A DNA stretch of 64,000 bases from NCBI GenBank assembly GCA_019038645.1, contig JAHOYT010000005.1, positions 1 to 64,000 of the forward strand. Direction: 5' to 3'. This stretch comes from Bacteroidales bacterium (lineage in GTDB: Bacteria > Bacteroidota > Bacteroidia > Bacteroidales > UBA12077). The position numbers and the translations under genes are program-made. Below are positions 1 to 64,000 of this stretch, one piece after another. Positions within the stretch are counted from its first letter, which is position 1. Each line of letters opens with the position of its first letter. The notes beneath the pieces were generated by a model. The model had not been told where the DNA came from, ran no database searches, and saw only the letters and a program-made list of their open reading frames with translations.

Positions 1-17
1 AGTAGGTCGTCGCCGAC
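1..17 (+). rRNA. 5S rRNA, 3' end only
   Basis: The first bases (AGTAGGTCGTCGCCGAC) match the end of bacterial 5S rRNA, where the helix IV strand GAGAGTAGG is followed by the 3' half of helix I. The window therefore begins inside a 5S gene, and an rRNA operon probably lies to the left. A strong terminator follows at once, as expected at the end of an rRNA operon. Only 17 bases are visible, so this rests on a short match plus context. Confidence 0.7.
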
Positions 18-24
18 TTTTTTA

Positions 25-56
25 AAGCCTCAATCATAACGATTGAGGCTTTTTTA
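25..56 (+). terminator. Rho-independent terminator after 5S rRNA
   Basis: GCCTCAATC (27-35) pairs perfectly with GATTGAGGC (41-49) around a five-base loop and is followed by six T. It would end the rRNA transcript that enters from the left. A-rich flanks make it partly symmetrical. Confidence 0.9.
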
Positions 57-198
57 TTTAAAACGAAATTTTCTGATAAATAGAAAATATACCAAAATTA
101 CTACATGAAATTTTGTTATATAAAAGTTAATTCAAAACTATTGTAACAAAACAAACAACTTCACGTAAGTTTATTAGCTTAATCAAAAACTACATATT

Positions 199-1635
199 TT
201 GAAAGAATTTATAAGAATTCTAAGATTATCATCATTAATTCTATTATTAATGTTGTCCTTTAATACCTGTAAGGAAAAGGAGAAAGAGTCATTTGTTAAC
301 TTAAGCTCTATTGAAAAAATACAAAAAAGAGGAACGTTAATTGCTGTAATGGACTTTAACTCAACAAATTATTTTATTTACAGGGGAGAACCAATGGGTT
401 ATCAGTATGAGTTATTGCAGCTACTTGCTAAACATTTAGATGTAAAACTGGAGGTAAAACTTGAAAATGATATTGATGAAAATTTTAGAATGCTTAAAGA
501 AGATGAATGTGATATTATTGCAATAAATCTAACTATAACAAAGGAAAGATCTAAATTAATAGACTTCACTTATCCTCATAGTCAGACACATCAGGTGTTA
601 GTTCAGAGAAAACCAGAAAACTGGAAAAAGTTAACGAAGCAAGAATTAGAAAGGAGTTTGTTAAGAAACCAGTTGGATATAGCAGGAAAGGTAGTTTATG
701 TGCAAAAAGGAACCTCGTATGCACAAAGAATGAAAAACCTGTCTGATGAAATTGGGGATAGTATAAATCTTATTGAAAAAGCAGATAAAGAGGTTGAAGA
801 ATTAATAGAATTAGTTGCAAGAGGTGAGATTGAATACACCGTAGCGGATGAAAATGTTGCGTTGGTAAACCAGATTTATTACCCTGTACTTGATGTAAAA
901 ACCGCTGTAAGTTTTCCTCAAAATTTAGCGTGGGGATTAAAAAAAGGTGATGAATCCTTAAAAACGGAAATTGATAATTGGTTAAAGGATTTTAAAAAAT
1001 CAGCAGGATATAATATAATTTATAATAAGTATTTTAAAAATCCACGATCTGTAAGAATTGTTGAGAGTGATTACTATTATTCAACCTCGAGCGGAAAAGT
1101 TTCAAAATATGACGATTATATTAAAAAACATAGTGAGGATATTAACTGGGACTGGAGACTTTTAGCATCTTTAATATATCAGGAATCCAGATTTAAACCA
1201 AATGCAAAATCCTGGGCGGGAGCATATGGATTAATGCAGTTAATGCCAACAACAGCACGTCGTTTTGGTGTTAGTAAGAACTCATCTGCTGAAAAACAAA
1301 TTAAAGCAGGAGTTGATTTTATTAAATGGCTTGATAAAAGATTTGAAGTTAGAGAAATTACTGATGAAGATGAGAAGATAAAATTTATATTAGCTTCATA
1401 TAATGTTGGTTTAGGGCACATCCTTGATGCCCGCAGGTTGGCAGAAAAAAACGGCAAGGATCCTGATATATGGGAAAACAATGTAGATGATTATATTCTT
1501 AAAAAATCAAATCCAAAATATTATAAGGACCCAGTTGTTAAATATGGCTACTGTCGTGGATCTGAGACATATAATTATGTTTACCAGATTTTAGACAGAT
1601 ATGAACATTATAAAAATATTATACCTGAAACTTAG
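199..1635 (+). CDS. mltF: MltF-type lytic transglycosylase with solute-binding domain
   Basis: Predicted to cleave the MurNAc-GlcNAc bond of peptidoglycan, leaving 1,6-anhydro ends. An N-terminal hydrophobic segment ends at Cys24 (LSFNTC), which suggests a lipoprotein although the lipobox is weak. Residues about 45-275 form a family 3 solute-binding domain, and residues about 315-470 an SLT domain with YQESRF (catalytic Glu329) and GAYGLMQLMP. This two-domain order is that of MltF, and the length of 478 residues fits. The start is TTG; the first in-frame ATG (codon 18) would cut off most of the signal peptide. The 3' end overlaps the convergent NUDIX gene by 17 bases. The SBP domain is regulatory in characterised MltF proteins; that role is assumed here. 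Confidence 0.88.
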   Translation: MKEFIRILRLSSLILLLMLSFNTCKEKEKESFVNLSSIEKIQKRGTLIAVMDFNSTNYFIYRGEPMGYQYELLQLLAKHLDVKLEVKLENDIDENFRMLKEDECDIIAINLTITKERSKLIDFTYPHSQTHQVLVQRKPENWKKLTKQELERSLLRNQLDIAGKVVYVQKGTSYAQRMKNLSDEIGDSINLIEKADKEVEELIELVARGEIEYTVADENVALVNQIYYPVLDVKTAVSFPQNLAWGLKKGDESLKTEIDNWLKDFKKSAGYNIIYNKYFKNPRSVRIVESDYYYSTSSGKVSKYDDYIKKHSEDINWDWRLLASLIYQESRFKPNAKSWAGAYGLMQLMPTTARRFGVSKNSSAEKQIKAGVDFIKWLDKRFEVREITDEDEKIKFILASYNVGLGHILDARRLAEKNGKDPDIWENNVDDYILKKSNPKYYKDPVVKYGYCRGSETYNYVYQILDRYEHYKNIIPET

Positions 1636-2251
1636 AATTGTTTTTTTCAACAATTTCAAGAAATTCTGATAGAATCATCGCAGTGGCTCCCCAAATTGTA
1701 GTATTGTCGGGATTGTAAATTGGTGCATCAAATGACAAATCTCCATATTTAAATTCTTTTGAAGTGCAGTTTTCAGGATTAATAAGATCTTTTAATTTGA
1801 TTTCTATTACTTCTTTTACTTCATTTGGATCAGCTTTAAAGACCGGAGTACTTTCATAAAGGCCAATAACAGGGTAAACAAAAAAATTACTTAAAGGAAT
1901 AAGAAGAGGCGTCAGTTGACCTAAAACATTAACCTTTTCCGGATTAACACCAATCTCTTCATGACTTTCACGTAAAGCAGTATGGACTATATCATTATCT
2001 GTTTTTTCTGATTTTCCGCCAGGAAATGAGATTTGTCCACTATGCGGACCATTGTATACGGTTCGTTGAATAAATGTAATATATAGTTCTTTATTTTTCG
2101 GATAAAGAAGAATCAGTACACCTGCTTTTCGGCTTTTTTCGGTAGGTTTAAACTGATGTCGAACACCCGGAGCCATTTTTACATGAGCTTTTTCACCCGG
2201 AAGGTCTTTTTTTAATTCTTCCTTTAGGTCCTCTAAAAAATCAGTGAACAT
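1619..2251 (-). CDS. NUDIX hydrolase, CoA pyrophosphatase type
   Basis: Likely hydrolyses CoA or its derivatives to 3',5'-ADP and phosphopantetheine. The Nudix box lies at residues 78-102 (PGGKSEK...TALRESHEEIGV) with the REXXEE metal ligands intact. It is preceded by QRTVYNGPHSGQISFPGG, the signature that separates CoA-type NUDIX enzymes from other family members. The 210 residues are normal for the group. It is the last gene of a leftward run, 6 bases after gatD, so it is probably co-transcribed with gatE-gatD; no functional link to tRNA amidation is evident. Exact substrate is inferred from the signature only. Confidence 0.88.
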   Translation of the reverse strand: MFTDFLEDLKEELKKDLPGEKAHVKMAPGVRHQFKPTEKSRKAGVLILLYPKNKELYITFIQRTVYNGPHSGQISFPGGKSEKTDNDIVHTALRESHEEIGVNPEKVNVLGQLTPLLIPLSNFFVYPVIGLYESTPVFKADPNEVKEVIEIKLKDLINPENCTSKEFKYGDLSFDAPIYNPDNTTIWGATAMILSEFLEIVEKNNSKFQV

Positions 2252-2257
2252 GATTCT

Positions 2258-3643
2258 TTATTTTCTGAAATTTCTAATAAAATCCTCAACCTCAGGAACT
2301 CCTCCCTGGTATATCAGATAACCGTTGTATGGCTCCCTTTTTGTGATTTCATCATTAATTGGTGTAAGCATTATTTTTTCGATTTCTTCAGGATCTTCAG
2401 TTTGACCTAAAGCCCATCCTAATTTAATAAAGGCCACTTCAGGCAACATATTTCCTGCAGGTATAATACCTTTTGCCATCATATCTCTACCAGTGTCGTA
2501 TACAAACATATGTACGAAACCCCAAAGTGTTTGTAGCGTCATGTACATTACAACACCTTTTTTAGTAGCTCTTTCAATAGCAGGGTACAATTCTTTGTTA
2601 ACATGACCTAAGCCAGTACCAACAATAATGATTCCTTTATAGCCATTATCTACTAATGCATCAATAGTATCAGGTTTCATCCCGGGATAATAATATAACA
2701 TGGTAACTTTATCAGAGAAATATGGAAGTATATCTACATTTCTATCTTTTCGCCTTTGTTTATAGTCTTTTTTAATAGGAGTAATTTTGTCTCTAGTTAC
2801 TGTAGCCAAAGGAGTGTCTCCAATAGTTCTAAAAGTTGACCTGTAAGATGAATGCATTTTTCGTACTCTTGTACCTTTATGCAATAAGCCATATTCATCT
2901 GATGTGGGACCAAACATACAAACCATTACTTCTGCAATATCTGAGTGGCCTGCAGTTTTCATTGCATGCATTAAATTAAGAGCTGCATCAGAGCTGGGAC
3001 GATCTGAAGATCGTTGAGAACCTACCAAAACAATTGGTATAGGAGAATTCTGTACCATAAAAGTTAAGGCTGCACCAGTGTGATGAAGTGTATCTGTTCC
3101 ATGTCCTATGACAATACCATCTATACCATTTTTAATTTCTTCTCCTATTGCTTTAGCAAGTGCTACATATTGTTTAGGACCCATGTTTTCGCTGAAAACT
3201 GCAAACACTTTTTCTGTAGTAAGGTTACAAATGTCAGCAAGTTCAGGGACAGCACCATATAGTTCTCCTGGCGAAAAGGCAGGTATTACCGCCCCTGTTC
3301 TATAGTCCAGTCTGGATGCAATAGTTCCCCCAGTACCAAATAATTTTACACTGGGAAGGCCTTTTGTTATAGGAAATTCTTTTTCAGGGATTTTATAATT
3401 GGCTTTTTTATAACCAGTTTCTTTCATTTCTTTAATAGTGCCAATATCAATTCCAATGTTATATCCAGTTGCAATTTTTAATACAATGTGAATATCATCA
3501 TCATTTTCGGCTCGAGGAAGAACTGTACCTTCAAAATCACCTCTTGTAGTTTGGATTGATGTTTGACCCCAAACCCTAACATTATATTTTTTTAGAACTT
3601 CTAATGCTTTGCCTTTATATCCTTGAAAAATATCTTCGCTCAT
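2258..3643 (-). CDS. gatD: Glu-tRNA(Gln) amidotransferase subunit D (archaeal type)
   Basis: Asparaginase-like subunit that releases ammonia from glutamine or asparagine and passes it to GatE for conversion of Glu-tRNA(Gln) to Gln-tRNA(Gln). Residues 1-95 are the GatD-specific beta-barrel extension (VLKIATGYNIGIDI), which separates it from free asparaginases. The amidohydrolase part has GTGGTIAS (103-110, catalytic Thr), HGTDT (181-185) and the later Lys motif VRKMHSSYRSTF. All three are intact. At 461 residues it is slightly longer than typical archaeal GatD. It follows gatE on the same strand after 59 bases that contain a palindromic repeat. GatDE is generally described as an archaeal enzyme, so its presence in a Bacteroidetes chromosome is unusual. 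Confidence 0.93.
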   Translation of the reverse strand: MSEDIFQGYKGKALEVLKKYNVRVWGQTSIQTTRGDFEGTVLPRAENDDDIHIVLKIATGYNIGIDIGTIKEMKETGYKKANYKIPEKEFPITKGLPSVKLFGTGGTIASRLDYRTGAVIPAFSPGELYGAVPELADICNLTTEKVFAVFSENMGPKQYVALAKAIGEEIKNGIDGIVIGHGTDTLHHTGAALTFMVQNSPIPIVLVGSQRSSDRPSSDAALNLMHAMKTAGHSDIAEVMVCMFGPTSDEYGLLHKGTRVRKMHSSYRSTFRTIGDTPLATVTRDKITPIKKDYKQRRKDRNVDILPYFSDKVTMLYYYPGMKPDTIDALVDNGYKGIIIVGTGLGHVNKELYPAIERATKKGVVMYMTLQTLWGFVHMFVYDTGRDMMAKGIIPAGNMLPEVAFIKLGWALGQTEDPEEIEKIMLTPINDEITKREPYNGYLIYQGGVPEVEDFIRNFRK

Positions 3644-3662
3644 TATTTTTGGATTTGAATAC

Positions 3663-3685
3663 CTGCCTGACGGCAGTCAGGGCAG
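3663..3685. repeat. Small palindrome, CCTGAC-N4-GTCAGG family
   Basis: CCTGAC (3666-3671) and GTCAGG (3676-3681) form a hairpin with outer CTG/CAG pairs. The same arms with a different loop occur at 37617-37635. Such GC-rich palindromes stand out from the AT-rich background and resemble the dispersed REP-like repeats of Bacteroidetes. It sits between gatE and gatD. Confidence 0.6.
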
Positions 3686-3702
3686 ATAAGTTAAAAATGA
3701 AA

Positions 3703-5694
3703 TTAATTTTGTTCTATTGCTTTTGCCAATTGATCTGGTGGGATATTTCCTATTGCTGTTTTTTGTAATTCACCCATAATCCATTGTTTTGATACTTTAT
3801 CATCCTTAGAGATTTTTATCTCAGAAAATTTTTGTTTTAAAAAAGGTATTTTTGATATGATTTCTTCTCTTGTAAATTTTTTAAAATTTATACTCGTGAG
3901 AATAGAATCAAAATCCATTTTTGGGTATTGATAAACAACCGGAAGCATCTTTTTGCTTAGCTGGATATCCATTTTTTTGTCAATTAAATATTTAAAGAGA
4001 TCATAAATTTTCGAGTATTCAAATTTATCTGCAGATGTATAATGACCTTCGACAAACTTTAATCGATGCCCAATAAAAGTACCTATTAATTTTGGTTCAA
4101 TCTTTAAATTCTTGATTACATTTTCTATTAATGGGAATAGATTATTTCTAAAGATATAAGTATATGTATCTTCAGGAATCCCCCATTTTTTAAGCTGATT
4201 ATATCTGTCAATTACATCTGATGGTAAATTTTCACTAAGTCCATCAATATAAGTGTTTTCTAAAGGAATCGGTGCTGAATCGGTATCCGGATACATTCTG
4301 TCAGCGCCCGGAAGAACTCTTTCAAAAATAGTTGTTCCATCAAGAAATGATTTACGAGTTTCCTGAGGAACTCCTTCAAGAGCCATTTGACAACGTTCTT
4401 CAATTGTTTCTAATGCAGTAGGAATATCTTCCTCCGGTGCCCAGAAAATAATTTGAGCATCATTTTCTTTTGCATTAAAAAGTTTCTGTATTTGTGAGAA
4501 ATTTTCTTCTATAATTTTTGGCTCTAATTCTTCAGAATGAACCATGTTTGGTTTCTCAATACAAGCAATAACCTTTAATCTATCAGAAATTTCATTGGCG
4601 AATATCTTGCCTGGTTGAGTAAAATGAGATAAAATTCCCTTAAAATTTGGAAGATTAACTGCTAATATTCTGTACTTATCAATTAATCCATTTGTAATTG
4701 GATCGTATTTTAAATCAAAATCACGATAATCAATTTCCTGTTGTTGTATTTTCCATTTTGAAGAATCTTTTATCGTATTGTTTAATTTACTCTTGATATT
4801 AAGTAAGGCCCACTGACGAAATGCTTCAATATGAGATAATTCGGGAATTAATTTATTGTAAGAAACACCTTTTATTTCAACCCGTGTTCCGCCTTTACAA
4901 CTAACATTAACATCTTCGCGTCCGGCGCCACTTCCTACTCGTACTCGTCCTGTACTTCTGTTTAAGAATCTAATATATTCTGCAGCTTCTTTTAATTCAT
5001 CCGGAGTGTACATTTCGGGATATGTAACTGTTTCGATCAAAGGCATTCCTAATCGATCAGTTTTGTATAATCTCGTATGTCGAATATCAGAAATTTCTCT
5101 ACAGGAATCTTCTTCAATGCTTAATTGAATTAATCGTATTTTTTTATTTTTCAAAGGAATTTCGCCTTCAACACCTAAAATTGCTGTTCTTTGAAATCCA
5201 GTTGGAATACTTCCATCTAAATATTGTTTTCGTGTAATATGAACTTCACCCACGATATTTAATTTACATAATAATGAAATTTCCAATGCATATTCCAATG
5301 CTTCTCTGTCAATTTTGAATGGAGGAGTATCATCAATTTCGTAAGTACATGCAGTTTCATTATTCAATCTGTAGATAATTTCCTTTTTAGTTTTGTATTC
5401 CATTAGCGCAGTCCCGTCGTATTCTCCTAACTCACTTAAAGTTGGGCGCATATGACGAATTACTTCAGCGTTGAAATTATCGTGACTGTGAAAAATGCCG
5501 GCAGGACAATGACAAAACAGTTTTTCTTTTGTTTTTAATTGCTGATGAACTTCTAATCCCGACATAAAACCAATTCGCTTATAATCAGCTTTCGTAGCTT
5601 TTTTTCTGGATACATATCCTATTTCCTGTCGGGTTTGTTGATAATTTTGTTCAGGGTTAAAATCAGTAGTTTCGGGGGATTTATTTTTTTTCAT
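3703..5694 (-). CDS. gatE: Glu-tRNA(Gln) amidotransferase subunit E (archaeal type)
   Basis: ATP-dependent kinase/amidotransferase subunit that phosphorylates the glutamyl group on Glu-tRNA(Gln) and amidates it with ammonia from GatD. The GatB/GatE cradle begins at residues 41-53 (IGFMSGLEVHQQL) followed by a Cys-rich segment (FCHCPAG, 60-66). Mid-protein motifs such as GAGREDVNVS and VEIKGV are typical of the GatB/E fold. An insertion at roughly 290-430 corresponds to the GAD domain of GatE and bacterial AspRS, which GatB lacks. The C-terminus ends in a helical tail with GNIPPDQLAKAI. The 663 residues are close to archaeal GatE. No GatA or GatC gene is nearby. First gene of the gatE-gatD-NUDIX run. 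Confidence 0.93.
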   Translation of the reverse strand: MKKNKSPETTDFNPEQNYQQTRQEIGYVSRKKATKADYKRIGFMSGLEVHQQLKTKEKLFCHCPAGIFHSHDNFNAEVIRHMRPTLSELGEYDGTALMEYKTKKEIIYRLNNETACTYEIDDTPPFKIDREALEYALEISLLCKLNIVGEVHITRKQYLDGSIPTGFQRTAILGVEGEIPLKNKKIRLIQLSIEEDSCREISDIRHTRLYKTDRLGMPLIETVTYPEMYTPDELKEAAEYIRFLNRSTGRVRVGSGAGREDVNVSCKGGTRVEIKGVSYNKLIPELSHIEAFRQWALLNIKSKLNNTIKDSSKWKIQQQEIDYRDFDLKYDPITNGLIDKYRILAVNLPNFKGILSHFTQPGKIFANEISDRLKVIACIEKPNMVHSEELEPKIIEENFSQIQKLFNAKENDAQIIFWAPEEDIPTALETIEERCQMALEGVPQETRKSFLDGTTIFERVLPGADRMYPDTDSAPIPLENTYIDGLSENLPSDVIDRYNQLKKWGIPEDTYTYIFRNNLFPLIENVIKNLKIEPKLIGTFIGHRLKFVEGHYTSADKFEYSKIYDLFKYLIDKKMDIQLSKKMLPVVYQYPKMDFDSILTSINFKKFTREEIISKIPFLKQKFSEIKISKDDKVSKQWIMGELQKTAIGNIPPDQLAKAIEQN

Positions 5695-5862
5695 AATATT
5701 CTATAATGTGTTTTAGAGAAAATCAAAAGCAAATATGATTGCTTAGAAAGAGCGTTAAATTAGTAAAAAAAATGTGAGATAAGAAATTTAAACTTTGAAC
5801 AGTTTATGAACAAGAATTAAATGTCAAACTTTGATGTATAAAGCTAAATTCAGGTTGCAGAA

Positions 5863-7107
5863 TTAATTGAAACGGATTGTTTTTTCAGGGCTTAATCTTG
5901 AAATTATATATGATGGAACCAGTAGCATCAAAATTGTAATTATCAATGTTCCGGAATTTAAAGCAAGTATGTGCCAAATTTTTAAGTTAATAGGAACGGC
6001 ATCAAGATAATATGAGGCAGCATCGAGCTTGAAAATTTGGAATTGAGCTTGTAATAAACAAATTGCAATCCCAACTATATTTCCCCAAAACAATCCTTTT
6101 GAAATCAAAAATCCGGATTGATATAAAAATATTTTTCGTATTGACCAGTTTTTTGTTCCAATAGCTTTTAAAATTCCTATCATGTTTGTTCGTTCCAGAA
6201 TTAAAATTAATAATCCCGAAACCATATTAAATCCTGAAACGGAAATCATTAAAATTAAAATTATCCAAACATTCATGTCGGTAAGATTCAGCCAGTCGAA
6301 CATCTGAGGATATTTTTGTTTAATGCTTAAAACCTTAAGTTTTGTTCCATCGGGATTAAAATAGAACCCTACAATATCTCTGACATCTTCAGTCATTTTT
6401 TCAATTCTTGAAAAATCTTCAATAAGAATTTCAAAACCGCTTATTTGATCACTTGTCCAGTTATTTAGTTTTTGTATATGTTTAATATCTACCAGAGCAA
6501 ATTTCTCGTCGAATTCAGCAAGGCTTGTTTCATAAATTCCACTAATTGTAAAAGAACGCATCCTGACTGGTTGTTGAATAAAATATGCGGCTATTTTATC
6601 ACCGGTTTTTAAGTTAAGGATATTCGCAATATGTTTTGAAATAATAATATTGTTGGTTCTCGCAGAATCAACTACTTTAAAAGGTTCACCATCAACCATG
6701 TTTTGATTAAAAAATGACCAGTCAAAATCACTCCCGACTCCTTTTAATACCATGGCCTGAATATCAGTTTTTGTTTTAATAATTCCGGCTTTAATTGCAA
6801 ATTCCTGAATTTGTTTTACTCCTTCCAGATTTTTAATATCTGCATAAAAACTTTGGTGCTTGCTTATTGGCTCAGTTTCAAATGAAACGTTTGTATCATA
6901 GTTTAATATCTGAATATGAGAACCAAAACCGATAACTTTATTACTAATTTCCGACTTAAAACCAGTAACAATTGCTACAGAAAGAATCATAACTGCCAAA
7001 CCTAAGGCAATTCCAATAACAGCAATTGTAACAATAGGTTGTGATATTCCTTTTTTAACTGTTTTGTCTGAAAATATACGTTTAGCAATAAAAAGTTCAG
7101 TATTCAT
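5863..7107 (-). CDS. ABC transporter permease, LolC/LolE (FtsX) family
   Basis: Inner-membrane permease of the type that extracts lipoproteins from the inner membrane for transfer to LolA. It has the LolC/E topology: one membrane segment at about 23-48, a large periplasmic domain at about 50-270, then three segments at about 278-305, 325-352 and 378-404. The N-terminus (FIAKRIF...SQPIVTIAVIGIALG) is typical of LolC/E. No ATPase is adjacent; the best partner in the window is the lolD homologue at 53593-54246. Bacteroidetes often carry a single LolC/E-like permease that may act as a homodimer; that is inference here. Confidence 0.85.
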   Translation of the reverse strand: MNTELFIAKRIFSDKTVKKGISQPIVTIAVIGIALGLAVMILSVAIVTGFKSEISNKVIGFGSHIQILNYDTNVSFETEPISKHQSFYADIKNLEGVKQIQEFAIKAGIIKTKTDIQAMVLKGVGSDFDWSFFNQNMVDGEPFKVVDSARTNNIIISKHIANILNLKTGDKIAAYFIQQPVRMRSFTISGIYETSLAEFDEKFALVDIKHIQKLNNWTSDQISGFEILIEDFSRIEKMTEDVRDIVGFYFNPDGTKLKVLSIKQKYPQMFDWLNLTDMNVWIILILMISVSGFNMVSGLLILILERTNMIGILKAIGTKNWSIRKIFLYQSGFLISKGLFWGNIVGIAICLLQAQFQIFKLDAASYYLDAVPINLKIWHILALNSGTLIITILMLLVPSYIISRLSPEKTIRFN

Positions 7108-7135
7108 TCAGGCTTATTTTGTTTTAAGATTTTCA

Positions 7136-7143
7136 CAAATGTA
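7136..7143 (-). promoter_or_regulatory. -7 box for the lolE-like gene
   Basis: TACATTTG on the minus strand matches the Bacteroidetes -7 consensus TAnnTTTG exactly and lies 28 bases before the ATG. The -33 element is not clear. Confidence 0.5.
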
Positions 7144-7263
7144 GTAAAAAATAAAACACCCTTTCGTCTGAAAAATTGTTTATGAATGCTGTTAATATTA
7201 GAAGAACTATTCTGTGTTTATAAAGAAAATTATTAATTTAGGCTTTTCTATAATATTGACTTT

Positions 7264-8457
7264 ATGAAATATTTAAGATGTCTGATTTTTTCTGTTGTTT
7301 TTTTCGCTATTTCTTGTAATGGGCAACCTGTTGAGAATAAAGCGATCCGGATTAAAACAGGAGCTGAGCAAACAGAAAAATATATTTCTCTTCTACAAAA
7401 TAAAAGAATAGCATTAGTTGCAAATCATACCACAAAAATTAATGAAACGCATTTAGTCGATTCTCTTTTAAGTCTGGATGTTAAAATAGAAAAAATTTTT
7501 AGTCCTGAGCATGGCTTCCGAGGAGATGCTGATGCTGGAGAGCATGTGAAAAATTACACTGACGAAAAAACAGGTTTATCGGTTATTTCTTTGTACGGAA
7601 GTAGTAAAAAACCTGATCTGAAAGATTTGGATGGAATCGATTTAGTCGTATTCGATTTGCAGGATGTTGGTGTTCGGTTTTACACATATATTTCAACAAT
7701 GCATTATGTTATGGAAGCGTGTGCAGAAGTAAATGTTGAAATATTAATTCTCGACAGACCTAATCCGAATGGTTTTTATGTAGATGGTCCAGTGCTTGAT
7801 TCTAATTATAAATCCTTTGTAGGAATGCATCCTGTACCTGTCGTACACGGTATGACAATTGCCGAATATGCTCGTATGATTAATGGTGAGAAATGGTTGA
7901 GAAATGGAATGCAATGCAAATTGAATTTCATAAAATGTGAAAATTACACGCATGATTCATTGTATAAAATACAAGTAAATCCTTCACCAAATTTGCAAAA
8001 TATGCTTTCAGTGTATCTGTATCCTTCTTTAGGATTTTTTGAAGGTACCAGCCTAAGTGTTGGTCGTGGCACAGAATTCCCTTTTCAGGTTTTTGGCGGG
8101 CCGGATCTGAAAAATGCTGAATTTACATTTACTCCAAAAAGTATTAATGGTGCCAGTAAGCATCCCAAGTATCAAAATCAAAAATGTTATGGTATAGATT
8201 TAAAGAATATAAATATTGATGATATAGTTGCTAAGAAAAAAATTAATCTTGAATGGATTCTTTATGGATACCGGAATGTAGAAAATATGAACGATTTTTT
8301 TAATACTTTCTTTTATAATCTTTCAGGGAATAATCAGATGAGAGAACAAATAGTTCAGGGGGAATCAGCAGAAGGCATAAGGGATAGCTGGCAAACAGAT
8401 TTAGAAAAATTTAAAAAGATTCGAAAGAAATATTTGATTTATAAAGATTTTGAATAA
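7264..8457 (+). CDS. NamZ-type exo-beta-N-acetylmuramidase (DUF1343), lipoprotein
   Basis: DUF1343/GH171 protein. The characterised member, Bacillus NamZ (YbbC), removes terminal MurNAc from peptidoglycan fragments, and a role in cell-wall recycling is inferred here. A lipoprotein signal ends at Cys19 (FAISC). Family motifs include FSPEHGFRGD (about 79-88), FDLQDVGVRFYTY and LDRPNPNG. The 397 residues are full length. The gene stands alone, converging on the aminotransferase gene with a shared terminator between them. It complements the MltF transglycosylase at the start of the window, but no recycling kinase or transporter is adjacent. Confidence 0.88.
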   Translation: MKYLRCLIFSVVFFAISCNGQPVENKAIRIKTGAEQTEKYISLLQNKRIALVANHTTKINETHLVDSLLSLDVKIEKIFSPEHGFRGDADAGEHVKNYTDEKTGLSVISLYGSSKKPDLKDLDGIDLVVFDLQDVGVRFYTYISTMHYVMEACAEVNVEILILDRPNPNGFYVDGPVLDSNYKSFVGMHPVPVVHGMTIAEYARMINGEKWLRNGMQCKLNFIKCENYTHDSLYKIQVNPSPNLQNMLSVYLYPSLGFFEGTSLSVGRGTEFPFQVFGGPDLKNAEFTFTPKSINGASKHPKYQNQKCYGIDLKNINIDDIVAKKKINLEWILYGYRNVENMNDFFNTFFYNLSGNNQMREQIVQGESAEGIRDSWQTDLEKFKKIRKKYLIYKDFE

Positions 8458-8467
8458 GCATTGAAAA

Positions 8468-8502
8468 AAACATCCGAAGTTATTGAAACTTCGGATGTTT
8501 AA
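8468..8502. terminator. Bidirectional terminator between namZ-like and aminotransferase genes
   Basis: CATCCGAAGTT (8471-8481) pairs perfectly with AACTTCGGATG (8487-8497) across a five-base loop. A-run before and T-run after allow use on both strands, fitting the convergent genes on either side. Confidence 0.9.
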
Positions 8503-8522
8503 TTAAATATAGCAGATTGTTT

Positions 8523-9722
8523 TTAAATAGTTCTTCCCGGATAAACTTTTAACGCAGCTTCCAAAGTTTCCATTGCATTAGCCAAATCATCTTTGTTAAG
8601 AACATAAGCAATACGAACTTCATTTTTACCTAGTCCCGGAGTAGCATAGAAACCTGTGGCTGGCGCAACCATCACAGTTTGTTTTTTATATTCGAAATCG
8701 ACTAAAATCCATTGAGCGAATTTATCAGCATCATCAATTGGTAGTTTTACAACCGTATAAAAAGCTCCTTTTGGTTTTGGACAATAAACACCATCCATTT
8801 TATTTAATGCTTCAACCATAAAGTTTCTTCTATCGATATATTCGTTGTAAACTTCTTCGAAATAATCGTTTGGTGTATTTAATGCTGCTTCACCGGCCCA
8901 TTGCCCGAACGAAGGAGGACACAAACGCGCCTGAGCGAATTTCATTGCTGCATTAATTACATCTTTATTTTTAGTAATCATTGCACCTATCCTAACTCCA
9001 CACATACTATAACGTTTCGAAACAGAATCCATCAAAATAACATTTTGCTCAATACCTTTGAGATGCATAGCAGAGAAATGTTCATTTCCGTCATAGCAAA
9101 ACTCACGATAAACTTCGTCAGAATATAAATATAAATCGTATTTTTCAATTAAAACCTTAAGTTGTTGTAATTCAGTCTCTGAATATAAGTAGCCGGTAGG
9201 GTTATTTGGATTACAAATAACAATACCTTTAGTTTTTGGCGTGATCAGTTTTTCAAATTCTTCAATTGCAGGCAATGCAAAATCAGTTTCGATAGTTGAA
9301 GTAATTGGTTTAACTACTACACCTGCAGAAACAGCAAAACCAGTATAGTTTGCATAAAATGGTTCAGGAATAATTACTTCATCTCTGGGATTTAATGTTG
9401 ATAGAAAAGCAAACGTAATTGCTTCTGAACCACCAGTTGTAATTAACATTTCAGTATGATCAACATCGATATCGACTCCCTTATAATATTTTGCCAAACC
9501 TTTACGATATGATTCGTTACCAGCAGAATGGCTATATTCAATAACTTTTTCTGTAATATTCTTAACAGCATCCAATGCTACTTCTGGTGTAGGAATGTCT
9601 GGTTGACCAATGTTCAGATGATAAACCTTATGGCCTTTCTTTTTTGCTGCTTCTGCATACGGAACCAATTTTCTGATTGGTGATGCAGGCATCATTTTCC
9701 CTTTTTCTGAAATTTGTGGCAT
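8523..9722 (-). CDS. PLP-dependent class I/II aminotransferase
   Basis: Fold-type I aminotransferase, probably acting on aspartate or another common amino acid. Residues 171-177 are NPNNPTG, 201-205 SDEVY, and SVSKRYSMCGVRIGA places the PLP-binding Lys at 236. The C-terminal substrate-carboxylate Arg is in NEVRIAY. The 399 residues are full length. It lies 8 bases downstream of the DUF1573 gene on the same strand, probably as the second gene of a two-gene operon. Aspartate specificity is likely by similarity to Bacteroidetes AspC-like proteins but cannot be proved from motifs. Confidence 0.9.
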   Translation of the reverse strand: MPQISEKGKMMPASPIRKLVPYAEAAKKKGHKVYHLNIGQPDIPTPEVALDAVKNITEKVIEYSHSAGNESYRKGLAKYYKGVDIDVDHTEMLITTGGSEAITFAFLSTLNPRDEVIIPEPFYANYTGFAVSAGVVVKPITSTIETDFALPAIEEFEKLITPKTKGIVICNPNNPTGYLYSETELQQLKVLIEKYDLYLYSDEVYREFCYDGNEHFSAMHLKGIEQNVILMDSVSKRYSMCGVRIGAMITKNKDVINAAMKFAQARLCPPSFGQWAGEAALNTPNDYFEEVYNEYIDRRNFMVEALNKMDGVYCPKPKGAFYTVVKLPIDDADKFAQWILVDFEYKKQTVMVAPATGFYATPGLGKNEVRIAYVLNKDDLANAMETLEAALKVYPGRTI

Positions 9723-9730
9723 AACAATAC

Positions 9731-10162
9731 TTATTTATTTGTTTGATTTTCAACAACGACTTTTGAAACTGTACCGGTAATTTTTAATGTAACAGGAGAT
9801 GTTTTTGCATTTGAATACACTCGTATAGATTTAGTAAAAGCTCCTGTTATTTTAGTGTTATATTTTACTACTATCGTTCCGGTTTTACCCTTTTTTATTG
9901 GTTCTTTTGGCCATGTGGGTGTTGTACAACCGCACGAAGCTTTTACATTTGTTAAAAGCAAAGGCTCCTTCCCTGTATTTTTAAAGGTAAATTCACATAA
10001 TCCGTTACCACTATATTTAATTTTTCCATAGTCGTGTGTTGTATTCTCAAAATATATTTCCGGACTGTCTTTGGTGTCCTGATTTGTATTTATTTCTTCT
10101 TGTGAAAAGGCTTGAGCAGCAACAATTCCAATGAAAACAAGACTTAACAATAATTTTTTCAT
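9731..10162 (-). CDS. Secreted DUF1573 protein
   Basis: Small exported protein of unknown function common in Bacteroidetes. A signal peptide ends near residue 20 (AAQAFSQ). The DUF1573 core includes ENTTHDYGKIKYSG, a Cys pair in ASCGCTTPTW and a beta-rich domain that ends in VTLKITGTVSK. The fold is expected to resemble an Ig-like/ASH domain. It precedes the aminotransferase by 8 bases. A promoter -7 box lies 27 bases upstream of its ATG, so it is probably the first gene of that pair. Confidence 0.88.
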   Translation of the reverse strand: MKKLLLSLVFIGIVAAQAFSQEEINTNQDTKDSPEIYFENTTHDYGKIKYSGNGLCEFTFKNTGKEPLLLTNVKASCGCTTPTWPKEPIKKGKTGTIVVKYNTKITGAFTKSIRVYSNAKTSPVTLKITGTVSKVVVENQTNK

Positions 10163-10189
10163 AATAAAGCAATTTATTTAATTGATTTA

Positions 10190-10197
10190 CAAAGTTA
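10190..10197 (-). promoter_or_regulatory. -7 box for the DUF1573-aminotransferase pair
   Basis: TAACTTTG on the minus strand fits TAnnTTTG and ends 27 bases before the ATG, the same spacing as several other genes in the window. Confidence 0.5.
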
Positions 10198-10351
10198 GTT
10201 TTTATTAGCAAATTTAAATATGTTATTAAATATTTATGGCAAACAGGCTATTTTTATATCCACTTAAGGCAGGGTTTTTTAGTAATTAATTTATATTTTT
10301 ACAGACTTTTCGAGATTAAAAAATAGTAAGAACAAGAGAAATAGTGTGAAA

Positions 10352-12970
10352 ATGGAAATCCCTGCAAAATACAATCCCGCTTTAACTGAAGAAAAATGGT
10401 ATAAATACTGGATGGATAATGATTATTTTCATTCAGAACCTGACGACAGGGAGCCTTATACTGTTGTAATTCCACCACCAAATGTTACGGGTGTATTGCA
10501 CATGGGGCATATGTTAAATAATACAATTCAGGATATTTTAGTTCGTCGCGCCAGGATGCAGGGTAAAAATGCATGTTGGGTTCCGGGAACAGATCATGCA
10601 TCAATTGCAACAGAAGCAAAAGTGGTTGCTAAACTAAAGAAAGAAGGAATTGATAAGAATTCTTTATCGAGAGAAGAATTTCTTGATCATGCCTGGGAAT
10701 GGAAAGAGAAACACGGAGGCATTATTCTTGAACAGTTAAAAAAACTGGGAGCTTCGTGCGATTGGGAACGTACCAAGTTTACAATGGACGATGATATGTC
10801 GGAAAGTGTATTAAAGGTCTTTGTAGATTTACACAAAAAAGGATTAATTTATCGCGGTGTAAGAATGGTAAATTGGGATCCTCAGGCCAAAACTGCGGTT
10901 TCTGACGAAGAGGTAAATTTCAAAGAAGTTCAGTCAAAACTATATTATGTTCGTTATAAAGTAGAAAGTGAAGATAGCTATGTAACTATTGCGACAACAA
11001 GACCCGAAACGATTTTAGGAGATACTGCTGTCTGTGTTCATCCTGAAGACGAAAGATTTAAAAATCTTCATGGAAAAAAAGTACTTGTGCCTTTAGTAAA
11101 TCGCTTGATTTCAATTATTAAGGATGAGTATGTTGATAAGGAATTTGGTACAGGAGCTTTAAAGATTACACCTGCTCATGATATTAACGATTACGAAATA
11201 GGAGATAAGCATAATCTTGAATCGATTGATATTTTCAACGATGATGGAACAATGAATGAAAGTGCTCAACTTTATATAGGCGAAGATAGATTTAAAGTTC
11301 GCAAGCTTATAGTTAAAGATTTAGAAGAAGCAGGACATATTGTAAAAATTGAAGATTATATAAATAAGCTTGGATATTCGGAACGAACAGATGCTGTTAT
11401 TGAACCAAAGCTATCAATGCAATGGTTTTGTAAAATGGAAAACCTTGCAAAACCTGCCCTGGAGAATGTAATAAATAATAATGTTCAGTTTCATCCGGCA
11501 AAATTTAAAAATACTTATAAACACTGGATGGAAAATGTTAAGGATTGGTGCGTTTCCAGACAGTTGTGGTGGGGACAACGCATACCTGCATATTATTTGC
11601 CGGAAGGTGGCTATGTGGTTGCCAATACTGAAGATGAAGCTGTAGAATTAGCAAAAGAAAAATCGGGGAATCCGAATTTAACAATAAATGATTTAAGACA
11701 GGACGAAGATGTTTTGGATACATGGTTTTCATCCTGGCTGTGGCCGATTTCTGTTTTTAATGGAATTAACGATCCTGATAATAAGGATTTTAATTACTAT
11801 TACCCTACAAATGATTTGGTAACCGCTCCTGAAATTCTTTTTTTCTGGGTTGCCCGGATGATAATGGCCGGATATGAATATAAAGGTGAAAAACCTTTTA
11901 AAAATGTATATTTAACCGGCATAGTTCGTGATCAATTACGTCGTAAAATGTCAAAATCTTTGGGTAATTCACCCGACCCTATTGAATTAATGAAAAAATA
12001 TGGTGCCGATGGAGTGAGAGTTGGAATGCTGTTGTGTTCTCCTGCCGGTGGTGATTTGCTTTTCGATGAGAACTTAACGGAACAGGGAAGAAACTTCGGA
12101 AATAAGATATGGAATGCTTTTAGATTGGTTAAAAGCTGGAGTGTAGATGAAACAATTGAACAACCTGAATCATCACGAAAATCTATTGAATGGTTTTTAA
12201 ACAGACTTAACAGTGAAATAAAAAATATTAATAATCTATACGAAAAATTCAGATTGTCTGAGGCGTTAATGTCTGTATACAAACTTTTTTGGGATGAGTT
12301 TTCATCATGGTATCTGGAGTTGATTAAACCTGCTTACCAAAAACCGATTGATAAAACTACTCTTGATCAGACATTAGAGATATTTGATACTCTTATTAAG
12401 TTACTGCATCCTATAATGCCTTTTATTACAGAAGAAATCTGGCAATTGATTGAAGATCGAAAGCCGGGAGAGAGTATTATGATTGAAAAGATGCCTGTTT
12501 CAGAAACTTATAGCAATAAAACAATACAGGCTTTTGAAAGAGTAAAAGAAGTAATTAGTGGTGTGAGGAATGTCAGAAAAGAAAACAATATTGCCCAAAA
12601 GGAAAGTTTGGCTTTAAAAGTAAATGGTAATTATGATAATGATTATGATTCATGTATTGTAAAAATGTGTAATTTATCATCACTGGAAAAGGTCAATAGT
12701 AAAATTGACGGAGCTGTTTCTTTTATGGTAAAATCTACTGAGTTTTATATTGAATTGGGTAGCTTGGTAGATGTTGAAGAAGAGTTAAAAAAACTGAACG
12801 ATGAGTTGGAATACAATAAAGGATTTTTAAAATCGGTGATGAAGAAATTGAGTAACGAACGTTTTGTTAACAGCGCTCCTGAAAAGGTTGTAAACATTGA
12901 AAAGCAAAAAAAGGATGATGCTGAAGCTAAGATAAAAGTTTTGGAAGAACGAATTGCCGGGTTAAAATAA
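10352..12970 (+). CDS. valS: Valyl-tRNA synthetase
   Basis: Charges tRNA(Val) with valine and edits misactivated threonine. HMGH at residues 50-53 is the class I HIGH motif, KMSKS is at 532-536, the CP1 editing insertion lies between them ([16 protein letters not shown]), and the C-terminal coiled-coil arm starts near residue 805. The 872 residues are normal. I chose the ATG at 10352 (MEIPAKYNP); a GTG two codons upstream (10346) is an alternative. It is followed by a terminator-like hairpin before the glutamine synthetase gene. Confidence 0.96.
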
Positions 12971-12997
12971 TTGAACTTTTATGCTGATAATCAGATA

Positions 12998-13016
12998 ATA
13001 ATACAGTTTGTATTAT
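12998..13016 (+). other. Short AT-rich hairpin after valS
   Basis: ATAATAC (12998-13004) pairs with GTATTAT (13010-13016) around five bases. There is no T-tract, so termination is unlikely. It precedes the larger hairpin at 13030-13084 and could be part of a leader structure. Confidence 0.3.
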
Positions 13017-13029
13017 ATAACATAATTTT

Positions 13030-13088
13030 AAAGGACTACAAGCTATTGACTTTTAAAGATTTCTCATTAGTTTAGTAGTCCTTTTTTA
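13030..13088 (+). terminator. Long-loop terminator or attenuator between valS and glutamine synthetase
   Basis: AAAGGACTAC (13030-13039) pairs perfectly with GTAGTCCTTT (13075-13084), followed by a T-run. The loop is 35 bases, much longer than other terminators in the window, so the loop may hold another structure or binding site. It ends 19 bases before the glutamine synthetase ATG, leaving almost no room for a separate promoter behind it. Plain termination of valS is the simplest reading; attenuation of the next gene is possible. Confidence 0.6.
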
Positions 13089-13106
13089 AAATAGAAATAG
13101 CATATT

Positions 13107-14612
13107 ATGAAAGAATTAGAGATAAGATTAAATCCAAACCCATTGGTTCAGTTCCTGAAGAAATCTGCGTCGGAATTTACGCGTCAGGATATTATTTATT
13201 TTATTGAAGAAAATGAGATTGAGATGGTCAATTTTCGTTATGTTGGCGAAGATGGTAAATTAAAATCATTGAATTTTGTTATCAATAATAAACAACATTT
13301 AGAAGATTTATTATCAACAGGTGAACGTGTTGACGGTTCAAGTTTGTTCTCTTATATCGAAGCAGGATCAAGTGATTTATATGTAATTCCTCGTTTTAGA
13401 ACAGCATTTGTTAACCCATTTTCGGAGTATCCAACATTAGATATTTTATGTAGCTTTTACACTCGTGATGGATTACCTCTTGAAAGTGCACCTGAACATA
13501 TCTTAAGAAAAGCGATTGATGAGTTCCGCAAATCAACAGGATATGATTTTAAGGCTATGGGAGAGCTGGAATATTACGTAGTAAGCGAGAAGGAAGATCT
13601 GTATCCTGGTATTGACCAGAAAGGCTATCACGAATCTCCGCCTTTTACTAAAAACGGGCATATTCGTAAAGAGGCACTGAGCCTTATTTCGCAATGTGGA
13701 GGACAAATAAAATACGGACATTCTGAAGTTGGAAATTTTGTAAGTGGCGATGAGCTTTATGAGCAACAAGAAATTGAATTTCTTCCGGTTGATCCTCAGG
13801 ATGCTGTGGATCAATTGGTAGTAGCAAAGTGGATATTGAGAATGCTTGGCGATGAGTATGGAGTGAATATTAGTTTTGCACCAAAAATCACTGTGGGTAA
13901 AGCAGGTAGCGGATTACATATTCATATGCTTTTGGAAAAGGATGGTGAAAATGTAATGGTTGAAGGTGATGGTTTAAGTACTGCTGCGAAAAAAATGATT
14001 GCCGGTATTTTAGATTTAGCTTCTTCGTTAACAGCTTTTGGAAACACAATTCCAACTTCATATTTACGTTTGGTTCCACATCAGGAAGCACCTACAAATA
14101 TTTGCTGGGGCGACAGTAATCGGTCAGTTCTGGTAAGAGTTCCGCTTGGCTGGATCGCCGATACGAGCATGATAAAAGATGCCAATCCACAGGAAACAGG
14201 AACTATTCCTTACGTTCCCGGAAAACAAACTGTTGAAATAAGATCCGGGGATGGTTCTGCTGATATTTATCAATTTATGGCTGGAATAATAGTGGCAGCT
14301 CAACACGGTTTAGAAATATCAAATGCATTAGAGATTGCCGAAAAGTTGTACATGGATGTTAATATATTTGATGATGAACATAAAGACAAATTAGCAAAAT
14401 TAGAATGCCTGCCACAGTCTTGTTGGGAATCTGCAGATTCTCTAATAGAAAAAAGAGAATTTTTCGAAAAGAACGGAGTTTTTCCTGCTGGCAGTATTGA
14501 CCAGATAGCAAAAAAACTTAAATCGTACAACGATAAAGACTTGAGTGAAAGATTGTATGGTAAAGAAAAAGAGTTAAGAGAGCTGGTTATGAGGTATTTA
14601 CATTGCATGTAA
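13107..14612 (+). CDS. Glutamine synthetase family protein
   Basis: Predicted to form glutamine from glutamate, ammonia and ATP. The beta-grasp N-domain covers about 25-110. The catalytic domain carries metal-site and substrate motifs: ELEYYVV (about 155), GSGLHIHM (about 267), RLVPHQEAPTN, NRSVLVRVP and a C-terminal VEIRSGDGSADIY. The 501 residues fit a GSI-like class and not the ~730-residue GSIII also found in Bacteroidetes. Whether it is the main assimilatory enzyme or a paralogue cannot be decided here. It stands alone after valS, ending in a bidirectional terminator. Confidence 0.9.
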   Translation: MKELEIRLNPNPLVQFLKKSASEFTRQDIIYFIEENEIEMVNFRYVGEDGKLKSLNFVINNKQHLEDLLSTGERVDGSSLFSYIEAGSSDLYVIPRFRTAFVNPFSEYPTLDILCSFYTRDGLPLESAPEHILRKAIDEFRKSTGYDFKAMGELEYYVVSEKEDLYPGIDQKGYHESPPFTKNGHIRKEALSLISQCGGQIKYGHSEVGNFVSGDELYEQQEIEFLPVDPQDAVDQLVVAKWILRMLGDEYGVNISFAPKITVGKAGSGLHIHMLLEKDGENVMVEGDGLSTAAKKMIAGILDLASSLTAFGNTIPTSYLRLVPHQEAPTNICWGDSNRSVLVRVPLGWIADTSMIKDANPQETGTIPYVPGKQTVEIRSGDGSADIYQFMAGIIVAAQHGLEISNALEIAEKLYMDVNIFDDEHKDKLAKLECLPQSCWESADSLIEKREFFEKNGVFPAGSIDQIAKKLKSYNDKDLSERLYGKEKELRELVMRYLHCM

Positions 14613-14629
14613 TTAGTTCCAAATATTTG

Positions 14630-14657
14630 AAAAGCGTACTTGTATAAGTGCGCTTTT
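14630..14657. terminator. Bidirectional terminator after glutamine synthetase
   Basis: AAAAGCGTACTT (14630-14641) pairs with AAGTGCGCTTTT (14646-14657) with one G-U pair and a four-base loop. It sits between two convergent genes and carries A and T tracts on either side. Confidence 0.9.
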
Positions 14658-16748
14658 TTAACTTAAAACATCTTTGAATTCGATGTCTTGTGAAGCCAGA
14701 ACAAATATTTTTTTATTTAAATCTTTGGTGTTCTCTTTAAGATTTTCAAAATAACCCCCAAAATTTTCATCAGGAGTTTTTAATCCTAACATAACTAAAT
14801 CACTGTCAGTAGATTCCTTTTTTAAAATATTCCAGAAAACTTCACCTTTAGAAACTAATACTTTAGTATCAAAATTAACCCGCATATTTGCTAACATAGT
14901 TGTCAGATTATTTTGGGCAATTCTGGCAGCTTCATCTGTGGCAACTACCATTTTAATCGTAATTTTTATGTTTTGCCAGTAAGGACTGTTATGCATTAAG
15001 TAACCAAGAATCATCATTAATCCACCGTTTCCTTTCAATCCACCCCACCATATATCTACAGATGTTTTATCCCTGAAATCATTGGAAACAAAATCCTGCA
15101 TTATTACAATATTACGTTTTGATTTATAGAAATGATTAATCATTTGAGCATATGATTCTTGTTCGCTGGTTTCTTTTGAATCACCTAACAATACAGTGTT
15201 TGGCACTAATGGTCCAAGTCCGTATGAGTTTACAAGCTGCATTGCACCAGAAAAAACATTCTCTGCTCTGGTAACGCGCACTAATGCTCTTATATTATTT
15301 TTGGTTAAATGATCAGTAATTTGTTTTTCAAAATCGCCGGTTTTTTCCTGTGGTACTTTTTTCTCAGGTAATATGGTAGCAATGGTAAAAAGTCCTTTTT
15401 CCTGTGTAATACCATTTGCAAAATCGATTAAATGCCAACGCTTTAGTAAAGATCCGGAAAGAACTAACATGTTTGGTCGCCAGCTTTTAGGATCAGATTC
15501 CTTATCTAACCGAAGAATTGCATAGCGGATAATCTGGAGCAACATACCACTTCTTACATCTCCCCATGTGGTTTTCAATCTACGTCTTCTTAACCATGTG
15601 TAAATAATGATAATAAATAAAATAGCTGCTATTGTGGCTAGGGCATTGATTAAAAACATTACTGCAAAACACCCTATTGTTCCCAATAATGAAAAAATCC
15701 AGTGAACCTTAAATTTGGGTCTGAATGATGGACTTTCCAGAAATTTTTCAATACCGGCGGTTACATTTAATATACCATAAGTTGTAAGAAAAAACATGGT
15801 CAAAATTGGAGCAATTGTGTTTAAGTTGCCGAGATAAACTAAAATAAGAGTTAAAATGATTGTGAATATAGTCGCCCATTGCGGAATTTGCTCTTCCCTG
15901 GAGCTTTTCCCTAAAAAAGAAAGTTGACGTGGCAAAACCTGATCTTTAGTGAGGGCTTGTAAAACGCGGGGCGCACCCATTAAGCTTCCAACAGCACTCG
16001 AAAGAGTAGCTCCCCACACACCAAGTAAAATTGCTCCACCCCAGAATGCGATTTTATGCATAATTAGTGGATCATTTACTAAAGTTGACGAATCTACCCA
16101 AAAAGCCAGAAGAATAGGGATCGTCATATAAACCAGATAGCCTATACCAACAGCTAAAAAAGTTCCTCGTGGAATAGATTTAGATGGATCTTTTAAATCA
16201 CCTGACATACTTATACCAGCCATAATACCAGTAACTGCAGGAAAAAAAACAGCAAATACCATCCAGAAATCAGAAGTGTTTTCTGCACTAGTACTCCATA
16301 TTTCTGATTGTGTTTCATTTAATGGACCGCCTAGAAATAATGAAAGTAATGACAATATAATTACGCCTAAAATAAAAAATTGTAAACGTATTGCAGCTTT
16401 AGTAGAAAATAGTGATAAAGTCCCTAATAATATAGTTGTAGTTAATCCAACCAGTTTTACATTTAATGCAGGGAATATAATTGTTAAACTCTCTGAAAAA
16501 CCAATAATATATAATGCTACAGAAAAGGCCTGAGCTAAATATAAAGGAATTCCCACAGCACCACCTATTTCAATTCCCAGGGACCGGCTTATCATATAAT
16601 AAGCTCCCCCTGTCTTAACAGGTGCATTTGTTGCAATAGCAGCAATTGATAACGCAGTAAGAAAAGTGATTAATGTCGATAAGGTTACAATAATCAAGGT
16701 GCCTGTTAGTCCAACATTTCCCACTACCCATCCAAAACGCAAATACAT
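14658..16748 (-). CDS. SLC12-type cation-chloride cotransporter or amino acid permease
   Basis: APC-superfamily membrane transporter resembling eukaryotic SLC12 cotransporters. The N-terminal half has about twelve membrane segments with SLC12-like motifs (MYLRFGWVVGN, TGGAYYMISRSLGIEIGG, GAPRVLQAL). The C-terminal ~260 residues form a cytoplasmic domain like that of the NKCC/KCC group. The coordinates start at the first usable ATG, but the conserved N-terminal motif continues in frame upstream to 16838 with no ATG, GTG or TTG, so this start probably truncates the true protein. It lies downstream of pdxH on the same strand. Substrate is unknown; chloride-coupled cation transport is suggested by family only. 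Confidence 0.85.
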   Translation of the reverse strand: MYLRFGWVVGNVGLTGTLIIVTLSTLITFLTALSIAAIATNAPVKTGGAYYMISRSLGIEIGGAVGIPLYLAQAFSVALYIIGFSESLTIIFPALNVKLVGLTTTILLGTLSLFSTKAAIRLQFFILGVIILSLLSLFLGGPLNETQSEIWSTSAENTSDFWMVFAVFFPAVTGIMAGISMSGDLKDPSKSIPRGTFLAVGIGYLVYMTIPILLAFWVDSSTLVNDPLIMHKIAFWGGAILLGVWGATLSSAVGSLMGAPRVLQALTKDQVLPRQLSFLGKSSREEQIPQWATIFTIILTLILVYLGNLNTIAPILTMFFLTTYGILNVTAGIEKFLESPSFRPKFKVHWIFSLLGTIGCFAVMFLINALATIAAILFIIIIYTWLRRRRLKTTWGDVRSGMLLQIIRYAILRLDKESDPKSWRPNMLVLSGSLLKRWHLIDFANGITQEKGLFTIATILPEKKVPQEKTGDFEKQITDHLTKNNIRALVRVTRAENVFSGAMQLVNSYGLGPLVPNTVLLGDSKETSEQESYAQMINHFYKSKRNIVIMQDFVSNDFRDKTSVDIWWGGLKGNGGLMMILGYLMHNSPYWQNIKITIKMVVATDEAARIAQNNLTTMLANMRVNFDTKVLVSKGEVFWNILKKESTDSDLVMLGLKTPDENFGGYFENLKENTKDLNKKIFVLASQDIEFKDVLS

Positions 16749-16838
16749 TATTACTCCTAGAATAGTAAGTATTGAAGGAGTAAAAACACCACCAAATGTA
16801 TTTAAGCGATTCTGATTATTTGCTGCGAAGTTTTTTAT
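16749..16838 (-). other. In-frame N-terminal extension of the SLC12-type gene, no standard start
   Basis: Thirty sense codons read directly into the ATG at 16748. They encode RLNTFGGVFTPSILTILGVI, which with MYLRFGW is the hallmark N-terminus of SLC12-type proteins, so this stretch is almost certainly translated. The reading frame is bounded by TGA at 16842-16844. The only plausible initiator after it is ATA at 16836-16838, 27 bases after the pdxH stop; ATT occurs further in. Possibilities are ATA initiation, a recent start-codon mutation, or a sequence error. Confidence 0.75.
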
Positions 16839-16865
16839 TTTTCAGATTTTATTTAGAAACAATAA

Positions 16866-17507
16866 TTAAGGTGCAAGACGTCTGATTTTCCATTCATTAT
16901 CATCCAGATAATATTCAATTCTGTCATGTAATCTATTTGGCCGGCCTTGCCAGAATTCAATAATATAAGGAGTTAAAATATAGCCACCCCAGTTATCTGG
17001 TCTCATTGGAGTATCGCCGGCAAATTTATCCTGAAATTCGGCCTGTTTATCCTCAAGAAATTTACGGCTTGGGATTTCCTTACTTTGTGGTGAAGCCCAT
17101 GCACCAATTCTTCTTTTAGCAGATCTGGTCAGGTAATATTCTTCTGAAATTTCCTTTGAGGTTTTTTCTAATCTGCCTTCAATACGGATTTGTTTTTCAA
17201 GATCCGGCCAGTAAAAAAGTAGGCTTCCATAATGGTTTTCAGAAATATGATGACCTTTTTTACTGTCATAATTAGTGTAAAAAATAAAGCCTTCGTTTTT
17301 TATTTCTTTCAGAAGAACCATCCTTGTTGAGGGTTGCATATTTTTACTTATTGTAGATAATGCCATTGCGGTTGGCTCTTTTATTCCGGAATTAATTGCA
17401 ATATCCATCCAGATATTAAATTGTTTGATCGGATCCGGGTCTGCATCTTTCTTCCCGAATGGTTTTTGCCTGAAATCACTTCTGATTTTGTCATACTTTT
17501 TTTCCAT
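16866..17507 (-). CDS. pdxH: Pyridoxamine 5'-phosphate oxidase
   Basis: FMN enzyme that oxidises pyridoxine or pyridoxamine 5'-phosphate to PLP, the last step of vitamin B6 synthesis and salvage. Diagnostic features are STRMVLLKEI (FMN site), FYTNYDSKKG, and the C-terminal signature FWQGRPNRLHDR. The 213 residues are standard. It follows the YihY gene by 17 bases on the same strand and precedes the SLC12-type transporter, so transcription of the three is probably continuous. Confidence 0.95.
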   Translation of the reverse strand: MEKKYDKIRSDFRQKPFGKKDADPDPIKQFNIWMDIAINSGIKEPTAMALSTISKNMQPSTRMVLLKEIKNEGFIFYTNYDSKKGHHISENHYGSLLFYWPDLEKQIRIEGRLEKTSKEISEEYYLTRSAKRRIGAWASPQSKEIPSRKFLEDKQAEFQDKFAGDTPMRPDNWGGYILTPYIIEFWQGRPNRLHDRIEYYLDDNEWKIRRLAP

Positions 17508-17524
17508 AGCAACGGTCTTTTTAA

Positions 17525-18457
17525 TTAATCTAAAGTATTATCAATACGGGCATTATTAATACTGGCATTGAGTTCAAATCCCAGTATTAAAGCAAAAGAA
17601 TTAAAATATAACCATAATAAAACAACCATAATTGTTCCTATTGAACCATACAATTTATTGTACTGACCAAAATTGTTTACAAAATACGAAAATCCAAGCG
17701 AAGTTAAAAGTGCAAGAATGGTTGCAAGGGTCGATCCGGCAGAAATAAATTTCCATTCTGATTTTTTTGCTGGTGCAAAATAATATAAAAAGGATATTGA
17801 AAAAAAGAATAAAGATATAATAACCACCCACTTAGCAAATGAAATTAAGTAAAAAGTAATATTCATTTCAAGAATTTCTAATTCCACAAGTTTGGTTAAA
17901 ATAAATTGTCCAAAGGTCAAGAGTGAAACGGAAATAGTTATTAGTATAAATATCATGAAAACAAGAAATGTAGAAACAACCCTGATTGCTGTCCAGTTTC
18001 TGGTATCGATGGTGTGATACGTATTGTTGAAAGCCTGAATTAAAGCATGAACAGCATTGGTTGAGAAAATTAAACTCAGCAAGGCTCCAAAAGAAAAAAT
18101 ACCTATTTTTTTTACTGTAACCACAGAAACCAGAGTTGATTCGAAATACTGAAAAGCATTATGAGGTAAGAAATCCTTTATAAGATCCAATAACTCAATC
18201 TGAAGATTTTTTCCTGGTATAAATGGAATTAATGTAAACAGAAATAACATAGTAGGAAATATTGCTAAAGCAAAATTGAATGCAATAGCAGATGCTCTTG
18301 TTGCTAGATATCCATTTTTAGCACCGGAGAAAAAGAATTTTATTACATCATACACAGGAACTTTTTCAAATCCGGGTACTGAAACGTCTTTTGCTTTTAT
18401 TTTAAAACGTTGAATTCGCTGATTAAAAAATTTATAAGATTTTTCCTGATCCGACAT
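17525..18457 (-). CDS. YihY/BrkB family inner-membrane protein
   Basis: Integral membrane protein of the YihY (once called ribonuclease BN) family. About six hydrophobic segments lie between residues 55 and 300, with typical motifs RASAIAFNFALAIFP and YGSIGTIMVVLLWLYF. The 310 residues are normal. Its function is not established; the old RNase BN link was a misassignment. It lies between nadC and pdxH in a leftward run, 31 bases after nadC. Nothing in the sequence points to a substrate. Confidence 0.88.
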   Translation of the reverse strand: MSDQEKSYKFFNQRIQRFKIKAKDVSVPGFEKVPVYDVIKFFFSGAKNGYLATRASAIAFNFALAIFPTMLFLFTLIPFIPGKNLQIELLDLIKDFLPHNAFQYFESTLVSVVTVKKIGIFSFGALLSLIFSTNAVHALIQAFNNTYHTIDTRNWTAIRVVSTFLVFMIFILITISVSLLTFGQFILTKLVELEILEMNITFYLISFAKWVVIISLFFFSISFLYYFAPAKKSEWKFISAGSTLATILALLTSLGFSYFVNNFGQYNKLYGSIGTIMVVLLWLYFNSFALILGFELNASINNARIDNTLD

Positions 18458-18488
18458 CTTTACTAAAACTATTTAATAACTCTGTAAA

Positions 18489-19331
18489 TTAAATAGCTTT
18501 TAAGCTCATATCCAAACTTTTTATCTGATGTGTTAAGGCGCCAACTGAAATATAATCTACTCCACATTTGGCATATTCACGAATTGTTTCCAATGTAATT
18601 CCACCGGATGATTCTGTTTCGTATTTTTTGTTAATTAGTTTTACGGCATGGCGTGTATCATCATAACTGAAATTGTCCAGCATTATTCTGTGTATGTTTC
18701 CTGATTTTAATATTTCTTTTACTTCTTCGATATTTCTTGCTTCAATTTCAATTTTTATTTTTTTACCGGTAAGGTGTAAATATTCGTTTGCTTTTTTAAT
18801 AGCAGGCTCAATGCCACCAGCATAATCAATATGATTATCTTTTAACATTATCATATCGTAAAGACCCATTCTGTGATTTTCTCCTCCTCCGAATTTTACA
18901 GCAAGTTTTTCGAAATACCGCATTCCGGGTGTTGTTTTTCGTGTGTCGAGTATTTTTGCTTTTGTTCCCGTTAATTTTTTAGCATATTCTCTTGTAGTAG
19001 TAGCAATACCACTCATTCTTTGCATAATATTTAATACCAATCTTTCAGCCTGAAGTATTGAATGCGTTTTTCCGTCAACTATAAAAACTATATCACCAGG
19101 ATATATTTCATTTCCATCAATAATATATTGTTCAAATCTTAGTGTAGGATCAATATTACTGAATACTTGTTTGGCAATTTCAACTCCGGCAAGAATACCA
19201 TTCTGTTTAATAAGTAATCTGGCTTTCCCTTTCGACTCCTTTGGGATACATGAAAGTGACGAATGATCACCATCGCCCAGATCTTCTTCTATTGCAATCT
19301 TAATAAGTTCTTCAGAAATTTTATCAGTCAT
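18489..19331 (-). CDS. nadC: Nicotinate-nucleotide pyrophosphorylase (carboxylating)
   Basis: Makes nicotinate mononucleotide from quinolinate and PRPP in de novo NAD synthesis. Signature regions are EDLGDGDHSS near the N-terminus, TRKTTPGMRYFEK, the GGGENHRMGL loop with its quinolinate-binding residues, and IEIEARN. The 280 residues are full length. The start overlaps the end of the DUF4783 gene by 8 bases, implying coupled translation. nadA and nadB are not in the window. Confidence 0.95.
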   Translation of the reverse strand: MTDKISEELIKIAIEEDLGDGDHSSLSCIPKESKGKARLLIKQNGILAGVEIAKQVFSNIDPTLRFEQYIIDGNEIYPGDIVFIVDGKTHSILQAERLVLNIMQRMSGIATTTREYAKKLTGTKAKILDTRKTTPGMRYFEKLAVKFGGGENHRMGLYDMIMLKDNHIDYAGGIEPAIKKANEYLHLTGKKIKIEIEARNIEEVKEILKSGNIHRIMLDNFSYDDTRHAVKLINKKYETESSGGITLETIREYAKCGVDYISVGALTHQIKSLDMSLKAI

Positions 19332-19731
19332 TTTCAGTTTCTATTCTGAGTTGATGAATGAACGGTTTGTCATTTTTTACTTTAATAAGGATATATACGC
19401 GGAAAGTGCCATTAAAAGTAACCAGTTTACCTATTGCATATAAAGATTCTTCTTTTCCGCCCTGATGTATGAATTCAAAACTTTTTGGATAATGATCAGT
19501 AAAAAAATTGTCCACTATTTGTTGAGCCTGAACGTTACTGTAAACATCTTCTTTTTCGAGTATTACAAGCTCAATTGTATTATTAAAATAACGGGCAAGT
19601 TCTTCCGCGCTACCTACTTTAAATGCAATAGCAATATCTTTTGGGATTTCCTGACTAAGAGAGAATGATCCCAGATTAAATATAAATGAGAATATGATTA
19701 TTAATGGGAACGCCTTTTTTAAGGTTTTCAT
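19324..19731 (-). CDS. Secreted DUF4783 protein
   Basis: Small exported protein with a signal peptide ending near residue 27 (SFSLSQE). The remainder (about 105 residues) looks like a compact alpha+beta cone, with ELARYFNNTIELVI and VDNFFTDHYPKSFEFIHQGG, as in DUF4783, and may resemble NTF2-like folds. Function unknown. It is the first gene of the run DUF4783-nadC-YihY-pdxH and is divergent from rlmH, an order I recognise as common in Bacteroidetes. Confidence 0.82.
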   Translation of the reverse strand: MKTLKKAFPLIIIFSFIFNLGSFSLSQEIPKDIAIAFKVGSAEELARYFNNTIELVILEKEDVYSNVQAQQIVDNFFTDHYPKSFEFIHQGGKEESLYAIGKLVTFNGTFRVYILIKVKNDKPFIHQLRIETEND

Positions 19732-19747
19732 TTCAAATCTTCTTAAG

Positions 19748-19769
19748 TTTGCGATATATGTGTCGCAAA
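19748..19769. promoter_or_regulatory. Inverted repeat between DUF4783 and rlmH
   Basis: TTTGCGA (19748-19754) and TCGCAAA (19763-19769) are perfect inverted copies separated by eight bases. The site is 17 bases upstream of the DUF4783 ATG in a divergent intergenic region. It has operator-like geometry, but no regulator is suggested by the neighbours, and it could also form a weak hairpin. Confidence 0.35.
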
Positions 19770-19862
19770 AATCAAACCATAAATTATGCCAGAAACAATA
19801 ATTATGGCATTTAATTTGGGGAAATTATAAAAAATTGCTGAATAAAAAAACTGAATTTAAAT

Positions 19863-20336
19863 ATGAAAGTTAAACTTCTTTTAACCGGAAAAACAAATTC
19901 GGATTACCTGAAAGCCGGAATTGATGATTATGCTAAAAGACTTAAACATTATTTGCCTTTTGAAATGGTTATTATTTCTGAACTAAAAAATAACAGGAAA
20001 ATGTCTGAGGTTCAGCAAAAAAAGAAAGAAGGTGAATTAATTATGGCACAAATAAATTCACCGGATTTTGTTGTGCTTCTTGATGAAAATGGCAGCGGAT
20101 TTGCATCTGTTGAATTTTCAGAATTTATTAGAAAAAAAATGATTTCAGGTTTAAAAAGCATGGTTTTTGTAATTGGAGGACCGTACGGTTTCTCCGATGA
20201 AATGTACAAACGGTCTGATTTTAATATTTCATTATCAAAAATGACTTTTTCGCATCAGATGGTTAGGTTAATTTTTGTTGAGCAATTTTACCGTGCAATG
20301 ACAATATTAAAGGGAGAACCATATCATCACAAATAA
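19863..20336 (+). CDS. rlmH: 23S rRNA pseudouridine(1915)-N3-methyltransferase
   Basis: SPOUT methyltransferase that methylates pseudouridine 1915 in helix 69 of 23S rRNA in assembled ribosomes. The C-terminal knot is clear: FVIGGPYGFSDE, LSLSKMTFSHQMVRLIFVEQ-type sequence and the final GEPYHHK, which is nearly invariant in RlmH. The 157 residues are exactly typical. It is the first rightward gene after the divergent DUF4783 promoter region, followed after 62 bases by the large histidine kinase gene. Confidence 0.96.
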   Translation: MKVKLLLTGKTNSDYLKAGIDDYAKRLKHYLPFEMVIISELKNNRKMSEVQQKKKEGELIMAQINSPDFVVLLDENGSGFASVEFSEFIRKKMISGLKSMVFVIGGPYGFSDEMYKRSDFNISLSKMTFSHQMVRLIFVEQFYRAMTILKGEPYHHK

Positions 20337-20398
20337 AGTATAAATCTAAATAAAATTATTACATTGTATTTTTAAAAAGTTCAAAGAATAAGAAGTTT

Positions 20399-23300
20399 AT
20401 GAGATTCGTAAATAGTTTACTTCGAAATAAATATATAATAGGATTGATATTTTTTATTATTCTGGCTTTTATTTTTGAAAGAAATATAAGATTTCAGCCT
20501 GATGAAAATAATGAATTTGAAAATGTACAGCAGTTAATAATTAATAAAACGAAAAAAGTCGACCTGATTCTAAAAAAAATAGAGTCAGCGCTTGATACAG
20601 TAACTCTTAATGATTTAATGTCTGATCAGGAGTTTGCCAAAAATGATTTATTTGAAAAAGAAGGGATAGTATTTCTGGGATATTCGGGAGATTCATTGTG
20701 TTTTTGGACTGATAATTCAATTCCTGTTGGGAACTATGCAGTTGACAAACTTTTATATAATAACGTTGAAAAGCTTAAAAATGGATGGTACATTATAAGA
20801 CAGAATAATATAGATGATTATAAGCTATTTGGATTAATTCTGATTAAAAATGAATATACGTATCAGAATGAATTTATAAGAAATGATTTTTTTCATGAAT
20901 ATGAAATTGATATACCAGTATCGGTAGTGCATGATGAAAATGTGGGTTATACAATAAAAGACTGGAATAATGAATATTTGTTCTCCTTAAAATTGAAGTC
21001 AAGTTTTGTATATAATTCAACAAGAGTTATAACTTCATCTGTTTTTTATTTTTTAGCATTAATTTTATTGTTCTTCCTTTTTAAAGGATACATTAAAAAC
21101 AGAAGAATACTTCTTTCGAAAAATTTATTGCTGGTTGGATTAGCGGTTTTATTAATACTGTTAAGGTACTTTATGATGGAATATAATTTTCCCGGCGTAT
21201 TTAGGAGATTAGAATTGTTTCAGCCCCATCATTTTGCCATATCTTTTATACCTTCTCTTGGAGACCTTTTATTACATTCTTTATTTATCTTTTTTTTCTT
21301 TTCTGTTTTCTACACTGAATTCAAAATAAAAGTACCGGAAAATAAAATTTATAAGAATCTGCTTTTGTCTTTATTTATTGTTTTTTCAATTGCTCTTTTT
21401 GTTAGTATTCACTTTTTTTTCGGGAGCCTGATATTACATTCAAGCATCTCTTTTGAAGGATACAGGTTTTTTGATTTATCTGTGTACAGTTTGTTTGGAT
21501 TTATAATAATTGTTTTATTACTGTCTTCATTATTTTTATTAATTGACAGAATCTTGAAAATTGTCAGAGAAGACGTTTCTTTTAATAATCTTATAATTCT
21601 CTTTATCTCTGTATCTATATTAGCAGTTTTTCTAAGTAAAGTTTTCTCTGTAGATATCGATATTTTCTCTTTAGCTTTTTTCCCGTTAATTGTCCTTTAT
21701 ATTTCCTATATAAGGATTTATAAGAAATCATACAGTTATCCGGTCCGAATTATTATTTTGTTAATTTTTGCTTTGTATTCGGTTGCTTTTATAACATTAA
21801 CAAGTGGGAAAAAGGATAAGGAAACAAAAAAGGTGCTTGCTGTAAATCTTGCTAACGAGCATGACCAGATTGCAGAAATGCTACTTGAAGGCCTGGAAAG
21901 TGATATTGAAAATGATACTATTGTAAGAGATTTATTAACATGGGATTTGCAAAACGCAGGAGCCATTCTCGAGCATTTGCAGATGACATATTTTAGTGGA
22001 TATTTTAGAAAATACGATTTGAAAATTTCTTTCTGTAATCCCAATGATGATTTAACACTTAATTTAGAGAATAGTACCGAAATAGTTCATTGTTATTCGT
22101 TTTTTGAAGACTTGTTCCGCACGGACGGAACTCAATTAGAAAATAGCAGATTTTATTTTCTGGATAATCTTGGAGGGCAAATCAGATATCTTGGGCAGTT
22201 TGTTTACGAAAAACCAGATTGGGATTATGAAGTTTCATTATTTATTTATATCGATTCAAAACTAGTTAGTCAGGAATTGGGATATCCTGAATTGTTACTG
22301 GATAGACGAATGGCTGGTTCAGGTATTTTAAGCGATTATTCATACGCTAAATATAAAAACTCTGAATTAATTACCAGATCCGGAGCATTTTCTTATCAAT
22401 TGAGATCTCCGGAAAGCTGGCAGTCTTCAGAGGAGTTCAGCTTTACCAACGATCAGGATTATGAGCATTTAATATATCAAATCGACGAAACAACATCAAT
22501 TGTTATTAGTAGCTCAAAACTTAGATTTGTTGATATACTGGCTTTTTTCTCATACATTTTTGTTTTCTATTATATAATTTATACAGTTGTTTTATTCTTG
22601 TTTAATTTTCCTGATAACATTAAAGGTTTTAAATACGATTTTAAGAATAAGATTAAATTTTCAATGATAGGAGTTTTATTATTATCCTTAATAATTGTTG
22701 GTTCCGGAACTATATATTATAACATAAATCAGTTTGAACGAAATCTTTACGAAAGTATTGGTGAGAAAATTCAGTCGGTATTGGTTGAAATAGAACATAA
22801 GTTAGGCGGTGAATTTGAATTGACTGATGATTATTCTGATTATCTGACTTATCTGTTAACCAAGTTTTCAACCGTTTTTTATATTGATATTAATTTGTAT
22901 GATGTAAATGGGAATTTGCTTGCTTCTTCAAGACCGCAGTTGTTTGAAAAAGGTCTGATGGGAAATAAAATGAATATCGATGCATACCGGCAAATGGTTA
23001 TAAAAAGAAGTGGGAAATACATTCATAAAGAATCCATAGGAAAACTAAGCTATTATTCTGCTTACGTCCCTTTTACTAATGATGATAATGAGTTATTAGC
23101 ATATCTTAATTTACCTTATTTTACAAAACAAAGTGCTCTAAAAAAGGAAATTTACACAATTGTAGTAGCGGTAGTTAACATTTATTTCTTTTTAATTCTG
23201 TTATCAATAATTGTGGCAATATTCGTGTCAAACAATATTACCAGACCTTTACAATTAATTCAGGAGCGTTTCAGAGCAATTGATTTGGGAAAAACAAATG

Positions 23301-24088
23301 AGCCAATTGCCTATACCAGTCGTGACGAAATAGGGAGCCTTATTAATGAATATAACAGGATGGTAAGCGAACTTACCGAAAATGCAGAAAAACTTGCTAA
23401 GTCTGAACGAGAAACAGCCTGGCGTGAAATGGCAAAACAAATTGCACATGAAATTAAAAATCCGCTTACTCCTATGAAACTTTCTGTGCAGTACTTGCAA
23501 AAAGCCTGGAAAGACGAAATTCCTGATTTCGATAAACGCCTTGAAAAGTTTTCAAATTCTCTTATAAGCCAGATTAACAACCTTTCAAGTATAGCAACGG
23601 AATTCTCAAATTTTGCAAAAATGCCGGGAGCAAGAGCCGAAGAGGTTAATTTAATTTCTAAACTGAATGATTCTGTTAATTTGCTTGAGAGTACCGGAAA
23701 TGTAAAGTTTATAAAAGATTTTCAGGGACAAAAAGAATTGTATGTTTATGCCGATAAAGAACAATTACTTATTGTGTTTAGTAACCTTATACAGAATGGT
23801 ATACAGGCCGTTGCCAAAGAGGATAAGGCCGAAATAACAATAAAAGCTGAAAAAACAGAGGAATACGTAAAAGTTACTGTTGAAGATAATGGCAAAGGAA
23901 TCCCCGATGAATTAAAGGACAAATTGTTTATTCCTAATTTCACCACAAAAACAAGCGGAATGGGGCTTGGGCTTGCTATTGTGAAAAATATTGTTGTAAA
24001 TGCCGGTGGTGATATATGGTACGAAACAGAATTAAACAAAGGCACTTCGTTTTTTGTTACTTTCCCTTTATATAAACAATCAGAATAA
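20399..24088 (+). CDS. Large multi-membrane NtrY-like sensor histidine kinase
   Basis: Membrane sensor kinase of 1229 residues, far longer than typical NtrY proteins. The N-terminal half has about eight to ten hydrophobic segments (near 13-30 and between 205 and 465), an extracytoplasmic domain at about 470-715, more segments near 720-780, a second external domain to about 910, and a last membrane segment near 915-938. Then come HAMP (about 944-995), HisKA with phosphoacceptor His near 1017 (AHEIKNPLTPMK) and HATPase_c with NLIQNGIQAV, GKGIPD and GMGLGLAIVK. No response regulator gene is adjacent. The signal sensed is unknown. Confidence 0.9.
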   Translation: MRFVNSLLRNKYIIGLIFFIILAFIFERNIRFQPDENNEFENVQQLIINKTKKVDLILKKIESALDTVTLNDLMSDQEFAKNDLFEKEGIVFLGYSGDSLCFWTDNSIPVGNYAVDKLLYNNVEKLKNGWYIIRQNNIDDYKLFGLILIKNEYTYQNEFIRNDFFHEYEIDIPVSVVHDENVGYTIKDWNNEYLFSLKLKSSFVYNSTRVITSSVFYFLALILLFFLFKGYIKNRRILLSKNLLLVGLAVLLILLRYFMMEYNFPGVFRRLELFQPHHFAISFIPSLGDLLLHSLFIFFFFSVFYTEFKIKVPENKIYKNLLLSLFIVFSIALFVSIHFFFGSLILHSSISFEGYRFFDLSVYSLFGFIIIVLLLSSLFLLIDRILKIVREDVSFNNLIILFISVSILAVFLSKVFSVDIDIFSLAFFPLIVLYISYIRIYKKSYSYPVRIIILLIFALYSVAFITLTSGKKDKETKKVLAVNLANEHDQIAEMLLEGLESDIENDTIVRDLLTWDLQNAGAILEHLQMTYFSGYFRKYDLKISFCNPNDDLTLNLENSTEIVHCYSFFEDLFRTDGTQLENSRFYFLDNLGGQIRYLGQFVYEKPDWDYEVSLFIYIDSKLVSQELGYPELLLDRRMAGSGILSDYSYAKYKNSELITRSGAFSYQLRSPESWQSSEEFSFTNDQDYEHLIYQIDETTSIVISSSKLRFVDILAFFSYIFVFYYIIYTVVLFLFNFPDNIKGFKYDFKNKIKFSMIGVLLLSLIIVGSGTIYYNINQFERNLYESIGEKIQSVLVEIEHKLGGEFELTDDYSDYLTYLLTKFSTVFYIDINLYDVNGNLLASSRPQLFEKGLMGNKMNIDAYRQMVIKRSGKYIHKESIGKLSYYSAYVPFTNDDNELLAYLNLPYFTKQSALKKEIYTIVVAVVNIYFFLILLSIIVAIFVSNNITRPLQLIQERFRAIDLGKTNEPIAYTSRDEIGSLINEYNRMVSELTENAEKLAKSERETAWREMAKQIAHEIKNPLTPMKLSVQYLQKAWKDEIPDFDKRLEKFSNSLISQINNLSSIATEFSNFAKMPGARAEEVNLISKLNDSVNLLESTGNVKFIKDFQGQKELYVYADKEQLLIVFSNLIQNGIQAVAKEDKAEITIKAEKTEEYVKVTVEDNGKGIPDELKDKLFIPNFTTKTSGMGLGLAIVKNIVVNAGGDIWYETELNKGTSFFVTFPLYKQSE

Positions 24089-24197
24089 TAATGGAAATTT
24101 GCTTGTTTTTGTTTTGAGTTAGTTTAACAGGTAATTCACTGATTTTTTTAGTTTTATTATTATTTCACAAAAAGGTATTACATTGATATAAAATATT

Positions 24198-24205
24198 TAT
24201 ATTTG
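24198..24205 (+). promoter_or_regulatory. -7 box for the type IX sorting-domain gene
   Basis: TATATTTG matches TAnnTTTG, 42 bases before the TTG start at 24248. A -33 element is not evident. Confidence 0.4.
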
Positions 24206-24247
24206 TTATATAAGAGCGTATTATAAGAAAATTTAAACTGTTGGATT

Positions 24248-27200
24248 TTGAAAAGAATTATTCTCTTTGCACTATTTATTGTTTTAACTCTGGCAACTGC
24301 AATTCAAAGTGTTGCTCAAACATCTATTTCAGACATAATTAATATTTATTCAGCTATTGACTCTGTTTATCCTTCAAAAGACACACTTGAAATAGCCAGT
24401 ACCACAGGATTTGGTGGTGGTGATACCGTTATGATATATCAGATGAAAGGAGCTGAAGTTGATTTAAGTCCTTCGCCAAGCAACATGCATCTTTGGGGAA
24501 GAGTTAAATCTACTGCTGCGATGAACAATACAGGTAAATATGAAATTATATTAATTAAGAAAATAATTGACGGAAATAAAATATTGTTAAAGGTTCCGTT
24601 GGATAAATCTTATGATGTTGATCAGCCAATGCAAATAATAAGAGTACCTTCCTATAAAAGTGCAAGTGTTGATGCGACCCTAACATGTAAAGCATGGGAT
24701 CGTGATCGTATTGATGGAACAGGTGGTGTATTAGCTTTAATGGTGAGCGATACTTTGTTTATGAATGCAGATATTGATGTTTCCGGTAAAGGCTTTTGGG
24801 GAGCAGTACCGTATGAAATAGAAGGCCTATGTGCTTCAACAGATTCTGCATTATATGCGTCATATTATTTTAGTGAAAATGCTGATACTGTCAGTGCTGG
24901 TTATAAAGGTGAAGGAATTACAAAATTTGATACAAGCTATCGAAGAGGAAAAGGTCGTTGGGCTACTGGTGGTGGTGGTGGTAACGGACGTTATTCAGGC
25001 GGCGGTGGAGGCGGCTATATGAATTCCGGGGGTATGGGAGGTGCTGAAGACACAACAGAATGTCTTAAAACTTACCTTAGGGATTCCTTAGCCTATGGTT
25101 TAGGAGGCGACAGGGGTTTTGGGTTTGTTGGCGGCTACGTTTTTTTAATCAATGATAGTACTTTATTGATGGGAGGAGGAGGAGGTTCTGGTACTTTCAA
25201 TGGCCCGCTAACAGCAAGCAATGGGGGTAATGGTGGCGGAATAGTGATATTAATGGTAAAAAATCTGAAAACAAGTGGTTATGAAATTAAAGCGAATGGG
25301 GATAGTGCATTAGTAGCAACTGCTTCAGGAGGTGGTGGAGGAGCCGGAGGTTCTGTTGGGTTCGATGTGGATACTGTTGTTGGAGATGTTGATATTTCTG
25401 TTGTAGGAGGTCACGGGGGTAATGCACAGTATTTTGGGCAGTCGGGACCAGGTGGTGGAGGAAGCGGAGGTATTGTTTTGTTTAGAGAATTAAAACCATC
25501 AAATGTTGATTCTTATTATAATGGTGGCCAAAGTGGTCTTGTGCAGGAATTTTTACCCGGCACGAGTATAAGCTTTGATGCTGAGACTGGTGGCCCCGGG
25601 AAATTTACAAATAATTATGATGTACCATTAACCGGGTTCCTTTTTAATTATATATTAGATCATCAAACGATTTGTTTTGGAGATGTTCCTGAAATACTTC
25701 GTGGATCCAATCCGCGTGGTGGAGATGGAAACTTTATATATAAATGGCAAAAAAGTGCTGATAACACAAGCTGGATTGATGCTGATGGTGTAATTAATTC
25801 AAGAGATTACCAGGCACCGGCATTAACTGATACAATATTTTATAGAAGAGTTGTGACTTCTGCAGAAATAGCAGATACAAGTTATTCTATAAAAATAGAT
25901 GTTCAATTAGCAATTGACAACAATCAGATTTTTGGTGACGATTTAATAATATGTATAGATAATGAAGGAGATACAATAACCGGAACAACTGTAATTTTGG
26001 GAGGTGATAATTCAAATTATTATTACAACTGGCAGCTAAAAACGGATTCTGAAGATTGGAATACAGTTGCAGCACTTGAAGACACCGTTTTTCTGCCGGG
26101 AATAATAACAGATACATCTTATGTTCGCCGAATTGTATCTTCCGGTGCTTGCTATGATACAACCGCTAATATCGAAATTATTGGATTACCTTTAATTTCA
26201 AATAATATTCTTGATCCTGATCAGGAAATTTGTTATGATGAGGTTCCGGTTTTAATTGCAGGAAACTTACCTTCCAATGGAGATGGTAGTTATACATACC
26301 AGTGGCAGCACAGGACAAATATTACCACATGGAGTGATATTCCCGGAGCAAATAATCAGAATTATCAGCCACCGGCATTAACTGACACAACTTATTATAA
26401 GCGATTTGTATATTCAGATGATTGTGAGGACGAAAGCCCCGTACATACCGTAGTAGTATTACTTCCGGTATTTAATGATTATATAATTACAGGAACTCCA
26501 CTTGATAATTGTTATGGAACTCAGGCAGATATAAACGGATCTTTACCAACAGGAGGAAATAATTTTTATGCTTATAAGTGGCAGGAAAGCATTGATAATG
26601 TTATTTGGTCTGATATTGTAGCAAATTCAGAAAATGAGGATTATCAATCGGTTTCATTAACCAGTAAAGTTTATTTCAGAAGACATGTAAATTCAGGTGC
26701 CTGTGAAAGTTATACTGACACCTTAGAAATAAATATACTGGATTTACCTATAGCAACCATTGCCGATTTTGAAGATACTATTTGCAGTGGAGAGGAAGTA
26801 ATTCTGGATTTTGATATTAGCTCCGGTCAACAACCCTATTCGTTAGTTTATAATAACGGAGTGGATGATTTTACAGAGAACGCATTAATTTCCGGCTTGA
26901 ATAATATTTCGATTAATCCTGTATCAGTTCTTACAGAATGGATTTTTAATTATACCGTTGCGTCTGTGCTTGATGTCAATGGATGTGAAGCTACGGACAT
27001 GACAGGTCAAACAATTATAACAACATATGGTAATCCTGAAAGTAATGCCGGTCCCGATGAAGAAAATTGTTCACTAAATTATAATTTAAAAGCAGTAGCT
27101 ACTTTAGGCTCCGGGGTTTGGTCTCAGATTTCAGGTGAAGGAATAACAAGCTTTGGGGATAAATCAAAAGCAAATTCTGATATTGTTGTAGATACAGCCG

Positions 27201-27835
27201 GAGAATATTCTTACCGATGGAAAGAAATTAATTGGCAATGCCAAGATTCTGCCGATGTAAATCTTACTTTTTATGACTCCGTGGCAAATGTGTTTGCAGG
27301 CGGTGATACATCCTTGTTTTTTATTGATAATGTCGAATTAAGCGGATCTTATTATAATCCGGATAATATTGTGCCTGTTGAATCAACATGGGAATTTATT
27401 CAGGGAGATGGAACAATAGAAAATGAAAATAATTTAGTTACAAATATTGCGGACCTGTTTGATGTTGCTAATATTGGTATAATAGTTCAGTGGACAGTTT
27501 CAAAAGGTGTTTGCGATGATAAAATAGATTCTGTAATAATTAATTTAAAGGAAATTTTTACGCCTTCTGGTTTTACTCCTAACGGAGATGGGTTGAATGA
27601 TTATCTGAAATTTAATGGTCTGGAAAATGCAGCAGAATATGAATTAATAATATATAATAGATGGGGAACCGAGGTTTACAGAAGAAAAGACAATTCAAAC
27701 AATGTTGAATGGGATGGAAAAAACAACAAAGGAAAAGATCTTCCGGAAGATACATATTATTATTTATTAATGGTTAAGGATAAAAAGGGTGCTTCAGAAA
27801 CGCATAAAGGGTTTATTGTTATTAAAAGAAGTTAA
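24248..27835 (+). CDS. Glycine-rich, Ig-repeat surface protein with type IX (type B) sorting domain
   Basis: Predicted exported, surface-attached protein of 1195 residues. It begins at TTG with a signal peptide ending near residue 24 (AIQSVAQ); no in-frame ATG could replace it. Residues about 240-410 contain four Gly-rich patches (such as GGGGGNGRYSGGGGGG). From about 468 to 830 there are four Ig-like repeats of about 90 residues with the pattern Y-x-WQ...W...YQxxxLTDTxYYRR, each with paired Cys. The last ~90 residues (GFTPNGDGLND, IYNRWGTEVY, WDGKNNKGK) are the gliding-motility-associated C-terminal domain that directs type IX secretion. The next gene, PorP/SprF, overlaps its stop codon by one base. 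Confidence 0.9.
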   Translation: MKRIILFALFIVLTLATAIQSVAQTSISDIINIYSAIDSVYPSKDTLEIASTTGFGGGDTVMIYQMKGAEVDLSPSPSNMHLWGRVKSTAAMNNTGKYEIILIKKIIDGNKILLKVPLDKSYDVDQPMQIIRVPSYKSASVDATLTCKAWDRDRIDGTGGVLALMVSDTLFMNADIDVSGKGFWGAVPYEIEGLCASTDSALYASYYFSENADTVSAGYKGEGITKFDTSYRRGKGRWATGGGGGNGRYSGGGGGGYMNSGGMGGAEDTTECLKTYLRDSLAYGLGGDRGFGFVGGYVFLINDSTLLMGGGGGSGTFNGPLTASNGGNGGGIVILMVKNLKTSGYEIKANGDSALVATASGGGGGAGGSVGFDVDTVVGDVDISVVGGHGGNAQYFGQSGPGGGGSGGIVLFRELKPSNVDSYYNGGQSGLVQEFLPGTSISFDAETGGPGKFTNNYDVPLTGFLFNYILDHQTICFGDVPEILRGSNPRGGDGNFIYKWQKSADNTSWIDADGVINSRDYQAPALTDTIFYRRVVTSAEIADTSYSIKIDVQLAIDNNQIFGDDLIICIDNEGDTITGTTVILGGDNSNYYYNWQLKTDSEDWNTVAALEDTVFLPGIITDTSYVRRIVSSGACYDTTANIEIIGLPLISNNILDPDQEICYDEVPVLIAGNLPSNGDGSYTYQWQHRTNITTWSDIPGANNQNYQPPALTDTTYYKRFVYSDDCEDESPVHTVVVLLPVFNDYIITGTPLDNCYGTQADINGSLPTGGNNFYAYKWQESIDNVIWSDIVANSENEDYQSVSLTSKVYFRRHVNSGACESYTDTLEINILDLPIATIADFEDTICSGEEVILDFDISSGQQPYSLVYNNGVDDFTENALISGLNNISINPVSVLTEWIFNYTVASVLDVNGCEATDMTGQTIITTYGNPESNAGPDEENCSLNYNLKAVATLGSGVWSQISGEGITSFGDKSKANSDIVVDTAGEYSYRWKEINWQCQDSADVNLTFYDSVANVFAGGDTSLFFIDNVELSGSYYNPDNIVPVESTWEFIQGDGTIENENNLVTNIADLFDVANIGIIVQWTVSKGVCDDKIDSVIINLKEIFTPSGFTPNGDGLNDYLKFNGLENAAEYELIIYNRWGTEVYRRKDNSNNVEWDGKNNKGKDLPEDTYYYLLMVKDKKGASETHKGFIVIKRS

Positions 27836-28782
27836 TGGCTAAAATATATTATATACTGTTTTTATTGCTTTTTCTAATACCTCAATCCGGATTTACTCAG
27901 GATGAGGATTTAAAAGTTGGTCAGAGATACGAACCTGTATACAGTCAGTACGAGGTTAATGGTCTTGCAATAAATCCTGCTTATGCAGGAAGCCGGGAAT
28001 GCTTCAGCAATATTATTTTGTACCGGAATCAATGGATTGGATTTGAAGGTGCTCCGGTAACACAAACATTAAGCAGCCATGCGCCTTTTAAAGATGAGAA
28101 AAATGCTGTTGGTGTTTTTATATTTCATGAGCAAATTGGAGTATCAGATTATTACGATATTTATGGTAATTATGCCTTCAGGTTTCAATTGGGAAACGGG
28201 AGGCTTTCATTAGGATTAAAGGCCGGAGCCACTTTTTTTCAGGGTAACTACTCAGACATAAATGCTAATCCGGATGGACTGGAAACGGATCCTTTATTGG
28301 AAAATGAATCGGAGTTTTTTCCAAATTTTGGTGTGGGAGCATATTATTATACCGATAATTTCTACTTTGGAGTATCCGTGCCTAAATTTTTATCATATGA
28401 GCTTAAAAGTTCAAATAAGGTAATGTCACTTGGACCAGATAATTATGATTTTTTAATAACCGGAGGATATTTATTCAAAGTGTCTGAAATTGTTCAGCTT
28501 AAGCCTTCTTTTTTATTAAGATACAGATTGGATAATAGCTTTCAGATCGATGGTGGAGTAAATTTCATATTGTATGAAACCATATGGTTAGGAGGGTCAT
28601 ACAGACATAATGATGAGTATGTATTTGTGGCCGAATATCAGGCTACTGAACAGATAAGAGCAGGTGTGGCATATGATTTTGCGAGCGGCGATCTTGCTGG
28701 CCAGCACAATGGATCGTTAGAGATTATTTTAAGATACGAATTTAAGTATAAGGTAAGAGCAACAAGCCCAAGATATTTCTAG
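27835..28782 (+). CDS. PorP/SprF family type IX secretion outer-membrane protein
   Basis: Outer-membrane beta-barrel of the PorP/SprF family, which serves type IX cargo with type B sorting domains. It has a signal peptide ending near residue 22 (SGFTQDE), then the family signature YSQYEVNGLAINPAYAGSR and LYRNQWIGFEGAP, followed by alternating strands. The C-terminal strand is aromatic and basic. The 315 residues are normal. The ATG shares one base with the upstream stop (TAATG), so it is translationally coupled to the sorting-domain protein, its presumed client. Confidence 0.92.
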   Translation: MAKIYYILFLLLFLIPQSGFTQDEDLKVGQRYEPVYSQYEVNGLAINPAYAGSRECFSNIILYRNQWIGFEGAPVTQTLSSHAPFKDEKNAVGVFIFHEQIGVSDYYDIYGNYAFRFQLGNGRLSLGLKAGATFFQGNYSDINANPDGLETDPLLENESEFFPNFGVGAYYYTDNFYFGVSVPKFLSYELKSSNKVMSLGPDNYDFLITGGYLFKVSEIVQLKPSFLLRYRLDNSFQIDGGVNFILYETIWLGGSYRHNDEYVFVAEYQATEQIRAGVAYDFASGDLAGQHNGSLEIILRYEFKYKVRATSPRYF

Positions 28783-28783
28783 T

Positions 28784-30232
28784 ATGAGAAAAATTGACAA
28801 AATATTATTTTTTATATTATCCGTGATATTCAGTTCTACTTCACAGGCACAGGATTATACAATTAGTCTGTTGCCATTTAATACTGATAAATACGATGAA
28901 ATTTCACCAATTTATTTTAAGGGAGATATTGTATTTTGTTCAAATCGTAAAAGTTCAATATTTATTAGCTACTCTGACGAAAAAGAAAACCTGCCTTTAT
29001 TTGATATTTATTCTGTGGAAGAATCAAATGACAGCTGGGAAGATCCTTTGATTTTTTCAAAATCTTTCAAAACGAATTTTAATGAAGGTCCTGCGACTTT
29101 TAATGGTAGAGGATCAGAAATATATTTTAGCAGAAATATAAATTCAAAAAAGAAAATAGGAAATTCGATTGATAAAGAAAATAAATTGGGAATTTATTAC
29201 TCCAAATATAGCAGAAGAGCGGGAAGTTGGAGCGAACCAACAGAGTTTAGATATAATGATCCAGAATATAATTTTGCACATCCTTCAATGAGTGAGGACG
29301 ATCAGTCCCTGTTTTTTGTGTCGGATATGGAAGGTGGATATGGAGGAACAGATATTTATGTTTGCAAAAGAGATGGAAGTACATGGGGGGAACCTCAGAA
29401 TCTCGGATCGAATATTAATACAGAGGGAAATGAATTTTTTCCGTTTATTCATAGCTCAGGGCGTTTATACTTTTCATCAGATGAACATGAGAGCATAGGT
29501 CGTTTGGATATTTTTTACTCAGAACAAGTGAACGATGAATGGTATAAACCAATTCATATGGATTCTCCTATAAATTCAAGATACAATGACTTTGGGCTTA
29601 TAATTGATGCCTTTAAAAAAACCGGGCTATTTTGTTCCGACAGGCAAAGAACTTCCGACGATATTTATTCATTTACACCTTTATATCCAATGTTTGATAA
29701 CTCAAAACGACAGGAAGAAAATGAATATTGCTATGGATTATTTGAAGCAGGCGCTCAAAATCCTGATTCTGCAATTTACGATTATGAATGGAAATTCGGA
29801 GATGGTAAAAAAGCCAGAGGTATAGAAGTTGATCATTGTTATAATGGCCCTGGTGATTATACACTGGAATTAAATGTTATTGATAAATTAACAGGCGAGG
29901 TTTTTTACAATCAGGCAACACATCAGTTAAAAATTGAAGATATTGAGCAGGTTTATATAAATGCTCTGGATACTGTTAAGGTGGGTCAGGAAGTATTATT
30001 TGATGGCAGGAAAACAAATATTACTGATTTTAAAATTTACAAATATTACTGGGATTTGGGAGATGGAAGAAAGACTAGAGGAATTGAAACCAGGCATATA
30101 TATACTTCCAGGGGAAACTATATTGTACAGCTTGGTGTTGTTAGTAAAAAAGACAGAGATGGAAATTCAGAAAAACGCGGGGTGTATAAAAATATTGTCG
30201 TTGTTGGTAACCTGAAAGAAAGAGGAAGATAG
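28784..30232 (+). CDS. Secreted PD40-propeller protein with two PKD domains
   Basis: Exported protein of 482 residues, starting one base after the PorP/SprF stop. A signal peptide ends near residue 22 (TSQAQD). Residues about 25-310 contain WD40-like PD40 repeats (IYFSRN, LFFVSDMEGGYGGTDIY, LYFSSDEHESIGRLDIFYS). Two PKD domains follow at about 325-385 (WKFGDGKKARGIE) and 415-470 (WDLGDGRKTRGIE). PD40 proteins next to PorP/SprF usually end in an OmpA domain (PorE-like); here that domain is absent and replaced by PKD repeats. Role in the surface module is inferred from position. Confidence 0.85.
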   Translation: MRKIDKILFFILSVIFSSTSQAQDYTISLLPFNTDKYDEISPIYFKGDIVFCSNRKSSIFISYSDEKENLPLFDIYSVEESNDSWEDPLIFSKSFKTNFNEGPATFNGRGSEIYFSRNINSKKKIGNSIDKENKLGIYYSKYSRRAGSWSEPTEFRYNDPEYNFAHPSMSEDDQSLFFVSDMEGGYGGTDIYVCKRDGSTWGEPQNLGSNINTEGNEFFPFIHSSGRLYFSSDEHESIGRLDIFYSEQVNDEWYKPIHMDSPINSRYNDFGLIIDAFKKTGLFCSDRQRTSDDIYSFTPLYPMFDNSKRQEENEYCYGLFEAGAQNPDSAIYDYEWKFGDGKKARGIEVDHCYNGPGDYTLELNVIDKLTGEVFYNQATHQLKIEDIEQVYINALDTVKVGQEVLFDGRKTNITDFKIYKYYWDLGDGRKTRGIETRHIYTSRGNYIVQLGVVSKKDRDGNSEKRGVYKNIVVVGNLKERGR

Positions 30233-30275
30233 CCTGACAACCAGAATAAATAATAAATAGAAAATAAGAGATATT

Positions 30276-31244
30276 ATGAAAAGAATAGCGATTATCGGGA
30301 TTATAATTACAATTAGTTTGAATTTATTTTCTCAGCCAGTACCTGCTGAAGATGAAAATATTCCGTTTTTAATGACATTTGGGCATAAAGCAGAACAGTC
30401 ATGGGGTGATGATGATTTTTCGCAAACATTTTTTGTTTTAATACCAACTGAACATACAAGTCCTATCTTTATAAGAGTATTTGATGCTGATTGTGGTGGT
30501 GAAATAGATGAAATAAACGGATTCTGGGATACAAAAATGACATATTCTGTGTATGGAGGAGTAGAATGTTATTCTAACGAAGATGCTCAGGGAATTGATC
30601 CTGTTGGAAATTACAAGAGCGGAAACCTGCTTGCTACAAAAACATTTGGCGAGAATCCCAGGTATGATAATAACTGGTATACTTTTGGTCCGTTTAATCC
30701 TACTGAAGGTGAACTGGTTGAAAAATACGGTGGTTATGTTTTTAAAATAATATGCGAAGGAGTTACCGGAGATGACGGAAATATGTATCAGTATTTTGTC
30801 AGTACATCGCAAACAGAGAATAAACGCATAGAAGGAGCTAATGCATTTGCTTACGAATACAGTTTCAGAATGCACAATGATCCTAATGAGGTTTCACATA
30901 TTTATCCTTACATTGATGACAGAACAATAAAAGTTGTTCAAAAGAATTTTGACTGGGATAATGATGGTATTATAAGAGTTGTTTCAGTAGGCAGAGCAGG
31001 ACTGACATGTAAAATTTCCGGAGACGATGACTGGAAGGAGAGTGAATTTGCAATTATTGAAGAAGAGAAGAATTCTTCGCTTGATTTTCAGTTTATAAAG
31101 AAAAAATCACCTGCGGTTAAAAATAATAATGTGGTTATTTCTGTTAAAAACCAGTATGGTGAATTGCTCCCGTTCTATACAATTCCCATTGGTGGTGTTC
31201 CTAAATATAAATATTCAATTGGTGTAAAGAAAAAATCAAATTAA
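30276..31244 (+). CDS. Secreted protein of unknown family
   Basis: I do not recognise this 322-residue protein. A signal peptide ends near residue 20 (NLFSQPV). The mature part begins FLMTFGHKAEQSWGDDDFSQ and is rich in acidic and aromatic residues, with FIRVFDADCGGEIDE, which resembles a calcium-bound beta-sandwich segment. Only two Cys are in this first half, and no membrane anchor is seen. It lies between the PD40-PKD gene and the SpoIIE sensor gene, 7 bases before the latter, so it is probably part of that operon. A ligand or substrate-binding role for the sensor is possible but unproved. Confidence 0.7.
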   Translation: MKRIAIIGIIITISLNLFSQPVPAEDENIPFLMTFGHKAEQSWGDDDFSQTFFVLIPTEHTSPIFIRVFDADCGGEIDEINGFWDTKMTYSVYGGVECYSNEDAQGIDPVGNYKSGNLLATKTFGENPRYDNNWYTFGPFNPTEGELVEKYGGYVFKIICEGVTGDDGNMYQYFVSTSQTENKRIEGANAFAYEYSFRMHNDPNEVSHIYPYIDDRTIKVVQKNFDWDNDGIIRVVSVGRAGLTCKISGDDDWKESEFAIIEEEKNSSLDFQFIKKKSPAVKNNNVVISVKNQYGELLPFYTIPIGGVPKYKYSIGVKKKSN

Positions 31245-31251
31245 TTGTACT

Positions 31252-34200
31252 ATGAGCGCTTTAAAAAATAAGTTTGCCATTATTATTCTGTTAGTTTTTA
31301 TTGCTCATAATTTATTCGGGCAAATGTATCAGTTTAAAGAGTATAATATTGAGGAAGGACTGAGTCATCCTTTTGTTTATACAGTTAGTGAAGATAAAGA
31401 TGGTTTTATTTGGATAGGCACAAGTGAAGGCTTATGTAAATTTGATGGTTTTAATTTTGTAGTCAGCGAAATTGATGATACACTTACTAATGGTTTTGTG
31501 GCATCTTCATTTCTTGATGATAACGGAATTTTATGGTTCGGGCATAATTCTGGACAAATCACATGGTATAATGGCAATGAATTTAAATTGCTTGAAACCA
31601 GTGAAGATGTAAATAGTACAATTGTAGATATTATTGATGATGATAAAGGAAATGTCTTTATTGCTACACAAAACTCAGGCATTATAAAAGTAAATAGTGA
31701 TTTCGAGGTTGATATATTTAGTGAAGATTTCTCAGGAGAGCTAATATATTCAATTCAGTTTGCAGGTAATAACAATTTTTTAATTGGTACTTCAGATGGT
31801 TTAAGTCTTTATACGTATAAGGATGATAGCTTTATTAAGGAATACATAATTAAGGAGCTTGAGTACATCTTAGTACAGTCCATTGATGAGGGTAATGAAG
31901 AAGGTGTTTATTGGATTGGAACTGAAGATTCTGGTTTCTTTCTACTGGAATCTAAAGGAGAAATGTTTGACTCTTATGAATTAATTAATTTAGGAGAAAA
32001 ACATAATATTCAATATGAAAATGTGCAGTCAGTACTGGAAGATCAGGAAAATATTTTATGGATTAGCACATTTGGTAAAGGTGTATATAAACTAATTCCG
32101 GATAATAAGGAAAAATACGTATATAACGATATAATTCATTATTCAACTGCAAACGGGCTGCCCAATAATTTTGTAAAAACAGTATATCAGGATTGGGAAG
32201 GAAATTATTGGATCGGAACCTTTGGAAACGGTCTTGCATTTTCTGTAGATGAGGCATTTACTATTCAATATCAAAATATTGATGCATTAAACGGAAATAT
32301 TTTATCGATTGCAGAAACAGAATCATATTTGTGGCTTGGCGGAAATGAAGTTATTGTCAAAGTCGATAAAAACAATAATGAATACAAAGTAATTAATCAG
32401 GCTAATGGATTACCAAAAGATAAAATTATTGCAATTTATCCTGATTCTAATGAGAATTTATGGCTTGGTTCCGAAAAAAACGGTATTTATCATCTAAATA
32501 CTAAAACAAATAATGTCAGAGTGTATTATCGGTCTGATAATTCCATGGGTAATAGTATTAATCATATAACTGGTATTGATAACAAGGTCTGGGTTTCAAC
32601 TCAAAATGGAGTTCTGGTTTTTGATCTTAATTCCGGTAAGCGGGAATTATTTAATACCTCACAGGGAATGCCACACAATGATATTAAGTTTGTATTTGTA
32701 GATTCGGAAAAGAATCCATGGATAGCAACTAAAAGTCGTGGAATATTTGTCTTAGGCAATGAGATTGATTATTCAATTGAAGGTGGTAACATAAATCTGA
32801 ACTTTACATCAATTACGGAGGATGCAAATGGAAATTACTGGGCAGTAACTTATGGCGACGGTGTTTTCAAGTTTGAAGAAGACAGCATTACAAATTTCTC
32901 GACAGATAATGGTTTAAAGTCGAATTATTGTTACAGTATTATTTCGGATAATGCTGAGCAGGTTTGGATTGGTCACAGGCTGGGAATGAGTAGTATTGAT
33001 ATAAATACCGGAGAAATTAAAATATATGGTACGGAGAAAGGAATAACGGGCGATTGTAATAATAATGCTACCATTAAGCAAAAAAACGGAGTCATTCTAA
33101 CCGGAACAACAGATGGGCTTGTGGTTTATGATGGCTCAAAAGAAAAGCAAAGTATATTTCCACCAAAGCTAAACATTACAGAAGTTCTGTTCTCTGATAA
33201 ACCTGTAAATTTTAATAATCCAATAAATCTGCCATTTGAAATTTATAAATTAAATATTGATTATATAGGACTAAGTTATAGTAATCCTGAGGGAGTCTCT
33301 TATCAGTATAAGCTTGATGGTTATGATCTTGAGTGGTCAAATATTACAGAGAGCAGAGTCGCTTCTTACTCAAGAGTTGAAGATGGTAATTATACATTTA
33401 TTTTAAAGGCATGTAATGCAGAAGGATATTGCGTTGAAAAGCCACTTGAAATAAAAATTAGTATCAGACCACCATTCTGGAAAACCTGGTGGTTCATTAC
33501 AATATCGATTTTTGTAGGTATTAGCCTTATATATTGGTATATTAAAGATAGGGAGAAAAAACAGAAAGCTTTACAGGAATATCTGGAAAATGAGCTACAA
33601 ATAAGAACAAAGGAAGTTTTTGCTCAAAAAGAAATGCTTGAAATTAAAAACCGGGATATTACCGATAGTATTAATTATGCACAAAGAATTCAGCAGAGTA
33701 TATTGCCTTCAGTAGCAACCATAAATGAATATTTTTCAGGTGCATTTGTTTATTACCAGCCCAGAGATATTGTTAGTGGCGACTTTTACTGGTATGACAG
33801 GGTTAATGATGATAAATTTTTAATTGTTTGTGCAGATTCAACCGGTCATGGTGTTCCGGGAGCTTTTATGTCAATGATTGGAACTACCTTAATAAAAGAT
33901 ATTTGTATTAGAAAAAACATTGATTCTCCTGCTGCAGTATTGGAGAATCTTGACAAAGAGCTGCAAAGGACGTTAAATCAAAATATTGATGCCGAAAGAG
34001 CACACGATGGTATGGATATTATAGTTTGTGAAATTGATATTAATACGAATTATATGAGATTTGCATCAGCAATGCGGCCTTTAATTCTTTATAAAGATAA
34101 AAAACTGCAATATGTTAAAGGAACCAAGGCATCAATTGGCGGTGATCCTAATGCCAAAAAACGATTTGAGAATATTGGATTTCAGTTACATCAGGGAGAT

Positions 34201-34410
34201 ATTATATATATGTTTTCTGACGGATACCCTGATCAGTTTGGCGGGCCAAGAGGCAAGAAGTTTAAACTTGACAGAGTAAAAAACATGCTGGCTGATGTGT
34301 GTGACAAACCCATGGACAACCAACATGATTATGTCGATAATATTTTTACTGAGTGGCGCGGGAAATTACAACAGGTTGATGATGTATTATTTATGGGTGT
34401 CAGGATTTAG
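31252..34410 (+). CDS. Two-component-type propeller sensor with SpoIIE phosphatase output
   Basis: Membrane-spanning signalling protein of 1052 residues. A signal segment (about 1-22) precedes two seven-bladed reg_prop beta-propellers (about 25-640; repeats such as DGFIWIGTSEGLCKFDG). A Y_Y_Y domain is at about 665-732, one membrane helix at 745-765, a coiled-coil linker at 765-815 and a SpoIIE/PP2C domain at about 830-1050 (SGDFYWYDR, ADSTGHGVPGAFMSMIG, SDGYPDQFGG). The propellers sense outside the inner membrane. The output is a Ser/Thr phosphatase and not the histidine kinase of hybrid systems. No anti-sigma factor or antagonist gene is adjacent. It may respond to products of the preceding secreted-protein genes. 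Confidence 0.92.
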   Translation: MSALKNKFAIIILLVFIAHNLFGQMYQFKEYNIEEGLSHPFVYTVSEDKDGFIWIGTSEGLCKFDGFNFVVSEIDDTLTNGFVASSFLDDNGILWFGHNSGQITWYNGNEFKLLETSEDVNSTIVDIIDDDKGNVFIATQNSGIIKVNSDFEVDIFSEDFSGELIYSIQFAGNNNFLIGTSDGLSLYTYKDDSFIKEYIIKELEYILVQSIDEGNEEGVYWIGTEDSGFFLLESKGEMFDSYELINLGEKHNIQYENVQSVLEDQENILWISTFGKGVYKLIPDNKEKYVYNDIIHYSTANGLPNNFVKTVYQDWEGNYWIGTFGNGLAFSVDEAFTIQYQNIDALNGNILSIAETESYLWLGGNEVIVKVDKNNNEYKVINQANGLPKDKIIAIYPDSNENLWLGSEKNGIYHLNTKTNNVRVYYRSDNSMGNSINHITGIDNKVWVSTQNGVLVFDLNSGKRELFNTSQGMPHNDIKFVFVDSEKNPWIATKSRGIFVLGNEIDYSIEGGNINLNFTSITEDANGNYWAVTYGDGVFKFEEDSITNFSTDNGLKSNYCYSIISDNAEQVWIGHRLGMSSIDINTGEIKIYGTEKGITGDCNNNATIKQKNGVILTGTTDGLVVYDGSKEKQSIFPPKLNITEVLFSDKPVNFNNPINLPFEIYKLNIDYIGLSYSNPEGVSYQYKLDGYDLEWSNITESRVASYSRVEDGNYTFILKACNAEGYCVEKPLEIKISIRPPFWKTWWFITISIFVGISLIYWYIKDREKKQKALQEYLENELQIRTKEVFAQKEMLEIKNRDITDSINYAQRIQQSILPSVATINEYFSGAFVYYQPRDIVSGDFYWYDRVNDDKFLIVCADSTGHGVPGAFMSMIGTTLIKDICIRKNIDSPAAVLENLDKELQRTLNQNIDAERAHDGMDIIVCEIDINTNYMRFASAMRPLILYKDKKLQYVKGTKASIGGDPNAKKRFENIGFQLHQGDIIYMFSDGYPDQFGGPRGKKFKLDRVKNMLADVCDKPMDNQHDYVDNIFTEWRGKLQQVDDVLFMGVRI

Positions 34411-35001
34411 CTTGCCCGTTTCATTAATATCGATTAGCTTATTAATTATGGCATAAATTGTTAAGCCCGGAACTGTTTTAATCCCAAGTTTCCGGGTTAT
34501 ATTTTTTCTGTGAGTTACAACAGTATGTGTACTTATAAATAATTTTTCGGCTATTTCTTTATTTGAATAACCAAGGGCAATATTTTTTAGAATATCTGCT
34601 TCCCGCTTACTAATTTCTTCAGGAATTCCCGATTTGCCGTTAACAGTATTACTACCTGTTATTTCTTTAATATTTTTTAAGATTATGCTTTGCGAATCAT
34701 TCAGGTAAATTATTCCTCTATGGATTATTTCTGTAAATTTATCAGAAGAATTGTCAGTGAGAACAATTATTCCTGAGTTTTCTGATAGTTGCTTTATGGC
34801 TTCTTTAAGTGCTATGTTTTTTAGAAAAGTCTTATTTATTATTACATAATCAATTTCAGAATTGTTAGTAAAAGCTAAAAATTCTTCTTCATTTTCAATT
34901 TGCTGAACCAGCTGGGTGTCAGGAATTTTATCAATAACCGATACTAAACCTTTTCGAATAAGGAATGATTTTTCACATATAGCAAAGGTTACTTTTGTCA
35001 T
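34387..35001 (-). CDS. LuxR-type DNA-binding regulator with receiver-like N-domain
   Basis: Transcription factor of 204 residues. The C-terminus is a LuxR/FixJ helix-turn-helix (ISKREADILKNIALGYSNKEIAEKLFISTHTVVTHRKNI-type pattern). The N-terminal ~120 residues look like a response-regulator fold, but the usual phosphoacceptor Asp is not evident (IDYVIINKTFL in that place), so phosphorylation is doubtful. I chose the ATG at 35001 (MTKVTFAICEK), four bases after the hemerythrin gene's stop; the longer frame to 35094 overlaps that gene. The 3' end overlaps the convergent SpoIIE gene by 24 bases. Confidence 0.85.
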   Translation of the reverse strand: MTKVTFAICEKSFLIRKGLVSVIDKIPDTQLVQQIENEEEFLAFTNNSEIDYVIINKTFLKNIALKEAIKQLSENSGIIVLTDNSSDKFTEIIHRGIIYLNDSQSIILKNIKEITGSNTVNGKSGIPEEISKREADILKNIALGYSNKEIAEKLFISTHTVVTHRKNITRKLGIKTVPGLTIYAIINKLIDINETGKLNPDTHK

Positions 35002-35005
35002 GATA

Positions 35006-35743
35006 TTAACCTTTAGTAAACCTTTTGATAATAGACTTTTCCATTTCACGAATTTTAGGAACCAGAACCTTCTCTTCAATTCTGGAGTGATCATTCAAAT
35101 CCTGTTCAAGATTAAATAATTGGTGAAGCAATTTATTACACAATTTATGATCCTTAGGCCGCGGAAGGTATTTAATTATTATATTTTTAAGGTCGAATAA
35201 TTTTTCTTCAATATTATCATGTTCGTTCTTAAAAATATCTATGGAATAGGTTTCCATCAGAACAAAAACTGAATCGTCAGGTTTTTCACTATTAAATGCT
35301 TTTTCAATTGCAATCGTATACGGAAAAACAACATCCTCTTCACGTTGGGTATGATTTGCCAGTTCCTTTTTATAATCATTAAAGAACTTTTTAAGCAAAA
35401 CCATGTTATCTTTTTGGGCATAACACGACTCTACCATATCTTCTATAAGCTGTTCAATTTCAGGAACTTTTAATTTGTGATAGAAGTCATGTGTTTTTTG
35501 TAGATAATCAGTTATAAGTTTTACAGGGAAGTTTTGAAGATTCTTTTTTGGAAAGTAATCTTTATTGACAAATGCATTAACAATTTCAAGAAAAAAATCA
35601 GAATCAACATTATATTCTTTGCACACATCCTGAACCGATTTATCCCCAAAGCCAAGTTCAATACCAAAACGGTTTAATACTGACAAAGTGAAGTAATTCA
35701 TATGAATTACATCGGCCATTTTGATGTTCTTTGTAATTATCAT
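35006..35743 (-). CDS. Hemerythrin-domain protein, RIC/ScdA-like
   Basis: Probable di-iron protein of the family that repairs iron-sulfur centres after nitric oxide or oxidative damage. Residues 100-235 form a hemerythrin four-helix bundle with His/Glu ligand motifs (KTHDFYH, NHTQREEDVVFPY, EHDNIEEKL, DHSRIEEKVLVP). The N-terminal ~70 residues resemble the ScdA_N (DUF542) domain, but the usual CC in GIDFCCGG is replaced (FGIELGFGDKSV). It lies 4 bases upstream of the LuxR-type regulator and is surely co-transcribed with it, suggesting a stress-response pair. Confidence 0.85.
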   Translation of the reverse strand: MIITKNIKMADVIHMNYFTLSVLNRFGIELGFGDKSVQDVCKEYNVDSDFFLEIVNAFVNKDYFPKKNLQNFPVKLITDYLQKTHDFYHKLKVPEIEQLIEDMVESCYAQKDNMVLLKKFFNDYKKELANHTQREEDVVFPYTIAIEKAFNSEKPDDSVFVLMETYSIDIFKNEHDNIEEKLFDLKNIIIKYLPRPKDHKLCNKLLHQLFNLEQDLNDHSRIEEKVLVPKIREMEKSIIKRFTKG

Positions 35744-35791
35744 GATTTTGTTTTTCAGTTTGATGTTTTAGTACATAACAAACAAATTATA

Positions 35792-36274
35792 TCATTGTTC
35801 TACAAGTTCGGAGTAAATAATATCCGGCGTTATTTCTTTATTGCTCAAATGGTTTGCTCTGTCGAGTATGTAAAATTCATATCTAACAGTATCAGGCGAA
35901 AGTATAGTTCGTGGTAAAAGGATATCGATATCTCCTTTTATACTTTCTCTATATATACCTTCCTCAAAATATGGCATCCAGTAATTTATGGTATCATAAT
36001 ATCTGAAAGTATCATTTTGCAGAAAATATTCTATAATAAAAATGTCATATTGCTGAGTAGTAGAAGTATCTGCATTTTCTCCAAAACCAATATCGCCATC
36101 ACCGTCGATAAATGAGAATGACAATATTCCGTTTACCATAATATATTCTCCATCACCTGAAATTACCTCAAATCCGGTATATTTTATTTCAGGAATTTCT
36201 GAATAAGTTTCCACTTTTTCACATTTCACGAAAAAAGCAGATAAGAATATTACGAGGAAAAGATTTTTTTTCAC
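35792..36274 (-). CDS. Lipoprotein of unknown function
   Basis: Small lipoprotein of 160 residues with signal and lipobox FFVKC (Cys18). The mature part has FIDGDGDIGFGENADT, a short acidic, possibly calcium-binding loop, and ends in helical NHLSNKEITPDIIYSELVEQ. No known family is assigned. It starts four bases after the der stop codon, so it is probably translated from the same transcript; no functional link to ribosome assembly is evident. Confidence 0.75.
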   Translation of the reverse strand: MKKNLFLVIFLSAFFVKCEKVETYSEIPEIKYTGFEVISGDGEYIMVNGILSFSFIDGDGDIGFGENADTSTTQQYDIFIIEYFLQNDTFRYYDTINYWMPYFEEGIYRESIKGDIDILLPRTILSPDTVRYEFYILDRANHLSNKEITPDIIYSELVEQ

Positions 36275-36278
36275 TGTA

Positions 36279-37577
36279 TTATTTTTTTCTCATATAAATC
36301 TGTATGGGCGATCCGGTAAAATCAAATTTTTCTCTGAGTTTATTTTCAAGAAACCTTTTATAAGGCTCTTTAACATATTGGGGTAAATTACAAAAGAATG
36401 CAAACGAAGGATAAAAAGTATTTAACTGAGTAATATACTTTATTTTAATAAACTTCCCCTTTATTGATGGAGGCTGATTTGCACTTACAACCTCTTGCAT
36501 AATCTCATTTAACTTTGATGTAGTAATTTTCCTTTTTCGGTTTTCATGTACTCTTTTTGCTTCTTCAAGAACTTTATGAATTCTTTGTTTATTTATAACA
36601 GATGTAAATATTATTGGCACATCAACAAAAGGTGCAATTTTACCCAGTATTTTATTAGTATAATCTTTGGAAGTATTTGTTTCCTTCTCAATTAAATCCC
36701 ATTTATTAACCAATATAATAAGACCTTTATTATTTTTCTGAATCAGTCTGATAATACTTAGGTCCTGAGATTCAATCCCTTGTGTTGCATCAATTAATAA
36801 TAAACAAACATCAGCTTTTTCAAGCGCTCGTATCGATCGTAATACAGAATAAAACTCAAGATTTTCTGTTACTTTTCCTTTTTTTCTTATTCCGGCAGTA
36901 TCAATCAGAAAGAAATCCTGACCGAATTTACTATATCTTGTGTCAATTGAGTCTCTTGTTGTCCCCGAAATAGGAGTTACAATATTTCTTTCTTCTCCGA
37001 TCAGGGCATTTATTAATGAAGATTTGCCAACATTTGGCCGGCCTACAACAGTATATTTTGGGATATCCGGTTCTTCTTCAATAGTTTCTTTGTCAATATA
37101 TTCAACTACTTTATCGAGCAATTCACCAGTTCCGCTACCGTTTATCGATGAAATACACATTGGATTTCCTAATCCAAACTTAAAAAAAATGTTTGAGTCA
37201 AGAATTAGTTTATTATTGTCAACTTTATTTGCAACAAGGATTACATTTTTATTTGATTTTCGGAGAATCCCTGCAACGGACTCGTCCAGATCAGTAATAC
37301 CAGCTGTAACATCCACAACAAACATTATTAAGTCTGCTTCTTCAATTGCAATGTCCACCTGCTTCCTAATTTCCTCTTCAAAAACATCATCAGAATTTCG
37401 AATGTAGCCTCCTGTATCAATCACTGAAAATTCTTTTCCCGACCATTCTGCTTTTCCGTATAGTCTATCACGCGTTACGCCGCTGGTTTCGTCAACTATT
37501 GCCTGTTTTGTTTCTGTTAAACGGTTAAAAAGAGTCGATTTCCCTACATTTGGCCTTCCTACAATCGCTACAATCAT
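36279..37577 (-). CDS. der: Ribosome assembly GTPase Der (EngA)
   Basis: Essential double GTPase needed for maturation of the 50S subunit. Two G domains in tandem are visible: [14 protein letters not shown] near residue 7 and [14 protein letters not shown] near residue 180, each with DTGG/DTAG and NKxD motifs. The C-terminal KH-like domain ends with [16 protein letters not shown], typical of Der. The 432 residues are normal. It lies in a leftward run behind era and a four-helix-bundle gene, though 301 bases separate it from the latter. Confidence 0.97.
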
Positions 37578-37616
37578 TTTTTTATTTTCTGGTTAGTAGT
37601 TAAAATTCTTCACATT

Positions 37617-37635
37617 TGCCTGACTTCAGTCAGGT
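37617..37635. repeat. Small palindrome, CCTGACT-TC-AGTCAGG
   Basis: A perfect inverted repeat (CCTGACT 37619-37625, AGTCAGG 37628-37634). Its arms match the palindrome at 3663-3685. It lies just upstream of der in a noncoding gap. Confidence 0.6.
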
Positions 37636-37669
37636 TTCTTTATAGCTAATTTATTTTCTGATTTTTTTA

Positions 37670-37840
37670 TTAAAATACAAACTTCAAGCTCCAAATTACA
37701 AATAAATTTCAAAACGCAATATTTCAAATCTTAACTCAGGGTTGAATCATTAGTAAGTTGTTTGTGTTTAAGATCCTGATATTTGATTTTTTGAACATTG
37801 AATATTGTATGATATTTGGTAATTGTTTTTTGGTGCTTGC
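37670..37840. repeat. AT-rich imperfect inverted repeat upstream of der
   Basis: This 301-base gap (37578-37878) has no gene. Its left half (CAAACTTCAAGCTCCAAATT from 37678, then AAATTTCAAA) is roughly the reverse complement of the right half (GATATTTGGTAATTG, GGTGCTTGC near 37811-37841). Intergenic AT-rich elements of this kind recur in Bacteroidetes genomes. It could be a decayed mobile-element remnant; the match is imperfect and found by eye. Confidence 0.4.
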
Positions 37841-37878
37841 TAAACGAACTTCATTTGAAATTCATAATAGTTTAGCTA

Positions 37879-38220
37879 TTAATATATAAGTTTCTTAATT
37901 ATTGTATCCAGTTCTCCGGATATTATTTTCGAATCGTTAATTAAAGTATTTTTCCGATTATTTAATACTTCGTTTAAAATCTCGCCCATGGCATTTAATA
38001 ATTCTTCCGATTTTTGTGCACTGGAATAACACTCTCGTATGTTTTTTGCAAAATCTTCATTCTCCTGTGCATCAATTGCATCAATAAATTTTAATGATAC
38101 ATTTCCTATATTTCTTTTCAATTCAGAATTTACCTTTTCGGGAAATTCTTTTTCAAGACTTTTAATTAGCCCGATACCCTGAACAGCAAAATTATATGTT
38201 TTTACTTCAAGTTCTTTCAT
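37879..38220 (-). CDS. Four-helix-bundle protein, 23S rRNA-intervening-sequence family like
   Basis: Small helical protein of 113 residues, predicted to fold as a four-helix bundle like proteins encoded in 23S rRNA intervening sequences. It has features of that group: LEVKTYNFAVQGIGLIKSLE near the N-terminus, EFPEK, RNIGNVSLKFIDAI and RECYSSAQKSEELL. Function is unknown. It begins 16 bases after era and lies upstream of der, so it may be co-expressed with two ribosome-assembly GTPases. Confidence 0.7.
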   Translation of the reverse strand: MKELEVKTYNFAVQGIGLIKSLEKEFPEKVNSELKRNIGNVSLKFIDAIDAQENEDFAKNIRECYSSAQKSEELLNAMGEILNEVLNNRKNTLINDSKIISGELDTIIKKLIY

Positions 38221-38236
38221 ATTTTAAAAAATCACA

Positions 38237-39118
38237 TTAAGAGTTATAACCAAAATTTCGTAAAGGTCTGTCATTATCCCGCCAGTCTTTGTTCACTTTT
38301 ACAAATAGCTCAAGAAACACTTTTTTGTCAAAAAAGCTTTCAATATCTATCCTTGCATCTGTACCGGTTTTTTTAAGAGCCTGTCCTTTATGCCCAATAA
38401 TAATTCCTTTTTGCGATGGCCTTACAACATGAATTATTGCACGTATTCGTAATAGCTTTTCAGTATCTTTAAACTCTTCTATTTCTATTTCTACAGAATA
38501 TGGAATCTCTTTCTGATAGTTTAGGAGAATTTTTTCACGAATAATTTCCGAAACAAAAAATCTTTCGGTTTTATCAGTTAACGAATCTTTGGGAAAATAA
38601 GGAGGACTTTCCGGCAATAACTCAATTATACGTTTAAATACAACATCAAGATTGAAATTGTTTAATGCTGATACCGGAAATATTTCCGCTTTAGGAAGAA
38701 TCTTCTTCCATATGTCAACCAGTTTTTCAAGTTTTTCCTGATCAGATAAATCAATTTTATTAATCAACAATAAAACAGGAACTTCAATTTTTGCTAATCT
38801 GTCAATATATTGCTGATTTTTGTCGAAAGTTTCAACAACATCGGTTATGTATAAAACAATATCGGCATCCTCAAGAGCAGTTCCTACAAATCGCATCATT
38901 TTTTCCTGCAGTTTGTAATTAGGTTTCAAAATTCCCGGAGTATCCGAATATACGATCTGATAATCGTCGGTATTTACAATTCCCATAATCCTGTGACGCG
39001 TGGTCTGCGATTTGGAAGTTATAATAGAGAGTTTCTCACCTACCATTGTATTCATTATTGTCGATTTTCCGACATTTGGGTTCCCTATAATATTTACAAA
39101 ACCTGATTTGTGTGGCAT
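38237..39118 (-). CDS. era: GTPase Era
   Basis: Essential GTPase that binds the 3' end of 16S rRNA and checks 30S maturation. GNPNVGKSTIMNT is the P-loop near residue 12, followed by QTTRHRIMG (switch I), DTPG and NKID. The C-terminal KH domain has KGIIIGHKGQALKKTGTDARIDIE and ends at residue 293, the normal length. A promoter -7 box lies 27 bases upstream. It is the first gene of a leftward run with the four-helix-bundle gene, der and a lipoprotein gene. Confidence 0.97.
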   Translation of the reverse strand: MPHKSGFVNIIGNPNVGKSTIMNTMVGEKLSIITSKSQTTRHRIMGIVNTDDYQIVYSDTPGILKPNYKLQEKMMRFVGTALEDADIVLYITDVVETFDKNQQYIDRLAKIEVPVLLLINKIDLSDQEKLEKLVDIWKKILPKAEIFPVSALNNFNLDVVFKRIIELLPESPPYFPKDSLTDKTERFFVSEIIREKILLNYQKEIPYSVEIEIEEFKDTEKLLRIRAIIHVVRPSQKGIIIGHKGQALKKTGTDARIDIESFFDKKVFLELFVKVNKDWRDNDRPLRNFGYNS

Positions 39119-39145
39119 TTAGATGGCGTATTTTAAAAATTTCCA

Positions 39146-39153
39146 CAAAGATA
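39146..39153 (-). promoter_or_regulatory. -7 box for era
   Basis: TATCTTTG on the minus strand fits TAnnTTTG and ends 27 bases before the era ATG. A partial -33 element (GGTTTAG) is about 15 bases further upstream. Confidence 0.5.
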
Positions 39154-39259
39154 AGAGAAATTTTGGCTAAACCTGTTTAAAATGATTTTGTTATATGCAA
39201 ATTAATCCGATGCCGGAAAGTTTTAACCGTGGGGAAATTATTGAGTAATTACAAAGTAA

Positions 39260-39288
39260 TTTGTTTTAAATAAAAGTTGGTAAATTTG
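39260..39288 (+). promoter_or_regulatory. Promoter of vsr
   Basis: TTTG (39260-39263) and TAAATTTG (39281-39288) match the -33 and -7 elements of Bacteroidetes with 17 bases between them, slightly shorter than the usual 19. The ATG is 19 bases after the -7 box, giving a short leader. Confidence 0.55.
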
Positions 39289-39307
39289 AGGTGGTTAAAT
39301 TTATTTT

Positions 39308-39727
39308 ATGACCGACGTTCACGATAAAAAAACGCGAAGTTATAATATGTCCATGATTAAGGGGAAAGATACCAAACCTGAGATTATGGTCAGGAAATTT
39401 CTGTTTAAAAATGGCTTTCGTTACCGACTTAATGTTCCTGAATTACCCGGAAAGCCAGATATAGTTTTATCAAAATATAAAACCATAATATTTGTGCATG
39501 GTTGTTTTTGGCATGGACACGAGAGTTGCAAATATTTTGTTTTGCCTAAAACAAGGACCAAATGGTGGAAAGAAAAAATAAACGGGACCATAAAAAGAGA
39601 TCTGCATAAAAAACAGGAACTGGAACAGCTCGGATGGAATATAATTGTTATTTGGGAATGTGAACTAAAAAAAGAAAAAAGAGAAAATACATTAGAATCT
39701 CTTAAGAAAAGATTGGGGGCAAGTTAG
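39308..39727 (+). CDS. vsr: Very short patch repair endonuclease
   Basis: Nicks beside T:G mismatches that arise by deamination of 5-methylcytosine. The family start (SYNMSMIKGKDTKPE) and the catalytic segment GKPDIVLSKYKTIIFVHGCF are present. Asp51 is the catalytic Asp, and Cys66, His71, Cys74 and Cys118 correspond to the zinc ligands of E. coli Vsr. The 139 residues are normal. No cytosine methyltransferase or restriction gene is next to it, unlike most vsr genes. Confidence 0.92.
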   Translation: MTDVHDKKTRSYNMSMIKGKDTKPEIMVRKFLFKNGFRYRLNVPELPGKPDIVLSKYKTIIFVHGCFWHGHESCKYFVLPKTRTKWWKEKINGTIKRDLHKKQELEQLGWNIIVIWECELKKEKRENTLESLKKRLGAS

Positions 39728-39753
39728 AAAATATTTGATTGTTTATGGTTGAT

Positions 39754-42171
39754 TTACAATCCAATTGTCAAACTCAGTTTATACGAAAAATTATCAGCAG
39801 TCTTTAAATAGGAATAAGGACCATAACGATAAAATAGTCCAAAGCCATATCCTAAAAACGACTGATTTAAAATATTATTAATTAGTAAACCACATTCATA
39901 ATATCCTTTTTCAAATGATCTGATTGGTTTACTAGAATTATGATTTAGTTTACTGGTTAATTCCCCAATACCGAAATTATTTACTACAGCAAACTTAGGA
40001 GAGAATTTTTCTGTATTTATTAAAAAATTTCCAAAATCGTGTTTGAAAAAAATGGATAGAAATTTGTCTGCATAAAACTCTCCCATACGCATAGTCCCAA
40101 AACTGTTTTCTGCTTCAATACTAAACGATTGATAACTCCCGTGACCGTTATACATTTTCGAAATGGGCACTTCTCCGTCAATTAATCCTCCTGCAACAGC
40201 CAGACTCGTTTTCCCAAGCGTTTTTGTTTTAAAAGTTTTGCTAATTTTTGCTTCGTATTTGGTGTATTCAAATTCACCATCCAGCAGATTTGTTCCTTTA
40301 ATAATGTTGCCGTAAAAAATGGGATAATCAGTTCCCAAAGTATATTTAGCTTTTAGGGTTTCAAGAAATTTCTCGTTATATGCATATCTAAACTGCAAAC
40401 CAATTTCATTAAAAATAAATTTGCTCGTTGAATTAGCTAATGTTGACCCATAAGTATAATCGTCAGTTGCAGTAATATATGATTGGTTATAGAATATTTT
40501 AGTTTTAAGATACTGAAGGCTTAAAAAGCTAAATGAAACCTGGTATTTTTCAATTAAATCCATGTTCTCAATCATATATTTCCTGTATATTTCTGTTGTT
40601 GTAAGGTCAGTTGTTTCAAAAAAACTATATCCTGATTTTTCAATCACATCGTTTAAGTACGAAAAATGAATTTTGCTTTCTGAATCTTCATGAAGATTGA
40701 TAATTAAATCGCCTCCGTATTTCCAGGCTTTATCTTTAAACCCATACCCAAAATACCCGCCAACGGAAAAATGTCTTGAAATTTTATCATTAGTCATTAT
40801 CCCAAGCCCAAGTCTGTATCCTTCGTAACTGTTATAATCCATTAATTTGTTAAGTGGCAGATTAAAACATTTGACCGGAATATTCCCGTTCATAAATGCT
40901 TCCAGACCCGACAATTTCTTCTCAAGATTTTCAGCTTTACTTATGCTGTCAATTACACGATAGGTTTCAATTTCTATCTCTGAAAGTGGCTGAGTTCTTT
41001 TATTTTGCCAGAATTCATCTGGTTTTTTATTGGCATCTTCAAGTACTTTTAATTCAACACGGTTAAAATCTTTTTTATTTAATTCCGGATTTAAATCAAT
41101 ATCCGAAATATAACTTCTGCCTTTGGCTACCATATCGTAATTATCCACACCCGATGATGCTATGGCATCAACAAAAACAATATTGGTAATAAGTTCTTTA
41201 GGAAACCACTGTTTGTTATCAATATATTCATAATTCTGCTGAATCTCAACAATTATTCCCTGATCTCTTTCCATTGGTTCAGCTACAACAGATTGTATAG
41301 CATATTTGTTGGTATTTATGTGAAGAAACCCTTTTAATCCATCAAAATTTTTCCCTTTTCGGGGACGATACGAAATAATGAAAATTGTATCATTTTTTTC
41401 ATTGTATAAAGTGTCTTCCAGGAGGAAAAAGTATTTTTTTGTGCTACCCTTACTTATAGGGTTTAGATACATTTTGTCGAATATTTCAAAATAGTCATTA
41501 TAAAAAGAAAAAGACTGAACCTGTGATGCTATTAGCGAAAATATTGGATCGTTAAATCCGGAAACCTTTGAAGCAACAATCTTTTCATTGTATTTGTCAG
41601 GTTGAATAAATTCTTTTTCGTTAATCGTTTCCAGTACCAGTAGGTGGTGATTTTCAAGCTCTTTTTCCAGTTTGCTTTTTTTGTATTTAATGCTGTCGGG
41701 TATATTGGTAGTGTCTTTTCCTAAAGTGAAAATCATTTTATTGTAAGATGTACACGAAAATGAATTCATTTTCTCAGGATTATTTGCATCTCTGCTTTCA
41801 ACAACTTTATTAATAATCCGATTGGCCGGATTATTTCCTGGAAGAATAACTACTTCTTCAAGATTGTAGGTTTTCGGCTTTAACTTAATTTTTAACTTTT
41901 CTGCAGTAACATAAGAATTTAGATTAATAGTGTCGGTGTAATAACCAAGATAACTTACATAAAGTTTATTTACAGGAATATCACTTTCAATCGTAAAATC
42001 ACCATCAATATTGCTTGTGGTACCGAGGTTTGATTTTCCGTAAATGATGTTGACAAAGGGTAAGGGTTTTTTTGTTTCAGAATCAATAATATTGCCCGTT
42101 ATCTTCTGACCGAAAATGTTATTTGATATGAATAGAGTAATTAAAGAAATTATTAATAGCCTTTTACACAC
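39754..42171 (-). CDS. DUF5686 outer-membrane protein with carboxypeptidase-regulatory-like domain
   Basis: Outer-membrane protein of 805 residues typical of Bacteroidetes. A signal peptide ends near residue 21 (NNIFGQK). Residues about 22-100 form a carboxypeptidase-regulatory-like (CarboxypepD_reg-like) beta-sandwich (GNIIDSETKKPLPFVNI, SNIDGDFTIES). The rest is the DUF5686 region, with a long C-terminal set of beta-strands ending in YKLSLTIGL, as expected for a barrel. It lacks the plug of TonB-dependent receptors. Function unknown. It stands alone between vsr and the pseudouridine synthase gene. Confidence 0.85.
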   Translation of the reverse strand: MCKRLLIISLITLFISNNIFGQKITGNIIDSETKKPLPFVNIIYGKSNLGTTSNIDGDFTIESDIPVNKLYVSYLGYYTDTINLNSYVTAEKLKIKLKPKTYNLEEVVILPGNNPANRIINKVVESRDANNPEKMNSFSCTSYNKMIFTLGKDTTNIPDSIKYKKSKLEKELENHHLLVLETINEKEFIQPDKYNEKIVASKVSGFNDPIFSLIASQVQSFSFYNDYFEIFDKMYLNPISKGSTKKYFFLLEDTLYNEKNDTIFIISYRPRKGKNFDGLKGFLHINTNKYAIQSVVAEPMERDQGIIVEIQQNYEYIDNKQWFPKELITNIVFVDAIASSGVDNYDMVAKGRSYISDIDLNPELNKKDFNRVELKVLEDANKKPDEFWQNKRTQPLSEIEIETYRVIDSISKAENLEKKLSGLEAFMNGNIPVKCFNLPLNKLMDYNSYEGYRLGLGIMTNDKISRHFSVGGYFGYGFKDKAWKYGGDLIINLHEDSESKIHFSYLNDVIEKSGYSFFETTDLTTTEIYRKYMIENMDLIEKYQVSFSFLSLQYLKTKIFYNQSYITATDDYTYGSTLANSTSKFIFNEIGLQFRYAYNEKFLETLKAKYTLGTDYPIFYGNIIKGTNLLDGEFEYTKYEAKISKTFKTKTLGKTSLAVAGGLIDGEVPISKMYNGHGSYQSFSIEAENSFGTMRMGEFYADKFLSIFFKHDFGNFLINTEKFSPKFAVVNNFGIGELTSKLNHNSSKPIRSFEKGYYECGLLINNILNQSFLGYGFGLFYRYGPYSYLKTADNFSYKLSLTIGL

Positions 42172-42241
42172 AATAATTATTTTTTACTATTAGTGGATAA
42201 AGATTAGCAATTATTACAACTTTAAAAACAATTTAAGGGAA

Positions 42242-43072
42242 TTATTTAAATGATTTTCTTTTAAGGATAGATATTTCAGAAGGTGTAAGAAATCTATATT
42301 TCCCTCGCGGAAGGTTCTTTTTTGTTAAACCTGCAAAATATACTCTGTCCAGTTTCTTAATTTTATAACCAAGTGATTCAAAGATTCTTCTGACAATTCT
42401 GTTTTGCCCTGAATGAATTTCAATGCCAATTTGTGCTTTGTCTGTTTCATCAACATAACTAATAGCATCAGGGACAATGAAATCTTCTTCAAGCTGCATT
42501 CCATCCATAATTTTTATCATGTCTCCTTTAGTAAGATTTTTATCAAGATGTACATGGTAAATCTTCTTCTTCTTGTAGCTGGGATGAGTTAATTGTTTTG
42601 TTAACTCTCCGTCATTTGTAAGCAATAATATACCGGTTGTATTTTTGTCAAGTCTTCCAACCGGATAAACGCGCTCTGGGCAAGCATTTTTAACAAGGTC
42701 AATAACGGTTTTATCCGCATGTTTATCTCTAACCGTAGTTACAACATCTTTAGGTTTGTTAAGCAATATATATACAGTTTTTTCTCTGCTTACTTTCTTC
42801 CCTTTATATTTGATATCATCTTTTGGAGAAACTTTAATTCCAAGTTCGGTTACAACTTTCCCGTTAACAGAAATTTGTCCTGATTTTATCAGTTCATCAG
42901 CTTCGCGTCTTGAACAAACTCCGGAATTAGATAAATATTTATTAAGACGTAATGGTGCATTCCATTCAGCACTTACATTTTCCGAATCACTTCTTTCTGA
43001 TTTCTTTTTGTTAAATGCCTGATTTTTGCGGGGAATATTTTGTTTTTTACCTCTTAATTTCTCTCTCTCCAT
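42242..43072 (-). CDS. rRNA/RNA pseudouridine synthase, RsuA/RluB family
   Basis: Isomerises a uridine in rRNA, probably in the 23S peptidyl-transferase region if it is RluB-like. A basic N-terminal tail (about 1-45) typical of Bacteroidetes homologues is followed by an S4 domain (LRLNKYLSNSGVCSRREADE) and the catalytic domain with GRLDKNTTGILLLTNDG (catalytic Asp). I start at ATG 43072. A longer frame from TTG 43114 is rejected because the -7 promoter box lies across that codon, so the RNA should start downstream of it. RsuA, RluB and RluE cannot be separated confidently. Confidence 0.9.
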   Translation of the reverse strand: MEREKLRGKKQNIPRKNQAFNKKKSERSDSENVSAEWNAPLRLNKYLSNSGVCSRREADELIKSGQISVNGKVVTELGIKVSPKDDIKYKGKKVSREKTVYILLNKPKDVVTTVRDKHADKTVIDLVKNACPERVYPVGRLDKNTTGILLLTNDGELTKQLTHPSYKKKKIYHVHLDKNLTKGDMIKIMDGMQLEEDFIVPDAISYVDETDKAQIGIEIHSGQNRIVRRIFESLGYKIKKLDRVYFAGLTKKNLPRGKYRFLTPSEISILKRKSFK

Positions 43073-43111
43073 TATTTCTAAGATATTAAATTCTTGTTTG
43101 CTAAAACTTTG

Positions 43112-43119
43112 CAAAGTTA
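43112..43119 (-). promoter_or_regulatory. -7 box for the pseudouridine synthase gene
   Basis: TAACTTTG followed by C on the minus strand is an exact TAnnTTTG match, 39 bases before the ATG at 43072. It overlaps the alternative TTG start at 43114 and therefore argues against it. Confidence 0.55.
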
Positions 43120-43264
43120 ATATATTAATTTTTGTTTAGATAATTCAGTTTATATTTTTCTCAAAATTATAATGTTAAAAAAAAATAAAAAGGAGCGCAA
43201 ATAAATTGAATTATCTATCTTTAATGGCTTTTAAACTTTAATATCAATTAACAGTCTTAAATTT

Positions 43265-44650
43265 ATGACATTAATAAAATCTATTTCAGGAATTAGAGGA
43301 ACGATTGGAGGAAAATCCGGAGACGGATTAAGCCCGCTGGATACTGTTAAATTTGTATCAGCTTATTGTCAGTGGCTAATTAACAATTCAAACAAGAAAG
43401 ACTTAATTGTAGTAGTTGGTCGGGATGCAAGAATTTCGGGCGAAATGGTAAGTCGTGTGGTTATTGGAACTATAATGGGAATGGGAATAGATGTAATAAA
43501 TATTGATTTGGCTACTACACCCACAACAGAAATTGCGGTAACAAATGAAAAAGCAGATGGTGGAATAATTTTAACTGCAAGTCATAACCCAAAACAATGG
43601 AATGCACTCAAACTCTTAAATGAAAAAGGGGAGTTTTTATCCGCTGATGACGGCTCGGAAATTCTTAAGATTGCCGAACAAGAAAGCTTTGTGTATGCCG
43701 AAGTTGATAATCTGGGATCAGTTAAAGAAAAAGCGGATTATCTGAATATTCATATAAAGCAAATAATTGAATTACCCTTAGTAGATATTGATGCAATAAA
43801 AGCTGCAGAATATAAAATTGTAATAGATGCGGTTAATTCTGTGGGTGGTATAGCAATACCAGAGCTGTTAAGAGCCTTGGGTGTGAAAGAAATAATAGAA
43901 TTGTACTGTGAGCCAAACGGGATTTTCCCCCATAATCCGGAACCAATACCGGAACACTTAACAGAAATTTCAAAAGTTGTTAAAGAAAATAATGCTCATT
44001 TAGGCTTTGTTGTTGATCCTGATGTTGATAGACTTGCTATTGTTAATGAAGACGGCAGCATGTTTGGAGAAGAATACACTTTGGTTGCAGTTTCTGATTA
44101 TATTTTAAAAAATAAAGCAGGAAATACCGTTTCTAATTTATCATCTTCACGTGCTTTACGGGATGTTACCAGAATCTATGGAGGAGAATATTTTGCTTCA
44201 GCAGTAGGAGAAGTTAATGTAGTTGAAATCATGAAAGCAAAGAATGCGGTAATCGGTGGAGAGGGTAATGGAGGAGTTATTTATCCTGATTTGCATTATG
44301 GCCGCGATGCCCTCGTTGGAATAGCATTGTTTTTATCGCATTTGGCGAAAACGGGTTGCAAATGTTCTGATTTGCGTTCTCGATACCCCGAATACGTTAT
44401 TGCAAAAAAGAAAATGGAATTAACTCCTGGAATTGATGTCGATAAAATTCTTGTATCTGTTAAGGAACAGTTTAGTGATCATAAAATTATTGATATTGAT
44501 GGAGTAAAAATAGAGTTTGAAATTGGCTGGGTACATTTACGAAAATCGAATACTGAACCAATAATAAGAATCTATGCCGAAAGCAGCGATAAAAAAAGTG
44601 CTGAAGAATTGGCCGAAAATATTATTAGTAAAATAAACTCAATGTTATAA
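43265..44650 (+). CDS. glmM: Phosphoglucosamine mutase
   Basis: Interconverts glucosamine 6-phosphate and 1-phosphate for UDP-GlcNAc synthesis. The N-terminus SISGIRGTIGG is the substrate-binding loop, ILTASHNPKQWNALK has the phosphoserine at Ser106, DPDVDRLAIV (about 249-258) is the metal site, and GEGNGGVIYP and RKSNTEPIIRIYAE complete the alpha-D-phosphohexomutase pattern. The 461 residues are normal. Phosphomannomutase activity is an alternative within the family. It is followed 11 bases later by the exporter genes, which are not functionally related in any obvious way. Confidence 0.92.
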   Translation: MTLIKSISGIRGTIGGKSGDGLSPLDTVKFVSAYCQWLINNSNKKDLIVVVGRDARISGEMVSRVVIGTIMGMGIDVINIDLATTPTTEIAVTNEKADGGIILTASHNPKQWNALKLLNEKGEFLSADDGSEILKIAEQESFVYAEVDNLGSVKEKADYLNIHIKQIIELPLVDIDAIKAAEYKIVIDAVNSVGGIAIPELLRALGVKEIIELYCEPNGIFPHNPEPIPEHLTEISKVVKENNAHLGFVVDPDVDRLAIVNEDGSMFGEEYTLVAVSDYILKNKAGNTVSNLSSSRALRDVTRIYGGEYFASAVGEVNVVEIMKAKNAVIGGEGNGGVIYPDLHYGRDALVGIALFLSHLAKTGCKCSDLRSRYPEYVIAKKKMELTPGIDVDKILVSVKEQFSDHKIIDIDGVKIEFEIGWVHLRKSNTEPIIRIYAESSDKKSAEELAENIISKINSML

Positions 44651-44661
44651 ATATAGAACTA

Positions 44662-46032
44662 ATGAAGATGAAATATTATATAATAATTGCCATTGTCATA
44701 ATTGTTATTATAGTTCTGGCGATTTTCCGACCTGGGAAAGGCGAAGCTTTAAATCAGTTGACTGTTAAAGTGGAAAGAGGTGAATTTGAAATCTTAGTTA
44801 CTACTACAGGCGAGCTTCAGGCAAAGAGTTCTGTTGATATTATGGGACCAACAGAATTAAGAAACAGCAGAAGTATTCGTATCCGGAATATTAAAATTCA
44901 GGACTTAGTGGCTGAAGGTACAGTTGTTGATTCAGGCGAATATGTTGGTGAGCTGGATCGTTCAGAAGTAGGAACAAGTTTAAAGGATTTGGAAGATGAG
45001 CTTGAAACTATGGAATCTCAATATTTGAAAACTCAACTTGATACTACAATGCAGTTGAGAGAATTGCGTGATCAGTTAATAAACCTGGGGTTTACTATGG
45101 AAGAAAAGCAAATAGTGCTTGATCAGAGTAAATTTGAACCACCTGCTACAATCCGTCAGGCAACTATTGATCTTGAAAAATCTAAGAGATCATTTGATCA
45201 GGCAAACGATAATTACTCTTTAAAAGTCCAGCTGGCAAAGGCAAATATGCGCGAAGCAAGTATAAATCTTGATAAAGCAAGTAGAAAAGTAAATGAACTA
45301 AAAGATGTAATCAGCAAGTTTACAATCTATGCTCCCCAGCCAGGTATGGTTATTTATAAAAAAGAGTGGAGTGGACAAAAACGAAAAGTTGGGTCAATGA
45401 TTAATCCATGGGATTTAACTGTTGCAACACTCCCCGATTTATCAACTATGAATTCTAAAACCTATGTTAACGAAATTGATATTAGCAAAGTAAAAGCAGG
45501 TCAGTTGGTTAGAATTGGAATAGATGCTTTCCCTGAAAGAGAATATACCGGTGAAGTTATGGAGGTAGCAAATATTGGAGAGCAATTGCAAAATACAGAT
45601 GCAAAAGTTTTTGAAATTATTATCATTGTTGATCAGTCAGATAGTATTATGCGTCCGGCAATGACTACAAGTAATCAGATAATTACCAATGTGTACAACG
45701 ATACTTTATTTCTTCCTTTGGAAGCAATACATAATGAGGATAGTCTGAGCTTTGTTTATACAAAGTCAAATAAAAAACAGATTATTGTACCGGGCGAAGT
45801 AAATGAAAACTTCATAATTATAGAGCATGGGTTGAATAAAGGAGATGATGTTTATTTGTCCGTACCTGAAAATATTGAGAAGTTTAAACTTGCAGGAGAA
45901 GAATTAATACCGGTTATAAAAGAAAGGGAAAGACTAAAAGAAGAAGAGAGGAAAAAAGAAGTTAGTAAACCAGGGAAGAATTCTCAGAAACCAAACGGGC
46001 AAAGACGAAGACCTCCTACAGGCTCTAAATAA
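44662..46032 (+). CDS. HlyD/MacA-type periplasmic adaptor
   Basis: Membrane-fusion protein linking an inner-membrane exporter to TolC. A single N-terminal membrane segment (about 3-22) precedes a lipoyl-like half (about 30-100), a long coiled-coil hairpin (about 110-225) and beta-barrel and membrane-proximal domains. The C-terminal ~40 residues are strongly charged (KERERLKEEERKKE) with a basic end, which is not usual for MacA. It is the first gene of an adaptor-permease-TolC set and is followed after 8 bases by the permease. Confidence 0.88.
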   Translation: MKMKYYIIIAIVIIVIIVLAIFRPGKGEALNQLTVKVERGEFEILVTTTGELQAKSSVDIMGPTELRNSRSIRIRNIKIQDLVAEGTVVDSGEYVGELDRSEVGTSLKDLEDELETMESQYLKTQLDTTMQLRELRDQLINLGFTMEEKQIVLDQSKFEPPATIRQATIDLEKSKRSFDQANDNYSLKVQLAKANMREASINLDKASRKVNELKDVISKFTIYAPQPGMVIYKKEWSGQKRKVGSMINPWDLTVATLPDLSTMNSKTYVNEIDISKVKAGQLVRIGIDAFPEREYTGEVMEVANIGEQLQNTDAKVFEIIIIVDQSDSIMRPAMTTSNQIITNVYNDTLFLPLEAIHNEDSLSFVYTKSNKKQIIVPGEVNENFIIIEHGLNKGDDVYLSVPENIEKFKLAGEELIPVIKERERLKEEERKKEVSKPGKNSQKPNGQRRRPPTGSK

Positions 46033-46040
46033 AAATAATT

Positions 46041-47417
46041 ATGATAAGCAGATATTTTCACGATATTGAAATTGCAATAGAGTCTTTGTTGTCAAATAAG
46101 TTAAAGTCAATATTAACTGCACTTGGTATTATTTTTGGAACAGCAGCTGTTATTAGTATGCTTGCCATTGGAAATGGAGCACAACAGGAAATATTGGAGC
46201 AGATAAAAATGGTTGGTGTAAATAATATTGTTATAACCCCAACTGTTGATTTAACAGGAAACGGAGAAAACGGAGAGTCTTCAGAAGAAGGAACCGAAGA
46301 AGAAAACGGAGCAAAAACAAAGAAAAAATTTTCTCCGGGTTTGACAATGGATGATTTGGAAGCAATAAGAAATATTGTTCCTTCCGTAAAAAGAATTACT
46401 CCTGAAATTATTGCAAATTCTTTTGTTGTGCAGAACGGAAGACGTGTACCTTCAAAAGTAATTGGTGTTGGTAATGATTATTTTGATGTTTATAATATTA
46501 ATCTTGAAAAAGGATTGTTTTTCAGCGATTATCAGGTAGAAAATGGTATTCCTGTTTGTGTAATAGGAGCAAATATTGCTGCAAAAATATTTAGTAATAC
46601 AGATCCGGTTAACCAATACCTTAAATTCGGACATGTATGGTTAAAAGTTATTGGGGTTCTGGAGAAATCGAATGTTAAGTTATCGGCAGCAGATAATGCT
46701 GGCGTAAATCTGGTAAACGACAATGTTTATATTCCTGTGCAGACCATGCTTTTAAGATATAAAAACAGAGCTCTTGTAAATTCAAAAAGCCTTAGCGGTA
46801 GCTCTGGTTTTATGAGCGGTTTTTTCTTTTCTTTTTCAGGTAGTCAGGAAACATCTTCCTCAAATTATCATCAGTTGGATAAAATAATTGTTCAGGTTGA
46901 AGAAACAGAACAGTTAACAATGACCACTGAAATATTGAGCCGCATGTTGTTACGCCGACATATGCAGGTAAAAGATTATGAAATAACTGTTCCTGAGTTA
47001 TTGTTAAAACAACAACAACGTACAAAAGATATATTTAATATTGTATTAGGTGCAATTGCAAGTATTTCATTAATTGTTGGTGGTATTGGTATAATGAATA
47101 TCATGTTTGCAACTGTAATGGAGCGGATTAAGGAAATAGGTATTCGTTTGGCATTAGGTGCTAAAAAGGAGGATATTGTTGCACAATTTCTTTCTGAGGC
47201 GATATTGATTAGTGTTTCCGGCGGCATAATCGGAGTTATCATGGGAGTTGTTTTCTCGAAGCTAATAATGAAGTTTGCCGGTATACTTACAATCATTTCA
47301 CCCGGTTCTATTATTGTTGCATTTGGAGTCAGTGTTGCAATTGGAGTCATATTTGGGTTATCACCTGCAAAACGTGCTGCTGAAAAAGATCCCATTGAAT
47401 CATTAAGACATGAATAA
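46041..47417 (+). CDS. MacB-like ABC transporter permease without ATPase domain
   Basis: Inner-membrane permease of the FtsX/MacB_PCD type. One membrane segment lies at about 22-45, a periplasmic domain at about 50-330, and three segments near 335-360, 380-405 and 420-442. The domain holds an acidic low-complexity insert at about 70-97 and a Ser/Phe-rich insert at about 253-278. True MacB fuses an ATPase to this region; that part is absent and no ATPase gene is in the operon. An ATPase such as the LolD-type one at 53593 might serve it. Substrate unknown. Confidence 0.9.
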   Translation: MISRYFHDIEIAIESLLSNKLKSILTALGIIFGTAAVISMLAIGNGAQQEILEQIKMVGVNNIVITPTVDLTGNGENGESSEEGTEEENGAKTKKKFSPGLTMDDLEAIRNIVPSVKRITPEIIANSFVVQNGRRVPSKVIGVGNDYFDVYNINLEKGLFFSDYQVENGIPVCVIGANIAAKIFSNTDPVNQYLKFGHVWLKVIGVLEKSNVKLSAADNAGVNLVNDNVYIPVQTMLLRYKNRALVNSKSLSGSSGFMSGFFFSFSGSQETSSSNYHQLDKIIVQVEETEQLTMTTEILSRMLLRRHMQVKDYEITVPELLLKQQQRTKDIFNIVLGAIASISLIVGGIGIMNIMFATVMERIKEIGIRLALGAKKEDIVAQFLSEAILISVSGGIIGVIMGVVFSKLIMKFAGILTIISPGSIIVAFGVSVAIGVIFGLSPAKRAAEKDPIESLRHE

Positions 47418-47435
47418 ATTGAAAAAATAAATTAA

Positions 47436-48920
47436 ATGAGCAGAAATAGAATATTATTAATCATATTGTTTGGTATGTGTGTTTTCGGCCTGAATGCTCA
47501 GAATGTAGTTACTGAAGAGCTTACCTTTAGTGAAGTGATTCAGTTAGCTCATGAACAATCTCCGGATGCTATAATGGCCAAACATCAGTTTCGTTCTAAT
47601 TACTGGGAATACAGAACTTACAAAGCAGATTTCAGACCAAATATTTCTCTGGGAACAACTTTTCCTGAATTTAGCCGTGAAATCAAGAAATATCAGAATG
47701 CGGACGGAACATATACTTATGTTGAGGATAACATGAACAATACATCTGCTAATGTAAATCTAAGACAAAATGTAGGTTTCACTGGCGGACAAATTTTCGC
47801 AACTTCACGTTTAACAAGGCTTGATGTTTTTGGAGATGATAATTCGTCTTCTTATTTATCAACTCCTGTAAGTATAGGATATCGCCAACCAGTATTGTTT
47901 TATAATGAATATAAATGGCAAAAAAAGATTGAGCCTTTAAAATACGAAGAAGCAAAAAAGAAATATATTTCATCACTTGAAGATGTGTCTTTAAAGGCAG
48001 TCAGATTCTTTTTTGATCTTGCCCTTGCACAACAAAATTTGCAGGTAGCACGAATAAATTTTTCCAATGCAGATACATTATATAAAATTGCTGAAGGCAG
48101 ATATAATATAGGTACAATTGCCGAAAACGAATTAATGCAAATGGAATTAAGCGTTCTGAATGCAGGCTCTTCATTAAATTCGTCGTTGGTAGATCTGGAA
48201 ATTAAAAAATTTCAACTTAGATCATTTTTGGGATTTACCGAAAAGGTTGATTTAAAGCTAATTATTACAAAAGATATTCCGGAGATAACTGTTGATGTGG
48301 AACAAGCACTTGAGATTGCAAGAGCTAATAATCCGGATATCATCGCTTTTGAGCGCCAATTAATTGAAGCCGAACGAAATGTTGCAAAAGCAAAATCAGA
48401 AAAAGGCTTACAAGCTGATATATATGCAAGTATTGGTTATACTCAGCAGTCAGTAGAGTTTTCCGATGTGTATGTAAATCCGCAGGATCAGCAAAGATTT
48501 ACTTTAGGCTTAAATATCCCATTATTGGACTGGGGATTAGGCAATGGAAGATATAAAATGGCGCAATCAGGTCAGGAAGTTATTAGAACGACAGTAGAAC
48601 AGGCTCGAACAGACTTTGTGCAAAGTGTATATCTAAATGTTATGCAATTTAATTTACAGGATGATCAGTTAATAATTGCTGCAAAAACTGATACAATTGC
48701 ACAAAAGAGATATGATATGACTAAGCAGAGATTTCTCATTGGTAAAGTTGATGTTCTGGATTTAAATGTTTCTTTATCTGAAAAAGACGATGCAAAGGCA
48801 AATTATATCGCAGCATTAAGAATGTACTGGTCAAATTTCTATAATCTCCGAAAAATTACACTTTACGATTTTCTGAAAGATGAGTCATTAGATACTGATT
48901 TTGACGAACTGATTGAATAA
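47436..48920 (+). CDS. TolC-family outer-membrane efflux protein
   Basis: Outer-membrane channel with the long periplasmic helical tunnel of TolC. A signal peptide ends near residue 22 (FGLNAQN). Two OEP repeats are visible: the first with VSLKAVRFFFDLALAQQNLQ, the second with VEQARTDFVQSVYLNVMQF. Motifs such as AEGRYNIGTIAENELMQME are typical. The 494 residues are normal. It completes an adaptor-permease-channel set with the two genes before it and begins 18 bases after the permease. Confidence 0.92.
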   Translation: MSRNRILLIILFGMCVFGLNAQNVVTEELTFSEVIQLAHEQSPDAIMAKHQFRSNYWEYRTYKADFRPNISLGTTFPEFSREIKKYQNADGTYTYVEDNMNNTSANVNLRQNVGFTGGQIFATSRLTRLDVFGDDNSSSYLSTPVSIGYRQPVLFYNEYKWQKKIEPLKYEEAKKKYISSLEDVSLKAVRFFFDLALAQQNLQVARINFSNADTLYKIAEGRYNIGTIAENELMQMELSVLNAGSSLNSSLVDLEIKKFQLRSFLGFTEKVDLKLIITKDIPEITVDVEQALEIARANNPDIIAFERQLIEAERNVAKAKSEKGLQADIYASIGYTQQSVEFSDVYVNPQDQQRFTLGLNIPLLDWGLGNGRYKMAQSGQEVIRTTVEQARTDFVQSVYLNVMQFNLQDDQLIIAAKTDTIAQKRYDMTKQRFLIGKVDVLDLNVSLSEKDDAKANYIAALRMYWSNFYNLRKITLYDFLKDESLDTDFDELIE

Positions 48921-48942
48921 TCAATTATTATTTATAAACACA

Positions 48943-49004
48943 CTTCGACGAGCTCAGTGTGACAAAACAATTAACACGAAGTTGTCATGCTGAGCTTGTC
49001 GAAG
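48943..49004. repeat. Dispersed palindrome with CTTCGAC...GTCGAAG arms
   Basis: The 22-base arms at 48943-48964 and 48983-49004 are inverted copies with three mismatches, with inner motifs GAGCTCAG and CTGAGCTTG. This is a familiar intergenic palindrome of Bacteroidetes. It lies between the TolC gene and secDF in a 278-base gap that otherwise holds only the secDF promoter. It may stop or stabilise the exporter transcript. Confidence 0.75.
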
Positions 49005-49132
49005 TATGAACAACGTCAATTTTCTGAACCATTCTTTTTTTTGTATGTTACAATCTTTTTTAGAAAAAATCAAAACTACAATTAATCACTAATGTTAATC
49101 CCCTGAAAAAGTGTGTTTCTGAAAAATAATTT

Positions 49133-49140
49133 TATCTTTG
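49133..49140 (+). promoter_or_regulatory. -7 box for secDF
   Basis: TATCTTTG followed by CA fits TAnnTTTG, 58 bases before the ATG. A weak -33 element (GTGTTT, 49113-49118) is about 15 bases upstream. Confidence 0.45.
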
Positions 49141-49198
49141 CACGACAATTTGATTAATAGGAAAATAAATTAATAATTTCAATAAAATAGTTTGACAA

Positions 49199-52100
49199 AT
49201 GCAGATTAAAGGAGCTATTAGGTTTTTGGCCATTGCGTTGGCCGCAATATGTATTTATTACTTATCATTTACCTGGGTAACATCTAACATTTATAAGGAT
49301 GCGATAGAATATTCACAGGGAAATCCTGATTTAGAATACGAATATCTTGATTCAATATCAGGAGAAGAGGTTTATAACCTTGGGATAAGAAAATATACAT
49401 TCAGAGAATGTCAGGCAAGAGAAATTAATCTTGGACTTGACCTTAAAGGAGGTATGGATGTTATACTTGAAATATCTGTTGAAGATATTATCAAAGCTAT
49501 GGCTAACAACAACAAGGATACAACTTTCCAGCGGGCATTGAGCCTGGCAAGAGAATATAGCAAGGACAGCAGAGAAGACTATGTTACGTTGTTTGGAAGA
49601 GCATTTAATGAAGTTGATCCAAATGCTAAATTAGCAGCAATATTTAATACCATTGAATTAAAAGATAAAATTGATTTTAATTCAACAAATGCAGATGTAT
49701 TAAAAGTTATAAATAAGGAATCAGAAGATGCAATTGATAATTCCTTTAATATTCTTCGTAGCAGAATTGACCGGTTTGGTGTGGTTCAACCGAATATCCA
49801 GCAACTGGATGCTACAGGAAGAATTATGGTTGCATTGCCAGGAGTAAAGGATCAGGAGCGTGTCCGCGACTTATTGCAAGGGACAGCAAACCTTGAATTT
49901 TGGGAAACCTATAACAATACACAGGTTTATAGTTATCTTCTTCAGGCAAATGAGGTTATTTATGAGATTGAAAAAGCCAGAAAAGAACTGGAAAAATCTG
50001 AAGAAATAGCATCTGAATCTATAGAAGTAGAGCAAGAGATTGAGAAAACTGAAGAAACAGAAGCACCCGAAGAATTATCATTACTTGATCAGCTTGAATC
50101 AGATTCAACACAACAGGATTCATCCAATTTAGCACAAAATCAGATTGCTGAAAGATATCCATTATTTTCAGTTTTACGACCAAGTATAAATTCTCAGACA
50201 GGTCAGCCAATGGACGGATCTGTTGTTGGTATGGCTCAGTACAGCGATACTTCAAAAGTAAATATGTATCTTAAAATGGAACAGGTTAGTTCTGTTTTAC
50301 CAAGAGATTTAGTTTTTAAATGGCATGTTAAGCCATATAAATACGATGATTCTGAAACTTTTTACGAGCTACATGCTATTAAAATGACTGGTCGCGATGG
50401 CAAACCACCGCTTGATGGAGATGTAGTTACAGATGCGAGATCTGAATTTGATCAAAATTCTGGTAATGCTGAAGTAAGTATGGCAATGAATGCTGATGGA
50501 TCTAAAACATGGGCACGATTAACAAAGAATAATGTTGGAAACTTTATTGCAATTGTTCTGGACAACTATGTTTATTCTGCACCAAGAGTTACCCAGGAAA
50601 TTACTGGTGGACGATCATCAATTTCAGGTGACTTTACAGTAAACGAAGCAAAAGACTTAGCAAACATATTAAAATCAGGTAAATTACCTGCTCCTGCCAG
50701 AATTATCCAGGAAGAGATTGTTGGTCCGTCTTTAGGACAGGAGGCGATAGACGCGGGTTTAAGCTCATTCATAATAGCTTTTTTGGTTGTAATGGTTTAT
50801 ATGATTTTCTATTATAGCCGTAAAGCAGGTTTAGTAGCAGATTTGGCTCTTATTGCAAATATGTTCTTTATAATGGGAGTTCTTGCTTCATTAGGAGCTG
50901 TGCTTACATTACCAGGTATTGCCGGTATTATATTAACTATCGGTATGTCGGTTGATGCAAATGTGCTTATTTATGAACGTATTCGCGAAGAATTAGCTGC
51001 AGGAAAAGGAATTAAGCTGGCTGTTAAAGACGGTTATAAAAATGCTTATTCAGCAATTATTGATGCTAACGTTACAACTCTATTAACTGCAATAATTCTT
51101 TATACATTTGGTACAGGACCAATTAAAGGTTTCGCTACAACATTATTGATCGGTATTCTTACCTCATTATTTACAGCTATCTTCTTAACAAGATTAATTT
51201 TTGAATGGTACTTAAAACGTAACAAGGAAATAACTTATGCTACAAAATTAACTAAAGGAGCATTCAAAAATCTTAACATTAAGTTTTTGGAAAAACGTAA
51301 AATCTTCTATGTAATTTCTTCTATTATTGTTCTCATAAGTATAGGATCACTTTTTACAAGAGGATTAAATCAAGGTGTTGATTTTACAGGAGGAAGAACT
51401 TATGTAGTGCGTTTTCAGGATGATGTAAGTACGGTTGATATTGCAAATTATCTTGATGTAGTTTATGGTCATGCGCCTGAAGTTAAGACATTTGGCGAAG
51501 ACAATCAGGTTAAAATTACAACTAAGTATCGTATTGATGAAGATGAAGTTGAAGTAGATAAAGATGTTGAAACAAAGTTATTTCAGGGATTAACATCTGT
51601 TTATGGTCTTGAGAATCTGACACAGGAATTATTTCTAAAAGGTTTTATGATTGAAGAGGATGGACAAATTACAGAAGCAGGAGCACACGATGTTGAAAAT
51701 GTATTAGGTCTTAAGAGCTCACAAAAAGTTGGTGCAACAATAGCCGATGATATTCTTTATAAATCCTTGGTAGTTATTGTGCTTGCTCTTATTTTAATGT
51801 TTGTTTATATCTTTATCAGATTTAGAAACTGGCAATATGGATTAGGTGCAATTACTGCATTAGTACATGATGTATTGATTATCTTAGGAATATTCTCATT
51901 AACTTGGGGAATCCTGCCGTTCTCATTGGAAATTGATCAGGCATTTATTGCAGCAATTCTAATGGTTGTGGGTTATTCTATAAATGATACAGTGGTTGTA
52001 TTCGACCGTATCAGAGAATATATTACTTTATATCCAAAACGTGATCGTAATACAATCATGAACGGAGCATTGAATAGTACATTAAGTCGTACATTTAGTA

Positions 52101-52279
52101 CATCTTTAAGTACATTTATTGTATTGCTTACGATCTTCATTTTTGGTGGTGAAGTAATTCGTGGATTTGTGTTTGCATTATTAGTTGGTGTAGTTGTTGG
52201 TACATATTCATCATTATTTATTGCAACTCCGGTTGTTTATGATACAGTTCACAAAAAAGGAGAGAAAACAAATAAATAA
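49199..52279 (+). CDS. secDF: Fused SecDF protein translocase subunit
   Basis: Proton-driven accessory subunit that pulls exported proteins from SecYEG on the periplasmic side. The SecD half has GLDLKGGMDVILE near residue 78, a large periplasmic region containing an extra acidic, low-complexity stretch (about 262-305), and membrane segments from about 525. The SecF half starts near residue 701 (GLNQGVDFTGGRTY) and has its own six segments with YSINDTVVVFDRIRE. Fusion into one 1026-residue chain is the rule in Bacteroidetes. A strong terminator follows. Confidence 0.96.
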   Translation: MQIKGAIRFLAIALAAICIYYLSFTWVTSNIYKDAIEYSQGNPDLEYEYLDSISGEEVYNLGIRKYTFRECQAREINLGLDLKGGMDVILEISVEDIIKAMANNNKDTTFQRALSLAREYSKDSREDYVTLFGRAFNEVDPNAKLAAIFNTIELKDKIDFNSTNADVLKVINKESEDAIDNSFNILRSRIDRFGVVQPNIQQLDATGRIMVALPGVKDQERVRDLLQGTANLEFWETYNNTQVYSYLLQANEVIYEIEKARKELEKSEEIASESIEVEQEIEKTEETEAPEELSLLDQLESDSTQQDSSNLAQNQIAERYPLFSVLRPSINSQTGQPMDGSVVGMAQYSDTSKVNMYLKMEQVSSVLPRDLVFKWHVKPYKYDDSETFYELHAIKMTGRDGKPPLDGDVVTDARSEFDQNSGNAEVSMAMNADGSKTWARLTKNNVGNFIAIVLDNYVYSAPRVTQEITGGRSSISGDFTVNEAKDLANILKSGKLPAPARIIQEEIVGPSLGQEAIDAGLSSFIIAFLVVMVYMIFYYSRKAGLVADLALIANMFFIMGVLASLGAVLTLPGIAGIILTIGMSVDANVLIYERIREELAAGKGIKLAVKDGYKNAYSAIIDANVTTLLTAIILYTFGTGPIKGFATTLLIGILTSLFTAIFLTRLIFEWYLKRNKEITYATKLTKGAFKNLNIKFLEKRKIFYVISSIIVLISIGSLFTRGLNQGVDFTGGRTYVVRFQDDVSTVDIANYLDVVYGHAPEVKTFGEDNQVKITTKYRIDEDEVEVDKDVETKLFQGLTSVYGLENLTQELFLKGFMIEEDGQITEAGAHDVENVLGLKSSQKVGATIADDILYKSLVVIVLALILMFVYIFIRFRNWQYGLGAITALVHDVLIILGIFSLTWGILPFSLEIDQAFIAAILMVVGYSINDTVVVFDRIREYITLYPKRDRNTIMNGALNSTLSRTFSTSLSTFIVLLTIFIFGGEVIRGFVFALLVGVVVGTYSSLFIATPVVYDTVHKKGEKTNK

Positions 52280-52295
52280 ATTACTATAAATAATG

Positions 52296-52325
52296 CTAAA
52301 GCCCCTTAAACCAAGGGGCTTTTTT
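52296..52325 (+). terminator. Terminator after secDF
   Basis: AAAGCCCCTT (52298-52307) pairs perfectly with AAGGGGCTTT (52313-52322) around a five-base loop and is followed by T. It separates secDF from the tatA promoter. Confidence 0.93.
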
Positions 52326-52341
52326 GTTGTTTAATAAAGTG

Positions 52342-52349
52342 TATATTTG
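52342..52349 (+). promoter_or_regulatory. -7 box for tatA
   Basis: TATATTTG matches TAnnTTTG and lies 15 bases before the ATG at 52365. It covers the TTG at 52347 that would otherwise extend tatA by six codons. Confidence 0.45.
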
Positions 52350-52364
52350 TGTAAATTTGATATT

Positions 52365-52610
52365 ATGTTTGAACTTTTACTCTTTATAAGCGGACAAGAA
52401 ATTTTTGTTATCCTTTTGGTAGTATTACTGCTGTTTGGTGCAAATAAGATCCCTGAGATTGCTCGTGGACTGGGAAAAGGTATGCGTGAATTTAAGAAAG
52501 CGACTGACGATATAAAAAGAGAAATGAGTGAACATACAAATGACCTTAAAAAAGATTTTAAGGATATAAACGACGAAATAAAAAGCACAAAAGAAGATCT
52601 GAAAGGATAA
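52365..52610 (+). CDS. tatA: Twin-arginine translocase subunit TatA
   Basis: Pore-forming component that lets folded proteins with twin-arginine signals cross the inner membrane. The 81-residue protein has the TatA hallmark: a short N-terminal membrane helix (about 8-23, [14 protein letters not shown]), the conserved FG and hinge, then an amphipathic helix ([19 protein letters not shown]) and a charged tail. I chose the ATG at 52365 because the upstream TTG lies in the -7 promoter box. TatC is not in the window. It precedes the exchanger gene by 19 bases. Confidence 0.9.
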
Positions 52611-52629
52611 TTTAATCTCCCCTCTGTTC

Positions 52630-53577
52630 ATGGATTACATTTTTCTATTTCTTGGTTTCGTATTATTAATGTTAAGTGGTGTCTTTTTAATAAGAGGGAG
52701 TGTTTCGCTTGCCAGACATTTTAAAGTATCAAAATTAGTTATAGGGCTTGTGGTGGTTTCATTTGGCACTTCAGCTCCGGAGTTGTTTGTAAGCCTGCGT
52801 GCTGCAATCCTTGATCATCCGGATATTGCTATTGGAAATGTAATAGGTTCAAATATTGCTAATATTGCGCTGGTGATGGGTTTAACAGCCATTATTTTAC
52901 CAATTAAAGTAAAGAAAAAAGCGATACACTTTGATTGGTCTGTAATGATGTTAATCAGCCTGCTTTTTTATATTTTTTGTCTCAATACCTGGTTGCAGTT
53001 ACACGAAGGTATAATTTTTATTATTATCCTTACTGCATTTATTTTTAGATCGATTCATAAATCAAGAAAAGAAAAATTAAGAACCCCGGAAAAATTATTA
53101 CTTCCAAAGTATAATTTATTTATTTCTATATTATTCGTTATTGCTGCAGCGGGCGGATTAATGTTTGGTGCCGAATTTTTAGTGAATGGCGCATCAAATA
53201 TTGCAAGAGTTATAGGTATTGACGACAGAATAATTTCGGTTTCTATAATTGCGCTGGGAACAAGTTTGCCGGAACTGGCAACCTCAATAGCTGCGGCTGT
53301 ACGAAAGGAATTAGATATTTTTATTGGAAATATAATAGGATCAAATATCTTTAATATTCTTACCATACTCGGTATAACAAGTATTGTTAAAAATCCTATT
53401 AAAATTAATTCGATGGTATTAAGTTTTGATATTTTCTGGATGCTTGGAATCGCATTACTTTTATTTTTATTTCTTTTACCTTTAAGAAAAGCGATTATAA
53501 GCAGATGGAAAGGATTGGTTTTTGTAGCTATTTATATCGCTTACATATATTTAGCGTTTACTGTAAACGGGGCTTAA
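52630..53577 (+). CDS. Calcium/sodium antiporter, CaCA family (YrbG-like)
   Basis: Inner-membrane exchanger of 315 residues and about ten membrane segments. The two alpha-repeats that form the ion site are evident: GTSAPELFVSLRAA with GNVIGSNIANIALVMGL in the first half and GTSLPELATSIAAA with GNIIGSNIFNILTILG in the second. Both carry the essential Glu and Asn residues. Calcium is the probable ion, but related members move other cations. It is in a rightward run with tatA and lolD. Confidence 0.9.
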   Translation: MDYIFLFLGFVLLMLSGVFLIRGSVSLARHFKVSKLVIGLVVVSFGTSAPELFVSLRAAILDHPDIAIGNVIGSNIANIALVMGLTAIILPIKVKKKAIHFDWSVMMLISLLFYIFCLNTWLQLHEGIIFIIILTAFIFRSIHKSRKEKLRTPEKLLLPKYNLFISILFVIAAAGGLMFGAEFLVNGASNIARVIGIDDRIISVSIIALGTSLPELATSIAAAVRKELDIFIGNIIGSNIFNILTILGITSIVKNPIKINSMVLSFDIFWMLGIALLLFLFLLPLRKAIISRWKGLVFVAIYIAYIYLAFTVNGA

Positions 53578-53592
53578 CTTAAATTATAATCA

Positions 53593-54246
53593 ATGATTGT
53601 TGCAAAAAATATAAAGAAATCATATGGTGATTTGCAGGTTTTAAAAGGAATCGATTTAGAAATAAAAAAGGGAGAAATTGTATCAATTGTTGGACCGAGT
53701 GGGGCAGGAAAAACAACTTTTCTTCAAATCCTGGGAACATTAAGTCGACCTGATTCAGGTCAGATACTTTTTGATAATAAAGAAGTAACCAGGTATAAAG
53801 ACAAGCAGTTAGCATCTTTTCGAAATAATAATATTGGTTTTGTGTTTCAGTTTCATCATCTTTTACCAGAATTCACTGCATTAGAGAATGTTTGTATTCC
53901 GGCTTTTATAGGCAAAATGCCAAGAGATAAAGCAGAAAGGAAAGCCATGGAAATACTAACATTTTTAAAAATTGATCATCGAATTGATCATAAGCCTAAA
54001 GAGTTATCCGGTGGTGAACAGCAAAGAGTTGCTGTAGCCAGAGCTTTAATTAATGATCCGTCGGTTATATTTGCAGATGAACCTTCAGGTAATCTGGATT
54101 CCGAAAATAAAAAAGAACTTCACGATTTGTTCTTTTCACTCCGTGATAAATACAATCCTTCAATAGTAATTGTTACGCACGATGTGGGCTTAGCTAATAT
54201 GGCCGATAAAAAATTGACCATGAAAGATGGTTTATTTGTTTCGTAA
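53593..54246 (+). CDS. lolD: ABC transporter ATP-binding protein, LolD family
   Basis: ATPase subunit of 217 residues for FtsX/LolE-type permeases. [14 protein letters not shown] is Walker A (near residue 37), [15 protein letters not shown] the ABC signature, and [12 protein letters not shown] Walker B plus the D-loop. These are all intact. It is not next to a permease; the window has two without an ATPase, at 5863-7107 (LolE-like) and 46041-47417 (MacB-like), and either could be its partner. It overlaps none of its neighbours, starting 15 bases after the exchanger gene and 2 bases before the TIGR02757 gene. Confidence 0.88.
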
Positions 54247-54248
54247 AA

Positions 54249-55028
54249 ATGAGTAATGCAAAAGAATTTAATGAAATCAAAGATTTCTTAAACGAGAAAG
54301 CTGAGAAATATAATCATCCGGATTTTATTGAAACCGATCCTGTTCAAATACCTCATTTATTTTCTAACAAAAACGATATAGAAATTGCAGCTTTTTGTGC
54401 ATCATCTATTGCATGGGGACAAAGAGTAACCATAATAAAGAATATGCAAAAGTTGATTGCCCTCATGGATCATGCTCCTTATGAATTTGTGATGAATAGT
54501 TCAAAGAAAGATATGGAGCGTTTTAAGTACTTTAAACACAGAACTTTCAACGGAGAGGATTGTGTGTTTTTTATCCGGTCGATTAAGAATATTTATAAAA
54601 ATTACGGTGGAATGGGAAGTTTGTTTCAGAAAATACATTTAGAAGAGAAAAATATTTTTAACACACTAGTGAGTTTTAGAGAGATATTTTTTGAAATTCA
54701 ACATCCCGAAAGAACAAAAAAACATGTGTCGAATGTTTTAAAAGGTGCATCGGCAAAAAGATTAAACATGTTTTTACGTTGGATGGTTCGCAAAGATAAT
54801 AATGGAGTAGATTTTGGCTTGTGGAATAAAATTCCAATGTCTGATTTATTTTTACCTTTGGATGTACATACCGGAAATGTAGCCCGAAAATTAGGTTTGT
54901 TAAAAAGAAAGCAAAATGATTGGAAAGCTGTTGAGGAAGTAACAAATGTATTAAGAAAATTTGATGCAAAAGATCCTGTAAAATATGATTTTGCCTTATT
55001 CGGATTAGGTATTTTCGAAAAGTTTTAA
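54249..55028 (+). CDS. TIGR02757 family protein
   Basis: Conserved Bacteroidetes protein of unknown biochemical role, 259 residues, soluble and mostly helical. Recognisable family segments are FCASSIAWGQRVTIIKN, FKHRTFNGEDCVFF, KRLNMFLRWMVRKD and FLPLDVHTGNVARKLGL. It starts 2 bases after lolD and is followed 3 bases later by trmN6, so the three are tightly coupled. Remote similarity of the C-terminal motif to helix-hairpin-helix DNA glycosylases has been suggested for such proteins; I cannot confirm that here. Confidence 0.85.
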   Translation: MSNAKEFNEIKDFLNEKAEKYNHPDFIETDPVQIPHLFSNKNDIEIAAFCASSIAWGQRVTIIKNMQKLIALMDHAPYEFVMNSSKKDMERFKYFKHRTFNGEDCVFFIRSIKNIYKNYGGMGSLFQKIHLEEKNIFNTLVSFREIFFEIQHPERTKKHVSNVLKGASAKRLNMFLRWMVRKDNNGVDFGLWNKIPMSDLFLPLDVHTGNVARKLGLLKRKQNDWKAVEEVTNVLRKFDAKDPVKYDFALFGLGIFEKF

Positions 55029-55031
55029 GTT

Positions 55032-55745
55032 ATGCCCAACGATTATTTTAAATTCAAACAATTTACCATTTATCAGAATAAATGTGCCATGAAAGTAGGA
55101 ACGGATGGAGTTATGCTTGGTGCATGGGCAAACTGTGAAGCAGCAAAAAATATTCTGGATATTGGAACAGGAACTGGTCTTATTGCTTTAATGTTGGCAC
55201 AAAGGTCAAATGCAAATATAGATGGTATTGAAATTGACGAAACGGCAAGTGGGCAAGCCAAAGAAAATGTTGAAAATTCAATATGGAAAGACAGAATTAG
55301 TATAATAAATGTGTCTTTTCAGAATTTTTCTGAATCTGTAAATTATAAATATGATTTAATAGTTTCAAATCCACCATATTTTCAAAATTCACTTTTTGCT
55401 TCTGATGAAAAAAGAACTGATGCAAGACATAATTCGAATCTTGAGCTGGAAGATATAATCAATGGTGCAATGAAACTATTAAAGAATGAGGGTGTATTAA
55501 GTCTCACATTGCCCTACCTTGAAGGAAATATATTTATATTGAAAGCTTCAGAAAAGGGATTGTTTTGTGTTCGACAGACAAAAGTATTACCCAAACCCAC
55601 GCACGAACCTAAGAGATTATTGCTTGAATTTATGAAAATTAAAAAACCGCTTATTGAGCAAGAAATAATAATTGAACTCAATAAGCGGCATGAATATTCT
55701 GATGCCTATAAAAATCTTACAAAAGATTTTTATTTAGCTTTTTGA
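55032..55745 (+). CDS. trmN6: tRNA1(Val) adenine(37)-N6-methyltransferase
   Basis: SAM-dependent methyltransferase of the YfiC/TrmN6 group that methylates A37 of tRNA(Val) in E. coli. The SAM motif ILDIGTGTGLIALMLAQ is at 41-57 and the adenine N6 catalytic motif NPPY at 113-116. The 237 residues are normal. Substrate is inferred by similarity to the E. coli enzyme, and some family members in Bacteroidetes may modify other positions. It is the last gene of the rightward run and converges on the saccharopine dehydrogenase-like gene. Confidence 0.88.
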   Translation: MPNDYFKFKQFTIYQNKCAMKVGTDGVMLGAWANCEAAKNILDIGTGTGLIALMLAQRSNANIDGIEIDETASGQAKENVENSIWKDRISIINVSFQNFSESVNYKYDLIVSNPPYFQNSLFASDEKRTDARHNSNLELEDIINGAMKLLKNEGVLSLTLPYLEGNIFILKASEKGLFCVRQTKVLPKPTHEPKRLLLEFMKIKKPLIEQEIIIELNKRHEYSDAYKNLTKDFYLAF

Positions 55746-55776
55746 TCTATAGGAAATTGAACAGATATTCACATAG

Positions 55777-55856
55777 TGTCATTCCCTTGAAAAAGGGAAT
55801 CTCATAATAGTTAACTATATTATTATATAGATCCCCGATCTGAGTCGGGGATGACA
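55777..55856. repeat. Intergenic palindromic element, GTCATTCCC...GGGGATGAC
   Basis: TGTCATTCCC (55777-55786) and GGGGATGACA (55847-55856) are outer inverted arms. Inner hairpins are CCCTTGAAAAAGGG and CCCCGA-TCTGAG-TCGGGG. This belongs to the dispersed GTCAT-CCC element type seen in many Bacteroidetes. It lies in a 298-base noncoding gap after trmN6. Confidence 0.7.
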
Positions 55857-55943
55857 ATAAAATACTTTTCGATAAGTTTATTGAGATCGCTTCGATTAAA
55901 TGTTGTTCATATTACTACAGGCTCAATATAGCATGTTCTAAAT

Positions 55944-55986
55944 TGTCATCCTGTCCCGATAATTATCAGGATGTCGAAGTGTAGAC
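55944..55986. repeat. Palindrome with CATCCTG...CAGGATG arms
   Basis: CATCCTG (55947-55953) and CAGGATG (55967-55973) are perfect inverted arms, followed by TCGAAGTGTAGACA, which recalls the TCGAAG end of the element at 48943-49004. It is probably another member of the same broad class of intergenic palindromes. Confidence 0.6.
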
Positions 55987-55990
55987 AAAA

Positions 55991-56018
55991 GAAAAGATGC
56001 TCTTATAAGCATCTTTTC
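55991..56018. terminator. Bidirectional terminator between trmN6 and saccharopine dehydrogenase-like gene
   Basis: GAAAAGATGCT (55991-56001) and AGCATCTTTTC (56008-56018) form a perfect 11-base-pair stem with a six-base loop. The convergent genes on each side can share it. Confidence 0.85.
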
Positions 56019-56043
56019 AAATATTAAATATAAATATTTATAG

Positions 56044-57381
56044 TTAATCCAAATCTGTTTCTTCTTCAATAAATACAATTCCGTATTCTTCCAGTTCTTT
56101 TAGAACAGGTTCATATACATCTTTCATTGTAGGCACAATAACACCTTTTTGTTTAATTACTCCCTTTAAAAACAGCTTGGTTGCAATTGCAACAGGAATA
56201 CCAACCGTTATTGACATTGCAGTGTGAACCTGATCTTTCCCTTTAACAACTAAAGAAGAAGTTATTAGCTTGTTTTTACCGTTAAGCCTGTATTCAAACT
56301 GATGTTGCATAACAATCATGTCTTTATCTTCAGAATCTAAAGCCCATTTTTCTTCAAGTAACTTCTGAAGAATTTGAGCAGGTGATGCATTAGGCATTCC
56401 AATCTTTGTTTCTTCAAAAATTCCTAACCATTTCAGTCTGCTCATTATTTCTGACTCTATATCTATTTTCACATAGTTACACAGTTTTAGCTCAACAGGA
56501 TCTTTTAGGTTATATGGTAAAAAGCTATTTATAAAATCTCTGTACGTTAAATTTTCAGAGTTTTCAATTTTATAAGTATCGTCAGTAGCACCAATTTGAA
56601 CAAAAACATTCCATGCTTCAGAATACCCGGGACGACGCAATGTCCCTCTTAATATGGTAGGGATATTTTCAAGACCATAAGTTTCTCTGTAACTCAAAGA
56701 ATCACGATTTGGGTACATTTCAAATTCACCGGCATCCAGAACAGTCATTCTTTCAACTCTTCTGAATAATTGACTATAAGGAACATATTTATATTTACCG
56801 TGATCAATATATTGTGCTACAGATTGTCCGGCTACAACTACATTCCGGGGATTCCAGGTAAATTTATAATTCCAGGGATTGTTGTCAAATTCCGGTGCAA
56901 CAAGTCCTCCGGTACTGGATTTGAATGCAAGTATTTTTCCGCCTTTGGATTTTATCTCATCAATAACCTTCATGGCCGACATATGATCAATTCCCGGGTC
57001 AACTCCGATTTCGTTTAAAAGAAGAAGTCCTTTTTCTTTTGCTTTTTCGTTTAAAGCTTTTATCTCTTTTGACACATACGAAGCTGTAATCATATTCTTG
57101 TTATGTTCAACGCAATTTTCTGCAACAAGATGATGAAATCTGGCAGGAAGCATTGATATTACTACATCGGCATTTTGAATTTCTTTTATTCTCTGTTGTT
57201 CGTTAAGTACATCAAATTCAAATACTTCCCCATTTTTGTGATTGTTAACCTTTTTTTGTGCAATTTCGAGCGACATGTCTCCGACACGAATTCCCCGGTT
57301 ATATTCGTCAGAGTGATCCAGTAGATATTTTATCAGACTTGATGACGATAATCCAGCTCCAAGAACTAATATTTTTTTCAT
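56044..57381 (-). CDS. Saccharopine dehydrogenase-like oxidoreductase
   Basis: NAD(P)-dependent enzyme of 445 residues related to saccharopine reductase/dehydrogenase. The N-terminal Rossmann domain has LGAGLSSSSLIKYL (7-20), and the typical segment LNEIGVDPGIDHMSAM follows at about 122. The C-terminal catalytic domain continues to residue 445 with GIPVAIATKLFLKGVI. In other organisms such enzymes act in lysine degradation or synthesis, or in carboxynorspermidine synthesis; no neighbouring lysine gene decides between these. It stands alone and converges on trmN6. Confidence 0.85.
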   Translation of the reverse strand: MKKILVLGAGLSSSSLIKYLLDHSDEYNRGIRVGDMSLEIAQKKVNNHKNGEVFEFDVLNEQQRIKEIQNADVVISMLPARFHHLVAENCVEHNKNMITASYVSKEIKALNEKAKEKGLLLLNEIGVDPGIDHMSAMKVIDEIKSKGGKILAFKSSTGGLVAPEFDNNPWNYKFTWNPRNVVVAGQSVAQYIDHGKYKYVPYSQLFRRVERMTVLDAGEFEMYPNRDSLSYRETYGLENIPTILRGTLRRPGYSEAWNVFVQIGATDDTYKIENSENLTYRDFINSFLPYNLKDPVELKLCNYVKIDIESEIMSRLKWLGIFEETKIGMPNASPAQILQKLLEEKWALDSEDKDMIVMQHQFEYRLNGKNKLITSSLVVKGKDQVHTAMSITVGIPVAIATKLFLKGVIKQKGVIVPTMKDVYEPVLKELEEYGIVFIEEETDLD

Positions 57382-57540
57382 AAGAGTGCTTTGTTGTTTT
57401 TTAAATTATAGGTGCTAATGTAAAATTATATTTGAAGAAGAAAAATGGTTTTTAGCAGTTTTTAATTTTTTTTGAAAATAAAAATAAAATCGATTTTATA
57501 AATGCAAGATAATGAGGGATTAATTATTAAAATTATATAA

Positions 57541-57578
57541 CAAAAAAGACTGTAAAAAGTTTATGTCTTTAAACAGCC
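57541..57578 (-). terminator. Hairpin with T-run on the minus strand, upstream of mutS
   Basis: On the minus strand GGCTGT, AA, AAAG, loop, CTTT, AA, ACAGTC form a symmetrical hairpin that ends in six T (57542-57547). It lies in the 350-base gap between the divergent mutS and saccharopine dehydrogenase-like genes, where no recognised leftward gene precedes it. It could end a short unannotated leftward RNA. The rest of this gap (57382-57731) contains only the mutS promoter as far as I can see. Confidence 0.45.
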
Positions 57579-57670
57579 TCAAAAATTCAACATTTATTAT
57601 GTGTGTTTTTAGGCCCTCGTCAAAGCAATGACTGTGTTTTATATAATCTGTTAATAAAACGATTTCTTTA

Positions 57671-57700
57671 TTGATAAGTACATGATTAATCTTAATTTTG
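57671..57700 (+). promoter_or_regulatory. Promoter of mutS
   Basis: TTG (57671-57673) and TAATTTTG (57693-57700) match the Bacteroidetes -33 and -7 elements with exactly 19 bases between them. The -7 box ends 31 bases before the TTG start of mutS. Confidence 0.6.
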
Positions 57701-57731
57701 TTGGGATAAGTATTATTAAAATTAATTTCAT

Positions 57732-60350
57732 TTGGCAGAAAAGAAAAAATACGCTGAAACTCCATTGATGAAACAATATTATCAAATCAAGAGACAACAT
57801 CCTGATGCGATTTTAATGTTCAGAGTAGGAGATTTTTACGAAACATTCGGCGAAGATGCTATTAAAGCTGCTGAAATTCTTGGAATTACTTTAACTAAGA
57901 GAGCAAATGGTGCTGCATCTTTTGTTGAATTAGCAGGAGTTCCTTATCACGCTCTTGATACATATTTGCCAAAGTTGGTCAGGGCGGGTCAAAGAGTTGC
58001 AATTTGTGAGCAACTTGAAGATCCTAAAAAAACTAAAAAAATAGTAAAACGAGGTGTTACAGAATTAGTTACTCCAGGAGTTTCACTTAATGATAATGTG
58101 CTTGAAAACAGGGAAAATAATTTTCTGGCTTCTGTACATCTTGAAAAAAATGTAGCCGGCGTTGCATTTTTGGATATATCGACTGGTGAATTTTTAACTG
58201 CCGAGGGAAGTTTCGAATATATTGATAAACTATTAAATAGTTTTTTGCCAAAAGAAGTATTATTTGAAAGAAGTAAACAACAACAGTTTAAAGAGTTATT
58301 TGGCGAAAATTTTTATACTTATAAATTAGATGATTGGGTTTTTACTGAAGATAATGCAAGAGATAAATTGCTCAAACGATTTCAAACATCTTCATTAAAG
58401 GGATTTGGTGTTCAGAACTTGCAGTTTGGTATTATTGCTGCAGGATCAATTCTTCAGTATCTCGAGATTACTGAACATAAAGAATTACAACACATTGCAG
58501 GATTATCAAGAATAGAAGAAGATAAATACGTTTGGCTTGATAAATTTACAATGCGAAATCTTGAATTGTTCTTTTCGATAAATGAAGGTGCAAAAACACT
58601 TGTGGATGTTATCGACAGAACTATTTCTCCGATGGGCGCCAGATTATTAAAACGATGGGTAGCATTACCATTAAAAGATATACAACCAATAAAAGAGCGA
58701 CACGATGTTGTTGAATTTTTGCTGAAAAATGTTGATTTTAATGATCTGCTGAAAGAACATATTAAAGCAATAGGCGATCTTGAACGTATTATATCAAAAG
58801 TTGCTACCGGAAGAGTTAATCCACGCGAAGTTGTACAGTTAAAGCATGCATTAACTGCTATTGAACCAATAAAAAATGCTTGTTTAAAATCCGGAAATGA
58901 AGCTATCCGGAAAATTGGAGATCAGTTAAATCCGTGTATTGAAATCAGAGACAGGATTAATAAGGAATTATTTCCGGAGCCTCCGGCACTATTAAGAAAA
59001 GGAAACTATATTGCTGATGGAGTTTCTGAAGAGCTGGATGAATATAGAAAGCTCGCTTTTTCGGGTAAAGATTATCTTGTTCAGATACAACAACGTGAAA
59101 TTGAAAGAACAGGAATCACTTCTTTGAAAATAAGTTTTAATAATGTTTTTGGTTATTACATTGAGGTTCGAAATACCCATAAAGATAAAGTTCCGGAGGA
59201 ATGGATACGTAAACAAACCTTAGTAAGTGCCGAAAGATATATTACAGAGGAATTAAAAGAGTACGAGGTTAAAATTCTGGGAGCTGAAGAAAAAGCACTG
59301 GATCTTGAGCAGAAATTATTCAGTAAATTAATTTCTGAGCTTGAGGAGTATATCTCAATTGTTCAGTTAAATGCAGCACTTATTGCAAAATTAGATTGTT
59401 TATTATCCTTTGCTATTGTTTCAGTAGAAAACAAATATGTAAGACCAGAAATTAATGATTCAGATATAATTGATATTAAGGACGGAAGACATCCGGTAAT
59501 TGAAAAAATGTTGCCAATTGATGAATCCTATATTGCTAATGATGTTTATCTTGACAGCAATGAGCAGCAGATTATTGTAATCACAGGGCCAAATATGTCA
59601 GGGAAATCGGCAATGCTTCGTCAGACAGCATTAATTGTTTTATTAGCACAAACAGGATGTTTTGTTCCTGCATCAGAAGCAAAAATAGGTTTGGTTGATA
59701 AAGTTTTTACAAGAGTTGGAGCTTCAGATAATATTTCACTTGGCGAATCGACTTTTATGGTTGAAATGCATGAAGCAGCAAGTATTTTAAATAACATTTC
59801 TCCTCGTAGTCTTATCCTTCTTGATGAAATCGGACGGGGAACAAGTACTTATGATGGTATTTCGATTGCATGGGCAATGGCTGAATATATTCATGAGCAT
59901 CCAAATGCAAAAGCTAAAACTCTGTTTGCAACTCATTATCATGAGTTAAATGAAATGGAAAAATCATTTAACAGGATAAAAAACTACAATGTTTCCATTA
60001 AGGAACTAAATGATAAAGTAATTTTTCTCAGGAAGTTAAAACGTGGTGGGAGCGAACATAGCTTTGGAATTCATGTGGCACAAATGGCAGGAATGCCTAA
60101 AAGTGTTGTAAACAGGGCAAATGAAATTTTAAAGGATCTGGAAAAATCTGAGAATAAAGACTCGCTTGCAAAACCTGTTGGTGAAATTGCAGAACACAGA
60201 GAAGGGTTACAAACCACAATATTTCAGTTGGATGATCCTGTCTTAAAACAAATTCGGGATGAGATTAATAATCTCGATATAAATAATTTAACTCCGGTTG
60301 AAGCATTAAATAAGCTGAACGAGATTAAAAAACATATCGGGCTTACATAA
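57732..60350 (+). CDS. mutS: DNA mismatch repair protein MutS
   Basis: Recognises base mismatches and small loops and starts methyl-independent repair with MutL. The mismatch-binding motif is GDFYETFG with Phe35 and Glu37. The ATPase has [15 protein letters not shown] (Walker A, near 619), [14 protein letters not shown] (Walker B, near 696) and FATHYHEL. The C-terminal dimerisation domain is present. The 872 residues are full length. Start is TTG: the first ATG (codon 13) would remove the conserved ETPLMKQYY. vsr lies 18 kb away. Confidence 0.96.
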
Positions 60351-60407
60351 ATCGTAAAAAACTTCAGGATTTTTTTATATTTATTTTTTAAGAACAAAAA
60401 AAATAAA

Positions 60408-60415
60408 TATATTTG
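60408..60415 (+). promoter_or_regulatory. -7 box for the tRNA pair
   Basis: TATATTTG followed by C is an exact TAnnTTTG match, 11 bases before the first base of tRNA-Gly. The short distance fits a tRNA promoter. Confidence 0.55.
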
Positions 60416-60426
60416 CAACCGCTAAT

Positions 60427-60499
<73 letters not shown>

Positions 60500-60515
60500 C
60501 TTCTTTTTAGAAGAC

Positions 60516-60600
60516 GCCCAGGTGGCGGAATTGGTAGACGCGCTGGACTTAAAATCCAGTGACCATTATGGTCGTGCGGGTTCAAGTCCCGCCCTGGGTA
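60516..60600 (+). tRNA. tRNA-Leu (anticodon TAA)
   Basis: An 85-base class II tRNA: acceptor GCCCAGG pairs with CCTGGGT (one G-U), D-arm GTGGCGGAATTGGTAGACGC, anticodon arm CTGGA-CTTAAAA-TCCAG (anticodon TAA), variable arm of about 15 bases, and GGTTCAAGTCC T-loop. Discriminator is A and CCA is not encoded. Confidence 0.96.
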
Positions 60601-60607
60601 CAGAAAG

Positions 60608-60636
60608 AGCCGATGAGAAATCATCGGTTTTTTTTG
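60608..60636 (+). terminator. Terminator after the tRNA pair
   Basis: CCGATGA (60610-60616), GAAA loop, TCATCGG (60621-60627), then eight T. A longer version of the same stem occurs at 62751-62782. Confidence 0.92.
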
Positions 60637-60701
60637 TTATAAGTTTGGGTGTTAAAAGAATAGTATTAATTTCACAAATTAGATAATTTAAACATGTGAT
60701 T

Positions 60702-61460
60702 ATGAGAAAGTGTATCCTAACGATTTACTTATTATTTGCTTTTTTTCAATTCGAAAGTATAGCTCAAATTACGATACCTTCAAAAGCAGAAGTTGTTAAT
60801 GTTACTTATGTTTTAGATCGGGATAGAGTATACATAAAATATGATATAATTAATGCTAAAAAATCTGATTTATTTGATATAAGTGTAAAGATATTTAATA
60901 GTAAAGGTGAAGAAATATTAAAGCCCAATATTAAAGGAAATGTAGAAACTGTTTCACCGGGAATAAAGAATAGTCTTGTTTGGTATCCAGGTAATTATTT
61001 AAAAGAAATTGACGATAATTTTGATATTGAAGTATATGCAGAGTTACTAAATCCTAAGATAATAAAATCGTTAAAGAAATGGGATCCTTATATTTATTCA
61101 ACATTATATCCGGGTTATGGTACTTTTAGAATGTCAAATAAAAAAATTCATTTAGCTAAGGGGTTGGTATCTTATGGCTTCGTTGGTGCTTCAGTATTTA
61201 ACGGATTAAAGTCAAGAAGTTATTATGACGATTATTTAAGTTCGATGGATATTAATGAAAGAAATGAGTTCTATAAAAAATCGGATGATAAAAGGAAATT
61301 GGCTAATATTTATGCAATAAGTGCTGCCACAGTATGGCTGTTGGAATATGCAAATATATACCTGGCCAAAAACAAAGTTTTAAAAAGCAAGATGGAACTA
61401 GGAATGCAGATAGATAGTTTCTCAAATTTACCTATGGTATCACTTAATTTTAAACTTTAA
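60702..61460 (+). CDS. Secreted protein of unknown function
   Basis: Unrecognised protein of 252 residues, with a signal peptide ending near residue 21 (FESIAQI). The first half (about 25-125) is beta-rich and ends in VWYPGNY, like an Ig/beta-sandwich domain (VTYVLDRDRVYIKYDIIN). The second half contains PGYGTFRMSNKK and hydrophobic segments near 155-170 and 205-225, resembling the DUF5683 type of membrane-associated protein. The ATG at 60702 is preferred; a GTG two codons upstream is also possible. It starts an accessory block with a repeat lipoprotein gene two bases downstream and a caspase gene beyond. Confidence 0.72.
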   Translation: MRKCILTIYLLFAFFQFESIAQITIPSKAEVVNVTYVLDRDRVYIKYDIINAKKSDLFDISVKIFNSKGEEILKPNIKGNVETVSPGIKNSLVWYPGNYLKEIDDNFDIEVYAELLNPKIIKSLKKWDPYIYSTLYPGYGTFRMSNKKIHLAKGLVSYGFVGASVFNGLKSRSYYDDYLSSMDINERNEFYKKSDDKRKLANIYAISAATVWLLEYANIYLAKNKVLKSKMELGMQIDSFSNLPMVSLNFKL

Positions 61461-61462
61461 TT

Positions 61463-62626
61463 ATGATAAATAGTAATACTAAAAGTAAACTAATAGTTCT
61501 CCTTTTTATTGTCTTTTCTTCATGTATAACCGAAGATATAGAAAGACAAATTTTAATAACAACCGGGGATGCTATTGAAATCCAAGTAACAAAAGCACGC
61601 TTACAGGGTCAAATTATTGATTTTGGTGAAGGAATAGATCAATATGGGCATTGTTGGTCAACAAACCGGGTACCTACTATTATAAATGATAGAATTTCAA
61701 TTATTGATCACAATACAAATGGAGAATTTATAAGCCGTATAGATAACTTGAATGAGAATACTCCGTATTATTATAGATCTTATGCAAAAAGAGGGAGTAA
61801 TGTAAATTACGGTGCAATAGAATCATTTAAAACACGCCCTTATGGTATACCAATAGTGGAATTAGGAGTTCTTGATGTTTCCTATGAAACCGTATCCGGA
61901 TTTGTTAAGTTAGCTTACTTGGGTTATTATGAGCAAATTGAAGAGATAGGAGTTTGTTGGTCTGAAATAACATTCCCAACTATAAAAGATAGCAAATTTA
62001 GTTTTGCTGAAGTTGATTCAATTGGTATTTATACTTTTGATATGACCAACCTTAAGGATGGTCAACAATATTATTTAAGAGCATATGCAAAATATGATAA
62101 AGGAATTTATTATTCCAGGGGGGCAAGGCTGATATATACAAAAGAATTACGGACTCCGGAAATATTGATTAACTCTATTAAGGATATTTCAAATAGTTCA
62201 TTTACTGTAAATGTAGAAATTATTGATTTTGGTGGAGATGATTCAATAGAAAGCTATGGTGTATGTTGGGGCGAAACGCAAAACCTCACAATTGAGAGTA
62301 ATGTTGTTTATCTTGGCTCGACTTCTGTTCTTGAAAATCAGGACGTAATAATAAATGATTTGAATTCTCTTAAAAAATATTATGTTAAAGCTTTTGTAAT
62401 AAACGACAAAGGGATTGGATACAGCAGTAGTGTTCCGGTTCAAACCAGTGGAAATGTTTTGGTTTCGAGTGGAATAATAGCATATTATACATTTAATGGA
62501 AGTAGTTTGGATTATTCTGATAACCAGAATCATGCAACAAATTATGGAGCAGAATTAACAGCTGATAGATTTGGGAATCCAAATTCAGCTTACGATTTTG
62601 ATGGTTTAGTGATTATATGCAATTAA
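61463..62626 (+). CDS. Lipoprotein with fibronectin-like repeats and truncated LamG domain
   Basis: Surface-type lipoprotein with lipobox FSSC (about residue 21). Three fibronectin-like repeats follow, each with a G-x-C-W-S/G-E/T core (GHCWSTNRVPTI, GVCWSEITFPTI, GVCWGETQNLTI) and a closing YYxRAYAK or YYVKAFV motif. At about 340 a LamG/concanavalin-like domain begins (YTFNGSSLDYSDNQNHATNYG) but stops after AYDFDG, only about 35 residues in. The normal end of a LamG domain is found out of frame just downstream. So the annotated protein is probably a shortened derivative of a longer gene. Confidence 0.78.
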   Translation: MINSNTKSKLIVLLFIVFSSCITEDIERQILITTGDAIEIQVTKARLQGQIIDFGEGIDQYGHCWSTNRVPTIINDRISIIDHNTNGEFISRIDNLNENTPYYYRSYAKRGSNVNYGAIESFKTRPYGIPIVELGVLDVSYETVSGFVKLAYLGYYEQIEEIGVCWSEITFPTIKDSKFSFAEVDSIGIYTFDMTNLKDGQQYYLRAYAKYDKGIYYSRGARLIYTKELRTPEILINSIKDISNSSFTVNVEIIDFGGDDSIESYGVCWGETQNLTIESNVVYLGSTSVLENQDVIINDLNSLKKYYVKAFVINDKGIGYSSSVPVQTSGNVLVSSGIIAYYTFNGSSLDYSDNQNHATNYGAELTADRFGNPNSAYDFDGLVIICN

Positions 62627-62727
62627 CTAACACATTAGATGCTTCTGTTGATTTGAGAGTGTATGACCGCGGATTAACCGAAGAGGAAATTCAACAATTA
62701 TACCACGAAGGTGGTTGGGATGAATAA
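62620..62727 (+). pseudogene. Out-of-frame C-terminal remnant of the LamG domain
   Basis: In another reading frame this stretch encodes LRVYDRGLTEEEIQQLYHEG, then GWDE and a stop. RVYDRxLxxxEIxxLY is the usual end of a LamG domain. The previous gene ends after the opening of a LamG domain, so the middle of the domain (of the order of 100 residues) has been lost and the frame shifted. No start codon of its own is needed to explain it. Confidence 0.8.
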
Positions 62728-62750
62728 TTTAATATAAAATAGTATTTAAG

Positions 62751-62783
62751 AAAAGAGCCGATGATTTTTCATCGGCTCTTTTT
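62751..62783 (+). terminator. Terminator after the LamG remnant
   Basis: AAAAGAGCCGATGA (62751-62764) pairs perfectly with TCATCGGCTCTTTT (62769-62782) around four T. The inner stem is the same as that of the terminator after the tRNA genes (60608-60636). Confidence 0.93.
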
Positions 62784-62848
62784 GTTTGGTAATTTTTGTT
62801 GAATTAAAGAATAATGTTAATTTCACAAAATAATTAATTGTATGATTT

Positions 62849-64000
62849 ATGAAGAAATTGATATTTATCACATACCTTTTACTTTTCTCTATAATAATTT
62901 TTGGACAGCAAGTAATAGAAGGAAGAAGCGAACCAAAAAGATTTGATTTAGTTCCAGTTTATGAAAGGACCTTACCTCCCAATTTATATGTTGATTTAAC
63001 TTTTATAGATGCTAATGAAAATGGAATTATTGAATCCGAAGAAACTGCAAATTTAATATTAAAAATTACTAATAAAGGTAAAGGTCTTGCTCAAGGCCTA
63101 ATTGTTAGTATTGATGATAATATTGATGATCCTTTTTTTACAATTCAAGACAAGAATGAAATATTGTTTATTCGTCCAAATGAAACCAAAGAAGTTACCG
63201 TAAATATAAAAGCGGGATTAAATGTAAAATCTGCAGAGCATAAATTAAAAATAAATGTAAAAGAACATTTTGGATACGATATGGATCCAGCTTTTTTAGT
63301 TGTAAATACTCTTGAATATCGCAAGTCAGAAATGAGTTTTTCAGGTCTAGAAATTGTTGATATAGGCGATGGGACTGGCGCAATTCAAGAAGATGGTTTG
63401 TTGCAGGCAGGTGAACAGGTAAAAACAAAAATTGTTATTCAAAATGTGGGGCAAAACATCGCACGAAAAGCACATTATAAAGTTAATACAACAGATGAAA
63501 ATATTTATATTGAGGGTGGTGTTGGTGTTTTAGGTGATATTGGAATTGGTGAGATTAAAGAAATATGGATAAAATTAAGTCCAAATAAGCGAGTAAATTA
63601 TTCTGATAATTTGCCAATATATTTAAATCTATATGAGGAAAATGGTTATGGCAATTTAACGGACTTACAATTACCTTTAAAATTGAATCAAAAACCACCT
63701 GAAACAAAAACATTTGAGATTAAAGTTGATGTCGAAAAATTTAAAAATCAAGTTGCTCAATTTGAATATACGTCAAATAAGTTTAAAGCAAATATTGGGA
63801 ATTTAACAAATATTAGACAGATTAACCGTTCGAAAACAAAAAGAGAAAATTCAGTCGCTGTTGTAATAGGAGTTGAAAATTATGATAATTTACCACCTGC
63901 ACCGTATGCATCCAATGATGCGGAAATTATTGAATCATATTTTAAAGATAAGCTGGGTATAAGTCAAGTTGTAACATATACTAATGAAGAAGTTAATGGA
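62849..64000 (+). CDS. Caspase-family (C14) protease with CARDB-like repeats, 3' end missing
   Basis: Open reading frame that runs off the window after 384 codons. A signal peptide ends near residue 20 (IIFGQQV). Two CARDB-like beta-sandwich domains follow (about 45-135 with FIDANENGIIESEETANLI, and 165-290 with DIGDGTGAIQEDGLLQAGEQ). From about residue 333 the caspase fold begins with SVAVVIGVENYDNLPPAPYASNDA and continues to the window end. The catalytic His and Cys would lie beyond. It is preceded by a leader that copies the one upstream of the 60702 gene. Exported caspases of this type in Bacteroidetes have no settled function. Confidence 0.85.
   Translation, partial: MKKLIFITYLLLFSIIIFGQQVIEGRSEPKRFDLVPVYERTLPPNLYVDLTFIDANENGIIESEETANLILKITNKGKGLAQGLIVSIDDNIDDPFFTIQDKNEILFIRPNETKEVTVNIKAGLNVKSAEHKLKINVKEHFGYDMDPAFLVVNTLEYRKSEMSFSGLEIVDIGDGTGAIQEDGLLQAGEQVKTKIVIQNVGQNIARKAHYKVNTTDENIYIEGGVGVLGDIGIGEIKEIWIKLSPNKRVNYSDNLPIYLNLYEENGYGNLTDLQLPLKLNQKPPETKTFEIKVDVEKFKNQVAQFEYTSNKFKANIGNLTNIRQINRSKTKRENSVAVVIGVENYDNLPPAPYASNDAEIIESYFKDKLGISQVVTYTNEEVNG

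Follow-up and report, generated by a model that had tools for sequence, protein, structure and literature searches.

The 64,000-nucleotide stretch of a Bacteroidales genome analysed here (the window) encodes a tRNA-dependent amidotransferase of the GatDE family, a heterodimer that is complete and under selection. Both genes are located on the minus strand: gatE (3703-5694; 663 amino acids, ATG start), encoding the kinase/transamidase subunit of Glu-tRNA(Gln) amidotransferase, lies upstream of gatD (2258-3643; 461 amino acids, ATG start), encoding the glutaminase/asparaginase-type subunit with a GatD_N domain, with 59 bases between them. Directly downstream of gatD is a gene for a NUDIX hydrolase similar to CoA pyrophosphatases (1619-2251, minus strand), which belongs to the genomic context and is not part of the enzyme. 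It is possible, with a chance slightly short of even, that GatDE is an old enzyme, widespread in at least a dozen bacterial phyla, that normally works with GlnRS and either repairs Glu-tRNA(Gln) or amidates another acyl-tRNA.

Both products pass the cut-offs of the curated NCBIfam models for the family: GatD scores 501 bits against the GatD model (cut-off 310) and 496 against TIGR02153 (cut-off 324), and GatE scores 472 bits against the GatE model (cut-off 456) and 408 against TIGR00134 (cut-off 320). The scores of the window GatE against the NCBIfam GatB models are far under the cut-off, so that the GatE models win by a wide margin. Since the NCBI models are passed, the names GatD and GatE are presumably already attached to these genes in database annotation; what is lacking is their interpretation. 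The Pfam domains identified are GatD_N, Asparaginase (N) and Asparaginase_C in the gatD product and GatB_N in the gatE product; Pfam gives no match for the GAD-like insertion of the latter. One-to-one residue mapping indicates that the catalytic T-T-D-K set of GatD (T107, T183, D184 and K262) is retained, as are the catalytic residues of GatE (H50, E194 and E221, matching the reference positions H15, E157 and E184 of the Methanothermobacter thermautotrophicus GatE). The nearest solved structures to the pair are 2d6f and 1zq1, both of archaeal GatDE. The AlphaFold2 model of the window GatE (mean pLDDT 88) predicts the fold of archaeal GatE, including the AspRS-like (GAD) insertion: the whole model aligns to the archaeal GatE of 2d6f with a Z score of 35, compared with about 28 for GatB, and the segment 313-441 aligns to the AspRS insertion domain with a Z score of about 10. 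The predicted layout comprises a cradle containing H50, E194 and E221, the GAD-like insertion at 313-441 and, beyond about residue 492, helical and tail domains. The initial annotation had described an intact, co-directional gene pair, a GatD barrel with asparaginase motifs and a GatE cradle with a GAD-like insertion, and each of these features is recovered here.

The same annotation presented the pair as peculiar to a Bacteroidetes chromosome, a framing that the profile survey contradicts. In a scan with each species represented by one genome, GatE was detected in, at least, MAGs of Ignavibacteria, Kapaibacteria, Aminicenantes, Cloacimonetes, Planctomycetota, Krumholzibacteriota, Fermentibacteria, Myxococcota, Gemmatimonadota, KSB1, Caldithrix, Coatesbacteria and Acidobacteriota, most of these phylum names being taken from the titles of the MAG records; Thermoplasmatota and the cultured Marinifilum flexuosum DSM 21950 are listed as well. 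Among Bacteroidota of other classes, GatE over the cut-off is encoded in 30 of 34 genomes, a set preselected on GatB/GatE matches that had suggested GatE. Thus gatE, usually with an adjoining gatD, is present in at least a dozen bacterial phyla and is no oddity of Bacteroidetes. In 102 of the 138 GatE loci, gatD comes after gatE in the same orientation, at a median distance of 7.5 bases. No neighbour other than gatD is conserved across phyla at these loci, and the neighbourhood provides no functional hint; the NUDIX-gatD order is shared by congeners and M. flexuosum (L216) but is not maintained across phyla. Several loci (L162, L183, L185, L191 and L211) contain gatE with several kilobases of flanking sequence and no gatD nearby.

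In phylogenetic trees, GatE of all genomes studied falls outside GatB; the grouping of GatE inside bacterial GatB, which the initial annotation had named as the observation that would count against it, is not found. The bacterial GatE sequences form a block apart from those of M. thermautotrophicus, Pyrococcus abyssi and Natrinema, with an identity of about 29-40% between bacterial and archaeal sequences, compared with 47-57% among the three archaeal ones. Near the base of the bacterial block are three Thermoplasmatota MAGs and Coatesbacteria. An old transfer from archaea, as suggested in the initial annotation, may have taken place. The archaeal sequences included are only those of M. thermautotrophicus and P. 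abyssi, the frameshifted Natrinema copy and the three Thermoplasmatota MAGs, and the branches are long; with so few archaeal sequences and such branches, the GatE tree gives neither donor, direction nor age of any transfer. The Bacteroidales GatE comprise one well-supported clade, with the window sequence inside it. Two genomes from another class of the phylum, G214 (L139) and G445 (L140), encode a GatE of the Bacteroidales type that is 63% identical to the window protein, and other members of their family carry the other type of GatE (43% identical). The Aminicenantes GatE sits among those of Ignavibacteria. Together, these two placements suggest that the pair moves sideways between bacteria. 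On a Natrinema plasmid (L141, 2914-4484), there is an unannotated GatE-like stretch in two pieces, apparently frameshifted, with no gatD nearby.

Coexistence with GlnRS is the rule in these bacteria, so that, on gene content, GatDE would normally not be the route to Gln-tRNA. Among 59 Bacteroidales genomes, including that of the window, GatE is present in 34, and GlnRS-type matches were detected in all GatE genomes of the order except G000, G033 and G058, the assignment to GlnRS or GluRS being made by frame length and score as the family model covers both enzymes. For GatE genomes from many groups, GlnRS over the cut-off is found in 66 of 80 (G174 and G456 in this set being one genome under two labels) and in 27 of the 31 with a known completeness of at least 90%. 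Three of the four well-completed genomes without GlnRS (G309, G345 and G371) carry GatB, and only G058 has neither. Among Bacteroidota of other classes, those with GatE only (G174, G218, G230, G254, G352, G403 and G427) all encode GlnRS. AsnRS is present in 42 of 44 genomes tested (38 of 40 GatE-positive and 4 of 4 GatE-negative); these GlnRS and AsnRS counts indicate that Gln-tRNA and Asn-tRNA formation appears to be independent of GatDE.

Several synthetase loci differ from this general picture or are of separate interest. In two genomes of the window's order, G033 (L067 and L068) and G038 (L071 and L072), GatB and GluRS are found with no GlnRS match, unlike in nearly all others. The in-frame stops reported in GlnRS of G482, G484 and G493 are the natural ends of intact genes of 541-547 amino acids. 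GlnRS directly adjoins gatDE or gatE in only two genomes, distant from each other: one of Bacteroidota (G072; L287, 3918-8961) and one of Planctomycetota (G497; L288, 3162-7567), the latter with a long GlnRS frame of 780 amino acids. Two Thermoplasmatota MAGs contain a bacterial-type GlnRS near a homologous aldolase-like gene (L285, G494:C81, 396-2087, and L286, G487:C81, 2257-3587); the former is over the GlnS cut-off, the latter runs off the contig end, and both MAGs have a match to a GluRS of archaeal length elsewhere. All archaea lack GlnRS according to a review, and these genes could represent a genuine archaeal GlnRS, or else contamination common to both MAGs.

Recognition of tRNA-Gln by archaeal GatDE involves the D-loop and A1:U72 (PMC9499178). 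In Bacteroidales, the tRNA-Gln(CUG) gene beside glnS has U1-A72 in GatE-positive (G029 and G048) as well as GatE-negative (G030 and G056) genomes, and those of G048 and G056 are identical over the shared 74 bases; this evidence pertains to the CUG isoacceptor in genomes outside the window's genus. The tRNA-Gln genes found have G37. The A1:U72 element, absent from the tRNA-Gln(CUG) of the GatE-positive hosts, characterises the archaeal members studied and not the protein family. Hence no archaeal-style recognition element seems to accompany GatDE here, which limits the claim of archaeal-type tRNA recognition and not that of homology. Given U1-A72 in place of the archaeal A1:U72, bacterial GatE might read tRNA-Gln differently, or its substrate might be another tRNA. 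The residue of GluRS equivalent to Arg358 is uninformative as a test of tRNA-Gln discrimination since it is Arg in all cases, including the GlnRS-less controls G038, G345 and G371, which presumably have a non-discriminating GluRS.

Family membership, active sites, fold, selection, gatD-gatE pairing and coexistence with GlnRS and AsnRS are directly supported by these observations. Beyond them, there is a roughly even chance that bacterial GatDE is a genuine Glu-tRNA(Gln) amidotransferase that provides a secondary or repair pathway alongside GlnRS, acting on a bacterial-type (U1-A72) tRNA-Gln. Under this scheme, mischarged Glu-tRNA(Gln) would arise via GluRS, or via GlnRS using Glu; judging by the conserved residues and fold, GatD would free ammonia from glutamine or asparagine, and GatE would phosphorylate the side-chain carboxylate of Glu-tRNA with ATP and then amidate it, so that the mischarged species is turned into Gln-tRNA(Gln) beside GlnRS, which is not replaced. 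A literature search found no biochemical account of a bacterial GatDE. Against the proposed role stand the U1-A72 pair and the fact that many Bacteroidales lack the two genes, so that GatDE is dispensable at that level.

The proposal that Gln-tRNA(Gln) is made solely or mainly through GatDE, with a non-discriminating GluRS placing Glu on tRNA-Gln, GatDE amidating it and GlnRS missing, draws on the assembly that contains the window (3.39 Mb in 102 contigs, with a completeness of 96.9%), in which the tRNA-synt_1c family has zero matches, that is, neither GlnRS nor GluRS. GluRS is essential to every cell. In congeners, a bacterial GluRS (about 510-525 amino acids) and GlnRS (about 570 amino acids), which in L061 are over the curated GltX and GlnS cut-offs, are encoded within a conserved region, separated by about 4-6 kb. 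The 12-kb congener stretch that holds gltX and glnS has no match anywhere in the window's genome; this search had no built-in control, and in an external one, congener DNA of the gatDE region readily matched the window at 76-81% by blastn. Because the essential GluRS is absent too, together with the entire 12-kb block, the apparent lack of both synthetases is best explained by an assembly gap, a reading preferred here to a biological absence of GlnRS. The other genome in favour is G058, of the same order and 96% complete, which encodes GatDE and GluRS and lacks both GlnRS and GatB (L065 and L066); it is the best candidate for a sole route, or another gap. Considering that the congeners and 27 of the 31 well-completed GatE genomes encode GlnRS, and that G482, closely related to the GlnRS-less G481, has an intact GlnRS of 543 amino acids, a sole or main route is highly improbable, and the suggestion of the initial annotation that this lineage perhaps does without GlnRS is not borne out. 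A search covering the GatB family, of the kind that it recommended, found no such gene in the genome other than gatE.

That the pair is a relic, recently acquired or decaying and without a role, is scarcely credible. Its patchy distribution over Bacteroidales families fits such a reading. However, comparison with congeners shows both genes to be under strong purifying selection, with dN/dS of about 0.02-0.03 for GatD and about 0.04-0.07 for GatE (Jukes-Cantor dN 0.03-0.04 and dS >1.3 for GatD, dN 0.05-0.09 and dS 0.6-2.1 for GatE, the higher dS values being near saturation), and a relic is already disfavoured by these data. Furthermore, 22 of the 25 genomes from the window's family, many of which are draft MAGs, encode GatE, and gatD and gatE are kept together across phyla. 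The main rival to the repair or backup role is that bacterial GatDE kept its chemistry and changed its substrate to another Glu- or Asp-charged tRNA or to some other carboxylate, which we consider unlikely. With GlnRS and AsnRS present, a Glu- or Asp-amidotransferase has no essential task left, and both the U1-A72 of tRNA-Gln and the low identity between bacterial and archaeal GatE, compared with that among the three archaeal sequences, would fit a changed substrate. Against it, the pair passes the equivalog cut-offs for GatD and GatE, the tail and GAD domains of GatE, used in tRNA binding, are kept, and no candidate alternative substrate was found, with no hint from the gene neighbourhood.

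The window pair resembles archaeal GatDE (Methanothermobacter 2d6f and P. abyssi 1zq1) in its two subunits, GatD_N plus asparaginase architecture, cradle, GAD-like insertion, tail and catalytic residues, with identities of 46-47% for GatD and 32-35% for GatE. Unlike archaeal GatDE, the bacterial one lives with GlnRS and usually AsnRS and with U1-A72 in tRNA-Gln, and its GatE forms a block apart from the three euryarchaeal sequences. Bacterial GatCAB performs the same type of reaction, and its GatB is homologous to GatE (structural Z about 28), but the window GatE lies outside GatB, is best matched by GatE models and is the only GatB-family gene found in its genome. GatCAB of Deinococcus and Thermus is understood to serve Asn-tRNA(Asn) formation; in contrast, no Asn-tRNA(Asn) job is evident for bacterial GatDE, as AsnRS is present and the substrate described for the archaeal enzyme is Glu-tRNA(Gln). 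The retention of an amidotransferase despite GlnRS is nevertheless shared with the GatCAB of Deinococcus, Thermus and Pseudomonas (PMC3927822), and coexistence of GatCAB with both synthetases is noted in another report (PMC4206432).

GatDE is now found only in archaea according to a 2022 review (PMC9499178), and a 2021 review likewise treats it as archaeal in discussing archaea that miss AsnRS (PMC8007984), in agreement with the initial annotation, which called GatDE generally archaeal. A 366-genome survey of bacterial Gln-tRNA enzymes describes Bacteroidetes as mostly having GlnRS without GatCAB and leaves GatDE unmentioned (PMC3927822), and, by their titles and abstracts, none of the surveyed publications that use the name GatDE seems to describe a bacterial one. 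The supposed archaeal restriction has been used in arguments on LUCA and on the lack of GlnRS in archaea (PMC9499178). The presence in many bacterial phyla of an intact GatDE under selection, along with GlnRS and bacterial-type tRNA-Gln, removes the archaea-only premise. If GatDE is indeed an old, widespread enzyme that normally functions beside GlnRS, neither the archaea-only textbook statement nor the argument for mutual exclusion of GatDE and GlnRS would stand. Marinifilum flexuosum provides a cultured system in which to test the job of an amidotransferase seemingly made redundant by GlnRS.
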